Origin: Limosilactobacillus reuteri
Lineage (GTDB): Bacteria; Bacillota; Bacilli; Lactobacillales; Lactobacillaceae
Length of the DNA stretch: 64,000 bases
Assembly: GCF_020784725.1 (NCBI RefSeq)
Contig: NZ_JAJGTZ010000026.1
Coordinates: forward strand, 62,001 to 126,000
Direction of reading: 5' to 3'
The notes under the pieces were generated by a model that did not search any database, was not told where the DNA came from, and worked only from the letters and a program-made list of their open reading frames with translations. The position numbers and the translations under genes are program-made. Positions 1-64,000 of the stretch are shown piece after piece; the stretch's first letter is position 1, and every line of letters starts with the position of its first letter.

Positions 1-2043
1 GGTATCATGGCACACATCGATGCTGGTAAGACGACTGCAACTGAGCGGATTCTTTACTATACTGGTAAAATCCACAAGATTGGTGAAACCCATGATGGTG
101 CTTCACAAATGGACTGGATGGATGAAGAAAAGGAACGTGGTATCACTATTACTTCTGCAGCTACAACTGCTGTTTGGAATGACCACCGTATCAACATTAT
201 TGATACTCCAGGACACGTGGACTTCACTGTCGAAGTTGAACGTTCACTCCGGGTTCTTGATGGTGCCGTAACTGTTCTTGATGCGCAAGCTGGTGTTGAA
301 CCACAAACTGAAACCGTTTGGCGTCAAGCTGATGACTTTGATGTTCCTCGGATTGTTTTTGCTAACAAGATGGACAAGGTTGGGGCTAACTTTGATTATT
401 CTGTTCAAACTATTAAAGACCGTTTGAACGTTACTCCTCTCCCTATTCAAATGCCAATTGGTGCTGAAGATGACTTTATCGGTTTAGTTGACCTTGTTAA
501 GATGGTTGCCTATGTTTATGACGAAGATAAGCTCGGTACTAACTGGGATACTGTTGAAATTCCTGATGATATGAAGGAAGAAGCTCAAAAGCGTCATGAC
601 GAAATGGTTGAAACATTAGCTGATATTGATGATAACTTAATGGAAAAGTACCTTGAAGGTGAAGAAATTTCTGTTGACGAAATCAAAGCAGCTATTCGTA
701 AGGGTACTTTGGAAGAAAAGATCTTCCCTGTATTAGCTGGTTCAGCTTACAAAGATAAAGGTATCCAAATGATGCTTGATGCTGTTATCGATTACTTACC
801 ATCACCACTTGATGTTAAGCCTTTTGTTGCACATGATGCTGAGGGTAATGAAGTTGAATTAACTGCTGGAGACAACAAACCTTTCGCTGCTTTAGCATTT
901 AAGATTGCTACTGACCCATTTGTTGGTCGTTTAACATTCTTACGTGTCTACACTGGTTCACTTCAATCAGGTTCATATGTTCTTAATGCCACTAAGGATA
1001 AGCGTGAACGTGTTGGTCGTTTACTTCAAATGCACTCTAACCAACAACAAGAAATTCCAGAAGTGTTCTCTGGTGATATCGCTGCCGCTATCGGTTTGAA
1101 GAATACTACTACTGGTGATTCTTTAACTGATCCTGACAATCCACTTCAACTTGAATCCATGGACTTCCCAGAACCAGTTATTCAAGTTTCTGTTGAACCT
1201 AAGTCTAAGGCTGACCAAGACAAGATGGACAAAGGACTTCAAAAGCTTGCTGAAGAAGATCCAACTTTCAAAGCTGAAACTAACCCAGAAACTGGTGAAA
1301 CATTAATCGCTGGTATGGGTGAATTACACTTAGACATCATTGTTGAACGTCTTCGTCGGGAATTCCATGCTGAAGTTACTGTTGGTAAGCCACAAGTTTC
1401 CTACCGTGAAGCATTTACTAAGCAAGCAAGTGCTCAAGGTAAGTTCGTTCGTCAATCTGGTGGTAAAGGTCAATATGGTGATGTATGGATCGAATTTACA
1501 CCACTTAAAGAAGGGGAAGGATTCGAATTTGAAGATGCCATCGTTGGTGGTGTTGTTCCTCGTGAATTTATTCCTGCTGTTGAACAAGGATTAAAGGAAG
1601 CTATGCAAAATGGTGTTCTTGCAGGTTACCCACTTGTTGACATGCATGCTAAGCTTTATGATGGTAGTTACCACGAAGTCGACTCTAGTGAAGCTGCCTT
1701 TAAGGTTGCAGCATCATTAGCACTTAAGAATGCTGCTAAGAAAGCTGATCCTGTTATCCTTGAACCAATTATGAAGGTTGACATTGTTGTACCACAAGAC
1801 AACATGGGTGATGTTATGGGTCAAGTAACAGCTCGTCGTGGTACCATTGATGGTATGGAAGAACGTGGTAATGCTCAATTAATCCACTCATTTGTTCCAC
1901 TTTCTGAAATGTTTGGATACGCTACTGCATTGCGTTCAGCTACTCAAGGTCGTGGTACCTTCACTATGACTTTCGATCACTACTCAGCTGTTCCTAAGTC
2001 TGTTCAAGAAGATATTATTAAGAAAAACGGTGGCAATAACTAA
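1..2043 (+). CDS. fusA: elongation factor G, 5'-truncated by window edge
   Basis: Translocation GTPase that moves tRNA-mRNA through the ribosome. The reading frame is open from base 1 and begins at [12 protein letters not shown], the P-loop region, so roughly 15 N-terminal residues lie outside the window. Visible motifs are the G1 loop [13 protein letters not shown] (G2), DTPGHVDF (G3) and NKMDK (G4), followed by domains II-V up to a normal end. It is the last gene of the str operon and is followed by a strong hairpin terminator. Identification is secure; only the start is missing. Confidence 0.98.
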
Positions 2044-2071
2044 TTATTGACATTGTGATCTCAAGTCCATT

Positions 2072-2105
2072 AAAAGGCTACAGTTTGATTACTGTAGCTT
2101 TTTTT
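2072..2105 (+). terminator. rho-independent terminator of fusA
   Basis: Perfect 8-bp stem GCTACAGT/ACTGTAGC (2077-2084 and 2091-2098) with a 6-nt loop, followed by seven T. It ends the str operon transcript just before the insertion sequence. Confidence 0.9.
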
Positions 2106-2112
2106 AGTAATA

Positions 2113-2120
2113 AAAAATTC
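2113..2120. repeat. target site duplication, left copy
   Basis: AAAAATTC immediately before the left inverted repeat; identical to 3635-3642. Confidence 0.9.
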
Positions 2121-2131
2121 GGTTCTACAAT

Positions 2132-2183
2132 ATCTGGTGTTGATATAGAAATATCACTTTCTATACCAATATCAGATTTTTGC
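2132..2183 (+). terminator. hairpin at IS left end, possible read-through blocker
   Basis: Imperfect stem-loop with ATCTG/CAGAT at the base and ATAGAAA/TTTCTAT at the tip (2132-2177), followed by a T-run. Placed between the left inverted repeat and the transposase, it could stop transcription entering from fusA. This role is inferred. Confidence 0.5.
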
Positions 2184-2258
2184 TTTTTAAACTAAAAAAG
2201 AGGCATGCCCTCTGATACAATGAAATCGCCAAATCACATAGTAAAGAAGGTAACCTCC

Positions 2259-3545
2259 ATGGATAATGATACAAGAATTCTCCTCAATTTAACAGACCCT
2301 CATTTAAATTTTCCTCATCATTGGCTTAAATATAAATCAATTAAAAAAGTTCGGGTGGCACAAATATCCTGTACCCTTTCTTATACACCACGGGCTTGTC
2401 CAAATTGTGGAGTCATTAATCGTGGTCAAATCTTAAAATATGGTTTTTATCAAGCTAAACACAAATATGGACAATTTAGGGCTCAACCATTGATATTGCT
2501 TGTTAATACCCAACGTTTTCAATGTCCTGACTGCCATACAACATTTAATGCGACTAGTTATCTTTTTGAAAAGCAACGGACAATTAGTCGTGATTTAAGG
2601 TGTGAAGTTATTCTTCGATTAACGCGAATTCAAACAATTAAAGATATTGCCCATGACTTGTTTATCAGTGAAGCTTCGGTCCAGCGGGTCCTTTTGGACC
2701 TCGCCGATCAATATAAACCGAATTTAAATTATCTACCAGAAACATTATGTATTGATGAATTTAAATCAATGCGGAGCGCTAAAGGCAAGATGAGTTTTAT
2801 TGCTGTTGATGGTGATCGAAGTTGTTTATTTGAACTCCTTGAAGATCGGCGATTACGTAGTTTATTTAAACACTATCAACAGTTTACGCGTCGCGCTCGT
2901 TGCCGAGTGAAATATCTAGTGATGGATATGAACGCTGCTTATGATCAACTAGTTAAAACAGTTTTTCCTTGTGCTCAAATTATTTATGATCGCTTTCATA
3001 TTGCCAAACACCTTAATGACACGATGAATCATGTGCGAATTCATGTCTTTAACCGTTTGCGAAAAGGCGATTCAGTGGAGCAGAAACAAGCTCGGCGGCT
3101 TAAACGTTATTGGCGGCTATTTCATCAAGATCGGGAAAATTTAAGTACAAAATTTTATTACGAAGGACGATATTTTAATCGCGTTGTTAATTCAATTATG
3201 ATCTTAGACTTAATGTTAGCGTATGACCGAGAGTTAAGAGCCACCTATAATTTTATTCAATCCTTGAAGCGTGCTTACAATCAACGTGATTTTACAACTT
3301 TCTTTCAATTGCTTAAACTTCGGCCAGACAGTGTCAGCCATTATACAATCCACCGTTGTCAGGTTTTAGCGCGCTATAAAGAGGGAATTAAGCGAGGCTT
3401 TGAGACGAAGTTCTCAAATGGTCGAACCAAAAGGATTAATAATCGAATTAAAACTATCAAACGAGTTGCCTGTGGTTATCGTTACTTTACGGCATTTAAA
3501 ACTCGAATTTATTTAATTATTGGCCACCAAATTCAAACTAACTAA
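2259..3545 (+). CDS. ISL3-family transposase, probably catalytically dead
   Basis: 428-aa transposase. Start chosen at 2259 (MDNDTRILLN) behind GAAGG; an in-frame ATG at 2205 lies upstream without a good ribosome site. N-terminal zinc finger has two Cys-x2-Cys pairs (CPNCG, CPDCH), then a helix-turn-helix (TIKDIAHDLFISEASVQRVL). The DDE core shows D in LCIDEFKSM and D in VMDMNAAY. The family motif SNGxxEGxNN reads SNGRTKRINN here: residue 391 is Lys (AAA, 3429-3431) where the catalytic Glu is expected, and residue 392 is Arg. Both differ from GAA GGG by single G-to-A changes. The frame is otherwise intact. Confidence 0.92.
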   Translation: MDNDTRILLNLTDPHLNFPHHWLKYKSIKKVRVAQISCTLSYTPRACPNCGVINRGQILKYGFYQAKHKYGQFRAQPLILLVNTQRFQCPDCHTTFNATSYLFEKQRTISRDLRCEVILRLTRIQTIKDIAHDLFISEASVQRVLLDLADQYKPNLNYLPETLCIDEFKSMRSAKGKMSFIAVDGDRSCLFELLEDRRLRSLFKHYQQFTRRARCRVKYLVMDMNAAYDQLVKTVFPCAQIIYDRFHIAKHLNDTMNHVRIHVFNRLRKGDSVEQKQARRLKRYWRLFHQDRENLSTKFYYEGRYFNRVVNSIMILDLMLAYDRELRATYNFIQSLKRAYNQRDFTTFFQLLKLRPDSVSHYTIHRCQVLARYKEGIKRGFETKFSNGRTKRINNRIKTIKRVACGYRYFTAFKTRIYLIIGHQIQTN

Positions 3546-3634
3546 AAAGAACCGCCACGAATGACGATTCTAACTAGACCAATTTAATTGGCGAAGATTC
3601 ATATTTGCGTATCAACACTACTTGACGTAGAGCC

Positions 3635-3642
3635 AAAAATTC
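3635..3642. repeat. target site duplication, right copy
   Basis: AAAAATTC immediately after the right inverted repeat; identical to 2113-2120. Confidence 0.9.
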
Positions 3643-3791
3643 AAAAGGCATTTTAATGAGTTTTATCAAAAGGAATAAATTACTTTTTAGTACATTAGAA
3701 AAATTAATGGTATTTTCGTATCGATAATTTCTAACTAACTTAGAAAAAATTTTACAAAAATATTTCAATTGAAAATATTCTAAAATTTCCC
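3643..3791. other. AT-rich spacer between IS and S10 promoter
   Basis: About 150 bases of AT-rich DNA, the rest of the original fusA-rpsJ intergenic region. No credible gene; the short open frame on the minus strand has no ribosome site or recognisable sequence. Confidence 0.7.
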
Positions 3792-3820
3792 TTGATCTAA
3801 TTACGTTTCTTTAGTATTAT
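3792..3820 (+). promoter_or_regulatory. S10 operon promoter
   Basis: TTGATC (3792-3797), 17-bp spacer, TATTAT (3815-3820). Predicted start of transcription near 3827, giving a leader of about 160 nt before rpsJ. It lies downstream of the insertion sequence and so is preserved. Confidence 0.75.
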
Positions 3821-3826
3821 GGATAG

Positions 3827-3980
3827 GTGCTTGAGCTTTGGAGGTAGATTTGCCTTACCCCCTATTAAGTGAAAGCTGCGAAGCGTTGATGCGGAAGGTT
3901 GCGACACACCCGGCCGCTTTGCCACAGGATGTGGCGGTAATTTCCGCGGAGCTAGTCAAATTTCAAATCTGACGAAGGAG
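3827..3980 (+). promoter_or_regulatory. structured 5' leader of the S10 operon
   Basis: GC-rich leader in an otherwise AT-rich region. Stems visible: GCGGAA (3891-3896) with TTCCGC (3942-3947), enclosing GCCAC (3921-3925) with GTGGC (3931-3935). Position directly before rpsJ fits a ribosomal-protein autoregulatory leader (L4 plays this role for S10 operons in other bacteria). No U-tract terminator follows, so control would more likely be translational. The ligand is inference. Confidence 0.6.
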
Positions 3981-3988
3981 GGAACATA

Positions 3989-4297
3989 ATGGCAAAACAA
4001 AAGATTCGTATTCGGTTAAAGGCTTATGAACACCGTATTTTAGATCAATCTGCTGATAAGATTGTTGAAACCGCTAAGCGGACAGGTGCTCAAATTTCAG
4101 GTCCTATTCCGTTACCAACTGAACGGACTATCTACACTGTTATCCGTTCACCACACAAATTTAAGAAGTCACGGGAGCAATTCGAAATGCGCACTCACAA
4201 GCGTTTAATCGATATTGTTGACCCAACACCTAAGACCGTTGATTCATTAATGAAGCTCGATCTTCCTAGTGGTGTTGATATTGAAATCAAGCTTTAA
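3989..4297 (+). CDS. rpsJ: 30S ribosomal protein S10
   Basis: 102-aa S10, the normal length, a 30S head protein that also serves as NusE in transcription antitermination. Begins [16 protein letters not shown] and has the family block SGPIPLPTE followed by [24 protein letters not shown] lies just upstream of the ATG. First gene of the S10-spc cluster, 48 bp before rplC. Confidence 0.99.
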
Positions 4298-4345
4298 TTG
4301 TTAGAATAAGAATAATACATAAAACATAAAATTGGAGGTGTACTC

Positions 4346-5005
4346 ATGACCAAAGGAATCTTAGGTAAAAAGGTTGGAATGACTCAAGTATTCACTGACA
4401 ATGGTGAATTAGTTCCAGTTACTGTTATCGATGTTACACCAAACGTTGTAATGCAAATTAAGACCGTTGAAAACGATGGTTACAGTGCTGTACAACTTGG
4501 TTTTGATGACAAGCGGGAAGTTTTGAGTAACAAACCTGAACAAGGTCATGCAGCAAAAGCAAACACGACCCCTAAGCGCTTCATCGGTGAAATCCGCGAC
4601 GCTGAATTAGGGGACATTAAAGTCGGAGACGAAGTTAAGGCTGACGTTTTCGCAGAAGGTGAAACTGTCGACGTTACGGGTACTACCAAGGGTCATGGTT
4701 ACCAAGGTAACATCCATAAGGATAACCAATCTCGTGGACCTATGGCACACGGTTCTCGTTACCACCGTCGTCCTGGTTCATTGGGTGCCATTATCAACCG
4801 GGTTTTCAAAGGTATGAAGCTTCCTGGTCGTATGGGTGGCAAGACTGTTACCATGCAACACTTACAAGTTGTTAAGGTTGACCTTGACAACAACGTATTA
4901 CTCATCAAGGGTAATGTTCCTGGTGCAAACAAGTCTTACGTAACTATTAAGAACTCAGTTAAGGCTAATACTAAGAAGAGCCTTAGCAAACAACACAATA
5001 AATAA
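4346..5005 (+). CDS. rplC: 50S ribosomal protein L3
   Basis: 219-aa L3, one of the first proteins to bind 23S rRNA, with a long extension towards the peptidyl transferase centre. Starts [16 protein letters not shown], the usual L3 N-terminus, and carries the central loop [14 protein letters not shown] and PGRMGG. GGAGGTG ribosome site. Followed 21 bp later by rplD. Confidence 0.99.
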
Positions 5006-5026
5006 GAAGAAAGGAGGAAGTAAATA

Positions 5027-5650
5027 ATGACTAGCGTTAATTTGTATAAACAAGATGGTAGCCAAAACGGTACGGTTGAATTAAACGATGCAGTATTTGG
5101 TGTTGAACCAAATGAAAATGTTGTATTTGATGCAATTTTGCGTCAACGTGCTTCATTACGTCAAGGTACACATGCTGTAAAGAATCGTTCTGCAGTTAGC
5201 GGTGGTGGTAAGAAGCCATGGCGTCAAAAAGGTACTGGTCGTGCCCGTCAAGGTTCTATCCGGTCTCCACAATTCCGTGGTGGTGGTATTGTTTTTGGAC
5301 CTACTCCACGTTCATATAAGTACAGCCTTCCTCGTAAGGTTCGTCAACTTGCAATCAAGTCTGCCCTTTCCCAAAAGGTTCTTGATAACAGCTTTGTAGT
5401 AGTTGATGCATTAAACTTTGATGCACCAAAGACAAAAGAATTCGCTGATGTTATGGGTAACTTAAACGTTGCTGAAAAGACATTAGTTGTTGTTACTGAT
5501 GACGACAAGAATGCTGCTTTATCAGCACGTAACTTAGCTAATGCTACAGTTGTTACTCCAGCAGGTGTTAACATCTTGAACGTTGTTGATAACCAAAAGA
5601 TTGTTATCACTAAGTCAGCTCTTTCTCAAGTAGAGGAGGTGCTCGCATAA
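5027..5650 (+). CDS. rplD: 50S ribosomal protein L4
   Basis: 207-aa L4, an early-assembly 50S protein lining the peptide exit tunnel. The extended loop [19 protein letters not shown] is clear. In several bacteria L4 represses its own S10 operon through the leader, which makes the structured leader before rpsJ a possible target here. AAAGGAGG site; the stop overlaps the rplW start (TAATG). Confidence 0.99.
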
Positions 5651-5946
5651 TGGAAGCACGCGACATTATTTTACGTCCAGTAGTTACTGAAGCTTCAATG
5701 GCTGGTATGGACAACAAGCGTTACACTTTTGATGTTGATTTACGAGCAACTAAGACACAAGTTAAAAATGCTGTTGAAGAAATTTTTGGCGTTAAAGTTG
5801 TAAAAGTTAACATTATGAATGTAAAAGGTAAGTTAAAGCGCCAAGGTCGTTACGAAGGATACACTAAGCGTCGTCGTAAGGCTATTGTTACTTTATCTGC
5901 CGATTCAAATGAAATTAAGTTGTTTAACGACAACAACGAAAACTAA
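5650..5946 (+). CDS. rplW: 50S ribosomal protein L23
   Basis: 98-aa L23, located at the exit of the peptide tunnel where it docks trigger factor and SRP. Begins [16 protein letters not shown]; contains the family stretch [19 protein letters not shown] and the basic loop [13 protein letters not shown]. The start overlaps the rplD stop by one base, so the two are likely translationally coupled. Confidence 0.98.
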
Positions 5947-5970
5947 TCATTAAAAAAGGAGGAAAAAACA

Positions 5971-6816
5971 GTGGGAATTCGTAAATACAAAGCAACCACC
6001 AACGGTCGCCGTAACATGAACGGTTACGACTTCGCTGAAATCACGAAGACAACACCTGAAAAGTCATTATTGGCTCCGTTAAAGCACACTGCTGGTCGTA
6101 ACAGCTATGGTCACATTACTGTTCGTCACCGTGGTGGTGGTACAAAGCGTCAATACCGTATTATTGACTTTAAGCGAATTAAAGATGATGTTCCAGCAAC
6201 TGTTAAGGCAATTGAATACGATCCAAATCGTACTGCAAATATTGCTTTACTTGTTTACGCTGATGGTACTAAATCATACATCATCGCACCTAAGGGCTTG
6301 AAGGTTGGTATGACCGTTCAATCTGGTCCTGATGCTGATATCAAGGTTGGTAATGCTCTTCCTTTAAAGAACATTCCAGTTGGTACTGTTATTCACAATA
6401 TTGAATTAAAACCAGGTAAGGGTGGTCAACTTGCTCGTTCAGCTGGTGCCTCAGCTCAATTACTTGGTAAGGAAGAAAAATACGTATTAGTACGTCTTTC
6501 TTCTGGTGAAGTTCGTATGGTCCTGGCTACTTGCCGTGCTACTATCGGTACTGTTGGTAATGATGAACACGCCTTGATTATTAAAGGTAAGGCTGGTCGT
6601 ACTCGTTATGCTGGTCAACGTCCACACGTTCGTGGTTCTGTTATGAACCCTAACGATCACCCACATGGTGGTGGTGAAGGTAAGCAACCAGTTGGTTTAC
6701 CATCTCCTCTTTCTCCATGGGGTAAGAAGACCGTTGGTAAGAAGACCCGTTCACACAAAGCTCGTTCAAACAAGTTCATTGTTCGTGGTCGGAAGCGCGG
6801 TCCACATACTCGTTAA
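5971..6816 (+). CDS. rplB: 50S ribosomal protein L2
   Basis: 281-aa L2, needed for subunit joining and peptidyl transferase activity. GTG start behind AAGGAGGAAAA. Shows the RNA-binding KOW-like core and the conserved [13 protein letters not shown] segment near the C-terminus, which contains the functionally important His. Length is normal for Firmicutes. Confidence 0.99.
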
Positions 6817-6856
6817 TATTTATATACGTTCTAATACCCGAGAGGAGGTACACTAA

Positions 6857-7135
6857 ATGGGTCGTAGTTTGAAAAAAGGACCTTTCGCTGATGCTTCATT
6901 ACTGAAGAAGGTTAAGGAGCAAGAAGGTTCTGAAAAGAAGACTGTCATCAAGACATGGTCACGTCGTTCTACCATTTTCCCAAGTTTTATTGGTTACACA
7001 TTTGCAGTATATGATGGTCGGAAGCACGTGCCAGTTTACGTACAAGAAGACATGGTTGGTCACAAGTTAGGTGAATTTGTTCCTACTCGGACTTTCCATG
7101 GTCATGCTTCTGATGACAAGAAGACAGGTAAGTAA
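6857..7135 (+). CDS. rpsS: 30S ribosomal protein S19
   Basis: 92-aa S19 of the 30S head. Starts [10 protein letters not shown] and contains WSRRSTIFP and the end-block [22 protein letters not shown] site. Placed between rplB and rplV as in all S10 operons. Confidence 0.99.
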
Positions 7136-7152
7136 GGAGGGTGAAATAACAT

Positions 7153-7500
7153 ATGGCTGAAAACATTACGTCAGCTAAGGCTACTGCCAAGATGGTACGG
7201 GTTTCTGCTCGTAAGGTTCGTCTTGTATTAGATGCCATTCGTGGCAAGAGTGTTGCCGAAGCATTTGCTATTTTGAAGTTCACCCCTCGTGGTGCCGCTT
7301 CAGATGTTGAAAAAGTATTAAAATCTGCTGTTGCAAACGCTGAAAACAATTTCGACTTAGATCGTGCTTCATTGGTTGTAAGTGAAGCCTTTGCTAACGA
7401 AGGACCAACTCTTAAACGGTTCCGTCCTCGTGCTAAGGGTTCTGCTTCTCCAATTAACAAGCGGACTAGTCATATTACAGTGGTTGTTACAGAACGATAG
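7153..7500 (+). CDS. rplV: 50S ribosomal protein L22
   Basis: 115-aa L22 with a beta-hairpin that narrows the exit tunnel beside L4. Contains [18 protein letters not shown] and the hairpin tip region [12 protein letters not shown]. The Arg/Ala-rich hairpin is where macrolide resistance changes arise in other bacteria; nothing unusual is evident. The GGAGG for rpsC directly follows its stop. Confidence 0.98.
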
Positions 7501-7512
7501 GAGGAATGAATA

Positions 7513-8178
7513 GTGGGTCAAAAGATCAATCCTAATGGTTTTCGTGTTGGGGTCATTCGTGATTGGACTGCAAAGTGGTACGCTGACAAGGACTTTGCTG
7601 ATTACCTTAACGAAGACCTTCGAATCCGTAAGTATATTGAAAAGCGACTTGCTGATGCCTCTGTATCAACCGTTGAAATTGAACGTGCAGCTAACCGCGT
7701 AAACGTATCAATTCATACTGCCAAGCCAGGAATGGTTATTGGTAAAGGTGGTTCAGAAGTTGAAGCACTTCGTAAAGAACTTAACAAGTTAACTGGTAAA
7801 CGTGTTCACATTAACATTGTGGAAATTAAGAAGCCAGATTTAGATGCTCACCTTGTTGGTGAGAGTATTGCACGGCAATTAGAAGCTCGTATTGCTTTCC
7901 GTCGTGCTATGCGTGGAGCTATGCAACGTGCTATGCGTGCCGGGGCTAAAGGTATTAAAACTCAAGTTGCTGGTCGTTTGAATGGTGCAGATATGTCACG
8001 GATCGAATCATACTCAGATGGTACGGTTCCATTGCATACACTCCGTGCTGATATCGATTATTCTTGGGACGAAGCTAACACTACATACGGTGTTCTTGGT
8101 GTAAAGACTTGGATTTACCGTGGTGAAGTACTTCCTACTAAGAAGAACTCAAACAATGATGAACAAGGAGGGAAGTAA
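7513..8178 (+). CDS. rpsC: 30S ribosomal protein S3
   Basis: 221-aa S3 forming part of the mRNA entry channel. GTG start ([17 protein letters not shown]). KH domain with [12 protein letters not shown] around residues 75-86, then the S3 C-terminal domain. Very tight spacing to both neighbours (12 bp and 3 bp). Confidence 0.98.
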
Positions 8179-8181
8179 CAC

Positions 8182-8616
8182 ATGTTAGTACCAAAACGTG
8201 TAAAGCACCGTAAGGTTCAACGTGGTCATATGCGCGGTGAAGCTAAGGGTGGTAAAACTGTTACTTTTGGTGAATTTGGTTTACAAGCTCTTGATTCACA
8301 TTGGATTAGCAATCGTCAAATTGAAGCTGCTCGTATCGCTATGACGCGTTACATGAAGCGTGGTGGGAAAGTTTGGATTAAAATCTTCCCACAACTCTCA
8401 TACACTAGTAAAGGTGTTGGGGTCCGGATGGGTAACGGTAAAGGTGCTCCTGAAGGATGGGTTGCTCCAGTAAAACGTGGCAAGGTAATGTTTGAAGTAG
8501 GGGGCGTTTCTGAAGAAGTCGCTCGTGAAGCTTTACGTCTTGCCGGTCACAAGTTGCCAGTTCGCACTAAGATCGTACAACGTGAGGAAGTAGGTGGACA
8601 ATCTAATGAAAAGTAA
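8182..8616 (+). CDS. rplP: 50S ribosomal protein L16
   Basis: 144-aa L16, sitting near the A site and needed for tRNA accommodation. Starts [19 protein letters not shown]; carries the conserved [17 protein letters not shown] block. Its last codons overlap the rpmC start by 11 bases. Confidence 0.98.
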
Positions 8617-8812
8617 AGATTATGTACAAGAACTGAATGGATTAACCACTGATAAGCTACTTGACCGTGAAAAGGAACTGAAGGAACAATTGTTTAACTT
8701 ACGTTTCCAATTAGCAACCGGCCAGTTGGAAAATACTGCAAGTCTTAAGCAAGTACGCAAAGATATTGCACGGGTTAAGACAGTTCTTCGTCAACAAGAA
8801 TTAAACAAATAA
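8606..8812 (+). CDS. rpmC: 50S ribosomal protein L29
   Basis: 68-aa L29, a helical hairpin next to the tunnel exit. Start chosen at ATG 8606 ([10 protein letters not shown]), with GTAGGTGG upstream inside rplP; a GTG at 8594 is in frame but does not fit the family N-terminus. Contains [19 protein letters not shown]. It overlaps rplP by 11 bases, suggesting coupling. Confidence 0.97.
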
Positions 8813-8836
8813 GAATACGAAAAGGAGGATTAGCGC

Positions 8837-9103
8837 ATGAGTGAAGAACGTAATGCACGTAAGGTTTACCAAGGCCACGTTGTTTCTGATAAAATGGATA
8901 AGACTATCACTGTTGTAATTGATACTTACAAGAGTGCACCTATCTATGGTAAGCGTGTTAAGTACTCAAAGAAGTACTATGCTCACGATGAAAACAACGA
9001 AGCTAAGACCGGCGACACTGTACAAATTATGGAAACTCGGCCATTATCAGCCAAGAAGCGTTTCCGTCTTGTAAAGATTGTCGAAAAAGCTGCTACCCTT
9101 TAA
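8837..9103 (+). CDS. rpsQ: 30S ribosomal protein S17
   Basis: 88-aa S17, a primary 16S rRNA binder. Contains the signature [14 protein letters not shown] and the late block [23 protein letters not shown] site. Followed by a 69-bp AT-rich gap before rplN in which no clear terminator is seen. Confidence 0.98.
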
Positions 9104-9172
9104 TTTAGCAGATAACTCTAAAAATTATTCGTATTCTAATTCTTATTTGTAAATGGAAGGAGGACATTAACC

Positions 9173-9541
9173 GTGATTCAACAAGAAAGTCGGTTGAAGG
9201 TCGCTGATAACTCCGGTGCTCGTGAAATCTTAGTTATTAAGATTTTAGGTGGTTCCCGAGTTAAAACAGGTAATATTGGTGACATCATTGTTGCTACTGT
9301 AAAGCAGGCAACACCAGGTGGCGTTGTCAAAAAGGGTGACGTTGTTAAGGCCGTTGTTGTACGGACTAAACATGGTATTCACCGTAAGGATGGTTCATAC
9401 ATTAAGTTTGATGAAAATGCCGCTGTTTTAATTAACAACGACAAGAGCCCTAAGGGTACCCGTATTTTTGGCCCAATCGCTCGTGAGCTTCGTGGAGACG
9501 ACTTCATGAAGATCGTTTCATTAGCTCCAGAAGTTCTCTAA
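9173..9541 (+). CDS. rplN: 50S ribosomal protein L14
   Basis: 122-aa L14, the usual length, at the subunit interface. GTG start behind AAGGAGG. Begins (M)[19 protein letters not shown] and contains [15 protein letters not shown], the L14 signature. First gene of the spc part of the cluster. Confidence 0.99.
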
Positions 9542-9576
9542 AGATTTTACCGAAAATAAGGAGGTGCACAATCAAC

Positions 9577-9885
9577 ATGTTCATTAAAACAGGTGATAAG
9601 GTTCGCGTAATCGCTGGTAAGGATAAGGGCAAAGAAGGTACTATTAAAAAGGTACTTGCTTCTCAAAACCGCGTTATCGTTGAAGGTGTAAATATTGTTA
9701 AGAAACACCAAAAACCAAGCAACTCAAATCCTAATGGTGGCGTTATTGATACAGAAGCTGCAATTAATGCTTCAAACGTAATGCTGATTGATCCTTCAAC
9801 AAATGAACCAACTCGTGTAGGTTACAAGTTCGTTGATGGTAAGAAGGTTCGTGTTGCGAAGAAGTCAGGTAAGACACTTGACTAA
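9577..9885 (+). CDS. rplX: 50S ribosomal protein L24
   Basis: 102-aa L24, an assembly initiator of the 50S subunit. The N-terminal KOW motif is clear ([19 protein letters not shown]). Preceded by AAGGAGGTG. Confidence 0.98.
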
Positions 9886-9913
9886 TTTTTAAGGAAGGGA
9901 GGAATAACTTCTA

Positions 9914-10456
9914 ATGGAAAACCGTTTGAAAGCTAAATACGAAAATGAAATTCGTCCAGCACTAATTGAAAAGTTTAACTACTCTTCAGTTATGCAAGCA
10001 CCAAAGATTGACAAAATCGTTTTAAACATGGGTGTTGGTGATGCAACTACTAACTCCAAGAATCTTGACGAAGCTGTTGAAGAACTCGGATTGATTTCTG
10101 GACAAAAACCTTTAATTACTAAGGCAAAGAAATCAATTGCTGGTTTCCGTCTTCGTGAAGGTATGTCAATTGGTGCTAAGGTAACCTTACGTGGTGAACG
10201 TATGTATGATTTCTTAGACAAATTAGTTAATGTGGCATTGCCACGGGTTCGTGATTTCCATGGTGTAAGTAACAAGGCATTTGATGGTCGTGGTAACTAC
10301 ACTCTTGGTATCCATGAACAATTAATTTTCCCAGAAATTGATTATGATAAAGTTAACCGAGTTCGTGGTTTAGACGTTGTTATTGTAACAACTGCACAAA
10401 CTGACGAAGAATCCCGCGAATTACTTGCTCAACTCGGTATGCCGTTTGCTAAATAA
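9914..10456 (+). CDS. rplE: 50S ribosomal protein L5
   Basis: 180-aa L5 that binds 5S rRNA in the central protuberance. Starts [13 protein letters not shown] and carries the family segments VLNMGVGDA and [14 protein letters not shown]. Normal length, AGGGAGG ribosome site. Confidence 0.99.
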
Positions 10457-10471
10457 AGGAGGTTCCACAAA

Positions 10472-10657
10472 TTGGCTAAAAAATCAATGATTGCTAAGTG
10501 CAACCGTCCAGCTAAGTTCTCAAGTCGTGAATACACGCGTTGTGCACGTTGTGGACGTCCGCACTCTGTTTACCGTAAATTCCACCTATGCCGGATTTGC
10601 TTACGAGAACTTGCCCACAAAGGACAAATTCCTGGTTTGAAGAAGGCTAGCTGGTAA
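10472..10657 (+). CDS. rpsN: 30S ribosomal protein S14, zinc-binding type
   Basis: 61-aa S14 of the short zinc-binding form. TTG start (10472) behind AAAGGAGGT. Two CxxC pairs are present (CARC and CRIC) that bind one zinc. Location in the spc operon fits the housekeeping copy; the long zinc-free paralogue is not in this window. Confidence 0.97.
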
Positions 10658-10689
10658 ACAAAAAAACCGACAAAAGGAGGAAAACATCG

Positions 10690-11088
10690 ATGTCTATGAG
10701 TGATCCAATTGCAGATTTCTTAACTCGTATTCGTAATGCTAACATGGCTCAACACGAATCAGTAGAAGCACCTGCATCAAAGATGAAGAAGGACATCGCT
10801 GAAATCTTAAAAAACGAAGGTTTCATTCGCGATGTTGAATACGTTGATGATAACAAGCAAGGCATCATCCGTGTGTTCTTAAAGTACGGTAATGACGGTC
10901 AACGTGTTATTTCTGGCTTAAAGCGTATTTCTAAGCCTGGTTTACGTACATACGTTAAGTCAGATGCTGTGCCTAAGGTTCTTAACGGATTAGGTATTGC
11001 TATCATTTCAACATCTGAAGGTGTTGTTACTGATAAAGTTGCTCGTGCCAAGAAAATTGGTGGCGAAGTTATCGCTTACGTTTGGTAA
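10690..11088 (+). CDS. rpsH: 30S ribosomal protein S8
   Basis: 132-aa S8, a central 16S rRNA organiser; in enterobacteria it is the spc operon repressor. Begins [17 protein letters not shown]; a second ATG two codons later could also serve. The C-terminal [21 protein letters not shown] is the S8 signature. AAAGGAGG site. Confidence 0.98.
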
Positions 11089-11117
11089 AAAACGAATATT
11101 AGATAGGAGGTGCAAAG

Positions 11118-11654
11118 ATGAGTCGTATTGGTTACAAAGAAATTGATTTGCCAAGTGGTGTTGAAATTTCTCAAGATGGTAATGTAGTTACTGTTAAAGG
11201 CCCTAAGGGTACTTTATCTCGTGAAATTTCACCATTAATCAAAATGACTATTGATGGTAACGTTGTAAAGTTTGATCGTGATGCTGATACTAATAAGTTG
11301 AAGATGTTGCACGGAACTACTCGTGCTAATGTTAACAACATGGTTGAAGGTGTTGTTAATGGTTACAAGAAGGTTCTTAAGCTTGTTGGTGTTGGTTACC
11401 GTGCTCAACTCAAAGGTAACAAGTTGATTTTAACTGTTGGTTACTCAAACCCAGTTGAAATGGATAAGCCAGAAGATGTTGAAATTAATGTACCTGACAA
11501 TACTACTATCGAATTAAGCTCAATTAACAAGGAACACCTTGGAAATTTTGCTGCTGAAGTTCGTGCTGTACGTTCACCTGAACCATACAAAGGTAAGGGT
11601 ATTCGTTACGAAAACGAACATATTATCCGTAAGGAAGGTAAGACTGGTAAGTAA
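11118..11654 (+). CDS. rplF: 50S ribosomal protein L6
   Basis: 178-aa L6 with two related domains, near the sarcin-ricin loop. Starts [17 protein letters not shown]-terminal signature [24 protein letters not shown] site. Confidence 0.99.
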
Positions 11655-11716
11655 TCTGAAAAGATTATTTAACATTCTTTTATTTAATAGAATTAATATA
11701 ATAAGAGGTGACTGTT

Positions 11717-12073
11717 GTGATTTCTAAACCAGACAAGAACAAGATCCGTCAACGTCGTCATTTGCGCGTTCGCGGTAAAATTTCTGGTACTGCGGAGCGC
11801 CCACGCTTAAGTGTTTACCGTTCAAACAAAAACATTTACGCTCAATTAATTGATGACGTAAAGGGTGTGACGCTCGCAAGTGCCTCCACAAATGATAGTG
11901 AAGTAAGTGGAAAGACTAAGACTGAACAAGCTAGTGGTGTAGGAGCATTAATTGCTAAACGCGCTAATGAAAAGAACATTACTGAAGTTGTGTTTGATCG
12001 TGGTGGATACCTTTACCATGGACGTGTTCAAGCTTTGGCTGAAGCTGCTCGTGAAAACGGACTTAAATTCTAA
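11717..12073 (+). CDS. rplR: 50S ribosomal protein L18
   Basis: 118-aa L18, a 5S rRNA binder. GTG start at 11717 ([17 protein letters not shown]) chosen because the AGAGGTG site at 11704-11710 would be too close to, and overlap, the alternative GTG at 11708, and because the Bacillus protein begins MITKTSKN. Contains [20 protein letters not shown] and the end block [12 protein letters not shown]. Confidence 0.97.
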
Positions 12074-12094
12074 AAAAAGGAGGAATAACCTGCA

Positions 12095-12604
12095 ATGGCA
12101 TCATCAGAATTCATTGATCCAGCAAAGTTGGATTTAGACGATCAAGTTGTAGCCATCAACCGAATTACTAAGGTTGTAAAGGGTGGACGTCGTATGCGTT
12201 TCGCTGCTTTAGTAATTGTTGGTGACCGTAAAGGTCATGTTGGTTTTGGTACTGGTAAGGCTCAAGAAGTTCCAGAAGCTATTCGTAAAGCTCAAGCAGC
12301 TGCTGAAAAGAACTTGATTACTGTTCCTATCGTTGGAACTACTATTCCACACGAAGTTATTGGTGTATACGGCGGTGGAAAGATCATGTTAAAGCCAGCT
12401 GTTGAAGGTTCTGGAGTTGCTGCCGGGGGTGCGGTTCGTAATGTTATGGACCTTGCCGGTGTTGCGGACGTTACTTCTAAACGTCTTGGCTCTAACACAC
12501 CTGTTAACGTTGTTCGTGCAACGTTTGAAGGCTTGAAGCAATTAAAGAACGCTGAAGAAGTTGCAAAGTTACGTGGTGTTTCAGTAGACCACTTAGCAGA
12601 ATAA
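12095..12604 (+). CDS. rpsE: 30S ribosomal protein S5
   Basis: 169-aa S5, important for decoding accuracy and mRNA unwinding. Contains the double-stranded RNA-binding S5 domain with [18 protein letters not shown] and the C-terminal fold with [20 protein letters not shown] site upstream of the ATG. Confidence 0.99.
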
Positions 12605-12619
12605 GGAGGGCACTAAATT

Positions 12620-12802
12620 ATGGCTCAAGTAAAAGTTACCTTAATTCACAGTGTTGCCCACCGACAACCTACTCAACGTCGTACTGTTAAGGCATTGGGA
12701 TTAGGTAAGATTAATAGCTCAGTTATCTTACCAGATAATGCGGCAACACGCGGTCAAATTTTTAAGATCGCTCACTTGGTTTCTGTTGAAGAAGTTAAGT
12801 AA
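12620..12802 (+). CDS. rpmD: 50S ribosomal protein L30
   Basis: 60-aa L30. Contains the family core [20 protein letters not shown] and [18 protein letters not shown] site; followed 31 bp later by rplO. Confidence 0.98.
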
Positions 12803-12833
12803 TTAAAATTAAATAATAAGGAGGTGCCTACTA

Positions 12834-13268
12834 ATGAAGTTAAACGAATTGAAGCCAGCTGCTGGTTCTCGTTCTAAGCGTCTTCGTAAAGGTCGTGGAC
12901 TTTCATCAGGACACGGTTTTACATCTGGACGTGGTACTAAAGGGCAAAAGGCTCATGGAAAGACCCGTTTAGGATTTGAAGGGGGTCAAATGCCACTTTA
13001 CCGGCAAATTCCAAAGCGTGGATTTACCAACATTAACCGGAAAGAATACGCAATTGTTAACTTGGCATCATTAAATAAGTTTGATGATGGTACTGAAGTT
13101 ACTCCACAATTATTGATGGAAAGTGGCTTAGTTAAGAACTTGAAGAGCGGCATCAAGATTCTTGGTAGCGGTAAGCTTGAAAAGAAATTAACTGTTAAGG
13201 CTAATAAGTTTTCTGCTTCTGCAGTTTCTGCAATTGAAGCTGCCGGTGGTAAAACTGAGGTGATGTAG
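12834..13268 (+). CDS. rplO: 50S ribosomal protein L15
   Basis: 144-aa L15, a late-assembly 50S protein. The Gly/Arg-rich N-terminal region ([19 protein letters not shown]) that threads into rRNA is clear, followed by [18 protein letters not shown]. Its final codons hold the GAGGTGATG ribosome site of secY. Confidence 0.98.
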
Positions 13269-13269
13269 T

Positions 13270-15245
<1,976 letters not shown>

Positions 15246-15259
15246 ATAATAGTTATCTC

Positions 15260-15288
15260 TTGCGAAGTTTATAAACATATGCTAAACT
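15260..15288 (+). promoter_or_regulatory. promoter before infA
   Basis: TTGCGA (15260-15265), 17-bp spacer, TAAACT (15283-15288). Gives infA-rpmJ-rpsM-rpsK-rpoA-rplQ their own transcription start inside the larger ribosomal cluster. Confidence 0.55.
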
Positions 15289-15314
15289 ATGCAAGGTTTA
15301 TCTATCTGAGTAGT

Positions 15315-15345
15315 GGGAAGTTTTATACTTTCCACCATTTTTACG
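15315..15345 (+). terminator. hairpin with U-run in the infA leader
   Basis: GTGGGAAG (15315-15322) pairs with CTTTCCAC (15330-15337), loop of 7, followed by CATTTTT. It lies after the predicted infA promoter and before the GTG start, so it may end the spc transcript and also attenuate the new one. Confidence 0.55.
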
Positions 15346-15378
15346 TAATATCTAGAATAGGTAAGGAGGTACTATTTC

Positions 15379-15597
15379 GTGGCAAAAGCCGATGTAATTG
15401 AAGTAGAAGGTAAAGTAACTGAAACTTTGCCTAATGCAATGTTTAAAGTTGAATTGGAAAATGGAGCAGAAATTTTAGCACATGTTTCTGGCAAAATTCG
15501 GATGCACTACATTAAAATTTTACCAGGAGACCGTGTTAAAGTAGAAATGTCTCCATATGATCTTACAAAGGGTCGGATTACTTTCCGGTTCAAGTAG
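15379..15597 (+). CDS. infA: translation initiation factor IF-1
   Basis: 72-aa IF-1, an OB-fold protein that occupies the 30S A site in initiation. GTG start behind AAGGAGGT. Contains [20 protein letters not shown] and the end KGRITFRFK, standard for the family and length. Confidence 0.98.
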
Positions 15598-15634
15598 TTA
15601 TTGATCATTTACTCTCAACTAGGAGGATTTTAGA

Positions 15635-15754
15635 ATGAAAGTAAGACCATCTGTTAAAAAGATGTGTGAGCACTGCAAGATCGTTAAGCGTAATGGTCGT
15701 GTTATGGTTATTTGCTCTGCTAACCCAAAGCATAAGCAACGTCAAGGTAAGTAA
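15635..15754 (+). CDS. rpmJ: 50S ribosomal protein L36
   Basis: 39-aa zinc-binding L36: [19 protein letters not shown] at the start, two Cys in CEHC, a third in [11 protein letters not shown] and the family His. AGGAGG site 8 bases before the ATG. Short but certain by sequence and by position between infA and rpsM. Confidence 0.97.
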
Positions 15755-15785
15755 TTTATTTTATAGAGAAATGGAGGTGTAGCTC

Positions 15786-16151
15786 ATGGCTCGTATTGCA
15801 GGTGTCGATTTACCTCGTGACAAGCGAATCGTAATCGGCTTAACATATATTTTTGGTATTGGTGATTCTACTGCTAAGAAGATTCTTGAAAATGCTGGTG
15901 TATCAGAAGATATCCGTGTTCGTGATTTGACTCCAGATCAAGAAGAAAAGATTCGTGCACAAGTAGATCAAATTCAAGTTGAAGGTGATTTACGGCGTGA
16001 AGTTTCAATGAACATCAAGCGTCTTCAAGAAATTGGATCATACCGTGGTATGCGTCACCGTCGTGGCCTACCGGTTCGTGGTCAACATACTAAGAACAAT
16101 GCTCGTACTCGTAAGGGTAAGGCTGTAGCTATCGCTAATAAGAAGAAGTAA
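15786..16151 (+). CDS. rpsM: 30S ribosomal protein S13
   Basis: 121-aa S13 of the 30S head, contacting P-site tRNA with its basic tail. Starts [19 protein letters not shown]; carries the signature [17 protein letters not shown] and a Lys-rich end. ATGGAGGTG site. Confidence 0.99.
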
Positions 16152-16185
16152 TTTAACTTTATAAAAAAGGAGGTTAGTACTAGAT

Positions 16186-16575
16186 ATGGCAACCAAAAAA
16201 GGTACGCGTAAGCGTCGTGCAAAAAAGAATGTTGAAACTGGTGTTGCGCACATTCACTCAACATTTAACAACACTTTGATCATGATTACTGACGTTCAAG
16301 GTAACGCTGTAGCATGGTCCTCAGCTGGTGTTTTAGGCTTTAAGGGAAGTCGGAAGTCCACTCCATTTGCTGCTCAAATGGCTTCAGAAGCTGCTGCTAA
16401 GCAAGCTATGGAACATGGTATGAAGACTGTTGAAGTTGAAGTTAAGGGTCCAGGTTCAGGTCGTGAAGCTGCTATCCGTGCACTTCAAGCAACTGGATTG
16501 GAAGTTACTGCTATTCGTGATGTAACGCCTGTTCCTCACAATGGTTCTCGTCCTCCAAAGCGTCGTCGTGTTTAA
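16186..16575 (+). CDS. rpsK: 30S ribosomal protein S11
   Basis: 129-aa S11 of the 30S platform. Contains [18 protein letters not shown] and the C-terminal signature [29 protein letters not shown] site. An 85-bp gap follows before rpoA, with a TTGACA but no matching -10. Confidence 0.99.
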
Positions 16576-16660
16576 TTGACATTGCTGGAGACAATTATTT
16601 CCATCAATTGCCTTTTTGTCTCAAATACGAACCACGTTTTGAAAGGGGTACAAGGATAGA

Positions 16661-17605
16661 ATGATCGAATTTGAAAAGCCAAATATTCACAAAGTTGAAG
16701 AAACAGATAACTACGGTAAGTTTGTCGTAGAACCACTTGAGCGCGGTTATGGAACCACTCTCGGTAACTCGTTAAGGCGTGTATTAATTGCATCTTTGCC
16801 AGGTGCAGCGATTACGAGTATGCAAATTGATGGTGTTTTACATGAATTTAGCACTGTTGAAGGTGTAACTGAGGATGTTACGCAGATTATCCTAAATCTT
16901 AAGAAAGTTTCTTTAAAGCTTGATTCTGAGGATCAAAAGAATCTTGAATTAGATGTTAAAGGACCTGCTGAAGTAACTGCAAGTGATATCCAGGGTGATA
17001 ATGAAGTTACAATCTTAAATCCTGATCTGCATATTGCAACTGTTGCTGATGGCGCAGAATTACACATCAAGTTAACTGCTGATAAGGGTCGCGGTTACCT
17101 TTCTGCTAACGATAATAAGGCCCGGATGGATGATTTAGCAATTGGTGTTTTACCGATTGATTCCATCTATACCCCAATTGAACGTGTAAATTACACTGTT
17201 GAAAATGCACGGGTTGGTCAGCGTAACGATTATGATAAGTTGACGCTGGATGTTTGGACTGATGGTTCATTAACACCAACTGAAGCAGTTAGTCTAGGTG
17301 CGAAGATTTTGACTGAACACTTAGCTATGTTCGTTGATTTAACAGAAACGGCTCAAAATGCTCAAGTGATGGTTGAAAAAGAAGAAACACACAAAGAGAA
17401 GATGCTTGAAATGACTATTGAAGAGCTTGATCTCTCTGTACGTTCTTACAATTGTTTGAAGCGAGCTGGTATTAATACTGTTAAGGAATTAACTGATAGA
17501 ACAGTGTCTGATATGATGAAGGTTCGAAACTTAGGACAAAAGTCGTTAGAAGAAATTAAACTTAAATTAAATGATCTTGGTGTTTCATTTCGCCAAGACG
17601 ACTAA
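16661..17605 (+). CDS. rpoA: RNA polymerase alpha subunit
   Basis: 314-aa alpha subunit. N-terminal assembly domain with the conserved [20 protein letters not shown], a linker around residues 230-245, then the C-terminal domain ([19 protein letters not shown]) that contacts UP elements and activators. Normal length. Ribosome site AAAGGGG/AAGG is weaker than those of its neighbours. Confidence 0.99.
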
Positions 17606-17639
17606 TTAGTATACCAATTGCAAAGGAGGGAACCACTTT

Positions 17640-18023
17640 ATGAGTTACCGTAAATTAGGACGTACAAGTTCACAACGTAAGGCTTTATTACGTGATTTAA
17701 CTACAGATTTAATCGTTAATGGTCGTATTACTACTACTGAAGCACGTGCTAAGGAAGTTCGTAAGACCGCTGATAAGATGATTACACTTGCTAAGCATGG
17801 TGATTTAGCTTCTCGTCGTAAGGCTGCCGCTTTTATACGTAATGTTGTTGCTGATGTTAAGGAAGATGGCGATGATATTCGTGTACAATCTGCTCTTCAA
17901 AACCTTTTTGAAGAACTTGCTCCAAAGTATGCAGATCGTAACGGTGGTTACACACGCATCTTGAAGACTATGCCTCGTCGTGGTGACGGTGCACCAATGG
18001 TTATTCTTGAATTAGTGGACTAA
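17640..18023 (+). CDS. rplQ: 50S ribosomal protein L17
   Basis: 127-aa L17 near the tunnel exit. Starts [20 protein letters not shown]; ends [20 protein letters not shown] plus ILELVD. AAAGGAGGG site. Last gene of the alpha operon; followed directly by a structured RNA. Confidence 0.99.
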
Positions 18024-18056
18024 TTGATCTGTTCACATAAACTAAATACGTAATAA

Positions 18057-18163
18057 AGAATCACTATCATTGATAGTATAGAGCGTTACGATGGTGGGGA
18101 AACCCTAGTCTAGCTTGAATGCGGGAAACCCTCGTGCACTTCAATGGTAAGTGATTTTTTATT
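18057..18163 (+). ncRNA. L17 downstream element (L17DE-type structured RNA)
   Basis: Closing stem AATCACT (18059-18065) pairs with AGTGATT (18150-18156) and is followed by a T-run. Inside are a hairpin ACTATC-att-GATAGT (18063-18077) and two GGGAAACCC-type hairpins (near 18096-18105 and 18122-18131). Position immediately 3' of rplQ in a lactic acid bacterium matches the Rfam L17 downstream element, recalled from memory. The final T-run suggests it doubles as the operon terminator. Confidence 0.8.
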
Positions 18164-18242
18164 TTAAATTTAATTTTGATAGATAATTCTGTGGACTTTG
18201 CTAAAATATACTTATTAACTAATATTGAAAAGAGGAAATACT

Positions 18243-19070
18243 GTGACTGGAATAAAGATTCGAAAACTTGTATTTACATATCCAGACAGTAAATACCCCG
18301 TTTTAAAAAATATCAATCTGGATTTTGAACCAGTTTCTTGGACAGCGATTATTGGTCATAATGGTAGTGGAAAAAGTACATTAGCCCGATTAATTGATGG
18401 ATTACTCAGTCCTACTGCGGGATCGATTGAAGTTGACGGAATGCAAGTTAACGAAAGCTCTATAGGTAAGATTCACCAGCAAATAGGATTCGTTTTTCAA
18501 AACCCTGAAAATCAATTTGTAGGAGCAACCGTTGCTGATGATGTTGCATTCGGACTTGAAAACCGACAAGTAGATCGAAATAAAATGGAGGAAAAGATTG
18601 ATAAAGCTTTAAAGATGGTAGGAATGAGTGATTATAAAAATACAGCCCCTATTAATCTTTCTGGAGGACAAAAGCAACGGGTAGCACTTGCAGGAATCCT
18701 TGCATTAATGCCTAAGATAATAATCCTTGATGAGGCTACTAGTATGCTTGATCCTTTAGCACGACAAGAAATTTTGACTTTATTACAAAAATTAAAAAAA
18801 GAATATAATCTTTCAATTATTTCAATTACACATGATCCTCAAGAAATTGAATTAGCAGATAAAATAGTTGTATTAAATGATGCGCAAGTTGTAAAACAAG
18901 GTGCTCCATCGGAAATTCTTAAAGATAAAGAATTATTACTTGAAATTGGAGTAGGAATTCCCGCAAGCCAGCAACTGCAGAAATTATTGGTTGAACGAGG
19001 AATTGATGTTCCAAATAGATATTTAAATTTAGAGGAGCTAAAAAATTGGCTAAAGCAGCAATTACAGTAA
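18243..19070 (+). CDS. ecfA1: ECF transporter ATPase EcfA1
   Basis: 275-aa ABC ATPase of the energy-coupling factor module that powers several vitamin and metal S-components. GTG start at 18243 behind AGAGGA; a TTG at 18225 is also in frame but lacks a site. Walker A GHNGSGKS, Q-loop FQNPENQF, signature LSGGQKQRVALAG, Walker B IIILDEAT, H-loop THD. The 3' end overlaps ecfA2 by 25 bases. Confidence 0.97.
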   Translation: MTGIKIRKLVFTYPDSKYPVLKNINLDFEPVSWTAIIGHNGSGKSTLARLIDGLLSPTAGSIEVDGMQVNESSIGKIHQQIGFVFQNPENQFVGATVADDVAFGLENRQVDRNKMEEKIDKALKMVGMSDYKNTAPINLSGGQKQRVALAGILALMPKIIILDEATSMLDPLARQEILTLLQKLKKEYNLSIISITHDPQEIELADKIVVLNDAQVVKQGAPSEILKDKELLLEIGVGIPASQQLQKLLVERGIDVPNRYLNLEELKNWLKQQLQ

Positions 19071-19909
19071 AAAAACTTCACTATACATATCCTAATTCTA
19101 CTAATGAAGCCTTACATAATGTTTCATTAACAATTAAGAAGCAAGAATTTGTTGCTATTATTGGACAAACCGGAAGTGGAAAGTCGACATTGGTTTCATT
19201 AATTGATGGATTAATAAAGCCCAGTAGTGGGGAACTTAATGTAGCAGGTCTAGAAATTAATGCCACGACCAGAGCTGAAAATTTAAATAGGATTCATCAT
19301 CAAGTCGGCTTTGTATTCCAATTTCCTGAACAGCAATTATTTGCAGAAACGGTTGCCGAAGATATTGCTTTTGGGCCTCATAATTTAGGATGGTCTACAA
19401 AGAGAATTGAAAAAGCAGTTGACGAAGCATTAAAAATGGTGAATTTACCTTTAGAATTAAGGTCACACTCCCCTTTTGCACTTTCTGGAGGACAAATGAG
19501 GCGAGTAGCGATTGCTGGCGTTTTAGCAATGGATCCCCAAATTTTAATTCTTGATGAACCAACAGCGGGACTGGATACTCAAGCAACTAATGATTTACTT
19601 AAACTTATTAAAGATCTTAACGAGAAGGGAACAACGATTATAATGGTTACTCACCAAATGGAGCAGGTAGCCTATTATGCTAACCATGTAATTGCAATGA
19701 GCAATGGGCAGGTTGTTATGGATACTACTCCTCAGCAATTATTTAGGGATCCTCAACGATTAAAAAAACTATCATTGACTCTGCCTGTTTCCGTCGAGGT
19801 TGCGCAATGCCTTAGTAAAGATGGGATAACTTTAAAAAATACTGAACCGCTTACGCTTGATGTGTTAGCAGACGAAATAGCAGAAGCGATGGGGAGAAAA
19901 AGAAAATGA
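19046..19909 (+). CDS. ecfA2: ECF transporter ATPase EcfA2
   Basis: 287-aa partner ATPase. TTG start (MAKAAITVKKLHYTYPNS) behind AGAGGAG inside ecfA1. Walker A GQTGSGKS, Q-loop FQFPEQQLFAETV typical of EcfA2, signature LSGGQMRRVAIAG, Walker B ILILDEPTAGLD. Stop overlaps the ecfT start (ATGA). Confidence 0.97.
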   Translation: MAKAAITVKKLHYTYPNSTNEALHNVSLTIKKQEFVAIIGQTGSGKSTLVSLIDGLIKPSSGELNVAGLEINATTRAENLNRIHHQVGFVFQFPEQQLFAETVAEDIAFGPHNLGWSTKRIEKAVDEALKMVNLPLELRSHSPFALSGGQMRRVAIAGVLAMDPQILILDEPTAGLDTQATNDLLKLIKDLNEKGTTIIMVTHQMEQVAYYANHVIAMSNGQVVMDTTPQQLFRDPQRLKKLSLTLPVSVEVAQCLSKDGITLKNTEPLTLDVLADEIAEAMGRKRK

Positions 19910-20709
19910 ATAGTAAAATCGTATTTGGTAGTTATGTACCAGTAAAATCGATCCTCCATCGTCTTGATCCACGAATAAAATTAATCATGTGTATTATTTA
20001 TGTTATTTTAATTTTCTTCGTGAATAATTTTTTAGCTGCTATGTGGCTTTTATTAGCGCTCCTTATGGCAATTAAGTTAAGTAATGTTGGTTTAAGGCAA
20101 TATTGGCAGGGAATTAAGCCGTTGTTTTTAATTATTTTGATAACAGTAGCGTTTCAAATTTTATTTAGTAGTGGCGGAAAGATGTATTGGCATTGGGGAA
20201 TTATGGCAATAACTCGTGACGGTCTTATTAATTCATTAATTATTTTTTATCGTTTTATTGTGATTATCACCGCTTCAACTGTCTTAACTGCCACTACCCA
20301 AACCTTTCAAATAGCAGATGCCTTGGCATGGTTGATGAAACCATTACAAGTAATTAAAGTTCCTGTCAATCAGATTACGTTAATGATTTCCATTGCATTG
20401 CGCTTTGTTCCAACTATTATGGATGAAACTAATAAAATTATGAAAGCTCAGCGGGCTCGCGGGATTAATTTTAACACTGGAACTCTTTTGACACGGATTA
20501 AACATTTAGTTCCGATTCTTATCCCATTATTTGTCAACTCGTTTAAGCGAGCAGAAGAATTAGCAACAGCCATGGAAGCAAGAGGGTATGATCCTAATGC
20601 ACCACGGACTCATTATCGGCAGTTAGTTTGGCACAAAAATGATGCTTGGGCTGGCTTGGGACTATTAATTGTAACAGGTGGTCTAGTTTGTATTCGAATA
20701 TTTTTCTAA
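19906..20709 (+). CDS. ecfT: ECF transporter transmembrane protein EcfT
   Basis: 267-aa membrane coupling subunit with about five hydrophobic segments. The two Ala-Arg-Gly coupling motifs that dock into the ATPases are visible (RARGI near residue 184, EARGY near residue 223). Four-base overlap with ecfA2. No substrate-binding S-component is adjacent, consistent with a group II module shared by S-components elsewhere. Confidence 0.97.
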   Translation: MNSKIVFGSYVPVKSILHRLDPRIKLIMCIIYVILIFFVNNFLAAMWLLLALLMAIKLSNVGLRQYWQGIKPLFLIILITVAFQILFSSGGKMYWHWGIMAITRDGLINSLIIFYRFIVIITASTVLTATTQTFQIADALAWLMKPLQVIKVPVNQITLMISIALRFVPTIMDETNKIMKAQRARGINFNTGTLLTRIKHLVPILIPLFVNSFKRAEELATAMEARGYDPNAPRTHYRQLVWHKNDAWAGLGLLIVTGGLVCIRIFF

Positions 20710-20728
20710 ATCAATAAGGGAGTAAACA

Positions 20729-21499
20729 ATGTATCGTTATAAAATAACCTTTGCTTATGATGGAACTAATTTTTCTGGGTTCCAGATTCAACCAAATAAG
20801 CGAACTGTAGAACAAACATTAAAGAATGCAGTAAATAAAATTGCTAAGCATCCAACTCCAGCTATTCCTGTTATTGGTTCAGGAAGGACAGACGCTGGAG
20901 TTCATGCGCTTAATCAAGTTGCGCACTTTGATATTCCCTATCATTTAAGTAATGAATCTATGCGAAAGGCTCTCAACAGTATTTTGCCACTGGATATTTT
21001 AATTAAGAAGGCCGAATTAGTGGATAATGATTTCCATGCGCGATACAGTGCTCATCGTAAAACTTATCGTTATCGAGTTGATCAGGGAGAATTTGTGAAC
21101 CCATTCAAACGCAACTATACTTCTCATTTTAAATATCCCCTTAACTTAGAAAAGATGAGAAAAGCAGCTAATGATTTGGTTGGAACTCATGACTTTACAA
21201 GTTTTGTTGCATCGGGGAGTCAAGCAAAAAGCAATGTTCGGACGATTGAGAATATCACAATTAGACGAGACAAACTAAGAAATGAGGTTGTCTTTGATTT
21301 TACTGGTAATGGTTTTCTCTATAATCAAGTCCGCATAATGGTCGCTTTTCTCTTAGAAATCGGGAGCAATCAGCGGCCAGTAGATGACGTGTCGCGAGTC
21401 CTTGAAGCAAAGGATCGGACATTAGCACGGATGACGGCTCCAGCGAGTGGTTTATATTTAGTTAATGTAGATTATGGAACAAATGATGAAAAGGATTGA
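20729..21499 (+). CDS. truA: tRNA pseudouridine(38-40) synthase TruA
   Basis: 256-aa pseudouridine synthase acting on the anticodon arm. Contains FAYDGTNFSGFQIQP, the catalytic-Asp motif GSGRTDAGVHA, and NGFLYNQVRIM near the end. Follows ecfT as in most Firmicutes. Its stop codon lies within the -35 box of the rplM promoter. Confidence 0.98.
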   Translation: MYRYKITFAYDGTNFSGFQIQPNKRTVEQTLKNAVNKIAKHPTPAIPVIGSGRTDAGVHALNQVAHFDIPYHLSNESMRKALNSILPLDILIKKAELVDNDFHARYSAHRKTYRYRVDQGEFVNPFKRNYTSHFKYPLNLEKMRKAANDLVGTHDFTSFVASGSQAKSNVRTIENITIRRDKLRNEVVFDFTGNGFLYNQVRIMVAFLLEIGSNQRPVDDVSRVLEAKDRTLARMTAPASGLYLVNVDYGTNDEKD

Positions 21500-21524
21500 C
21501 GAAAGTACTAGAAGAAGGTATACT
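21496..21524 (+). promoter_or_regulatory. rplM-rpsI promoter
   Basis: TTGACG (21496-21501), 17-bp spacer, TATACT (21519-21524): close to consensus. The -35 overlaps the truA stop. Confidence 0.85.
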
Positions 21525-21530
21525 AGCCAT

Positions 21531-21600
21531 TGGTATTTCTTTTCCATCTAATAACTCGGTACACTATTATATGTAAAAGAAAAACAAAATTGGAGGACTT
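21531..21600 (+). promoter_or_regulatory. L13-type leader before rplM
   Basis: About 70 nt between the promoter and the start codon. A perfect 8-bp stem TTTCTTTT (21536-21543) / AAAAGAAA (21575-21582) encloses a 31-nt loop and ends just before the GGAGG. Firmicutes carry an L13 leader at this site; the match to that family is by position and structure only. Confidence 0.55.
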
Positions 21601-21604
21601 AATC

Positions 21605-22048
21605 GTGAGAACGACATACATCGCAAAACCTGGTGAAGTTGAACGCAAATGGTACGTTGTCGATGCTAAGAATGTCCCAATGGGTCGTTTAGCATCTGCA
21701 GTAGCATCAATTTTGCGCGGTAAGAACAAACCAACATTTACTCCACACGTTGATACTGGTGATTACGTTATCGTTATCAACGCTGCGCAAGTTAAGTTAA
21801 CTGGTAAGAAAGCATCTCAAAAGATGTACTACCGTCACTCAAACTACCCTGGTGGTTTGAAGCAACGGACTGCTGGTGACTTCCTTGCAAAGGAACCAGA
21901 GAAGTTATTGGAAACTGCTATCAAGGGTATGCTTCCACACAACTCTCTTGGTCACAAGCAAGGTTTGAAGTTACATGTTTATGCTGGTGAAGACCACAAA
22001 CATGCTGCACAAAACCCAGAAGTTTTAGACATTACTAACTTAATCTAA
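21605..22048 (+). CDS. rplM: 50S ribosomal protein L13
   Basis: 147-aa L13, the standard length. GTG start at 21605 ([20 protein letters not shown]) behind TTGGAGG; an in-frame ATG at 21530 lies upstream of the leader stem and is rejected. Contains [17 protein letters not shown] and the signature [18 protein letters not shown]. Operon with rpsI. Confidence 0.98.
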
Positions 22049-22061
22049 GGAGGGAATGGAA

Positions 22062-22457
22062 TTGGCTCAACAAGTACAATACAGTGGTACTGGTCGGCGT
22101 AAGGATGCAACCGCACGTGTTCGCTTAGTACCAGGTTCAGGTAAGATTACGATGAACGGCAAGGCAATTGAAGACTACATTCCATTTGCCAACTTACGTG
22201 CTATCGTTAACCAACCATTTGCTGTTACTAAAACAGAAGGTCAATACGACGTTTTAGCTAACGTTAATGGTGGTGGATTCTCTGGTCAAGCAGGTGCAGT
22301 ACGTCACGGTATCGCCCGTGCACTTCTCGCTGTTGATCCAGACTTCCGTGACGCTTTAAAGAAGGCTGGTCTCTTAACTCGTGACCCTCGTATGAAGGAA
22401 CGTCGTAAGCCAGGTCTTAAGAAAGCTCGTAAGGCTGCTCAATTCAGTAAGCGTTAA
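22062..22457 (+). CDS. rpsI: 30S ribosomal protein S9
   Basis: 131-aa S9 whose C-terminal tail reaches the P site. TTG start at 22062 ([18 protein letters not shown]) sits 7 bases after GGAGGG; the in-frame ATG at 22056 is only one base away from that site. Contains [19 protein letters not shown] and the end [12 protein letters not shown]. Confidence 0.98.
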
Positions 22458-22476
22458 TATTTCGATTATCGCTTCC

Positions 22477-22507
22477 AAAGACATCAGTATTTTGCTGATG
22501 TCTTTTT
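22477..22507 (+). terminator. terminator of rplM-rpsI
   Basis: AAAGACATCAG (22477-22487) pairs perfectly with CTGATGTCTTT (22494-22504), followed by T. Confidence 0.92.
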
Positions 22508-22510
22508 ATA

Positions 22511-22539
22511 TTTAAAGAGAATTTAATATACGATATAAT
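22511..22539 (+). promoter_or_regulatory. promoter of the SDR gene
   Basis: TTTAAA (22511-22516), 17-bp spacer, TATAAT (22534-22539). Confidence 0.6.
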
Positions 22540-22541
22540 AA

Positions 22542-23345
<804 letters not shown>

Positions 23346-23365
23346 TATTTAAGGCTAGTAGCATC

Positions 23366-23405
23366 AAGCGCAACTGGAAAAGAATTTTTCAGTTGTGCTT
23401 TTTTA
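23366..23405 (+). terminator. terminator of the SDR gene
   Basis: AAGCGCAACTG (23366-23376) pairs with CAGTTGTGCTT (23390-23400, one G-U), followed by a T-run. Confidence 0.88.
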
Positions 23406-23494
23406 ACTTCTTCTAAAAATATTACGATAAATTAACCCAAACGAGATGGATTTTGCTACAATTAATAACTAGTAGAAAAGAGGAGGCTAAGCTT

Positions 23495-24121
23495 GTGGCA
23501 AAACGGAAGCGGAGAAACAAAAACCGCCATACGGGTAGAAATTGGATTATTAGCATTCTTGCTGTTATTGTTATTTTTTTGGGTGTTTACGTTGGGCACC
23601 ATTTTTACCGAATCTGGAATCAGCAACGAATTGAACAAGAGGCACGTGAAAAGGATCGCCGAGCGAAGCAATTATTTATTCAGCAAGTTGCTCCTGAAGC
23701 CCAGGCAATGCAAAATACCTATCATGTTTATGCATCAATTACGATTGCCCAAGCGATTCTTGAATCTCAATGGGGAACAAGTCAGTTAGCGTCACAATAC
23801 CATAATTTATTTGGAATTAAGGGAACGGGAACAAATTCACGAGTAATGACAACTAAAGAATATATTAATGGTAAGTGGATCGTTACTAAGGGACGATTCC
23901 GCGTTTATGATAGTTGGAGTGATTCGATTAAAGACCATACGCGATTGATGTTAAATGGGACAGACACCAATCAACAAAATTATGACCGAGTTGTCCATGC
24001 GACTAATTATCAAGAAGCAGCTCGGGGATTACAAGAAGCAGGTTATGCGACTGATCCTGATTATGCACAAAAATTAATTTCGGTGATTAAGGCGTATAAG
24101 TTATATACTTATGATAAGTAA
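23495..24121 (+). CDS. membrane-anchored glucosaminidase (GH73)
   Basis: 208-aa peptidoglycan hydrolase cleaving N-acetylglucosamine linkages. GTG start at 23495 behind GAGGAGG. Very basic N-terminus (KRKRRNKNRHTGRN), one membrane segment (WIISILAVIVIFLGVYV), then a GH73 domain with AQAILESQWGTSQLA, NLFGIKG and YDSWSDSIKDH. No cell-wall repeats, so it stays anchored to the membrane by its N-terminus. Not obviously co-transcribed for a reason with xpt, which follows 17 bp later. Confidence 0.9.
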   Translation: MAKRKRRNKNRHTGRNWIISILAVIVIFLGVYVGHHFYRIWNQQRIEQEAREKDRRAKQLFIQQVAPEAQAMQNTYHVYASITIAQAILESQWGTSQLASQYHNLFGIKGTGTNSRVMTTKEYINGKWIVTKGRFRVYDSWSDSIKDHTRLMLNGTDTNQQNYDRVVHATNYQEAARGLQEAGYATDPDYAQKLISVIKAYKLYTYDK

Positions 24122-24126
24122 TATAG

Positions 24127-24714
<588 letters not shown>

Positions 24715-24730
24715 TAAGGGAAGTGATAAA

Positions 24731-25864
24731 ATGGGCAGAGATGCTATTTACCCAGGTAGTACTTTAGGAATTATTGGAATTAATCGCAATGGAGCAGCAC
24801 TTATTGCGACAGCGAAGAAGGCAGGCTTTAATGTTGGTGTGTATGTGGATCGTTCTCAGCCGTCAGTAACTAAAATGGCTGACTTTACAATTGTAGGAGC
24901 AATGAACGATCGCACAAAACTAACTCAGTTTGGAGAAGCATGTGATGCAATTCTTTATCAAACCCCTAATGTTGATTCTCGTGTCCTGCACTTTTTGAGT
25001 CAATATGCGGTAATTCCCCAGGGGATTAATGCTCTTGAAATTGTTCAAGATCGGTTAATGGAACGTGCTTTCTTAGATCAAGTAAATATTAATATTGCTC
25101 CATATGTGACGGTGGTTAGTTTAGATGATGTTTACCAATCAATTGATTCCATTGGCTATCCTGCGCTGTTAAAACCCATTCAACGAGGAATTGGGGAAAA
25201 TTCAATGCTGATTGAGCGTCAATCTGATATTACTCGAGCCGCTGATTTTATTGATACTGGTACATATTTACTAGAATCGTGGATTGAACATACAAATGAA
25301 TATACTATGACGGCGGCAACTGATGGAAAAGATACAGAGATTTTTCCTCTTGCTCAGCTTCATTACAATGACAAGCGCCAGTTGATTTCTGTTGCGACAC
25401 CAGCAAATATTCACGATGATATGTTAAAAGAGATGCAGCGGATTGTAAAAAGTGTTGCGGCATCTCTTGAATATCGGGGTGTATTTTCGGTTAACTTTTA
25501 TGTTACTTCTACTGGTACCCTTTATGTAAAGAATATTGAACCAGGGTTAACGTCAATTGCTAATATTTATGATGTCACAGCAAATGTTGATCAGTATGAA
25601 GAACAATTAAGAAGTGCTGTTGGAATGCCCCTACACGTTATTACACCATTACAAATTGGTTTGCTGATGGTCGTTCGCAATTATCAATCACGGGCAATTC
25701 AACGGCAATGGTTGCTGAAGAATAACTGGCAATTTAGATTCTTTAATGATGTTGGGGATGACGATCAAGCAATTCTCGGCTTTGTCTGGGTAACTGGCGG
25801 CGATAACTTAGCAGCTTTAAAGAATCAAGTTGACGATACCGAAGTTTGGAACGACCAAGCTTGA
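24731..25864 (+). CDS. divergent PurK-like ATP-grasp protein
   Basis: 377-aa protein with the three-part layout of N5-carboxyaminoimidazole ribonucleotide synthase: N-terminal nucleotide-type fold (GSTLGIIGINRNGAALIATAK), ATP-grasp (ALLKPI, EYTMTAATDG) and a C-terminal domain. Key PurK motifs differ: the GYDGKGQ loop reads QRGIGENS, and the substrate segment where PurK has Arg-Pro-His-Asn-Ser-Gly-His reads NIEPGLTSIANIYDV. Its place between xpt and pcrA, far from pur genes, argues for a different carboxylate-amine ligase function. The reaction is unknown. Confidence 0.75.
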   Translation: MGRDAIYPGSTLGIIGINRNGAALIATAKKAGFNVGVYVDRSQPSVTKMADFTIVGAMNDRTKLTQFGEACDAILYQTPNVDSRVLHFLSQYAVIPQGINALEIVQDRLMERAFLDQVNINIAPYVTVVSLDDVYQSIDSIGYPALLKPIQRGIGENSMLIERQSDITRAADFIDTGTYLLESWIEHTNEYTMTAATDGKDTEIFPLAQLHYNDKRQLISVATPANIHDDMLKEMQRIVKSVAASLEYRGVFSVNFYVTSTGTLYVKNIEPGLTSIANIYDVTANVDQYEEQLRSAVGMPLHVITPLQIGLLMVVRNYQSRAIQRQWLLKNNWQFRFFNDVGDDDQAILGFVWVTGGDNLAALKNQVDDTEVWNDQA

Positions 25865-25892
25865 TCACGAAATTATAAATTAAGCGTACAAG

Positions 25893-25936
25893 ATTACGAG
25901 GGACTGGGGATGAAATCGCAGTCTCTTTATTTTTCC
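25893..25936 (+). terminator. likely terminator of xpt-purK-like operon
   Basis: GACTG pairs with CAGTC around 25901-25922 (extended by AG..GA/TCT), followed by CTTTATTTTTCC. Confidence 0.6.
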
Positions 25937-25976
25937 TAACATATGTTCGATTTTAGCACCAAATGAGATCCTAATT

Positions 25977-25985
25977 TGGTATAAT
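25977..25985 (+). promoter_or_regulatory. extended -10 promoter of pcrA operon
   Basis: TGGTATAAT (25977-25985), an extended -10 element with no good -35 upstream. Confidence 0.6.
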
Positions 25986-26020
25986 ATTAGCCGATGAAAA
26001 TTTAGAGAGGATGGAACAGC

Positions 26021-28294
26021 GTGAATAACGGGCAAGCATTATTAGAAGGAATGAATGATAAGCAATCCGAAGCAGTATTAACTACAGAGGGACCATTATT
26101 AGTAATGGCCGGTGCTGGATCAGGAAAGACACGGGTTCTTACACACCGGGTTGCTTACTTAATTGAAGAAAATGGTGTATTACCATGGAATATTTTAGCG
26201 ATTACTTTTACTAACAAGGCTGCGCGCGAAATGAAAGAGCGGGTCGGTAAATTGCTTGGTGAAAATGCTAATGAGATTTGGGTATCGACTTTTCACGCCT
26301 TATGTGTTCGAATCCTCCGTCGTGATATTGAAAAAATTGGCTATAATCGCGCCTTTACGATTGCTGATACAAGCGAGCAACGGACGTTAATGAAGCGGAT
26401 TTGCGCAGAATTAAATATTGATACTAAAAAATTTGATCCCCGCAGTATCTTAAGCGCGATTTCTAATGCTAAAAATGCTTTGTTGACACCAGATGACTAT
26501 AGCAAAGAAGCTAATAGTATGTTTGAAAACATGGTTGCGCGTGCCTATAAGCTTTACCAACAGGAGTTAGAAGCTAATCAAGCATTAGATTTTGATGACT
26601 TGATCATGAAGACCATTGAGTTATTAGAAAGTGACCAAGAGACGCTTGAATTTTATCAAGATAAGTTCCACTACATCCATGTTGACGAGTACCAGGATAC
26701 AAATGATGCTCAATACCGGTTAGTTAATTTATTAGCACAAAAGTACCAAAATCTGTGTGTGGTAGGGGATGCAGATCAGAGTATTTATGGTTGGCGTGGA
26801 GCTAATATGAACAATATTTTGAATTTTGAACATGATTATCCCCAAGCTAAGACGGTAATGCTTGAGCAAAACTATCGGTCAACGCAAACAATTTTAAATG
26901 CAGCGAATGAAGTTATTGCTAATAACCTTTATCGAAAAAAGAAGAATCTGTGGACAGAAAATGGTCAAGGAGACAAAATTTCATATTACCGCGCGCAAAA
27001 CGAACACGATGAAGCGCAGTTTATTGTTTCGAAGATTAAAGAAGAACAAGAAAAGCATGGGTATCACTTTAATGACTTTGCGATCCTTTATCGGACTAAT
27101 GCGCAATCACGGATGGTTGAAGAAACTTTCTTGAAGAGTAGTATTCCCTATACGATGGTTGGTGGCCATAAATTCTATGACCGGCGTGAAATTCGTGATA
27201 TTTTAGCATATTTGACTTTAATCGTTAATCCTGCCGATTCAATGAGCTTTGAACGAGTTGTCAATACGCCCAAACGAGGAATTGGTTTAACTAGTGTGGG
27301 ACATCTTCGTAATTTTGCTAATGAAAATGGCTGGACACTACTAAAAGCAGCTCAAAATGTTGATACTGCTAGTGAGATTACTGCACGAACACGAAATAAA
27401 ATTGATGAATTTGGTCAATTAATGGCTAACTTGACTAACCAGGCAGAATATCTCACGTTAACTGATTTAACTGAACAGATTTTAGAGTTAAGTGGTTACA
27501 ATAAGATGCTAAGTGATGATCGAAGTCTTGAAGCACAAGCTCGTCGTGAAAACCTTGATGAATTTAAGTCGGTTACACAAGAATATGATGAGCAGCATAA
27601 AGACGATGATGACCCTAACTTGCAAAAAATTATTAACTTTTTAGCTGATTTGGCCCTTGTCTCAGATCAAGATGATGTTGATGAACAAGCACCGGCTGTA
27701 ACTTTAATGACATTACATGCAGCTAAGGGACTTGAATTTCCAGTTGTTTTCCTTGTGGGAATGGAAGAAGGGATTTTCCCATTATCGCGGGCTTTAATGG
27801 AAGATGATGAATTGGAAGAAGAACGTCGCTTAGCCTATGTTGGAATTACACGGGCAAAGAAGAAGCTTTATCTTACTAATGCCTTTTCACGTTTACTTTA
27901 TGGTCGTATTCAGCGTAACCAACCATCACGATTTGTAGAAGAAATTGATTCTGAGTTATTACAGTTTGAAAATAGCCTATCAGGTAATAGCATTAAAGAT
28001 AGTAAACTACCATTTGATCGTGCTGCCGCGACCGCTACTACCTACCGTGATCAGCAAAAACGGACATATCGCAGTGCTGGCAAGCGGGTTAAACCAATTA
28101 CTAACACCGGAACTGGAGCCGATAAAGTTGGCTGGAAAACTGGCGATAAAGTTGAGCACAAAAAGTGGGGTCGAGGAACAGTGGTCAAAGTTAACGGTAG
28201 TGGCAATGATATGGAATTAGATATTGCCTTTCCAAGTCAGGGGGTAAAGCGGTTATTAGCAAGTTTTGCCCCAATTACGAAAGTACAAAAATAA
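26021..28294 (+). CDS. pcrA: ATP-dependent DNA helicase PcrA
   Basis: 757-aa superfamily 1A 3'-5' helicase for repair and replication-fork upkeep. GTG start. Walker A AGAGSGKT near residues 30-37, motif II DEYQDTND, QNYRSTQ, and TLHAAKGLEFPVVFLVGMEE. The C-terminus ends in a Tudor-like fold (VEHKKWGRGTVVKVNG) that binds RNA polymerase. Operon pcrA-ligA-camS, the normal Firmicutes order. Confidence 0.98.
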   Translation: MNNGQALLEGMNDKQSEAVLTTEGPLLVMAGAGSGKTRVLTHRVAYLIEENGVLPWNILAITFTNKAAREMKERVGKLLGENANEIWVSTFHALCVRILRRDIEKIGYNRAFTIADTSEQRTLMKRICAELNIDTKKFDPRSILSAISNAKNALLTPDDYSKEANSMFENMVARAYKLYQQELEANQALDFDDLIMKTIELLESDQETLEFYQDKFHYIHVDEYQDTNDAQYRLVNLLAQKYQNLCVVGDADQSIYGWRGANMNNILNFEHDYPQAKTVMLEQNYRSTQTILNAANEVIANNLYRKKKNLWTENGQGDKISYYRAQNEHDEAQFIVSKIKEEQEKHGYHFNDFAILYRTNAQSRMVEETFLKSSIPYTMVGGHKFYDRREIRDILAYLTLIVNPADSMSFERVVNTPKRGIGLTSVGHLRNFANENGWTLLKAAQNVDTASEITARTRNKIDEFGQLMANLTNQAEYLTLTDLTEQILELSGYNKMLSDDRSLEAQARRENLDEFKSVTQEYDEQHKDDDDPNLQKIINFLADLALVSDQDDVDEQAPAVTLMTLHAAKGLEFPVVFLVGMEEGIFPLSRALMEDDELEEERRLAYVGITRAKKKLYLTNAFSRLLYGRIQRNQPSRFVEEIDSELLQFENSLSGNSIKDSKLPFDRAAATATTYRDQQKRTYRSAGKRVKPITNTGTGADKVGWKTGDKVEHKKWGRGTVVKVNGSGNDMELDIAFPSQGVKRLLASFAPITKVQK

Positions 28295-28297
28295 TGA

Positions 28298-30355
<2,058 letters not shown>

Positions 30356-30358
30356 ATC

Positions 30359-31474
30359 GTGAAGCGAAAGGCAAAAAAAATAGCCGTTAGTGCTGCCGTT
30401 TTGATGTGTACTGTCTTGCTTGCATCATGTGGTTTTGGCGGAAAGTCGTCATCGAAAAACTATTCAACGACTGGTTCAAGTAATGGTACTTATCAAGGTG
30501 TGATTAAAAATGGTCGTTACCGAACAAGTAAAGCTCGGGGGATAAATGTCTCACAAAATGATAATCAATATAACCTTAAAAGCTTTGAAAGTGGTTTGAC
30601 TCAGGTTTCAAAACGGGTCTTTTCAACAAAAAGCTATATTTTCCAAGAAGGTCAATACCTTAGTAGTGGGACGATTGAAAACTGGCTCGGTCGAAAAACA
30701 AAAAGTAATCCTGAAGGGCTAAACCCGGCTCAAGGAAAGAAGAGCAATCCTAACCCAGTCTATATTCAACAAATTGAAGAGCAAGATTATATGCAAGAAA
30801 GTGGTAATTCCATGAAATTGCGGGGGATTACGATTGGGATTGGAATAAATTCCGAATATAACTACCAAACTAAGACAGGAGGCCCAACTTTAACTAAGAA
30901 AATTAGTGATAGTGAGGTTCGTCGTCAAGGTGAAATTGCGGCACAAAAGGTACTTCAACGAGTGCGGAAAAAGCCTGGCGTTGGAAATGTTCCAATCGTG
31001 ATTGCACTATACAAACAAGCACCAGATGATAGTTTAGTTGGTGGTACATTCTTTGCTTATAGCAAGAATAGTGGTAATACGATTAGTAGTTGGCGGAAGT
31101 TAAATTACAAGAATGTAGTCCTTCCAAAGGCTAGTGCATCAACAACTAATAGTTCTGATCAAACTGATGATGATAGTTTCTCAAACTTTAAGAGTCAGAT
31201 TCAAAGTTTCTTCCCTAACTTGAGCGGAGTTACAGCACAAGCACAATATGAAAATGGAACTTTGTCAGGGATGCACATTACCGTTACTACTCAGTTCTAT
31301 AGTCAAAGTGAAATTACTAGTTTTACCCAATATATTACCCGGGCAGCGAAAAAGTACCTGCCTAATGGGATTCCGATTGATATTAAAATTCAATCTGATT
31401 CAGAAATTCAAGCGGTTGTTTATCGGAATGCTGGTTCTGATAACTTCCAGTCGCATATTTTTGATTCTTATTAA
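30359..31474 (+). CDS. camS: CamS-family lipoprotein
   Basis: 371-aa lipoprotein of the CamS family (sex pheromone cAM373 precursor in enterococci and staphylococci). GTG start three bases after ligA. Signal peptide with lipobox LASC, lipidated Cys24. A Ser/Gly/Lys-rich linker follows, then the CamS domain. In enterococci the pheromone is cut from the signal peptide; here the seven residues before the Cys are CTVLLAS. The role of the mature protein is unknown. Confidence 0.92.
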   Translation: MKRKAKKIAVSAAVLMCTVLLASCGFGGKSSSKNYSTTGSSNGTYQGVIKNGRYRTSKARGINVSQNDNQYNLKSFESGLTQVSKRVFSTKSYIFQEGQYLSSGTIENWLGRKTKSNPEGLNPAQGKKSNPNPVYIQQIEEQDYMQESGNSMKLRGITIGIGINSEYNYQTKTGGPTLTKKISDSEVRRQGEIAAQKVLQRVRKKPGVGNVPIVIALYKQAPDDSLVGGTFFAYSKNSGNTISSWRKLNYKNVVLPKASASTTNSSDQTDDDSFSNFKSQIQSFFPNLSGVTAQAQYENGTLSGMHITVTTQFYSQSEITSFTQYITRAAKKYLPNGIPIDIKIQSDSEIQAVVYRNAGSDNFQSHIFDSY

Positions 31475-31478
31475 AGGT

Positions 31479-31536
31479 GAAAAAGGAGGATATCGATTCG
31501 TTACTAGAAAATGCGAACCGATAACTCCTTTTTTAT
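31479..31536 (+). terminator. long-stem terminator of pcrA-ligA-camS
   Basis: AAAAAGGAG with CTCCTTTTT and, inside it, TATCGATTCG with CGAACCGATA, ending in a T-run. About 20 base pairs in all. Confidence 0.92.
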
Positions 31537-31625
31537 TTCTACATGGATGAAATAGGAGCCTATTCTGTGCTAAAATTGTTAAATGTATATGTAGATTTTA
31601 AATTACTGGAAAAGAGGTAGAGAGA

Positions 31626-31943
31626 ATGGCCAGTAAAATCACTGAGCAACAAGTAGAACACGTTGCTGAACTTGCTAAGCTTGAGTTCCCTAAGGATGAA
31701 CTTGGTAAGTTTACCACTCAACTAGGAAACATTATTGATATGTTTGAAGACCTCGAAGCGGTTGATACTGATGGCGTTGAACCAATGACATCAGCAACCG
31801 ATCGGGTAAATGTAATGCGTGAAGATAAGGCAATTAAGAGTTCTAAAGAAGAACAAGAAGCCTTGCTTAACAATGCTCCTGAAACTGATGGTGGCTACAT
31901 CAAGGTTCCAGCAATTCTTGACGAAAGTGAGGACGGCGAATAA
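31626..31943 (+). CDS. gatC: Asp/Glu-tRNA amidotransferase subunit C
   Basis: 105-aa GatC, the small subunit that ties GatA to GatB in the enzyme converting Glu-tRNA(Gln) and Asp-tRNA(Asn). Contains [16 protein letters not shown] and MREDKA. Stop overlaps the gatA start by one base (TAATG). Confidence 0.97.
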
Positions 31944-33415
31944 TGGATTTTTACCAAACAAGCTTGAGTCAATTGCACGATGACTTGGTAAATAAGAAAA
32001 TCAGTGCAACTGAATTAACAAAGGAAACTTTTGACCACATTAAGGGTAACGAAGATCAAGTTAAAGCCTTCATCAGCTTAAATGAAGACCAAGCACTGAA
32101 GCGGGCAGCTGAGATTGATGCAAAGGGCATTAGTGCTGATCAATTAACTGCAGGGGTTCCGCTTGCAGTTAAGGATAATATCTTAACTAAAGGCCTCACA
32201 ACGACGGCTGCTTCTAAGATGCTTGAAAACTTTAACCCTGTATATGACGCGACAGTAGTTGAAAAGTTAAATGCCGCTGATTACATCAACGTTGGTAAGA
32301 CTAACCTTGATGAATTTGCCATGGGATCATCTACTGAAAATTCAGCATTCTTTACAACTCATAACCCATGGGATCTTACACGGGTTCCTGGTGGTTCTTC
32401 CGGTGGTTCTGCTGCTGCTGTTGCGGCCGGGGATGTTCTAGGTGCGCTTGGTACTGATACTGGTGGTTCTATTCGGATGCCTGCTTCCTTTAACGGTGTC
32501 GTTGGGATGAAGCCTACATACGGTCGTGTATCACGGTGGGGAATCATTGCTTTTGGTTCAAGTTTTGATCAAGTTGGTTGGTTGACCCAAAATGTTAAGG
32601 ATAATGCCTTGTTGACCGCCCTCATCAGTGGAAATGATGAACGGGATATGACATCCTCCCTTAAAGAAGTTCCAGACTGGGCAGCCCAATTAAACGAAAA
32701 TACGAATGTTAAGGGCTTGCGGATTGCTGTGCCAAAGGAATACTTTGATGGCTTAGACGAAGATGTTCAAGAAGTAATCAAGGCTGCTTTGGACCACTTA
32801 GAATCCCTCGGTGCAATTGTTGATGAAGTAAGTTTGCCACACACCAAGTATGGGGTTCCTGCTTACTACATTTTAGCCTCATCTGAAGCATCTTCTAATC
32901 TCCAACGTTACGACGGTATTCGTTATGGATTCCGAGCTGCTGATGTTAAGAACTTGGAAGACGTTTATGTTCGTTCTCGTTCGGAAGGTTTCGGTGAAGA
33001 AGTTAAGCGGCGGATTATGTTAGGGACATTCTCTCTCTCTGCTGGTTTCTACGATGCTTACTTTAATAAGGCCGCTAAAGTTCGCCGTCTTATTGCCCAA
33101 GATTTTGAAGACGTATTTAAGGATCATGATGTAATCGTTGGTGCTACTGGTGCTTCAACGGCATTTAAGATTGGTGCGGAGATTGACGATCCACAAACTA
33201 TGTACATGAACGACGTATTGACTGTTCCCGTTAATATGGCCGGCCTTCCTGCAATGTCCATTCCTGCTGGTTTCTCTGCTAAAAATGGCATGCCAGTTGG
33301 TCTGCAAATCATTGGAAAAGCATTTGACGAACAAACAGTTTATAACACTGGATATGTCTTTGAACAGACAACTGATTTCCACAAGAAGACACCAAAGTTA
33401 GGAGGTCAAAACTAA
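31943..33415 (+). CDS. gatA: Asp/Glu-tRNA amidotransferase subunit A
   Basis: 490-aa amidase-family subunit releasing ammonia from glutamine. Ser-Ser-Lys triad region visible: Lys in PLAVKDNI, the Gly/Ser-rich [15 protein letters not shown] and [11 protein letters not shown] with the nucleophilic Ser. Normal length. One base separates its stop from gatB. Confidence 0.99.
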
Positions 33416-33416
33416 G

Positions 33417-34841
33417 ATGAACTTTCAAACAACAATCGGTCTAGAAGTCCACGTTGAATTAAAGACTAATTCAAAGATTTACAGTCCATCCCCCGTTGAA
33501 TACGGTGACCAGCCTAACGCAAACACCAATGTCATTGACTGGGGTTACCCTGGTGTATTGCCAAGCTTAAACAAGGGTGTCGTTCGTGACGGAATCATGG
33601 CTGGACTTGCTCTTCATGCTCAAATTGCCCATCACATGCACTTTGATCGGAAGAACTACTTCTATCCTGATAACCCGAAAGCCTACCAGATTACTCAATC
33701 AGATACTCCAATTGCTCATGACGGTTGGATTGAAATTGAAGTAAACGGTAAGAAGAAAAAGATCGGTATCAAAGAAATGCACATTGAAGAAGATGCTGGT
33801 AAGAACACTCACACCAGTAAGTATTCATATGTTGACTTGAACCGTCAAGGAACTCCTTTGATCGAAATTGTTTCTAAGCCAGATATTGCCTCACCTGAAG
33901 AAGCAGTGGCTTACTTGGAAGCATTGCGTCAACGGATCCAATTTACGGGGATCTCTGACGTGAAGATGGAAGAAGGGTCCATGCGGGTTGATACCAACAT
34001 CTCAATTCGTCCAATCGGTTCTGACAAGTTTGGAACCAAGACAGAAATGAAGAACATCAACTCCTTTAACTATGTTCGGAAGGCCCTCGCATTTGAAGAA
34101 AAACGGCATCAAAAAGTATTGATGGCTGGTGGACACATTGGTCAGGAAACCCGTCGTTATGATGAAGCGACTGGTGAGACTATTCTGATGCGGACAAAGG
34201 AAGGTTCTGATGATTACCGTTACTTCCCAGAACCAGACTTGCCACCAGTAAATGTTAGTGATGAATGGATTAATGAAATTGAAAGCGAAATGCCAGAAAT
34301 GCCTGGTGAGCGTCGTGAGCACTATGTTAAGGACCTTGGCTTAACTGATTACGATGCCATGGTTCTTACCCAGACTAAGGAAATGTCTGATTTCTTTGAA
34401 GAAGCCGTTAAGGACGGTGGCGATCCTAAGCGGGTAGCCAACTACTTAATGAACGATGTGAACTCATACTTAAACGATCAGCAAGTTGATTTACAAGATA
34501 CTAAGCTTACTCCAGCTAACCTTGCCGGCATGGTGAAGTTACTTGAAGATGGTACTATTTCTTCTAAGATGGCTAAGAAAGTCTTCAAGGGAATCTTAGA
34601 TGGTGAAGAACCCAATGCTTATGCAAAGGAACACGGTCTTGTTCAGTTATCGGATCCTGCGCAACTGCAGCCAATCGTTGATGAAGTTCTTGACAATAAC
34701 GAACAATCAATTGAAGACTTTAAGAATGGTAAAGACCGGGCTGTCGGTTACTTAATGGGTCAAATCATGAAGCAAACGCGTGGTAAAGCTAATCCACAAG
34801 TTGTTACTCAATTATTGATGAAGTCTTTGAAGGCTAAATAG
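33417..34841 (+). CDS. gatB: Asp/Glu-tRNA amidotransferase subunit B
   Basis: 474-aa GatB, which phosphorylates the misacylated tRNA and has a C-terminal YqeY-like tRNA-binding domain. Contains [14 protein letters not shown], the signature [12 protein letters not shown]-type stretch (here [12 protein letters not shown]) and FPEPDLPP. Preceded by AGGAGG within gatA. Confidence 0.99.
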
Positions 34842-34858
34842 AGTAGGGAGGGATGACC

Positions 34859-35866
34859 GTGCGAAAACGTGCTCGGATAATTTATAATCCTACCTCAGGT
34901 CGTGAAACATTGCGAAATGATTTAGTTGATATTCTCGCAATTTATGAGAAAGCTGGATATGAAACTAGTGCTTTTGCGACTACTCCTGCGCCTAACTCGG
35001 CTAAGAACGAAGCCACTCGTGCTGCTGAAGACGGTTTTGATTTGATTGTCGCCGCTGGTGGAGACGGCACCCTGAATGAAGTGGTTAATGGAATTGCTGG
35101 GTTAGAACATCGGCCAACATTAGCGATTATTCCAGCAGGGACGACTAATGACTATGCACGGGCATTACGGATTCCTCGTGATGATCCGATCGCTGCGGCT
35201 AAGTTAATCCTAAAGAAGAATAAGAAATTTAAAATTGATATTGGTCGGGCTGGTGAAAATTACTTCATGAACATTGCTGCCGGTGGAACGATGACTGAAT
35301 TAACCTATGAGGTCCCTTCGCAAATGAAGTCCCTCTTTGGTTACGCAGCATACTTCGCCAAGGGAGCAGAATTGATGCCGCGGATTAAGCCAGTCGACAT
35401 GCTAATCAAGTATGATAATCAGGAATACCGGGGCAGTGCTTCTATGTTTATGATTGCCTTGACTAATTCGGTCGGCGGTTTTGAACAGATTGTGCCGGAT
35501 GCTTCACTTGATGATGGAAAGTTTACGATGATTATCGTCAAGAAAAGCAGCGTGATCGATATGCTCAGCTTAATGGCAAAGGCGCTTCAAGGAAAGCACC
35601 TTGATGATCCGCGTATTATTTATGCTAAGGCAACCGATATTGAAGTTATTCCATTAAACAAGGAAGATCGCTTGATGGTTAACCTGGACGGGGAATACGG
35701 TGGCGACGCGCCAATGAAATTTCATAACCTTAAGCAGCACCTAGAAGTAATTGCTAACTTGGATGAGATTCCAGAAGATGCGATTACAACTTCAGCTGAT
35801 TTTAAGCGGGTCGAAGAAGACTTTATGAATGGCATTGACGATTATAAAGATCGCGAAAAGAAATAG
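34859..35866 (+). CDS. dgkB: diacylglycerol kinase DgkB
   Basis: 335-aa lipid kinase that phosphorylates diacylglycerol from lipoteichoic acid synthesis. GTG start at 34859 (MRKRARIIYNPTSGRE) lies 7 bases after GGAGGG; the ATG at 34853 touches that site. Contains the nucleotide motif AAGGDGTLNEVVNG and PAGTTNDYARAL. Follows gatB by 17 bp, the standard gatCAB-dgkB-rlmCD order. Confidence 0.96.
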   Translation: MRKRARIIYNPTSGRETLRNDLVDILAIYEKAGYETSAFATTPAPNSAKNEATRAAEDGFDLIVAAGGDGTLNEVVNGIAGLEHRPTLAIIPAGTTNDYARALRIPRDDPIAAAKLILKKNKKFKIDIGRAGENYFMNIAAGGTMTELTYEVPSQMKSLFGYAAYFAKGAELMPRIKPVDMLIKYDNQEYRGSASMFMIALTNSVGGFEQIVPDASLDDGKFTMIIVKKSSVIDMLSLMAKALQGKHLDDPRIIYAKATDIEVIPLNKEDRLMVNLDGEYGGDAPMKFHNLKQHLEVIANLDEIPEDAITTSADFKRVEEDFMNGIDDYKDREKK

Positions 35867-35873
35867 AATAAAT

Positions 35874-35915
35874 AAACGGTCAGCTTCACAAAGAGGAAGT
35901 TGGCCGTTTGTTTTG
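35874..35915 (+). terminator. terminator after dgkB
   Basis: AAACGGTCAGCTTC pairs with GAAGTTGGCCGTTT (two G-U pairs) with an 8-nt loop, followed by GTTTTGTT. Confidence 0.9.
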
Positions 35916-35962
35916 TTATAATAGGAGAAGTTTGTAACGTTGAAATTAATGGAGGAATAACT

Positions 35963-37333
35963 TTGAAACTAAACATTCCAGTACATAAAAATGAAGAATA
36001 TCCAGCGAAGGTAGTGGATTTATCTTATGAAGGCAATGGGGTCGTTAAGATTGATGATTTTCCCGTCTTTGTTCCTAATGCCCTTCCTGGTGAAGAGATT
36101 ACGGTAAAGATCACCAAGGTAACCAGCCACTTTGCTTGGGGACGGGTAATGGACTGGCAGACGAAGAGTCCAGACCGCGTTGATGTTAAGGATAAAAAGT
36201 ACATTCAAACCGGTATCGCCCCCCTTGGTCATTTGAAATATGAGGCCCAGTTGAAATTCAAGCAACACCAAATCCAAGAATTATTGGCCAAAGCACACTT
36301 AGATGAGATTGAAGTTTTACCAACGATGGGGATGGAAAAGCCTTATCATTACCGTAATAAGGCCCAAGTACCAGTAAAAATGGTCCGCGGTCAATTAGAA
36401 ACCGGTTTTTATAAGCGGGGGAGCCACAATTTAGTACCGATTGAAGATTTCTATATCCAGGATCCAGAAATCGATAAGGCAATTGTAGTTGTCCGTGACT
36501 TATTACGGCAATACCACATTACACCATATGATGAACAAACTGGTAAGGGCGTGATTCGCACAGTAATGGTTCGACGGGGATATTACAGCCATGAAATGAT
36601 GGTAGTCTTAGTCACGAATACGAAGCGGTTACCAATGGAAAAGCAAATCGTCGACGGGATCGTTGCCGGAGTTCCAGAAGTAAAAAGTATTGTGCAAAAC
36701 ATCAATGATAAGCGAACGAACCGCTTGCTTGGTGATAAGAATAAAACATTATGGGGTACCAATGAAATTCATGATCAGCTCCTCGGAATTGATTTTGCAA
36801 TCTCACCACTGTCCTTCTACCAGGTTAATCCGCAACAGACTGAACGCCTTTACCAAACGGCCATTGATAATGCTGGCTTGGACGGCAATCAAACGGTCAT
36901 CGATGCCTATTGTGGAATTGGCACGATTTCCCTTGCAGTAGCTAAACATGCTAAGCAAGTTTATGGAGTGGAAATTGTCCCAGCCGCGATTGAAGACGCC
37001 AAACATAATGCTAAACGGAATGGTATTAAGAACGCCAAATTTGTTGTTGGTAAGGCCGAAGAACAATTTGCTAAGTGGCAAGCAGCAGGCCTCAAACCAG
37101 ATGTTGTTATTGTTGATCCACCACGGAAGGGCTTGGCTGAATCATTGATTGAAGCTACTGGTAAGATGGGACCAAAGAAAGTGATTTATGTTTCCTGTAA
37201 TCCAGCCACTTTAGTCCGTGATATTCAACGTTTCGCTGAACAGGGTTACCATGTGACGAAGCCAATTCAGCCAGTAGACCAGTTCCCACAGACGACGCAT
37301 GTTGAGAGTGTGACGGTGCTGGAACGAGCATAG
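35963..37333 (+). CDS. rlmCD: 23S rRNA (uracil-5-)-methyltransferase
   Basis: 456-aa TrmA/RumA family SAM methyltransferase; in Bacillus RlmCD makes both m5U747 and m5U1939. TTG start at 35963 behind TGGAGGA. N-terminal TRAM domain (YPAKVVDLSYEGNGVVK), SAM motif DAYCGIGTISLAVA, IVDPPRKG, catalytic-Cys motif VSCNPATLVRD. The frame is open upstream but the family begins here. Confidence 0.94.
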   Translation: MKLNIPVHKNEEYPAKVVDLSYEGNGVVKIDDFPVFVPNALPGEEITVKITKVTSHFAWGRVMDWQTKSPDRVDVKDKKYIQTGIAPLGHLKYEAQLKFKQHQIQELLAKAHLDEIEVLPTMGMEKPYHYRNKAQVPVKMVRGQLETGFYKRGSHNLVPIEDFYIQDPEIDKAIVVVRDLLRQYHITPYDEQTGKGVIRTVMVRRGYYSHEMMVVLVTNTKRLPMEKQIVDGIVAGVPEVKSIVQNINDKRTNRLLGDKNKTLWGTNEIHDQLLGIDFAISPLSFYQVNPQQTERLYQTAIDNAGLDGNQTVIDAYCGIGTISLAVAKHAKQVYGVEIVPAAIEDAKHNAKRNGIKNAKFVVGKAEEQFAKWQAAGLKPDVVIVDPPRKGLAESLIEATGKMGPKKVIYVSCNPATLVRDIQRFAEQGYHVTKPIQPVDQFPQTTHVESVTVLERA

Positions 37334-38030
37334 CAAAGTTCGATTACTTATGAATGACCCATACGATAACGCTCGAAGAATGAGGAAGATAGTGACGAAT
37401 GATTGGCTAGTGGCGAACCGTCGAGAGTATCACAATGTTGTCGAGGAGCTAGGCAACGAAGAGAATACTAGTGATACTCTATGCGATAGCGTTTCAATTA
37501 GATTTTTATTTTTTCTGATATAAGTGTTTAATAAAAAACAATGAACCGCTTGTTGACTATGACTTCATTGCTGCCTAGTTCAAAATGCTATATCGAGAGA
37601 AAACCAAAATTGGAACGGTTCTGCATTATGAGATTTGAATTGTGTGTTACAGGAATTATCAAGTGTCCAGTGAAAATATGAAATATTTTTTGAGAACCAT
37701 GAATGAATTAATTACACTCTTGAGCGTCGGGTTTATACCTTCTTACTACTACAAATTACTAATAACTATATCTTTGGTGTTTTTGAATAACTGAAGGTTT
37801 CTCTAATTGGAAATACTTTAAGTAATTGATACCGTAAGATACGCAGAAGGAAATATAATGTGATGTGAATTTGGAGATGAGAAGATAAATGAATATGTTT
37901 ATTAAATTTCAAAATTTTGTATAAAGTATAATTTTAAAAATTTGGATCATAAATACAAGTGATCTTTGGGATGATGATCTAATGAAATATATTACTTTCA
38001 AAGTTGGATGTTGTATAAGGATGGTATTTT
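37334..38030. other. gene-free AT-rich stretch, unassigned
   Basis: About 700 bases without a credible gene on either strand. One 10-bp inverted repeat is seen, AGAGTATCAC (37424-37433) and GTGATACTCT (37471-37480), 37 bases apart, followed by a T-rich segment that could end rlmCD transcription. The remainder to 38030 is AT-rich and has no similarity that I recognise. It marks the left border of the accessory region. Confidence 0.5.
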
Positions 38031-39752
38031 GTGAAAATTAATGAATTATCTATTTCTAATTTTCGAGGAATTTCTAAAACAAGAAAATTAATCTTTACTA
38101 AAAATTCTAAACCTAGATCAATTTTGATATATGGAGATAATGGTACCGGGAAGTCAAGCTTTTTAGATGCAATAGAATTTATTGCTCAAGGAACTATACA
38201 AAATAGAAGAACAACGAGTTCCGGAGACTGGATATACAGTTCAAATTCAAAAGTTAATTATCAATCTGCAACTAAAGTATGGTGTAAATTTGATAATGGA
38301 TTATGTGTTGAAAAGGACTATGTATTTGATGATAATAAATTAAACATAGTCACTTTCAAAAATGAAGAAGAATTCAATAAAAATATTTCTATCCCAAGCT
38401 TTTGTCATGCCCCATTAGTATTAAGAAGAAGAGATATTATAAAGTTTTGGGATTTAGATTCCATTGAAAGAATGAAAATTTTTATACCATTTGCAAGTCC
38501 TAAAAACGATGTTGGCTTTATCCCAATTACGGAGCAAGAAAAAATAGATAGAATTAATAAGAAGCGTTTGAAATTTAAAGAAAAGCGAAATGATCTTTTG
38601 CAAAAAATATGCAAAGAATATAATTGGGATTATGAAGAAGAACAATTAAAAGACAAAAATAGATTATTTTTGAAAATTAAGAAGAGGGAACATGTAAGAA
38701 AACTTAATAATTTAAGAAAGACTAAGTCTAGAAAATATCGAGAATTAAGAAGATTATATCGATATTATGATGTTATATCGGGCTGTAACAAATCTATTAA
38801 ACATATAAGAAAAAAATATAAGGCTCTTCAAGAAAAGAAAAACGGGAAATTCCATGACTTAAAGAAAATTATGGAAAAAATTTCTCCAGAAATTACAAAA
38901 TGGTTTAAAAATATTTCACCATCAAGTGATTGTGTTGATAGAATTATCGTTTCTGTTGCAAAACAAACAGATATTTCTATAAATTTTGATGTTATTCTTA
39001 CGAATGGTTTAGAAGCGAATCCAGAGAAATATTTTTCAGAAGCTAATCGTGATTTATTAGCGTTATTATTATATTTTGAATTTATATATGCAAAGAGTTT
39101 TGAAGGACAGAATAAAGTGTTAATATTGGATGATGTATTTCAAAGTATAGATTCCACCATTAGGCTTAATCTTGTTCGGTATCTTTTAAAACGATTTAAT
39201 GAATGGCAATTTATATTAACAACCCATGATAAATTATGGAAAGAGCAGTTGATAAATCTGTTTAGAAATCACAATAGCACATTGGTTCAATATGAAATTA
39301 ATCGCTGGAGCCTTTTAGATGGACCACAGTTGGCTATAGGTATTAATAATTATGATGAAAAATTAAAAGAAGTGATTTGTAATGGAGATGCTGTTGATAT
39401 TAGTGCACGCGCAGGCTATCTATTAGAATATTTATGTGAAAATCTGAGTGTAATTATACATTCGGGTGTTCAAAGAAAAAAAGACGATAGATATACTATC
39501 GGGGATTTATGGCCTGGAATATTAAAAATAATGAAAAGAACCCCAGCTAAAGAAACATTTGAAACATTAAATGATTTTATTATGAATCGTAATTTAATAG
39601 GCGCACATTATAATGAATGGGCTGTAAGTGCGTCAAAAACTGAATCAATAGAATTTGGAGAGCTAGTACTTAGATCTTATTATAGTGTATTTTACAAAGA
39701 TAAAGGCAACTGGATTAATGATAAAGATGAGATAACCGGAGAAGAGCTATAG
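38031..39752 (+). CDS. lone SMC/RecF-like ATPase, candidate defence protein
   Basis: 573-aa protein, GTG start behind AAGGATGG. N-terminal ABC-type half site: FRGI motif at residues 11-14 and Walker A GDNGTGKSS at 35-43. A Lys/Arg-rich predicted coiled coil runs from about 165 to 290. Then a signature-like SEANRDLLALLL near 336, Walker B VLILDDVF at 363-370, D-loop and H-loop TTHD at 397-400. The C-terminal 120 residues hold RNLIGAH (R520, H526), an R-x5-H like that of HEPN RNases. AT-rich coding, no partner gene, flanked by non-conserved DNA. Relation to OLD, RloC or other single-gene phage defence ATPases is inference. Confidence 0.8.
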   Translation: MKINELSISNFRGISKTRKLIFTKNSKPRSILIYGDNGTGKSSFLDAIEFIAQGTIQNRRTTSSGDWIYSSNSKVNYQSATKVWCKFDNGLCVEKDYVFDDNKLNIVTFKNEEEFNKNISIPSFCHAPLVLRRRDIIKFWDLDSIERMKIFIPFASPKNDVGFIPITEQEKIDRINKKRLKFKEKRNDLLQKICKEYNWDYEEEQLKDKNRLFLKIKKREHVRKLNNLRKTKSRKYRELRRLYRYYDVISGCNKSIKHIRKKYKALQEKKNGKFHDLKKIMEKISPEITKWFKNISPSSDCVDRIIVSVAKQTDISINFDVILTNGLEANPEKYFSEANRDLLALLLYFEFIYAKSFEGQNKVLILDDVFQSIDSTIRLNLVRYLLKRFNEWQFILTTHDKLWKEQLINLFRNHNSTLVQYEINRWSLLDGPQLAIGINNYDEKLKEVICNGDAVDISARAGYLLEYLCENLSVIIHSGVQRKKDDRYTIGDLWPGILKIMKRTPAKETFETLNDFIMNRNLIGAHYNEWAVSASKTESIEFGELVLRSYYSVFYKDKGNWINDKDEITGEEL

Positions 39753-39802
39753 CAAGCTATGCTTTCAATAAGTGTAGTTAGTTCTTAAACATAAATTTAT
39801 GT

Positions 39803-39843
39803 AGCATCATCTAGCGATATGTTTAAAGGTGATGCTTTTCTTT
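39803..39843 (+). terminator. terminator after the ATPase gene
   Basis: AGCATCATC and GGTGATGCT (one G-U pair) around a 16-nt loop, followed by TTTCTTT. Confidence 0.75.
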
Positions 39844-39869
39844 ACATTTTTTGATAACGGTGTTATTTT
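39841..39869 (+). promoter_or_regulatory. promoter of tetR-reductase operon
   Basis: TTTACA (39841-39846), 17-bp spacer, TATTTT (39864-39869). The -10 lies in the left arm of the operator below. Confidence 0.5.
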
Positions 39870-39894
39870 AATTTTACAAATAACACCGTTATCA
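39852..39894. promoter_or_regulatory. long palindromic operator of the TetR gene
   Basis: Perfect 17-bp inverted repeat: TGATAACGGTGTTATTT (39852-39868) and its complement (39878-39894) around 9 bp. Each arm is itself near-palindromic (GATAACGGTGTTAT), so it may hold two regulator dimers. It ends just before the ribosome site of the tetR gene, fitting autorepression. Confidence 0.85.
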
Positions 39895-39906
39895 GGAGTG
39901 ACGTAA

Positions 39907-40443
39907 ATGAATGATAAAATTGAAGAAAAAATAATAAAAGTAACAATTAACTTTATTCGTACAAATGGTTATCAAACCGTTTCACTGCGTAAAATTTCTC
40001 AAGCAGCCGGAGTTACAACAGGGGCGTTTTATAAGCGCTTCAAGAATAAGGATGTTTTATTTTATCGAACAGCGATGATTTTATCGCAGCAATTTGTTAC
40101 CAACTTATCAATTAACAGTGAATTATCAGCTTTTGACCAGATCCTCCAAATTGCGCAACAGTTTTGTGAGGAGTTTCAAAAACAACCACAAGTAATGGAT
40201 TTTCTTTTCTTCAATCCAACAATTATTCAGGTTTACCAAGCGGACAAGAATGACTTTAGTTTTTTACAGGTGATTCAACGGTTGGCTCAACAAGTGAATC
40301 CAGGAATTCTGAATGATCGGCAATTTTTTGAACAGCTATGGTCTTTCATTCAGGGATATTCGCTGTTAATCAAAAATGGTGTCACCACTTATGATCCTCA
40401 AGTCGTTAAAGTAACCCTCAGTCAAATGGTAGGAGGAAAATAA
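39907..40443 (+). CDS. TetR/AcrR-family regulator
   Basis: 178-aa repressor. N-terminal helix-turn-helix: TVSLRKISQAAGVTTGAFYK followed by RFKNKDVLFYRT, textbook TetR. The C-terminal ligand domain is not assignable. Autoregulation is likely through the long palindrome directly upstream, and it shares one base with the next gene (TAATG), so it should control the reductase. Ligand unknown; a quinone or similar electrophile would fit. Confidence 0.93.
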   Translation: MNDKIEEKIIKVTINFIRTNGYQTVSLRKISQAAGVTTGAFYKRFKNKDVLFYRTAMILSQQFVTNLSINSELSAFDQILQIAQQFCEEFQKQPQVMDFLFFNPTIIQVYQADKNDFSFLQVIQRLAQQVNPGILNDRQFFEQLWSFIQGYSLLIKNGVTTYDPQVVKVTLSQMVGGK

Positions 40444-41027
40444 TGGATACATTAATCATTTATTGTCATCCTTATCCGCAAAGTTTTAACCACGCAGTAT
40501 TAGAAAGAGTGCAAAGTAATTTGAATAGCCAAGGCATTAATTATCAATTAATTGACCTTTATGCGGAACATTTTGATCCTACTTATTCTGCGGAAGAACT
40601 TTCATTGTATCATCAAGGAGGGACAGTTGATCCCTTGGTGCGCAAATATTTAGAACTCTTAAAATCATGTCGGACAGTGATTTTTATAACTCCTTGCTGG
40701 TGGAATAGTATTCCCGGAAAGTTAAAGGGGTTTATTGATAAGGTGATGAAAGAGGGCCCCGATCTCTCCCATACGGTAACCAGGACCGGAATTAAAGGGC
40801 TATTGACGAACGTCCAGCATTGCTATGTATTAACTACTTCAACTTCGCCAACTTGGTACTTGCGGTTTTTCTGTGGGAATGCTATTCAGCGAGTATTTGT
40901 TAATACAACCTTGAAACAACTTGGCTTTGAGCATCGGAAGTGGCTTAACTTTGGCGGGATTTCCTGGTCATCCCCGCAACGCCGCCAACGTTATTTGCAA
41001 AAAATCGCCCAATATCGGTTTAAGTAA
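40443..41027 (+). CDS. NAD(P)H quinone reductase-like flavoprotein
   Basis: 194-aa flavodoxin-2-fold protein. Phosphate-binding start IIYCHPYPQSFNHAV, the FMN/FAD contact region FITPCWWNSIPGKLKGFIDKV (shown here as positions about 78-98) and TTSTSPTWYLR. Related to MdaB/NQO2 enzymes that reduce quinones or azo compounds by two electrons. Co-transcribed with the TetR gene. Confidence 0.88.
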   Translation: MDTLIIYCHPYPQSFNHAVLERVQSNLNSQGINYQLIDLYAEHFDPTYSAEELSLYHQGGTVDPLVRKYLELLKSCRTVIFITPCWWNSIPGKLKGFIDKVMKEGPDLSHTVTRTGIKGLLTNVQHCYVLTTSTSPTWYLRFFCGNAIQRVFVNTTLKQLGFEHRKWLNFGGISWSSPQRRQRYLQKIAQYRFK

Positions 41028-41085
41028 AATGATTAATACTATCAAAAATTGCTAAAACTGTGGATTAATGTTCAGGGATCATAAC

Positions 41086-41114
41086 TTGCTTGGACATTCT
41101 TACAACTGTAAACT
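41086..41114 (+). promoter_or_regulatory. possible promoter before the PRiA4-domain gene
   Basis: TTGCTT (41086-41091), 17-bp spacer, TAAACT (41109-41114). Modest match. Confidence 0.4.
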
Positions 41115-41198
41115 ATAGGTGATATTCCCTTCGCTTTCTTTTATAGAGCGCGAATAAAATTCATTTCTCACACATTCAAAAATAAAGGAGCAATCATC

Positions 41199-42815
41199 AT
41201 GGCACAGTTATTTTATAGTCCTGACCTGGCTGATCGACTACCTCATAATAATACTGGTAAGATTAGCCAAAAACCTTTACGACGGTGGCAGCTTAGTCCG
41301 GTAAAGATTGATAATAAAACATACTACTTATATGTAGAAGAGGAAACTGGTTTGCCAGTCTTTACTGACAAATTAGGCGAGGGTAAGTTTAGTCAAGTTG
41401 CCATTAACTTTCTAAATGAAATGCCTTTTTTGGTTGATCCGCAACGTACTTGGTTAATGCAGAATATTTTTTCATTTAATTTATACCGGCCAATCCCATC
41501 TGCTGAAAACGAAAAACTTAAAAATTATTTGCAGATAATTGCTAGCCACCAAGCGGAATTTAAAGAAAGCCTTAACGATAATGATTTTTCATCAACTGAG
41601 GATTTCAATGATCTTGTCTACTTGTTATTAGCTTTATCTGGAAACGATCAGGAAGTTCTAATGCAATTTTGCCAATTGGTTAATGAAGAACATCCGGTAA
41701 AGGTGAAATCTCCACGACCGGGATCCAAATATTGTACGATCAAGCCACAATTTAAAGATCCCCGTATTTGGGCGGATGACGAAGGGAAAGCCTCAGCAGA
41801 TAATCCAGCAACAGTTCAAGCGATTAGCCAAAACAACCAGCAAATGATTGACCAGTTTATCGCCAGTGCTGATGGTCAGTTAATGGGAGATGATAAGACT
41901 GCTCGTCGTATCTTAGACCAATTTTTGAACCACTTCATGTTAAAAAATAAAATTTGCACGGTCACTACTAACCTAACTGCGCCAAGCATCTTTTTCGCTG
42001 GAACGTTAGATCAAATTGATGAGGATCTTCTTTCTGCTACGTTATCCAATTTTTATGTTTTTCTAAGTCACACAGGGATCGTGAGCCAATCAGCTGCTAG
42101 GGATGTTGCAGACTATCTAGATACAAGCTACGATATTATCTATGGAGAACCGGAATTAGCTACACCAGAAGATGACTATCAAGATTCCCTTATTCAGCAG
42201 TTGCTTGACGAACTAGCTCCAGCACAAGCAGATATATCGGCGAATGTTAGCAACCGTCAATTGATTAATCCGCAAAACTATGACCAAGCGTATGTAATTA
42301 CTGCTAAATTAGCTGATTTTAAACCGCTAGCAAGTCGTACGTTCGTGATTAAGGGTAGTAGTACAATTGAGGAACTCGTTGAAACAGTGATTTTGATGTT
42401 TCATGGTAACTTGGGACACTTGTATGATGCAATTAATGATCAGACTCAGGAATTTTATACTCAGTCAGAGGATTTTGTGCCAGGCGGAATAACAAAAGTT
42501 AAGCTTGATCTAGCAACGGTCTCATTATTAAATGAAAAAGATAAATTAACTATTCATTATGACTATGGGGACGGCTGGGAGTTTAAACTTCATGTCCAAA
42601 AAATTCAACCAGTTACTAATGAGGAGCTACCACATGTTCAAAAAGCCCGTGGTTACGGTATTATTGAAGATATTGGTGGTGTCGGTGGTTTAGAGCAGTA
42701 TTATGATGATTACCAAAAAGGGCAAGTTGATCCGGACTTTTTAGACTGGTTAGGTGGAGAAGCAATTGACCTTAATGCTGTGGACATCAACGAATTAAAC
42801 CAGCTACTTAAATGA
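41199..42815 (+). CDS. PRiA4-ORF3-like domain protein
   Basis: 538-aa protein of unknown function. The C-terminal part (from about residue 365) is a pRiA4b ORF-3-like domain: YVITAKLADFKPLASRTFVI, LHYDYGDGWE-type core (here IHYDYGDGWEFKLHV) and the end ARGYGIIEDIGGVGGLEQYY. The N-terminal 200 residues look like a separate domain seen in lactobacilli (start MAQLFYSPDLADRL). AAAGGAG site. No signal peptide or membrane segment. Function unknown. Confidence 0.75.
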   Translation: MAQLFYSPDLADRLPHNNTGKISQKPLRRWQLSPVKIDNKTYYLYVEEETGLPVFTDKLGEGKFSQVAINFLNEMPFLVDPQRTWLMQNIFSFNLYRPIPSAENEKLKNYLQIIASHQAEFKESLNDNDFSSTEDFNDLVYLLLALSGNDQEVLMQFCQLVNEEHPVKVKSPRPGSKYCTIKPQFKDPRIWADDEGKASADNPATVQAISQNNQQMIDQFIASADGQLMGDDKTARRILDQFLNHFMLKNKICTVTTNLTAPSIFFAGTLDQIDEDLLSATLSNFYVFLSHTGIVSQSAARDVADYLDTSYDIIYGEPELATPEDDYQDSLIQQLLDELAPAQADISANVSNRQLINPQNYDQAYVITAKLADFKPLASRTFVIKGSSTIEELVETVILMFHGNLGHLYDAINDQTQEFYTQSEDFVPGGITKVKLDLATVSLLNEKDKLTIHYDYGDGWEFKLHVQKIQPVTNEELPHVQKARGYGIIEDIGGVGGLEQYYDDYQKGQVDPDFLDWLGGEAIDLNAVDINELNQLLK

Positions 42816-42911
42816 TTCGTCTCACTATTTTTGTAAGGTAGCGGATATACGGAAATCTTTGTCAGCCCTCAATGAGATAATAATGGCGATCATTGCATTG
42901 AAAACTCAACC

Positions 42912-42995
42912 TTAAATAGTTAAATTAACCACTTCACCATCTTTGAACGTGAATTTTATGTAACGTTGAAAGATGGTGATTCTTTCTATTTTGAA
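42912..42995 (-). pseudogene. relic of an AAA-ATPase-type gene, C-terminal scrap 1
   Basis: On the minus strand a short tail reads RYIKFTFKDGEVVNLTI then stop, with a stop codon 27 residues upstream and no start. It is similar to the tail of the relic at 43.7 kb (RYLQFTFRDEEVIKVKM), so both are remains of related genes. The rest of 42816-43105 shows nothing recognisable. Confidence 0.5.
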
Positions 42996-43105
42996 CTAAC
43001 TAGTCGAGTATTCTATGTTCTATTTCGATAGTCAAGTAGGCGTTTGTAGGGTAATCGTGTATTTAACGTTTTATATAAAAGAAACGTGTTAAGGGAGGCA
43101 GCAAA

Positions 43106-43579
43106 ATGACAGATCGACAAGCAAATGTGAAACTAAGAAGTTATCAAACATCTGATTGTATGGACATTCTTGCTTTGTTTTATCAAACAGTTCACCGAAT
43201 CAATAAGGCAGATTATAAGGAACAGCAGTTAAATGTCTGGGCAACTGGCAATGAAGATCCGATTAAATGGGATCGTTCACTGAGTTCTCATTATGCAATT
43301 GTGGCTATTGTTAATGATCAAATTGTGGGATTTGGTGATATTGATCAAACAGGATATTTGGATAGGCTATTTGTGCATTCCGATTTTCAACGCCAAGGAA
43401 TTGCCACCGCTATTTGTAATGCTTTGGAGGAAAAAAGTAGTGCAGGTTTGATTACCACGTATGCATCATTAACGGCTGTTCCATTTTTTACTCACCGAGG
43501 ATATGCAATCAAACAAAAGAATTTAGTTGTCAGAAGTGGGGTCAAACTTACTAATTTTTTGATGTGTAAAATACTATAA
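43106..43579 (+). CDS. GNAT-family N-acetyltransferase
   Basis: 157-aa acetyltransferase. Acetyl-CoA motif A: LDRLFVHSDFQRQGIATAIC around residues 92-111, preceded by VGFGDIDQTGY. Starts MTDRQANVKLRSYQ behind AAGGGAGG. The substrate is not predictable. It stands alone, between two decayed gene relics. Confidence 0.88.
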   Translation: MTDRQANVKLRSYQTSDCMDILALFYQTVHRINKADYKEQQLNVWATGNEDPIKWDRSLSSHYAIVAIVNDQIVGFGDIDQTGYLDRLFVHSDFQRQGIATAICNALEEKSSAGLITTYASLTAVPFFTHRGYAIKQKNLVVRSGVKLTNFLMCKIL

Positions 43580-43677
43580 TCAATAGTGTAATTGCTTGCC
43601 ATATTCTTAATCAAGCTAGTCTAAACAAAAACAGCACTCATTTAAATTATCTGAGAGCTATAATTACGAAATTATAT

Positions 43678-43995
43678 CTACATTTTAACTTTAATTACTT
43701 CCTCATCTCTGAACGTGAATTGTAGGTAGCGATTAAAGCTAATAATTTCTCAGAGTATTTACAAAACCACCATATGTGTTAGGCAATTTCACTACTTATT
43801 GCTCAATTTGAGTCAGGAGAGCAGTTTTGCCAGATCCGCGTAAACCCGTAATGAAAATTACTCGATTAGGATCATCATATGCAATTGCTTGGGCAACTGA
43901 AATAGGACTTTCAAAATCACTTTGATAGTTGGGAAGGATAATTTGAGGGGGGTACCGAAGCTTGGGTCAAATGGATTCTTTAGCTGATTGATCCC
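43678..43995 (-). pseudogene. frameshifted and deleted AAA-ATPase gene
   Basis: Minus strand. NPFDPSFGT is read in one frame up to a run of six C, after which PPQIILPNYQSDFESPI continues in another, i.e. a frameshift. Then comes VIFITGLRGSGKTALLTQIE with an intact Walker A, ending at a stop. The central part is missing and a C-terminal tail (EIISFNRYLQFTFRDEEVIK) follows with stops. No start codon remains. It represents a P-loop ATPase of the archaeal-ATPase type common in lactobacilli. Confidence 0.8.
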
Positions 43996-44095
43996 TTATT
44001 TTTACATTTTGATTTTATTATACATTTTGAAGTAATTTTTTGCTCCTAAATTGATCTTTCTGGATATAATTAAAGTAAAAGCGAGGTAAGGAGAA

Positions 44096-44419
44096 ATGAA
44101 TAATATCTCTAAAAGCGATTGGCAATTATTTAACAAGTTGCTCCCAAAATGGCAAGAAAGATATATAAATCGCCTTAATCAGGAATACAAGAAAATATTA
44201 GATAGTGATGATTCGCCATCAAATAAATTTTGGAAGCTGGAAAAACGAATAAAAGCGGATCGAAAATCGCCGGGGGTTATGGTTGAAGTATCGAAGAGAT
44301 CCGTGTTTCAAACTTTACTGCAGTTAATATTAGAGAAAGTAATTACAGATGAAGATTTAAATGGCTTCAGCGAAGAATTAAGAGATGGGATTGATGACGT
44401 TGTTAAGCGACTAGGTTAA
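44096..44419 (+). CDS. hypothetical protein, 107 aa
   Basis: Not recognised. 107 aa, soluble and highly charged, mostly helical by composition (MNNISKSDWQLFNKLLPKWQ at the start, FSEELRDGIDDVVKRLG at the end). A good ribosome site (AAGGAG) and a TATAAT at 44065-44070 upstream plus a strong terminator downstream indicate a genuine single-gene unit. Confidence 0.7.
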   Translation: MNNISKSDWQLFNKLLPKWQERYINRLNQEYKKILDSDDSPSNKFWKLEKRIKADRKSPGVMVEVSKRSVFQTLLQLILEKVITDEDLNGFSEELRDGIDDVVKRLG

Positions 44420-44537
44420 TCTAAAATTTCGAGAATCTTGATGGGTAATAACAGTAAATAGCTAAAATGGAGCTTACTTACCTAGAAATAGGTAAAGAAC
44501 AGAGACTGATCTCCCCGCAATGGAATAAATTTTGATA

Positions 44538-44593
44538 AAAAGCCAAGTAATTACTAAATTCTTTAGAGAAGGTGGTTGTTGCTTGGCTTTTAA
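44538..44593 (+). terminator. terminator after the 107-aa gene
   Basis: AAAAGCCAAG (44538-44547) pairs perfectly with CTTGGCTTTT (44582-44591); long 34-nt loop. Confidence 0.8.
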
Positions 44594-44746
44594 TATTATG
44601 AATATCCTATAACTAATCTTCTTAAAATTAATTAACCGCATTAATTTTTTGTAAATGCAGTATCTTGTTCACATATGAATTCTATATAATAAAAGCAGAA
44701 AATAATTGATACAAAATAGAAAGTCCAGATATAAGGGAGGTTAGTT

Positions 44747-45073
44747 ATGAACAGGAAACAACATTAGAAACCATTTTACTGCCGCCCATGGCTATAAATA
44801 GTAGTTGCCCTATTACTAGTTGGTGGTGGATGGTTTATTAGTAACCATAATCAGGCACAGAAAACTCACGAGGATTCAGTCGCTAAAGCAACCAAAGAAT
44901 TAGATAAGAAGAAAAAGTCGACAAAAGAATCTAAGGACAAAGGGAAAGATAGTTCTACAATGTATTGTTACTTGCCAGGGCAATATCCAGATCCTGGAAT
45001 TGTTCCTGAAAATCTGGTTTATTTCGATTCATTAGTTGATGCCCAAGCAGCTGGATATCGGACACATCAATAA
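44747..45073 (+). pseudogene. membrane-anchored sunset/Ada-zinc-like protein, nonsense-broken
   Basis: 109-codon frame with a proper ribosome site (AAGGGAGG) and ATG, but in-frame TAG at codon 7 (44765-44767) and TAA at codon 17 (44795-44797). Read through, it encodes a membrane anchor (IVVALLLVGGGWFIS), a Lys/Ser/Asp-rich linker and a small domain with YCYLPGQYPDPG and YFDSLVDAQAAGYR, like the zinc-binding end domain of Ada ('sunset' type). TATAAT at 44685-44690. No good start lies after the second stop before the anchor. Confidence 0.75.
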
Positions 45074-45076
45074 AAC

Positions 45077-45120
45077 AAGAGTGCTATACAAAAAGTTAAT
45101 TTGTACACACTCTTTTTATT
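45077..45120. terminator. bidirectional terminator between convergent genes
   Basis: AAGAGTG (45077-45083) with CACTCTT (45108-45114), inner TACAAA/TTTGTA; T-run on the plus side and A-run in the stop region serving the minus-strand gene. Confidence 0.7.
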
Positions 45121-45973
45121 ATCCGAGAAACTTATCATATTCATCATCAGTTAAATTATATTTTTCAATGACCTTTTGTTTAACGATCGCTGGTTTAATA
45201 TTGAGTTCATAAAGAGAGTCAATTAGCTTTTTTATGTCTTCCCTTTTTGCTTTTGCCATCCCTTCTTCTCGTGCTTCCCTTTTAGCGTCCATTAAATTTA
45301 ATTCGTACTTCATAAAGCCATTTCTCCTTTCTGGATCTTGTTTGACTTTATCAATTTCATCTTGAATTTGAGCAATAAATCTACCCTTATTGTCGCCTTG
45401 ATTACTCATTAAAGCAAGGAAACTCTTAATTGGTTCATCACTTTTATCAAATTTTTTAGCAAGGGCATTAAAAATAACGACAGTCCGATTATCACCAAAT
45501 TTCAGGTTATGGTCTCTAGTGCAAGTAAGATTAAATTCATATCGTGCCCATCCCTGCTTAAAATAATCAAAATTGCAGAACATAATAACATAAGTAGGGT
45601 AGTCTTTGAGTACTGAATAATCGTCTCCGGGTCTTAATAGCCCATGATCAACCTGTTCTTGATAGTAACGCAACCGTGCTGGTAAGTTATTTTGGTTATT
45701 AACTTGCATCTCAATGACAATGATATTATTTTTATCATCACGGACATAGACATCAAAGCGAACGCGATGGGCACCAACGATACTAATATCTTTTTGGGTG
45801 TCTAACTGGATAATCTCTTTTGCTTTAAGGTTTGGCAGAGCCCTATTAATTAACTCTAAGCATATTTCTTTATTTTGCATTACTAGTCCAAACATTGGAT
45901 CACTAGTAATTGTCATCTTTTGCCACTTGTCATAGATTAAGGCAATTTGTTCTTCGCGTGATAGATTATTCAT
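45119..45973 (-). CDS. Rpn/PD-(D/E)XK transposase-like nuclease
   Basis: 284-aa member of the Rpn (recombination-promoting nuclease, formerly transposase_31/PDDEXK_2) family. Contains DPMFGLVMQNKEICLELINR, the nuclease core with VRFDVYVRDD and VIEMQ, and the tail repeat-like region DAKREAREEGMAKAKRE. AAGGAG site. These proteins are common in mobile or variable regions; Rpn proteins in E. coli are DNases tied to phage defence and recombination. Confidence 0.88.
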   Translation of the reverse strand: MNNLSREEQIALIYDKWQKMTITSDPMFGLVMQNKEICLELINRALPNLKAKEIIQLDTQKDISIVGAHRVRFDVYVRDDKNNIIVIEMQVNNQNNLPARLRYYQEQVDHGLLRPGDDYSVLKDYPTYVIMFCNFDYFKQGWARYEFNLTCTRDHNLKFGDNRTVVIFNALAKKFDKSDEPIKSFLALMSNQGDNKGRFIAQIQDEIDKVKQDPERRNGFMKYELNLMDAKREAREEGMAKAKREDIKKLIDSLYELNIKPAIVKQKVIEKYNLTDDEYDKFLG

Positions 45974-46138
45974 GAATTTACTCCTTAAGAATTTTTGCTT
46001 CTAAAAGAATATATACGTAAATAATCTATTTTTGCACCAAAAAATTTAGCCTTCCTTACTTTGAATCTCCGCTTAGAACAAAGAAGAATTAGTATTAATA
46101 GATTTTTGGTTAATATTTTTTACTACAAAGCAAACTTT

Positions 46139-46167
46139 TTGTACCTTATCCATCATTTAAGTTACAC
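46139..46167 (+). promoter_or_regulatory. promoter of the oxidoreductase gene
   Basis: TTGTAC (46139-46144), 17-bp spacer, TTACAC (46162-46167). Confidence 0.45.
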
Positions 46168-46202
46168 TTGATTCAATAATGGAAGAATCTGGAGGGATAA
46201 GC

Positions 46203-47528
46203 ATGAAAAAGTACGATGATATTTTAATTGGGTCTGGGCCTGCAGCTTATAAGATGTCTAATCTCCTAGCTAAAACTGATCGCAAAGTTTTAGTAATTGA
46301 GGGTTTCGAATACGGAGGAACCTGTCCTAATTACGGATGTGAGCCGAAGATTTTTCTAGAAGGAGCTGTTCGGACCGTCCTTCAATCTCAACAACTTCTT
46401 GGACGAGGAATTAGTCAGCCAGCAAAATTAAACTGGGAAGAGTTGATGCGGACAAAGCTTAATCGTTTTGATCCATGGCCAGCTGAAACTCGTGCAACTA
46501 TTGAAAAGACCCACGATGTTGAAGATGGGTATGCAAGTTTCGTTAATAACCATACTATTACTGTAAACGGTCACCAATACCAGGCTGATAATATTATCAT
46601 TGTGACAGGTCAAACGCCAAATATTCTGGCTATTCCCGGTAAAGAATATCTTCATACCAGTTATGATCTGCTTTCATTAAAAGAACTTCCCCAGCGAATT
46701 ACGATAATCGGTGCTGGCTTTGTGGGCCTAGAGTTAGCAACCCTTGTAGCAGCTACCGGCGCTGAAGTAACAATCGTTGTTCATTCCGATCGTGTTCTCC
46801 GTGAATTTACCAAGGCAGAAGATAAAATGTTAGTTAGTGCGATGAAACAACGAGGAATAAAATTCAGTTTTAATACTGATACCCAAAAAGTAAGTCAAGG
46901 GAAAGATGGGTTGCTTGTTACGACTGATCAGGACGAAATACAGACTGACTATGTTCTTGATGCAACTGGTCGTCATCCAAATATCGAAAAATTAGCGCTT
47001 GAAAATACTGATATTGAATATAATCGTCATGGTATTAATGTCGACGGTCACTTAATGACAACGGTTGACGGTGTGTACGCAATTGGGGATGTTGTTAATC
47101 GGAAACAACCTAAATTAACACCGGTTGCTGAATTTGAAGGTCAATATCTTTTTGACTACTTAACTGGTAAAACAGATCAAGATATTGTTTATCCAACAAT
47201 TGGACAAGCGGCTTTTACATTCCCAGAAGTAGCTCGCGCCGGTGTTAATCCCGATGATGTTGCTGACGACTCACAGTATCAAGTGAAGACAGTTGCGCTG
47301 AAATACAGTAGTCTTTACGCTGGTCAAAATGATCAAGCTAGTACCCTTACTTTAGTCTTTAAAGATCAACAACTAGTAGGAGCAAGTGAAGTTGGCGATT
47401 ATGCGGCTGATGATATTAATAACTTTTTGCCAATTATTGGTCTAAAGATTAGCGGGGATGAGTATCGCCAAAAAGTGATGGCAATTTATCCAACGTTAGG
47501 CGATAAGGTTGCAGGGCTATTACCATAA
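46203..47528 (+). CDS. FAD disulfide oxidoreductase, glutathione-reductase-like, altered dyad
   Basis: 441-aa class I pyridine-nucleotide disulfide oxidoreductase. Start at 46203 behind GGAGGGA; in-frame upstream ATG at 46179 lacks a site. FAD loop GSGPAAYK (10-17), redox-active Cys41 and Cys46 in GGTCPNYGCEPK, NAD(P) loop IIGAGFVGLELAT, second FAD motif YAIGDVVNRK. The dimer-partner motif HPTxxE reads YPTLGD (Tyr429, Asp434), so the usual proton-transfer His and Glu are both changed. Substrate unknown: glutathione, gamma-glutamylcysteine or another disulfide. Confidence 0.85.
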   Translation: MKKYDDILIGSGPAAYKMSNLLAKTDRKVLVIEGFEYGGTCPNYGCEPKIFLEGAVRTVLQSQQLLGRGISQPAKLNWEELMRTKLNRFDPWPAETRATIEKTHDVEDGYASFVNNHTITVNGHQYQADNIIIVTGQTPNILAIPGKEYLHTSYDLLSLKELPQRITIIGAGFVGLELATLVAATGAEVTIVVHSDRVLREFTKAEDKMLVSAMKQRGIKFSFNTDTQKVSQGKDGLLVTTDQDEIQTDYVLDATGRHPNIEKLALENTDIEYNRHGINVDGHLMTTVDGVYAIGDVVNRKQPKLTPVAEFEGQYLFDYLTGKTDQDIVYPTIGQAAFTFPEVARAGVNPDDVADDSQYQVKTVALKYSSLYAGQNDQASTLTLVFKDQQLVGASEVGDYAADDINNFLPIIGLKISGDEYRQKVMAIYPTLGDKVAGLLP

Positions 47529-47532
47529 ATAC

Positions 47533-47574
47533 TAAAAAATCTCTTCTATGTAAGTTTGAAGAGATTTTTTTAGT
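47533..47574 (+). terminator. terminator of the oxidoreductase gene
   Basis: AAAAAATCTCTTC pairs with GAAGAGATTTTTTT around a 12-nt loop; runs directly into a T-tract. Confidence 0.9.
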
Positions 47575-47626
47575 ATTTGTCATATAGTACAATACAAATA
47601 CAAACTTAAAAGTTAGGGTATTATAA

Positions 47627-48181
47627 ATGACAATATTTGTAATTCTATTAATCTATAAATTCATTAAAGGAACATTTGAATATGAAAAGGTAACGCGGTT
47701 TGAGTTGGTAATTCTTCCTATTTATTCTGCGATTATGATGGTCTTGAGCTTAGAAAACGTTAGATCTTTAACAGCATTTGGCCTTACAATTATTCTTTTA
47801 ATCCTCGGAGGTTCAATTGGTTTTCTTCAAGCTAGTCAGACGCAAATCAAGGATACCAACAAACTAGATTCCCATCAGCGACCGATTTTGAAGGTTAAGA
47901 GAAATTGGCCGTATCTTGTGGGCTGGCTTGTTTCATTTGCAATTGGAATCAGCGTTGAAGTATTTTATGGGGCCCATATTAATGCGGAAGAAATTTCCAG
48001 CGAATTATTTGAAGAAGTTCTTAAAGATCTATCTGTAATTGCCTTTTTCGGAGGGCATAATTCTTGGTTTGTGTGGGTCTTGAATGTCGCAACTAGTTTT
48101 ACTTATGGTGCTTGTTTAATGATTCGTTATCCTAAGATTCGTGAAGCAGTGCGACGACGAAAAAGTAAAGATAGGTACTAA
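47627..48181 (+). CDS. four-helix membrane protein, paralogue of 51722
   Basis: 184-aa membrane protein of unknown function with about four hydrophobic segments and a basic C-terminus. Shares with the 189-aa gene at 51722 the order FIKGTF, IPIY, a central Trp-Tyr/Leu segment, a late Glu-rich loop and (I)R(H)YPxIxEA near the end. Weak ribosome site. Function unknown. Confidence 0.75.
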   Translation: MTIFVILLIYKFIKGTFEYEKVTRFELVILPIYSAIMMVLSLENVRSLTAFGLTIILLILGGSIGFLQASQTQIKDTNKLDSHQRPILKVKRNWPYLVGWLVSFAIGISVEVFYGAHINAEEISSELFEEVLKDLSVIAFFGGHNSWFVWVLNVATSFTYGACLMIRYPKIREAVRRRKSKDRY

Positions 48182-48253
48182 TTTGATCCTTTAATCATAA
48201 TTTCGTGCTAGACTTTAGTAAGAAACTTATTGTAATTTAGGAGGGATCATCTA

Positions 48254-48907
48254 ATGGAATTACAAGATGCAATTAATCAACGTCATTCAATTCGTCAATT
48301 TACAGATAAACCAGTCGAAAAAAAGACGATCACCAAAATTGTTGAATTAGCTCAACGTGCTCCATCATGGGTAAATTCGCAACCGTGGCAAGTATATTGT
48401 GCAATGGGCGAGACGTTACAAAAAATAAAAGATGCTTATCATGAACAAGATATTGCCGGTAAACAAGGAAATTCCGATTTGCCAGTGATGAGTCGTGAAG
48501 ATTGGGATCCGCAAACTCAAGCTAACATGAAACAGTGGCGTTCTGGGATTGTTCATCACTTTGCTAATTTTGATGTAGCACATGAAAACATGACGAATGC
48601 TAGTAATACTTTATATAATTCACCAGTCATTCTGTACATTACCATTCCGAAAGCCTCACCAGATTGGTCAATTTTTGATGCTGGTTTATTTGCAGAAAAT
48701 ATCATGTTAGCCGCAACTGCTTATGGCTTGGGAACGATTCCAACTTATAATAGTGTCCGCTTCCCAACAATTCTTCACCAAACTTTAGGTGTACCAGAAG
48801 ATGAGCGATTCATTGTTGGAATTTCACTTGGTTATCAAGCTGACACGACAATTAATAGCTATCATTCAGAGCGTCGTCCCGTAGATGAAATTTTACATTT
48901 TAATTAG
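48254..48907 (+). CDS. nitroreductase-family FMN oxidoreductase
   Basis: 217-aa FMN-dependent NAD(P)H oxidoreductase. N-terminal signature INQRHSIRQF (FMN phosphate Arg/Ser), APSWVNSQPW and the C-terminal GLGTIPTYNSVRFP. AGGAGG site. Close to the alkyltransferase gene, whose ATG lies 7 bases past its stop. Natural substrate unknown. Confidence 0.92.
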   Translation: MELQDAINQRHSIRQFTDKPVEKKTITKIVELAQRAPSWVNSQPWQVYCAMGETLQKIKDAYHEQDIAGKQGNSDLPVMSREDWDPQTQANMKQWRSGIVHHFANFDVAHENMTNASNTLYNSPVILYITIPKASPDWSIFDAGLFAENIMLAATAYGLGTIPTYNSVRFPTILHQTLGVPEDERFIVGISLGYQADTTINSYHSERRPVDEILHFN

Positions 48908-48914
48908 GAATAAA

Positions 48915-49364
48915 ATGATTATTACTGTTAATTATTCTTCACCTTTAGGAACTATCAAGCTTCAAGCAGATGAGTTTGGTATTACTAGTGTAAAGTTTGG
49001 TGAGCAGGCGGGAAAAGATAGTTCTACTTCTGATAGCCCCGTAATCAAAATTGCTATTAAATGGTTAGACGATTATTTCCTGGGAAATGTTCCTTCAACG
49101 TTTCCTAAGTTCCATTTAATTGGTACTGATTTTCAACAGAAAGTATGGCAACAATTAAGAAAGATTCCTTATGGGGAAACGACAACTTATGGACAACTGG
49201 CTAAGAGTCTCAATACTAGTCCACGAGCAGTAGGGAATGCTGTTGGAAAAAATCCAATCTTACTCTTTATCCCATGTCATCGTGTTTTAGGACAAAATGG
49301 AAAGTTAACGGGTTATAGTGGTGGCTTAGAACGTAAAAAGAGATTATTAATGATGGAAAACTGA
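48915..49364 (+). CDS. ogt: methylated-DNA-protein cysteine methyltransferase
   Basis: 149-aa suicide repair protein removing O6-alkyl groups from guanine. Start at ATG 48915 (MIITVNYSSPLGTIKL) behind AGGAAT; an ATG at 48885 inside the nitroreductase gene is in frame but gives a non-family N-terminus. Active-site motif FIPCHRVLG with helix-turn-helix YGQLAKSLNTSPRAVGNAVG. Likely co-transcribed with the nitroreductase gene. Confidence 0.95.
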   Translation: MIITVNYSSPLGTIKLQADEFGITSVKFGEQAGKDSSTSDSPVIKIAIKWLDDYFLGNVPSTFPKFHLIGTDFQQKVWQQLRKIPYGETTTYGQLAKSLNTSPRAVGNAVGKNPILLFIPCHRVLGQNGKLTGYSGGLERKKRLLMMEN

Positions 49365-49596
49365 ATTTGTTAAGGAAGAAGCAAAGAATATACTTGAATC
49401 CTTTAATAAGAAGTTGGGAGTCCAACCCATGGCAACAAGGAAATAGCTTTGGGATAAGGAAGGCCCTTACTCCTAATAATAATGCGGTTGCAGCAAAGAA
49501 AAAACAATAATACTAGTAAAATGCTAAGCGTGTATTTATCAATGCTAGTATGAATAATGATGGAACGACATTTAAAATGGTTGGTAATTAAAAATG

Positions 49597-49637
49597 ATCC
49601 CTTGCTTTCAGTATTGATGATGGCAAGGGATTTTTAA
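49597..49637 (+). terminator. terminator before the amidase gene
   Basis: ATCCCTTGC (49597-49605) pairs perfectly with GCAAGGGAT (49623-49631), followed by TTTTT. Confidence 0.88.
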
Positions 49638-49687
49638 CTTTACTTATAAATAATTAGTTTTTTCCTACAAAATTCAAATTTATTCGT

Positions 49688-49693
49688 TACAAT
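49688..49693 (+). promoter_or_regulatory. -10 box right before the amidase start (leaderless candidate)
   Basis: TACAAT ends 7 bases before the ATG at 49701, so transcription would begin at or beside the start codon. No Shine-Dalgarno sequence lies between. Confidence 0.5.
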
Positions 49694-49700
49694 AACTAGT

Positions 49701-50624
49701 ATGGCAAAGAGAGAGAAAAAACAAAATTTAATATATCTATCACTTATTATAATCGCAGCAGCAATAATCGGTGGGAGTTGGGTTTATTCTCATCATACAA
49801 AGGAGATCAGTAATTCGTATGCTGTTAGTGAAACGGCCGCGTTAAACAGTGGTGCAAAAGTATATAATTCACTTTCTGCAATTCGACGTGTCAATCTCCC
49901 TGATCAAGCATTAGTTAAGGTCAATCGCTACTATTTGACTTCTAATGATAACGATGATACTTACGCACGGATTAACTATAATGGAAAAAATTATTTTGTT
50001 CGGGTCGCCGATATTGAGTTGCAAATGAACAACGAAATTAATAATTACCTTGCTCAATCTGGTCTTCCACACGCTAAAGTTACTAAACAAATTTCAAGTA
50101 TATTTGAACAACGCGGGTATAGTACTTCATCAGGAAATCCTCGTGGGGTCGTAATTCACGATACTGGGAATGAAAATTCAACGATTAGTAGTGAAGTAGC
50201 TTATATGAAGCAATATTATAGTTCAACTAGAGTGTTTGTTCATACATTTATTGATAATCAGCAAATTTTGAATATCGCTGATACAAAATATATGGCAGAA
50301 GGTGCAGGACCAAATGCTAATCCATACTTTGTCCAGTTTGAAATGCCTCATGAATATACTGCAGCTTCTTTTGCAAACCAACTTGGCAACGCTGCTTACT
50401 ATACAGCTTATATTTTAAAACAGAATAATTTACCCGTGACTGAAGGAACCAAAGATGGCGGTGGAACTGTTTGGACACATGCAATGATTTCAAGTTATCT
50501 TGGTGGAACTGATCACGAAGACCCAATCTCTTATTGGTCGACATCGGCTCGTAAGCTATTTGGAACTACTTATAATATTAATAACTTTGTTGAATTGGTC
50601 CAGGCTTATTACAATCAAATGTGA
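49701..50624 (+). CDS. N-acetylmuramoyl-L-alanine amidase (amidase_2)
   Basis: 307-aa cell wall hydrolase. N-terminal membrane segment (NLIYLSLIIIAAAIIGGSWV), a linker with SH3-like features (SAIRRVNLPDQALVKVNRYY), then an amidase_2 domain with zinc ligands in GVVIHDTGNE and THAMISSYLGGTDHEDP. Unlike its neighbours it has no ribosome site; TACAAT sits 7 bases before the ATG. Confidence 0.9.
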   Translation: MAKREKKQNLIYLSLIIIAAAIIGGSWVYSHHTKEISNSYAVSETAALNSGAKVYNSLSAIRRVNLPDQALVKVNRYYLTSNDNDDTYARINYNGKNYFVRVADIELQMNNEINNYLAQSGLPHAKVTKQISSIFEQRGYSTSSGNPRGVVIHDTGNENSTISSEVAYMKQYYSSTRVFVHTFIDNQQILNIADTKYMAEGAGPNANPYFVQFEMPHEYTAASFANQLGNAAYYTAYILKQNNLPVTEGTKDGGGTVWTHAMISSYLGGTDHEDPISYWSTSARKLFGTTYNINNFVELVQAYYNQM

Positions 50625-50632
50625 GTAAAAAT

Positions 50633-51079
50633 CTATTTTTTGATTTGTTGATTAATTGAGCGAATTTCTTTTTTTATCGAGTACCAATTAAGAAGCCAAA
50701 TTATGGCATAAATTACAATAAAGATAAGTGTGAAAATAGCAAAATTAATCCAAGTCAGTGGGAACCAACCGCATAGGATTGCTAATGGCGCAAAGCCTGC
50801 ATAGTAAGCACAAAAATTAATGATCGTTTTCTTTAGCAGTGACCAATTTTTTAATTCAAAAATTAAACTACCGAACCCAAAAACACAGCCAATTAGCATC
50901 CATAAAATAACAGAAACAGTTACACTGTTAAGGGGATGGGCGAATTGGTTAACAAAATTAGGGGATGAGGGGTAGTAAGTGGTACTGCCATTAAGATAGT
51001 TGAAAACTAAAGAGATCGCTAGACCAAGTAGAACCCCGATCGCTGAGAAACCGATAGTATATTTGATATATTTTTTCAT
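50633..51079 (-). CDS. DUF3021 membrane protein
   Basis: 148-aa protein with four hydrophobic segments (IGVLLGLAISLVFNYL, VSVILWMLIGCVFGFGSLIF, CAYYAGFAPLAILCGWF, FAIFTLIFIVIYAIIWLLN). DUF3021 proteins are the regular partners of LytTR regulators, and here it overlaps the LytTR gene by four bases. The protein probably restrains the regulator at the membrane. Confidence 0.88.
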   Translation of the reverse strand: MKKYIKYTIGFSAIGVLLGLAISLVFNYLNGSTTYYPSSPNFVNQFAHPLNSVTVSVILWMLIGCVFGFGSLIFELKNWSLLKKTIINFCAYYAGFAPLAILCGWFPLTWINFAIFTLIFIVIYAIIWLLNWYSIKKEIRSINQQIKK

Positions 51080-51519
51080 AGTCCTAACCTCGTTTTCAAA
51101 TTTTTGATTTTTCGTCGTGAAATCTGAATATGGTTACCATTCGTTAAAATTGCAGCTATTAATCCATTATCTAATAATTCAAGGTGATCAAGGTAATGGT
51201 AATTAAAAACAGTGCTGCCAGATGCTTCAATAAAGTCATTTGGAAGATTGCTTCTGAAATGGGATAACCGTTCACGATAAAAGTAAGTATGATCTTTTGT
51301 TGAAATTTTAGTACCAGTCTTAGCGACAGTTAATTCAAAGATATCCGAGAATTTAATGGGGATAATTTGGCCTACGTCATAACACCATAATACTGGTTCG
51401 GTACTTGTAAAACTTTTTAAGAGGTTACTAATTTGGGGATTCATTTCACGGACAAATAAATCGAGGTGTTCCTCTTCAATATTAGGGTCGATATGACAGT
51501 TTACTTTCATAGTTCCCAC
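51076..51519 (-). CDS. LytTR-domain transcription regulator
   Basis: 147-aa DNA-binding protein without a receiver domain. The C-terminal LytTR domain includes FSDIFELTVAKTGTKI, YRERLSHFRSNLPNDFIEAS and NGNHIQISRRKIKNLKTRL. Behind AAGGAAGTGGG. Member of the LytTR regulatory system class (LytTR plus membrane inhibitor). The region upstream holds two palindromes that may be its own operators. Confidence 0.9.
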   Translation of the reverse strand: MGTMKVNCHIDPNIEEEHLDLFVREMNPQISNLLKSFTSTEPVLWCYDVGQIIPIKFSDIFELTVAKTGTKISTKDHTYFYRERLSHFRSNLPNDFIEASGSTVFNYHYLDHLELLDNGLIAAILTNGNHIQISRRKIKNLKTRLGL

Positions 51520-51528
51520 TTCCTTTCT

Positions 51529-51547
51529 AATCTAAGTATATTAGATT
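51529..51547. promoter_or_regulatory. inverted repeat upstream of the LytTR gene
   Basis: AATCTAA (51529-51535) and TTAGATT (51541-51547) around 5 bp, 10 bases from the LytTR start codon. Candidate operator. Confidence 0.45.
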
Positions 51548-51555
51548 TGCCATTA

Positions 51556-51579
51556 CATTTATTATATATATAATAAATG
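51556..51579. promoter_or_regulatory. perfect 24-bp palindrome in the divergent promoter region
   Basis: CATTTATTATATA and its complement form an uninterrupted 24-base palindrome (51556-51579) between the LytTR gene and the membrane protein at 51722. All A/T in the centre; a possible operator. Confidence 0.5.
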
Positions 51580-51721
51580 GTCAAAAATTTGCAACAGATG
51601 GTAAGATTCCTTAAATTATTGGTCGTTAGGTTTTTATGAAAAAATTCTTTCACTTTATTAAAAGTGTAATAGTGGAGAGTTATTAAAATCTATCTTATAT
51701 TTATATAAGGAGGAATGTTTA

Positions 51722-52291
51722 ATGATTCTCTTAATAATTTTTTGCTTATTGATTTTATATAATTTCATTAAAGGAACATTTCAATTAGAGACTGTGACTA
51801 AGACTAGTTTTATTATTATTCCGATTTATGCATTAGTCATGACCATTATTTCGATCTTTACGGAGCAACAGGAATGGCATTTGCTAGTTATGATTGTTCT
51901 AATTTTAATTGGGATTATGCTTGGCTGGTTTCAAACATTTAGTGTTCGCATTGTAAAAACAGCGAAAAAAGATAAATACGGTAACCATATATTTAAATAT
52001 CGGCGTGGTTGGGCCTATTTATATGGATTTGTCCTTGTATTTATGGTTGAAATTGCAACGGATCACCTCTTAGGATTAAAGATGACTTTTAAAGGGCTAT
52101 TATTTGAATTATTAGATGAGGTTTTACGAGAACGTTTTAAATTTTTGCCAGATAATGGTTGGGTAATTTGGCTATTACTTACGGTCACAACTGCTACCTA
52201 TACTTTAATCCTTATTCGTCACTATCCATGTATTAAAGAGGCATTAGTTTGGAAAAGGTATACTAAGAAAAAACGGTCAGGAAAAAACTAG
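51722..52291 (+). CDS. four-helix membrane protein, paralogue of 47627
   Basis: 189-aa membrane protein of unknown function, similar over its full length to the 184-aa gene at 47627 (FIKGTFQLETVTK versus FIKGTFEYEKVTR; IIPIYALVM versus ILPIYSAIM; IRHYPCIKEA versus IRYPKIREA). AAGGAGG site, stronger than in the paralogue. Divergent from the LytTR gene, so it may belong to its regulon. Confidence 0.78.
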   Translation: MILLIIFCLLILYNFIKGTFQLETVTKTSFIIIPIYALVMTIISIFTEQQEWHLLVMIVLILIGIMLGWFQTFSVRIVKTAKKDKYGNHIFKYRRGWAYLYGFVLVFMVEIATDHLLGLKMTFKGLLFELLDEVLRERFKFLPDNGWVIWLLLTVTTATYTLILIRHYPCIKEALVWKRYTKKKRSGKN

Positions 52292-52316
52292 CATTTTTCA
52301 CTGACCATTTTTGTTA
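52272..52316. terminator. bidirectional terminator between convergent genes
   Basis: GGTCAG (52275-52280) with CTGACC (52301-52306), inner GAAAAA/TTTTTC; A-run on one side and T-run on the other serve both strands. Confidence 0.85.
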
Positions 52317-53489
52317 TTTAATAAAAGTGTGTTTTAGGCTCTTAAGTAAGCCATAAATTGTTAATAATGTGAAGAAAATAGCAGATGAGAATAACGCTCC
52401 TCTTGCAGTACGATCAATAAGAGCAATTGCCAGTGGAGAAATCGCACATCCGATATCCATCATGATTAAGACAATGGTTGTCGAAAAATTAACGGCATTT
52501 TTATCGCTAACGTTATCAACCCATTTGAAAACAAACGGCATTACCAGGCCAAAACCACTTCCAAGAATCATACACCCGGTTACTAATATCCAGAAATGGT
52601 GAGCTGTACTAATCAAGAAGAAGCCGCCAGCATTAAATGCTAAACAAAGGGGAAATACAAATTGATGAAGCCGTTGTTCAAGCCAATCAAAGGCAGCGCT
52701 AATTGGAATACCAATGGCGGCAAGAAGGGCCAGTAAGAGGGAAGCAGTACTTTCATTCCCCAAACCGGCATCGACAATCAATGTCGGTAGTTTGTAAGCA
52801 AGGGCCATGTAAAAAATATAAATTAGTAATACCATGATACTAATCCAGACAATAACTGGTTGGACTAATTTGGTTAAATCATGAAATGATAGGGAGTTAT
52901 TTGTTGCTCTTTTAGGAGACTTTGGTAATTGTACCCAGATTTTGAATGCTAGTAAAACTGGAATCGCAATAATATAAACAAGAAAGACAGCATGCCAGGA
53001 TAAAGTGACTAAATAACAGATTGCCAATGAACCGATAACGTAACCTAAGTTGTTCATAATATTTTGAAAACCAATCATTCGATTCAATTCATGCTGATTG
53101 CCAGTATATAATTGTGGAATTAAGCTCACGGCTAACGAATTATAGCTCCCAATTCCAATTCCTAAAAAGATTCGCGAAATTAAAATTAGCAGATAATTAT
53201 TTAAGATAGCCGGAAGAGTACCAGCAATTCCAACAGTAAGCAAACTAATAAGGATAATCCTTTTTTGGGACCATTTCCTATTGAGAAAAGGACTGATTAA
53301 TAATCCAAAAATCATGCCAAAATTAGGAATAGTAGTGAGCAATTCAATATTTACATGATTAATTGTAGGAAATGCATGCATCATTAAAGGAAGTGCGGGC
53401 GAAATTACCGCCGACATCATTATAAATAATGAAATTGCTAAGAGTGATAGTTTATAGGATAAGTGGTGAATATTTGTATTTGATTTCAT
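52314..53489 (-). CDS. MFS transporter
   Basis: 391-aa major facilitator with about twelve membrane segments. The loop 2-3 region (LLISPFLNRKWSQKRIILIS) fits the MFS consensus loosely. Related to proton-driven drug or metabolite exporters; substrate unknown. Lies 14 bases after the BI-1 gene on the same strand with a poor ribosome site, so it may rely on translational coupling. Confidence 0.88.
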   Translation of the reverse strand: MKSNTNIHHLSYKLSLLAISLFIMMSAVISPALPLMMHAFPTINHVNIELLTTIPNFGMIFGLLISPFLNRKWSQKRIILISLLTVGIAGTLPAILNNYLLILISRIFLGIGIGSYNSLAVSLIPQLYTGNQHELNRMIGFQNIMNNLGYVIGSLAICYLVTLSWHAVFLVYIIAIPVLLAFKIWVQLPKSPKRATNNSLSFHDLTKLVQPVIVWISIMVLLIYIFYMALAYKLPTLIVDAGLGNESTASLLLALLAAIGIPISAAFDWLEQRLHQFVFPLCLAFNAGGFFLISTAHHFWILVTGCMILGSGFGLVMPFVFKWVDNVSDKNAVNFSTTIVLIMMDIGCAISPLAIALIDRTARGALFSSAIFFTLLTIYGLLKSLKHTFIK

Positions 53490-53503
53490 GATTTTTAATA
53501 TTT

Positions 53504-54211
53504 TTATCTTTCATTACTTGAGCCAAAAATATCTAAGAAACTAATAAAGAGATTAATAAAATCAAGGTAAAGCTGCAATGCACCAAGGACAGCTAGCCCA
53601 TTGGATGATACTTGACCATTACATTCGGTATAGATATTTTTCATTCGTTGCGCATCCCAAGCTGTTAATGCCGTAAAAATTATTACCGCAACGATTGAAA
53701 GCAGATAATTAATTATTGGACTTTGCACAAAAAAGTTAACCAGCATAGCGATAATCAAGCCAATTAAGGCTGCACTAGCATAAGAACCAAGGCGAGTAAA
53801 ATCACGGTGAGAGAAAGTACCAATAATCGCCATTGTTAAGAATACACCCGCTGAGGAAACAAAAGCCGTTGCAATATCAGTGCCAGCATAAGCGCCTGCA
53901 ATAAAAGCAAAAGTAATTCCGTAGACGATCGCTGTTAAAATTAATAGGAACAGACAAAGGCCAGGACTACGAGTAGCATTAAAATTGATCCCAAACGTTA
54001 GGATAATTGGTAAGAGGATAATTAACCACATTCCCCAGCGGTTATTGACCATAAAAGCAGTAAATTGCTGAACGAAAACAGTCATTACGAGCCAAGCGGT
54101 TAAGGCAGAAAGCAATACTGCCAGGGTCATTAAACCATACATTTTTGTTAAAAACTTATTTAAGTCGGTAATATCAACAACGTTTCGACGATTAGGTGAA
54201 AAATTATCCAT
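53504..54211 (-). CDS. Bax inhibitor-1/YccA family membrane protein
   Basis: 235-aa protein with seven hydrophobic segments and the family end region ALTAWDAQRMKNIY and GALQLYLDFINLFISFLDIFG. Members act in membrane protein quality control or calcium/pH leak. Ribosome site GAAGGGAG; TATAAT on the minus strand at 54249-54254. Confidence 0.93.
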   Translation of the reverse strand: MDNFSPNRRNVVDITDLNKFLTKMYGLMTLAVLLSALTAWLVMTVFVQQFTAFMVNNRWGMWLIILLPIILTFGINFNATRSPGLCLFLLILTAIVYGITFAFIAGAYAGTDIATAFVSSAGVFLTMAIIGTFSHRDFTRLGSYASAALIGLIIAMLVNFFVQSPIINYLLSIVAVIIFTALTAWDAQRMKNIYTECNGQVSSNGLAVLGALQLYLDFINLFISFLDIFGSSNER

Positions 54212-54315
54212 TATTAAACGCTCCCTTCACAAATAAATCCTTACCTTTATTATATTCCATAAATTTAATAATAAAATTGTTTTGGGGGAAAATTATGCTA
54301 ACTTACTAGTTTTTG

Positions 54316-54321
54316 TATAAT
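54316..54321 (+). promoter_or_regulatory. -10 box of the ElaA-like gene
   Basis: TATAAT 27 bases before the ATG; the -35 region is a poor match. Confidence 0.45.
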
Positions 54322-54347
54322 ATATAAAATTATAGGAGGAATAAATT

Positions 54348-54803
54348 ATGCAATGGTCTGATAAACAATTTACTGAACTAACAGTTAATGAACTTTTTGC
54401 CATTCTTAAGTTACGAGCACAAGTTTTTAATGGAGAACAACAGAGTTCCTATCCTGATCCAGACGATAGCGACCCACTTGCGCACCATGTTTTTGCGACT
54501 GCTAATAGTGAAGTAGTTGCTTATGCACGTTATTTTATTCAGAATGATGTTGTAACTTTTGGTCGCGTAGTTGTAGCTCCACAAGCACGTGGTATTGGTT
54601 TAGGTGGAAAGATTATTGAACATTTATTAAGCGGAATTGAAGAGAATTTCCCCCAATATAAAATAATTATTCATGCCCAAGCCTACGTTGAGGACTTTTA
54701 CAAAAAATATAGTTTTGAATCTGTTGGTGATCATTTTATGGAGGCCGAGCGCGAGCATGTTACGATGGTTCATGAACCGTTAAACAATATTTATGACAAA
54801 TAA
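54348..54803 (+). CDS. ElaA-like GNAT acetyltransferase
   Basis: 151-aa GNAT protein. Starts MQWSDKQFTELTVNELFAIL; contains LRAQVFNGEQQSSYPDPDDS and the acetyl-CoA motif GRVVVAPQARGIGLGGKIIE, the layout of ElaA. AGGAGG site. Its end overlaps the start of the next gene by 11 bases. Confidence 0.9.
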   Translation: MQWSDKQFTELTVNELFAILKLRAQVFNGEQQSSYPDPDDSDPLAHHVFATANSEVVAYARYFIQNDVVTFGRVVVAPQARGIGLGGKIIEHLLSGIEENFPQYKIIIHAQAYVEDFYKKYSFESVGDHFMEAEREHVTMVHEPLNNIYDK

Positions 54804-55824
54804 CATGATAAAACCAAATCAAATTGGTTCCGTTAACTATATAAGAACCTTGAAACAAAGCGGTCTCAACGCTCGTGAACAGCTTGATTTAATGATTAAT
54901 CACCATTTACAAGCTTATATTGATAACTATGGATTTCTTCAATTTTCACCAACTGGATATCAATTTTCACCTCAGTTAACCCCCACCAGTTTTTTCTATC
55001 CTTATTTTCGTGATTTAGTTGTGACGGCTTATTCAGGGAAGAAAGGGCTGAAAGCAGATTTGTTAGGACGCAAAATTCATTTATTTCGCAGTTATCTTGA
55101 TCGGCAAAACATCGCTTTTATTCGTCGATATCAATGTCCTTCTCTTTCACCAGAAGCGACAGATTTTCAACGATTGCTTTCCTATGCCCACGATAATCAC
55201 TTTAAATTAGACTTTAAGACTGGTGCTAATTACCATAATCGTTATCATCATAAATTTGCTTACCCCTCTAATATGAAGGTTCAATTAATTCGTAATTCGT
55301 ATCGTCGGTATGCTAATCCAGCCCGAATGATTGAATTTATTGTTGATATCGAAACAGGAAAGTTTGTTAGTCAATGGAATGTTTACCATGTTGATGAACA
55401 AGGAAGAATTGATACGGACCCGACTAATTATTCGACCAATCAATTACGGCAAATTGCTGATACAGAATCTTTTAACTATGGGATTCCCTATGGAGAGTAT
55501 TATGTAACTGGTAAATATCGACATACTCATCAACGTCTTGATATTACTCAACCAACCGATAGTCAGCTTCGAAAGGTTGCTAAAAAATATTGGCAAGCAC
55601 CTGTTGATTATGATGATAGCGGTAATTATGCTGACTTAGTAAAAAATATGCAGGATGTTATAGCCTGGCGTGGGGTTCCAGATTCGCAGCGAATAAAAGT
55701 TTATGCTGACTATGTCAATTCATTAAAAGAACATCAGTGTAAAAATAAAGGAATTAATCATTTCTTTGGTAAGAATAAAGTGTATCAGCAATTTTTTGTT
55801 CCTTGGTGGCGGAGATTGGTATAA
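54793..55824 (+). CDS. DUF3114-type hypothetical protein
   Basis: 343-aa soluble protein of unknown function with many aromatic and His residues (YHNRYHHKFAYPSN, YRHTHQRLD). Resembles DUF3114 proteins of lactobacilli and streptococci, recalled from memory. Start at 54793 lies inside the acetyltransferase gene; ATG at 54805 is an alternative, and neither has a clear ribosome site. Coupling to the upstream gene is likely. Confidence 0.65.
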   Translation: MTNNMIKPNQIGSVNYIRTLKQSGLNAREQLDLMINHHLQAYIDNYGFLQFSPTGYQFSPQLTPTSFFYPYFRDLVVTAYSGKKGLKADLLGRKIHLFRSYLDRQNIAFIRRYQCPSLSPEATDFQRLLSYAHDNHFKLDFKTGANYHNRYHHKFAYPSNMKVQLIRNSYRRYANPARMIEFIVDIETGKFVSQWNVYHVDEQGRIDTDPTNYSTNQLRQIADTESFNYGIPYGEYYVTGKYRHTHQRLDITQPTDSQLRKVAKKYWQAPVDYDDSGNYADLVKNMQDVIAWRGVPDSQRIKVYADYVNSLKEHQCKNKGINHFFGKNKVYQQFFVPWWRRLV

Positions 55825-55960
55825 TTAAGGACAGAAAGCGTTAATCGATTTTGAAGTGATTATCCAGTGAAATAATTAAGTTATTATTGTCTATTATGTT
55901 CCAAAAGTGTTATGGTTGAATTTGAATAAAATTAAAATGATTGATTGGAGGGATTCTTGG

Positions 55961-57490
55961 ATGGGAACCGATTATGATCAACTTAAAGCAGCTTTAAAAG
56001 AACCGTCATTAAATGCCAAACTTTTTTCTTCACAGTTTGGTTTAGAGGCAAAAAAGCACCGCATTTTGACCAATGGGCGGGCAAGTCGTTATCCATATCC
56101 TGAAAATCTGCGTTCACGGCAATATAATATTTATTTGAACTCAGGCTATACGGATGACATGATGGACTTTGAAACGGGTCCGGTTGTTGGAGCTAAGAAT
56201 GCAGTTCGGCAACTAAAAATGTTAGAGCAGATTGTTATCTCACATTTACGAAATGATGAACGGTTATGGCCGCTAAGTATGGCACCGGGACCGACTTATC
56301 AGCATGATCTTGAGTATTTACAAACTGCATTTACAAAGAAATGGGACCAACAGACTCATGATTATCTCGGCAAAAAATACGGCATTGTTCAAGAAATCTT
56401 GGGGGATGTTCATGTTAATTTTAGTTTAGATGGTGAATTAATCAATGAGATTTATCACCGCTTTTATGCAGATCGATATCCAAACCACATTGATTTTCAA
56501 AATCATCTTTACTTTAAATTGGCACAAAAATTTTACCTTTATCAATGGTTATTTACCTACTTATATGGAGCGAGTCCAGTTTCTGAAGATATGCCACATA
56601 GTATTCCTGAGGATTTGAAGTTGCCAGTTCGTAGTTTGCGTTGTAGTGATTATGGGGATGACAATTTTACCAATGAGCAAGTTACCTACACTTCATATGA
56701 CCAGCATTTTGCAGAACTAAAGCACTTCATAGATAATGGCACTTACTATAGTATGAAGGAATTCTTTGGCCCAGTACGATTACGACGGCATAACCATGAT
56801 ATGCATGACATTGATGGTGCTTTGCAAGAAGGTATTGATTATCTTGAGTTTCGTAATTTTGACCTTGACCCGTTGTCGCGAACAGGAATTAGTGATGATA
56901 CGATTAACTTCCTTGAATTAATGCTTTTAAATAGTATTCTTTCACCATTACCTGATAACTTAGAAGAACGCTTAGTGGAAGCGAAAAAGCGGAATAATGA
57001 AGTGGCCTTACAAAAACCGAAAGAACAATTACCGTGGATGCATGAAGAAGCGCTGCAGTTAATTGCAGAATTGCAAAACTTTATTGTTGAGTTTAATGCT
57101 CCGCGAGAATACCAGCTTGCTTTGAAGTTTGTTCAACGACGAGTAGATGACCCTTCACTAACTCTGAGCGGTCAATTAGCAGATCAACTTGAAAATGGTG
57201 ACTTATTATCGTTTGGATTGAAGATTGCTAATGATCGTTATACAAAAAATATTAATTTTCAACATCCTCTACAAGCAATTAGCGATGTTTATTCAGACGA
57301 TGTTCAACAATTGGTCAAAGCTGCCATTGAGTTAGGCGTTCAAGTAGATTTACAACCAACGCAAGTAGTATTACATGTAGGAGATCATCAAGAAAGCTAT
57401 AATGCTCAAGCAACTTTTGATTTCTCAAAGGGTGCCCGTGATGTAATTCTTAGTGATTTTCCAGAAGTTCAGGATTTTCAGGAAAAGTAA
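55961..57490 (+). CDS. gshA: glutamate-cysteine ligase homologue
   Basis: 509-aa protein similar to the N-terminal ligase domain of bifunctional GshF: ITPV-like TGPV region (YTDDMMDFETGPVV), GDVHVNFSL, YLYQWLFTYLYGASPVSEDM and SLRCSDYGDDNF. Start at ATG 55961, nine bases after GGAGGG; the frame is open back to 55907. The ATP-grasp domain that would add glycine is absent, so the product would be gamma-glutamylcysteine rather than glutathione. L. reuteri is known to make this dipeptide. Confidence 0.8.
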   Translation: MGTDYDQLKAALKEPSLNAKLFSSQFGLEAKKHRILTNGRASRYPYPENLRSRQYNIYLNSGYTDDMMDFETGPVVGAKNAVRQLKMLEQIVISHLRNDERLWPLSMAPGPTYQHDLEYLQTAFTKKWDQQTHDYLGKKYGIVQEILGDVHVNFSLDGELINEIYHRFYADRYPNHIDFQNHLYFKLAQKFYLYQWLFTYLYGASPVSEDMPHSIPEDLKLPVRSLRCSDYGDDNFTNEQVTYTSYDQHFAELKHFIDNGTYYSMKEFFGPVRLRRHNHDMHDIDGALQEGIDYLEFRNFDLDPLSRTGISDDTINFLELMLLNSILSPLPDNLEERLVEAKKRNNEVALQKPKEQLPWMHEEALQLIAELQNFIVEFNAPREYQLALKFVQRRVDDPSLTLSGQLADQLENGDLLSFGLKIANDRYTKNINFQHPLQAISDVYSDDVQQLVKAAIELGVQVDLQPTQVVLHVGDHQESYNAQATFDFSKGARDVILSDFPEVQDFQEK

Positions 57491-57530
57491 AGAGACTGAG
57501 GAGATTATTTCCTAGTCTCTATATTTTTAA
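57490..57530 (+). terminator. terminator of the ligase gene
   Basis: AGAGACTGAGGA pairs with CCTAGTCTCT-type arm (57491-57519, imperfect), followed by ATATTTTT. Confidence 0.65.
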
Positions 57531-57593
57531 AGTAGGGCAATAACCTTATCTTCACTTTCGTTATTTCCCGGGAAATAGAAAGAAGCGCTAAAA

Positions 57594-58517
57594 ATGAGAA
57601 AGATTGGAATTATTGGGCTCGGCCATGTGGGTGAAACGTTAGCCAACCAGTTGGTAATGAACGGAAAAGTTGACGAATTAGTTTTGATTGACGAGAAAGA
57701 TCAACTAGCAATTGCAATTCAGGCCGATTTAAATGATGCGCAAACGGTTTTGGCGACCCATACAAAAATAATTATTCAAGATTATGCTGCCTTAGCCGAT
57801 GCGGATGTTCTTATTACAGCCTTTGGAAAGAGTGCTTTGATGAAGCAACAACCAATGGCTGAGCTTGAGACCAGTTATCGGCAGGCCTTACAAGTTGGTA
57901 ATAAGATTTTTAAGAGTGATTTTAGTGGGGTCCTCATTAACCTTACTAATCCTAATGAGGCAATTACTGCTGTTCTCCAGCAAAAAGTTGGTTTACCGCA
58001 AAAACAAGTAATTGGGATTGGCACAGTTGTTGAAACCGCTCGCCTTTATCGAGCGATTGCAGAAACTGCAAAGGTCGCCGCTGCTAATGTAACTGGCTTT
58101 GTCTATGGTCAGCATGATGGTCATCAAGTCTTTGCTTGGTCAACTGTTCGCGTGAATGGACAACCCTTAACTGCGGCAATCAATGGCCACCACCTAGATC
58201 AAAGTCAGCTTAAAATTAAGGCGAACCTTAGTAATTGGTACACTCTTGATGGGTTAGGGTATAATGTTAGTGCTGTTACTGCCTGGACTCTACGAATTAT
58301 TACAGCAATTTTTGCAGATGAACAATTAGCGTTGCCGGTTGCAATTTATCAGCCGCAGTATTCAACTTACATCAGTTTTCCAGCGTTAATTGGTCGGCAA
58401 GGAATTGGCAACTTTCTTCTCTTAAAACTTTACCCATTGGAGGAAGAGGAGATTAAGAGTGCAGCAGCAACAATTAAGCATCAATTAGATTCTCTAAAAA
58501 ATATTAAAGGAGAGTAG
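57594..58517 (+). CDS. L-2-hydroxyacid dehydrogenase (HicDH/LDH family)
   Basis: 307-aa NAD-dependent dehydrogenase of the lactate/malate family. NAD loop GLGHVGE at residues 8-14, LTNPNEA, substrate Arg in VVETARLYR and the catalytic His in GQHDGHQ. The specificity loop (SALMKQQPMAELETSYRQAL) has no Gln/Arg pattern of malate or lactate enzymes, closer to L-2-hydroxyisocaproate dehydrogenase. No strong ribosome site (GAAAGAAG). Confidence 0.85.
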   Translation: MRKIGIIGLGHVGETLANQLVMNGKVDELVLIDEKDQLAIAIQADLNDAQTVLATHTKIIIQDYAALADADVLITAFGKSALMKQQPMAELETSYRQALQVGNKIFKSDFSGVLINLTNPNEAITAVLQQKVGLPQKQVIGIGTVVETARLYRAIAETAKVAAANVTGFVYGQHDGHQVFAWSTVRVNGQPLTAAINGHHLDQSQLKIKANLSNWYTLDGLGYNVSAVTAWTLRIITAIFADEQLALPVAIYQPQYSTYISFPALIGRQGIGNFLLLKLYPLEEEEIKSAAATIKHQLDSLKNIKGE

Positions 58518-58521
58518 TTGT

Positions 58522-59097
58522 ATGATTAAACGAATTGCAGTCTATTGTGGTGCCCGTGATGGTAATAATCCAGCATTTAATCATGAAGCACAACGATTTG
58601 GTAAATGGCTAGTTCAACACGATATTGAATTGGTTTATGGTGCGGGTGCGTTTGGCTTGATGGGCGCCCTTGCTCGGACGGTCCTCCAAAATGGAGGCGT
58701 TGTTCATGGGGTAATTACTGCGGAATTAGCTGAACGTGGAGCTCTTTATGACGAATTAACGGATGTAAGAATTGTTCCTAATATGGATATTCGCAAGCAA
58801 ACAATGATGGATCTTGCGGATGGATTATTAGCTTTCCCTGGTGGCTTTGGAACGTTAGAGGAAATTACCGAAGCTGCTTCATGGACAACGGTGGGAGACA
58901 ATCATAAGCCAGTTGCTTTTTACAACTTTAATGGCTTTTATGATTCGTTAAAAGATCTATTTAAGCAAATGAATAAGGCTGGCTTTGTAGAAGACCCTTA
59001 TTTGAATAGTATCTGTTTTAGTGACCGGTTTAACCAGATTTTGGCATTTATGCAAAACTATAAAGCGCCGGCACATCGTCAATACGCGCGAAAATAA
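58522..59097 (+). CDS. LOG-family (Lonely Guy) phosphoribohydrolase
   Basis: 191-aa Rossmann-fold protein of the LOG family, which releases free bases from nucleoside 5'-monophosphates. Starts MIKRIAVYCGARDGNNPAF; signature PGGFGTLEEITEA with the catalytic Glu. AGGAG site, 4 bp after the dehydrogenase stop, so co-transcribed. The true substrate in lactobacilli is not known. Confidence 0.92.
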   Translation: MIKRIAVYCGARDGNNPAFNHEAQRFGKWLVQHDIELVYGAGAFGLMGALARTVLQNGGVVHGVITAELAERGALYDELTDVRIVPNMDIRKQTMMDLADGLLAFPGGFGTLEEITEAASWTTVGDNHKPVAFYNFNGFYDSLKDLFKQMNKAGFVEDPYLNSICFSDRFNQILAFMQNYKAPAHRQYARK

Positions 59098-59103
59098 TTT
59101 AAA

Positions 59104-59128
59104 ATAAAAAAACGCTGCCTTGCAGCGC
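59104..59128 (-). terminator. terminator of the minus-strand DUF4828 gene
   Basis: CGCTGC (59113-59118), loop CTT, GCAGCG (59122-59127). On the minus strand it is followed by a T-run; on the plus strand it is not. Confidence 0.8.
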
Positions 59129-59133
59129 CAACA

Positions 59134-59496
59134 TTATTTTAAGGGTTGAATAGTATAAACTTGGTCATCAGCTTCATCGGTTAATGAAACTGGCCGTTGC
59201 TCATTAGCCCGGATAGTAATGTGATAGCCAAACCGATCAAGAAAAACTAACTTATCAGGTTTGATTTGTTGAACCGTTGCCGGAATGATTTGGTTATCGA
59301 TACCGAGCTTTAATTCAGGAGAGATAGTTATTTTATGAGAGCGATCTCGTTCTTTATCATAATATTGCCATGTGCCCGCATAAAAGATAGGTAACGAGAT
59401 CGTATTATTGCTTTTCTTTGCACGACTGAACCCTAAAGTACTGGTGAGTCCAGCCATTAGCCCCGCGCCGAAAAGTAACATTCCTTTTTTTCTCAT
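59134..59496 (-). CDS. DUF4828-type secreted or anchored protein
   Basis: 120-aa protein with a short N-terminal hydrophobic segment ([18 protein letters not shown]) after MRKKG, likely a signal anchor, followed by a small beta-rich domain ([20 protein letters not shown]). Looks like DUF4828 of lactobacilli, recalled from memory. Function unknown. Single gene with its own terminator. Confidence 0.72.
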
Positions 59497-59656
59497 ATTT
59501 TATCAGTCTCCTCAATTAAGTGATAAGTCATTTTATAATATAACTAATTATACACACATTTCTATTATCAGAAGATTTCATTTCTGTTAAAAACGCGCAA
59601 TAATTGTTAAAATTAGATGTATGCAAAGAAATATTTGAAAAGGAAGAGTTGATTTT

Positions 59657-60676
59657 ATGTTAAAACTTGGTGTTATTGGAACAAATATTATTACTGATCA
59701 GATGTTAGATGCAGCCAAGACAACTGGAAAATACGAATTAACAGCTGTATATTCTCGAACATTAGAACACGCTGAGAAGTTTGGTAAACCATATGGAGCA
59801 ACTGAATTTTACGATAATATTGACAAGTTCTTTGAAGAGGGCGACTTTGATGTTGTTTATATTGCTTCACCAAATAGTTTGCATTATCAACAAGCACGGA
59901 AAGCAATTGAAAATGATAAATTTATTATTGTTGAAAAGCCAGCTTTCGTAAATCCAAATGAATATAGTGCGATCGAATCACTATTAGCAGCCCATCCCAA
60001 GGCTCGTTTGGTTGAAGCGGCCCGTCATATCCATACCAAGATTTATCAAGCGGCCTTGAAGAAAGTTGATGAGATGAAGGAACATTATGTTCAAGGAGCA
60101 ACCATCACTGTAATGAAATACTCATCGCGTTTTGATAAAGTTCTTAATGGCAGTGAACCATATCCAAATATTTTTACCCTTAAGTATGCTGGGGGAGCAT
60201 TAATGGACCTCGGTGTATATGCTGTTTATGGCGCTGTTACTATTTATGGTGAACCAGAATCTGTAGTTTACTTCCCAACTCTTACTAAAACTGGGGTTGA
60301 TGGTAAAGGAGTTGCGATCCTTAACTATGACAAATTTACTGTTACTTTAAACTTCGGTAAGACTGCTAACTCTCACCTTTATTCTGAAGTTTACGGCTTG
60401 AAGGATACCTTAGTCTTTGATAGTATTTTTGATACGCGAAAGGTTACTTATTATGATGCTGACCAAAATGCGCACCCAATTGAAGCGCCCGTTGAAGAAA
60501 ATTCAATGACTGATGAAATGAATGACTTTGCGGACCTCTTTAACAATCCTGATGATGAAGAAGAAATGAAGAAGTACAAGCATTGGTTAGAATTATCGAA
60601 GACGGTCAACTCAGTTATGTACTCCCTTCGTCAATCTGCTCAACTAGTTTTCCCATCTGATAACGATCAAGAATAG
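59657..60676 (+). CDS. Gfo/Idh/MocA-family oxidoreductase
   Basis: 339-aa NAD(P)-dependent oxidoreductase. N-terminal Rossmann GVIGTNIITDQM, VYIASPNSLHYQQA, the family Glu-Lys-Pro in VEKPAFVNP, and GGALMDLGVYAV in the C-terminal domain. Sugar or other polyol substrate not predictable. AGGAAGAG site. The helicase follows 11 bp later. Confidence 0.93.
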   Translation: MLKLGVIGTNIITDQMLDAAKTTGKYELTAVYSRTLEHAEKFGKPYGATEFYDNIDKFFEEGDFDVVYIASPNSLHYQQARKAIENDKFIIVEKPAFVNPNEYSAIESLLAAHPKARLVEAARHIHTKIYQAALKKVDEMKEHYVQGATITVMKYSSRFDKVLNGSEPYPNIFTLKYAGGALMDLGVYAVYGAVTIYGEPESVVYFPTLTKTGVDGKGVAILNYDKFTVTLNFGKTANSHLYSEVYGLKDTLVFDSIFDTRKVTYYDADQNAHPIEAPVEENSMTDEMNDFADLFNNPDDEEEMKKYKHWLELSKTVNSVMYSLRQSAQLVFPSDNDQE

Positions 60677-60687
60677 GATGATTTAAT

Positions 60688-61989
60688 TTGATCGAACAAT
60701 TTCAAAAACACTTTGATGAAAAATATAAGCAGCCAACAGCAATTCAAAAAGCAGTTGCGTCGGCATTAAAAACTGACCAATCTGTCCTTGGAATAGCACC
60801 GACTGGCTCAGGTAAGACTCTTGCTTTTACATTGCCGCTCTTGCCAAAGATTATGCCTGGAGAGGGAACTCAATTATTAGTTCTCGCGCCTTCACAAGAA
60901 TTGGCGATTCAAACAACGAAAGTAATCCGTGAATGGGCAACTTTAATTGGCGTTAGTGTCCAATCACTGACAGGAGGGGCAAATTTACGGCGACAAGTTA
61001 TGAATTTGCATCGTCATCCTGATGTTGTGGTTGGGACACCTGGACGGATACTCCATATGCTTGATAACCACCACTTAAAGCTTGGCCACCTAATGACAAT
61101 GGTTATCGATGAAGCTGATGATATGCTTCAAGATGATACTTTAGCCGTCGTAGAAGATATTGAACGTGCGACCCCGTTGTCTACTCAATTAGCATTCTTT
61201 TCTGCTACTAAATCTCCGGTTCTGGATGAACTAAACGTGATGTTTGGCCGCGATATTGAAACCATTGATGTCCGTGATGAGGATACTTCTCAGGGACCGG
61301 TAGAACACGGTTACTTAAGTGCACGAACCAATGCGCAAAAAACAGCAACTTTACGTCGGCTGACGAGTATTAAAGATTTTCGGGCGCTTGTCTTCTTTAA
61401 TAGCACCCGCACTCTTAACTATGCTGCAAGTCGGTTGCGACATGAACATGTTCCGGTAGATACTTTGGGTGGTAGCCAGAAACAAGTACAACGTGAAAAA
61501 GCAATGCGGATGTTTCGGAAGCGGCAAATTAAGTTATTGTTGACAACGGATTTGGCAGCCCGGGGTATTGATATACCTAAATTACCTGCCGTCATTAACT
61601 TTGACTTGCCAACATCGCTCAATACCTATATTCACCGGGTTGGCCGTACTGGGCGCCAAGGAGAACCAGGGTTAGCACTTAGTTTCGGTGATGATCATGA
61701 TATTCGTGACCTTAAGAAGCTGCTTGCTGATAGTGATTATGAACTAACTAAGCTCTACATTGGTGAGAATAAATTAACTAACCAGAAGCCTGAAGAGGGT
61801 CAACGAGTGGTTTCAATCAAAAAGCAGACTAGTCGTAACTTACAAAAAGAACAATTAAGTGGTGAAACCCATAAAAAGATGAATCAAACCCTCAGTGGAT
61901 TCTCTAAGCCAAAGAAACGGCGAAAGAAAAAGAATCGTAAAAATAAGGGAATTCGTTTGAAGCATCGTCGGAAAAATAGCGAAAATTAA
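60688..61989 (+). CDS. DEAD-box RNA helicase (CshB-like)
   Basis: 433-aa ATP-dependent RNA helicase. TTG start behind AGGATG. Q motif PTAIQKAV, Walker A APTGSGKT, TPGR, DEAD box VIDEADDM, SAT motif, and YIHRVGRTGRQG. C-terminal tail very rich in Lys/Arg (PKKRRKKKNRKNKGIRLK), likely RNA-binding. Length and tail resemble CshB of Bacillus, a cold-shock and ribosome assembly helicase. Confidence 0.94.
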   Translation: MIEQFQKHFDEKYKQPTAIQKAVASALKTDQSVLGIAPTGSGKTLAFTLPLLPKIMPGEGTQLLVLAPSQELAIQTTKVIREWATLIGVSVQSLTGGANLRRQVMNLHRHPDVVVGTPGRILHMLDNHHLKLGHLMTMVIDEADDMLQDDTLAVVEDIERATPLSTQLAFFSATKSPVLDELNVMFGRDIETIDVRDEDTSQGPVEHGYLSARTNAQKTATLRRLTSIKDFRALVFFNSTRTLNYAASRLRHEHVPVDTLGGSQKQVQREKAMRMFRKRQIKLLLTTDLAARGIDIPKLPAVINFDLPTSLNTYIHRVGRTGRQGEPGLALSFGDDHDIRDLKKLLADSDYELTKLYIGENKLTNQKPEEGQRVVSIKKQTSRNLQKEQLSGETHKKMNQTLSGFSKPKKRRKKKNRKNKGIRLKHRRKNSEN

Positions 61990-62045
61990 AAAAGAATCAT
62001 TATCATCTTTACGAAATCCTTCGTAAATGCGATAATATTCTTTAG
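61990..62045 (+). terminator. terminator after the helicase gene
   Basis: GAATCATTATC with GATAATATTC, and inner TTTACGA/TCGTAAA; followed by TTTAGTTT. The hairpin ends directly before the tRNA gene. Confidence 0.75.
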
Positions 62046-62048
62046 TTT

Positions 62049-62121
62049 GGTCCTATAGTATAATTGGATAGTACATCCGCCTCCTAAGCGGTCGATTCCG
62101 GTTCAAATCCGGATGGGACCA
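62049..62121 (+). tRNA. tRNA-Arg (anticodon CCT)
   Basis: Full cloverleaf: acceptor GGTCCTA with TGGGACC (one G-U), D arm with AATTGGATA, anticodon loop CTCCTAA on stem CCGC/GCGG, T arm TCCGG-TTCAAAT-CCGGA, discriminator A. The CCA end is not encoded. Anticodon CCT reads AGG. Confidence 0.95.
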
Positions 62122-62137
62122 TTTGATAATGCACTGT

Positions 62138-62178
62138 CGACGTGATTGCTTTGTTTAGTGATTACGTCTTTTTTTATT
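62138..62178 (+). terminator. terminator after tRNA-Arg
   Basis: GACGT pairs with ACGTC (about 62140 and 62165), extended imperfectly, followed by seven T. Confidence 0.7.
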
Positions 62179-62200
62179 AAAACTGAAGGGAGAGTCATTA

Positions 62201-63322
62201 ATGCAGCCACCATATAAGATTATGTTTTTGTTTGGTACACGAGCTGAGGTTTTGAAGCTGGCGCCGATTATTAGATTAATGCAACAAAATCCAGCAACCT
62301 GGCAACCAGTTCTTGTTGCGACGGGGAATTCACAATTATTAAACGACACGTTGACATATTTGAATTTCCAAATTGATTTTAGTGTTGATTTATCAAACGC
62401 AACAAGTACAAATGAAGTTGAACTATTAAGTCAACTTTTACATAACTTAAATAATGTGATTAATGCTGGACAACCAGATATGATCCTTGTAGCTGGTGAT
62501 GCTACTACAACTTTGGCTGCTAGTTTGATTAGCTTTTATCATCATATCTCACTTGGCCATGTCGAAGCTGGTTTGCGTACTTATGAACGGTATTCGCCAT
62601 TCCCTGATGAAATGCATCGGCGCCTTACAGATAATCTAGCAGACCTTTATTTTGCGCCAACAACAAGTGCCCGCGATAATTTATTGCAAGAGCACCATCC
62701 AGCAAAACGAATCTATGTTACTGGAAATACTTCAATTGATAGTGTGAAGCATAATTTACAAGAAGATTTTACGCATCCTTTACTGCAGTCCATCCCAGCA
62801 GATAATCGGATTTTATTAATGACAATGCGGCGCAAAGATAACCTTGGTACCCCCATGAAGCGTGTTTTCCATACAATGCGTGATATTGTGGAAACTAATA
62901 ACAATCTTGATCTGATATTCCCTGTTTATCCTCATCCAGAAGAAGTATCACTGGCTAATGATATTTTAGGAAACCATGACCGAATTCATCTTATTGCACC
63001 ATTAAATCACCATGATTTCTTAAATATTGCTGCGCGGAGTTCGATTCTGTTGACTGATTCCGGTGGCTTGCAAGAAGAAGCTCCAGCATTACATCGGCCC
63101 CTCTTGCTTTTACGGGATGAAACAGAACGTCAAGAAGCGGTCAGCCTGGGGGGTGTAAAAATTGTTGGGACTGATCCGACAACGATTCAACAAGCAGTTT
63201 TTGAATTGTTAAATGATGAAAAGAAGTATCGGCAGATGGAACAGGCGGAAGTACCATTTGGGGATGGACACGCGAGCGAAAAGATTCTTAAAATTATTGA
63301 GAAATACTTATCACAACAATAA
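62201..63322 (+). CDS. wecB: UDP-N-acetylglucosamine 2-epimerase (non-hydrolysing)
   Basis: 373-aa enzyme making UDP-ManNAc for cell-wall glycopolymers. Starts MQPPYKIMFLFGTRAEVLKL (family start GTRPE is GTRAE here); DEMHRRLTDNLADLYFAPT and LTDSGGLQEEAP are the epimerase signatures, while the usual catalytic His segment reads GHVEAGLRT. AAGGGAG site. A glycosyl-donor role for teichoic acid or exopolysaccharide linkage is likely. Confidence 0.94.
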   Translation: MQPPYKIMFLFGTRAEVLKLAPIIRLMQQNPATWQPVLVATGNSQLLNDTLTYLNFQIDFSVDLSNATSTNEVELLSQLLHNLNNVINAGQPDMILVAGDATTTLAASLISFYHHISLGHVEAGLRTYERYSPFPDEMHRRLTDNLADLYFAPTTSARDNLLQEHHPAKRIYVTGNTSIDSVKHNLQEDFTHPLLQSIPADNRILLMTMRRKDNLGTPMKRVFHTMRDIVETNNNLDLIFPVYPHPEEVSLANDILGNHDRIHLIAPLNHHDFLNIAARSSILLTDSGGLQEEAPALHRPLLLLRDETERQEAVSLGGVKIVGTDPTTIQQAVFELLNDEKKYRQMEQAEVPFGDGHASEKILKIIEKYLSQQ

Positions 63323-63354
63323 GAAAGCCTGTTTATGTAAAAAGAGTATCACCT

Positions 63355-63807
63355 TTAGTTTGCTTTAGGTGGTCGTAATGATCCACGTTTAACGATAATT
63401 GGTAATTGCTTTAGGGCATCGTAAACATAGTGAAGTTCCGTCTCTGCTTTCTTCTTATCAATTCCTTTAGCAGTCATAACAGCATCAGCAGCTTGCGCAT
63501 AATTACGCTTATATTCTTGATTGATTTTATTCCAATCAACTCCAGCGAATTGTTGAGCTAATTCCTTATCATAGGGCAACTTTCCCTGAAGCATCAGAAC
63601 CGCGATTCCAGGATAGCCAAGATAGCCTTGCCAGTAAGAGGCATTGTCATTTGAAGTATAAGTATTGTCGTGAAAGGTGACAGTATAAGTTTTTGCTTCA
63701 TTAGAAGAAGTTACGAGTGCTTGATTGTTTTCGAGTTTAACGTGGCCGTCAGCAATTGCTGTATAAGCTTCTAAGATTTTTTCAATTGGTGGCAATTTCT
63801 TCATCAT
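63355..63807 (-). CDS. hypothetical protein, 150 aa
   Basis: Not recognised. 150-aa soluble protein (MMKKLPPIEKILEAYTAIAD at the start), with an aromatic mid-part (YWQGYLGYPGIAVLMLQGKL) and a helical C-terminus. A second ATG one codon later is possible. Probably a conserved lactobacillus protein; no motif gives a function. Confidence 0.75.
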   Translation of the reverse strand: MMKKLPPIEKILEAYTAIADGHVKLENNQALVTSSNEAKTYTVTFHDNTYTSNDNASYWQGYLGYPGIAVLMLQGKLPYDKELAQQFAGVDWNKINQEYKRNYAQAADAVMTAKGIDKKKAETELHYVYDALKQLPIIVKRGSLRPPKAN

Positions 63808-63854
63808 TTTAGGTCAATCCCTTCTTCATATTTATTATAGTTGGGATTCTCAAA

Positions 63855-63892
63855 ATAAATAAAAAATTCGCACTGTAAGTTTACAGTCCGAA
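63855..63892 (-). terminator. terminator of the minus-strand GtrA-like gene
   Basis: TTCGCACTGTAA (63867-63878) with TTACAGTCCGAA (63881-63892), one mismatch, followed on the minus strand by TTTTTTATTTATTTT. Confidence 0.85.
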
Positions 63893-63901
63893 TCCTATCA
63901 T

Positions 63902-64000
63902 TTATTTATCTGCAATATCGCGATTATCTTTGAAGATTAACCACTTTGAGAAAATGTAATTAGCAATTACCACAATGACATTATCAATAAATTTAACGAT
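63902..64000 (-). CDS. GtrA-family membrane protein, C-terminal fragment at window edge
   Basis: The last 32 codons plus stop of a minus-strand gene running off the window: VKFIDNVIVVIANYIFSKWL then IFKDNRDIADK. The hydrophobic helix ending in an aromatic-Phe-Lys motif (SKWLIFK) matches the C-terminal helix of GtrA-type flippases. Only the end is visible. Confidence 0.65.
   Translation of the reverse strand: MVKFIDNVIVVIANYIFSKWLIFKDNRDIADK

Follow-up and report, generated by a model that had tools for sequence, protein, structure and literature searches.

A short ABC ATPase with a HEPN-like C-terminal domain at a variable site of a Limosilactobacillus reuteri genome: a candidate one-gene phage defence

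Results

Gene and protein organization

The 64,000-nucleotide stretch of Limosilactobacillus reuteri DNA analysed here (the window) carries on its forward strand an uninterrupted ORF with a GTG start (38031-39752), which ORF prediction, Pfam searches and alignment describe as a short ABC-ATPase gene of 573 amino acids, devoid of a zinc hook and ending in a HEPN-like C-terminus. The gene lies in a variable cargo site delimited by locus comparison (37334-39826), between a core 23S rRNA methyltransferase gene that we take to be rlmD-like (35969-37333, forward strand) and a TetR-type gene. Its GC content of 28.1% is the lowest among the 51 window ORFs of at least 150 amino acids (mean 38.5, s.d. 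3.3), in line with the AT richness noted in a preliminary description of this DNA.

The same description had placed three ABC motifs, and these were recovered at the same residues: Walker A GDNGTGKSS (aa 35-43; 38133-38159), Walker B VLILDDVF (aa 363-370; 39117-39140), read from the sequence and the 12-member alignment, and the H-loop TTHD (aa 397-400; 39219-39230). An ABC signature-like FSEANRD lies at aa 335-341 (39033-39053). The alignment comprises the window protein and 11 relatives, ten of which are only 27-35% identical to it; G35, N37, G38, G40, K41, S42 and S43 of Walker A, S336, E337 and D341 of the signature and H399 of the H-loop are invariant in all 12 sequences. Every Pfam match of the protein concerns the ATPase, namely SMC_N (1.1e-12), AAA_21 (1e-10), AAA_23 (6.7e-9) and AAA_13 (4.3e-8, 32.8 bits, under the cut-off of 36), and we regard its assignment as an ABC ATPase as practically certain. 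Beyond ATPase-head models, scans with Pfam, NCBIfam and PADLOC matched no specific named system, in agreement with the preliminary description, which recognised none; NCBIfam and PHROGs gave nothing specific to the protein, the matches being weak or below cut-off and mostly in the ATPase part.

The middle of the protein (aa about 170-295; 38538-38915) is a helical, presumably coiled-coil region. The coiled coil proposed earlier finds only indirect support here, the region being weakly matched by chains of SMC proteins and of designed coiled coils, and a CxxC zinc hook is absent from residues 141-310 in the 12 short members. The C-terminal HEPN-like domain (aa 435-573; 39333-39749) was delimited by alignment and matches no Pfam family at E 10. 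It contains E466, the proposed active-site acid (39426-39428), and a proposed catalytic motif R520-N521-x4-H526-x-N528 (39588-39614), which includes the HEPN-like RNLIGAH (residues 520-526) already pointed out in the preliminary description. E466, R520, N521, H526, N528 and A531 are invariant in the 12 short members, which also share a glycine at 462, a position held by arginine in RloC-type relatives. The (near-)invariance of the ABC and C-terminal key residues across 12 such divergent sequences indicates that these motifs are more than chance. At least one zinc-ribbon-like cysteine pair is found at the far C-terminus of ten of the 12 proteins, the exceptions being the window protein and its closest homologue.

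Distribution of the short family

A scan of genome contigs with the window protein as lone query found no relative. Relatives were collected with a three-row alignment (the window protein, a homologue from genome G144 and a Streptomyces plasmid protein) against a collection of one genome per species, from which the best 80 of at least 93 matches were considered. The G144 homologue, from another genus of the same bacterial family, is 61% identical over residues 17-573 and is the closest among the matches listed. Its frame (L002:1498-3218) stops 19 codons after the ATG, the remainder being open in another frame, so this copy may be dead or misassembled. The Streptomyces plasmid protein is 28% identical to the window protein over 98%. 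The three-row scan yielded at least nine further near-full-length short relatives, from Prevotellaceae (two), Salinimicrobium, Alistipes, Anabaena, Streptomyces and metagenome-assembled genomes (MAGs) of an actinomycete, a Planctomycetota and a Lokiarchaeota. The short members hence span the window's bacterial family, Bacteroidota, Actinomycetota, Cyanobacteriota, Planctomycetota and Lokiarchaeota, and the 12 form a single clade (SH-aLRT 99) in a tree of the ATPase-head columns.

Despite this breadth the gene is rare. The family is present in one of 50 genomes of the window's genus, far from the fixed, constant presence that would have spoken against the original proposal, and full-length matches were found in 2/397 genomes of the bacterial family and 1/398 of the phylum. 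In two other phyla (345 and 244 genomes) the only full-length match was in the starting genome; partial matches, some of them to longer cousins, occurred in 12 and three further genomes, respectively. There was no match among 50,697 phage records, the IMG/VR scans gave 24 loci with every match confined to residues 1-230, and 25 further weak matches in genomes of the bacterial family (E 7e-6 to 1e-3) were confined to residues 1-132.

The gene had been described as standing alone, and the neighbourhoods agree: among ORFs of at least 60 amino acids within 6 kb of the family gene in 12 loci (less where a contig ends), no partner is conserved at E 1e-6. Loci match one another in two instances only: the window and G144 have the gat-dagK-rlmD genes in common, along with an antisense ORF there, and two small antisense ORFs that lie within the family gene match each other.

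Two arginine arrangements in the C-terminal domain

Cousins of about 800 amino acids with a CPxC zinc hook in mid-protein have the same C-terminal domain; a few others, near 485 amino acids, are hookless. Before scoring, we dropped matches below 60 bits and seven duplicate loci and then, of 76 sequences, three identical ones and three shorter than 450 amino acids. Five of the resulting 70 were left unscored: L099 and L095 (truncated), L100 and L146 (unaligned in this region) and L094, which has neither arginine and is not alignable at 462.

Exactly one of two alternative arginines, at 462 or at 520, was found in 65/65 scored C-termini, a count that does not amount to 65 independent events because many Bacteroidota rows are near-copies and two changes suffice on the tree. 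Gly462 with Arg520 occurs in 16 proteins, the 12 short members and four long ones, and Arg462 without Arg520 in the other 49; L101, irregularly aligned around 520, has a lysine there. The four long proteins (L059, L029, L137 and L138) combine a zinc hook with the Gly462/Arg520 arrangement of the short family and are thus intermediate in architecture between both types. Position 466 is E in 63/65 and D in 2/65, and H526 is kept throughout. The Arg462 cousins mostly follow the pattern N-x2-R-x3-E...S-H (N459 in 37 of 49, N521 in 48, serine before the histidine in 42). A lysine or arginine at 470, giving the Ex3[KR] form of many HEPN families, is found in 43/49 of them versus 0/16 of the Arg520 proteins.

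A repeated origin of the arginine exchange was considered when a first tree (FastTree) scattered the two types, and was abandoned since a better tree needs only two changes; a single clade for the arginine arrangement is not rejected by the AU test (p 0.495). Six proteins of about 484-517 amino acids (L141, L142, L144, L145, L154 and L155), hookless where checked, have an R-x3-E...N-x2-S-H-like C-terminus, which was scored as above for all except L145, read by eye.

Assignment of the C-terminal domain

The HEPN superfamily is defined by an Rx4-6H motif, with a second conserved acid in many families, and the available text of PMC3710099 places the C-termini of RloC and PrrC in it. The short members have the Rx4-6H motif, including the polar residue after the arginine, as R520-N521-x4-H526 in 12/12; E466 is an invariant acid in them, though without a lysine or arginine four residues on. 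Profile searches, proposed in the preliminary description as a check of its HEPN claim, did not bear it out: 29 C-termini gave no significant HEPN family in Pfam, the best being DUF4145 (0.0074 in two) and AbiU2 (0.063 in one), and at E 5 the 42 families obtained in all were mostly chance-like. L141 was left out of the Pfam scan of the cousins. Profile searches of the PDB with C-terminal alignments returned nothing significant (best E 0.36 and 0.28). By hhalign, the short C-termini against those of RloC were negative (0.4%), and a mixed profile matched the latter weakly (5%, P 0.007 at the E466 helix). Given these negative profile comparisons, the link of the domain to RloC and HEPN is drawn from the shared motif order and the bridging cousins. 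On these motifs we consider, with good confidence, that the domain is of HEPN type, and it is fairly likely that the protein is an RNase.

The site downstream of rlmD

An rlmD orthologue (68-100% identity) is found in 49 of the 50 genus genomes, the remaining one (G1394, 78% complete) having only a 39% paralogue. Comparison with 19 loci of the same genus bears out the non-conserved borders mentioned in the preliminary description: in 12 of them the DNA ceases to resemble the window at the rlmD stop or shortly ahead of it, and in seven some 30-160 bp past it. The far flank (from 39826) is matched by only one of the 19 (L163); two others (L161 and L172) are not informative, owing to a rearranged locus or a contig end.

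Defence or candidate-defence genes follow rlmD in eight of the 19 loci, a descriptive count made without a control region. They are a type I methyltransferase (L157), a candidate PDC-S50 with a Schlafen-type domain (L159), type III methyltransferases (L160 and L175), a type IV DUF3427 helicase (L164), Cas3 (L166), Mrr (L174) and a TOTE helicase (L170). These scans covered 14 different proteins picked as likely cargo, 13 from ten of the same-genus loci and one from G144. Three had no defence match, namely a NUDIX protein (L158), a mandelate racemase-type protein (L165) and the FMN oxidoreductase of G144 (L176), and three had no Pfam match at all (402 aa in L157, 390 aa in L166 and 386 aa in L170). 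By eye, the remaining loci apparently hold transporters, resolvases or prophage. The DNA after rlmD (37334-39826 in the window; L157-L175) is a hypervariable cargo site in the genus, its contents varying between species, and a practical place to search for more defence genes there. In G144, of another genus, the homologue also lies directly after rlmD.

Comparison with named systems

We assembled eight RloC-like proteins, three from the window's bacterial family identified by an AAA_13 scan and five plasmid-borne ones assigned by similarity to one of these. Of the RloC-like proteins, L180 is encoded in a genome of that bacterial family, and L185 on a Loigolactobacillus plasmid, immediately before a type I hsdR gene. 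All eight have an invariant N-x2-R-x3-E...N-x2-S-H, and most long cousins of the short family show the same RloC-like pattern. Like RloC, the window protein joins in one chain a Rad50/SMC-type ABC head, with Walker A, signature, Walker B and H-loop, to a C-terminal domain in which an E, an N and an H are conserved. In RloC, the available text of PMC2610378 gives the catalytic triad as Arg-x3-Glu-x36-52-His (R692, E696 and H737 in G. kaustophilus, required for tRNA cleavage as judged by mutation) and the zinc hook as the feature setting RloC apart from PrrC. The window protein, in contrast, has G462-x3-E466-x59-H526, the arginine of the short family preceding N521 instead (R-x5-H). It is also shorter, with 573 residues, whereas the five RloC-like proteins that were measured have 717-796, and the short members lack the CxxC hook that appears as CPxC in the cousins of about 800 amino acids. 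As the triad, the zinc hook and the AAA_13 score (below cut-off) all depart from RloC, we do not file the window protein under that name.

PrrC likewise combines an ABC ATPase with a C-terminal RNase, putative in the window protein, but its triad is Arg320-Glu324-His356, the window protein having no R-x3-E arginine, and PrrC is coupled with a type I restriction enzyme, whereas no restriction gene is found among the ORFs adjoining the window gene. APECO1_4465 and ERFG_01251, compared by description only, resemble it as ABC ATPases with a C-terminal HEPN domain, putative in the window protein; that of ERFG_01251 is 'classical' rather than of the PrrC/RloC type in the available text of PMC3710099, and the short family may coincide with ERFG_01251-like proteins. 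The same text describes ABC-HEPN fusions as a class, known since 2013, and the short family would be a variant within it.

In PADLOC the closest models belong to defence ATPases: those of LmuB, AbiLi and MAD3 match all 12 short members (best 5e-22, LmuB). The likeness to LmuB (Lamassu), AbiLi, MAD3, PtuA, AriA and GajA concerns the SMC/OLD-type ATPase head; in the 25 of 69 PADLOC matches listed, the best stretch never extends beyond residue 408. Several of these ATPases act in concert with partner proteins or with a TOPRIM domain. The partner genes LmuA (Lamassu), PtuB (Septu) and AriB (PARIS) lie beside that of the ATPase, and GajA of Gabija, like OLD, has a C-terminal TOPRIM domain. By contrast, the 12 family loci have no conserved neighbour in a comparison of their ORFs with one another, and no TOPRIM model figures among the 16 Pfam families obtained at E 10 for the window protein. 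A search of open-licence papers revealed no named system recognisable as the short family; one of them reports, in its available text, 31 newly validated defence systems, four with HEPN and seven with P-loop NTPase domains (PMC13092281), and these may include it.

Discussion

A rare gene joining an ATPase to a HEPN-like domain, at a site where relatives hold anti-phage genes, is probably a suicide-type phage defence. We consider a role of the window gene in defence likely, and we favour, with somewhat less assurance, a stand-alone abortive-infection protein acting by suicide or dormancy, RloC-like in design and not RloC by definition. The candidate single-gene defence of the preliminary description thus keeps its RloC-like design, its single-gene and accessory character and a defence-rich site, and loses the expected profile matches to HEPN and to RloC. 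In the mechanism that we propose, residues of about 1-160 and 320-430 would form a Rad50/RloC-type ABC head dimerising on ATP, which may sense a signal made by the phage, for example aberrant DNA ends or the blocking of a host nuclease. Before infection, the head would keep the two HEPN-like C-termini separated or out of register; the signal would alter the ATP state and let them pair, whereupon E466, R520, N521 and H526 could form a metal-independent RNase site. This site would cut RNA, most likely tRNA, a substrate that we put forward only tentatively, and would thereby stop translation and phage growth.

The negative HEPN searches also speak for a rival reading in which the C-terminus would be a helical domain for nucleic-acid or tRNA binding or for dimerisation, appended to a defence ATPase whose effector acts in trans or which itself blocks phage DNA. 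The zinc-ribbon-like cysteine pair(s) of ten of the 12 members would suit nucleic-acid binding, and some motif-less HEPN domains probably bind RNA only, according to the available text of PMC3710099. However, the invariance of the polar residues E466, R520, N521, H526 and N528 is what an active site would show, and the gene has no conserved partner, so we hold this reading to be unlikely.

An altogether different origin, as a horizontally acquired RecF/RecN/SbcC-type protein of DNA repair or recombination without a defence role, is suggested by the match of the head to the SMC_N and RecF models, the latter far under its cut-off (40 versus 172 bits). It appears improbable for a gene present in one of 50 genus genomes, at a site with defence genes in eight of 19 relatives, whose product has an additional C-terminal domain and a distribution scattered over phyla. 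Highly improbable, finally, is a selfish toxin module or a passenger in decay, with no function at present: the broken frame near the N-terminus of the G144 copy, and the lack in this copy and the window copy of cysteine pairs kept in the other ten, point that way, but the window copy has an intact frame of 573 codons and retains all invariant residues despite deep divergence, and no antitoxin-like partner is conserved.

If the abortive-infection reading is right, the gene would provide a small one-gene system, easily moved and tested, and a natural comparison for the control of HEPN RNases by an ABC head without a zinc hook. It would also offer a testable account relating the RloC/PrrC catalytic triad to the canonical HEPN motif. 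Indeed, it is possible, and we suggest it with reserve, that the short proteins form a distinct, cross-domain, single-gene ABC-HEPN defence family in which the RloC-type R-x3-E arginine has been replaced by the classical-HEPN R-N-x4-H arginine, on another presumed helix. The family would then connect the anticodon-nuclease site of RloC to the canonical HEPN site and reveal the way in which one is converted into the other.

Elsewhere in the window, a 284-amino-acid protein encoded on the reverse strand (45119-45973) looks, in our judgement, like an Rpn-type recombination-promoting nuclease, and two small membrane-type proteins (47627-48181 and 51722-52291) are alike by eye.
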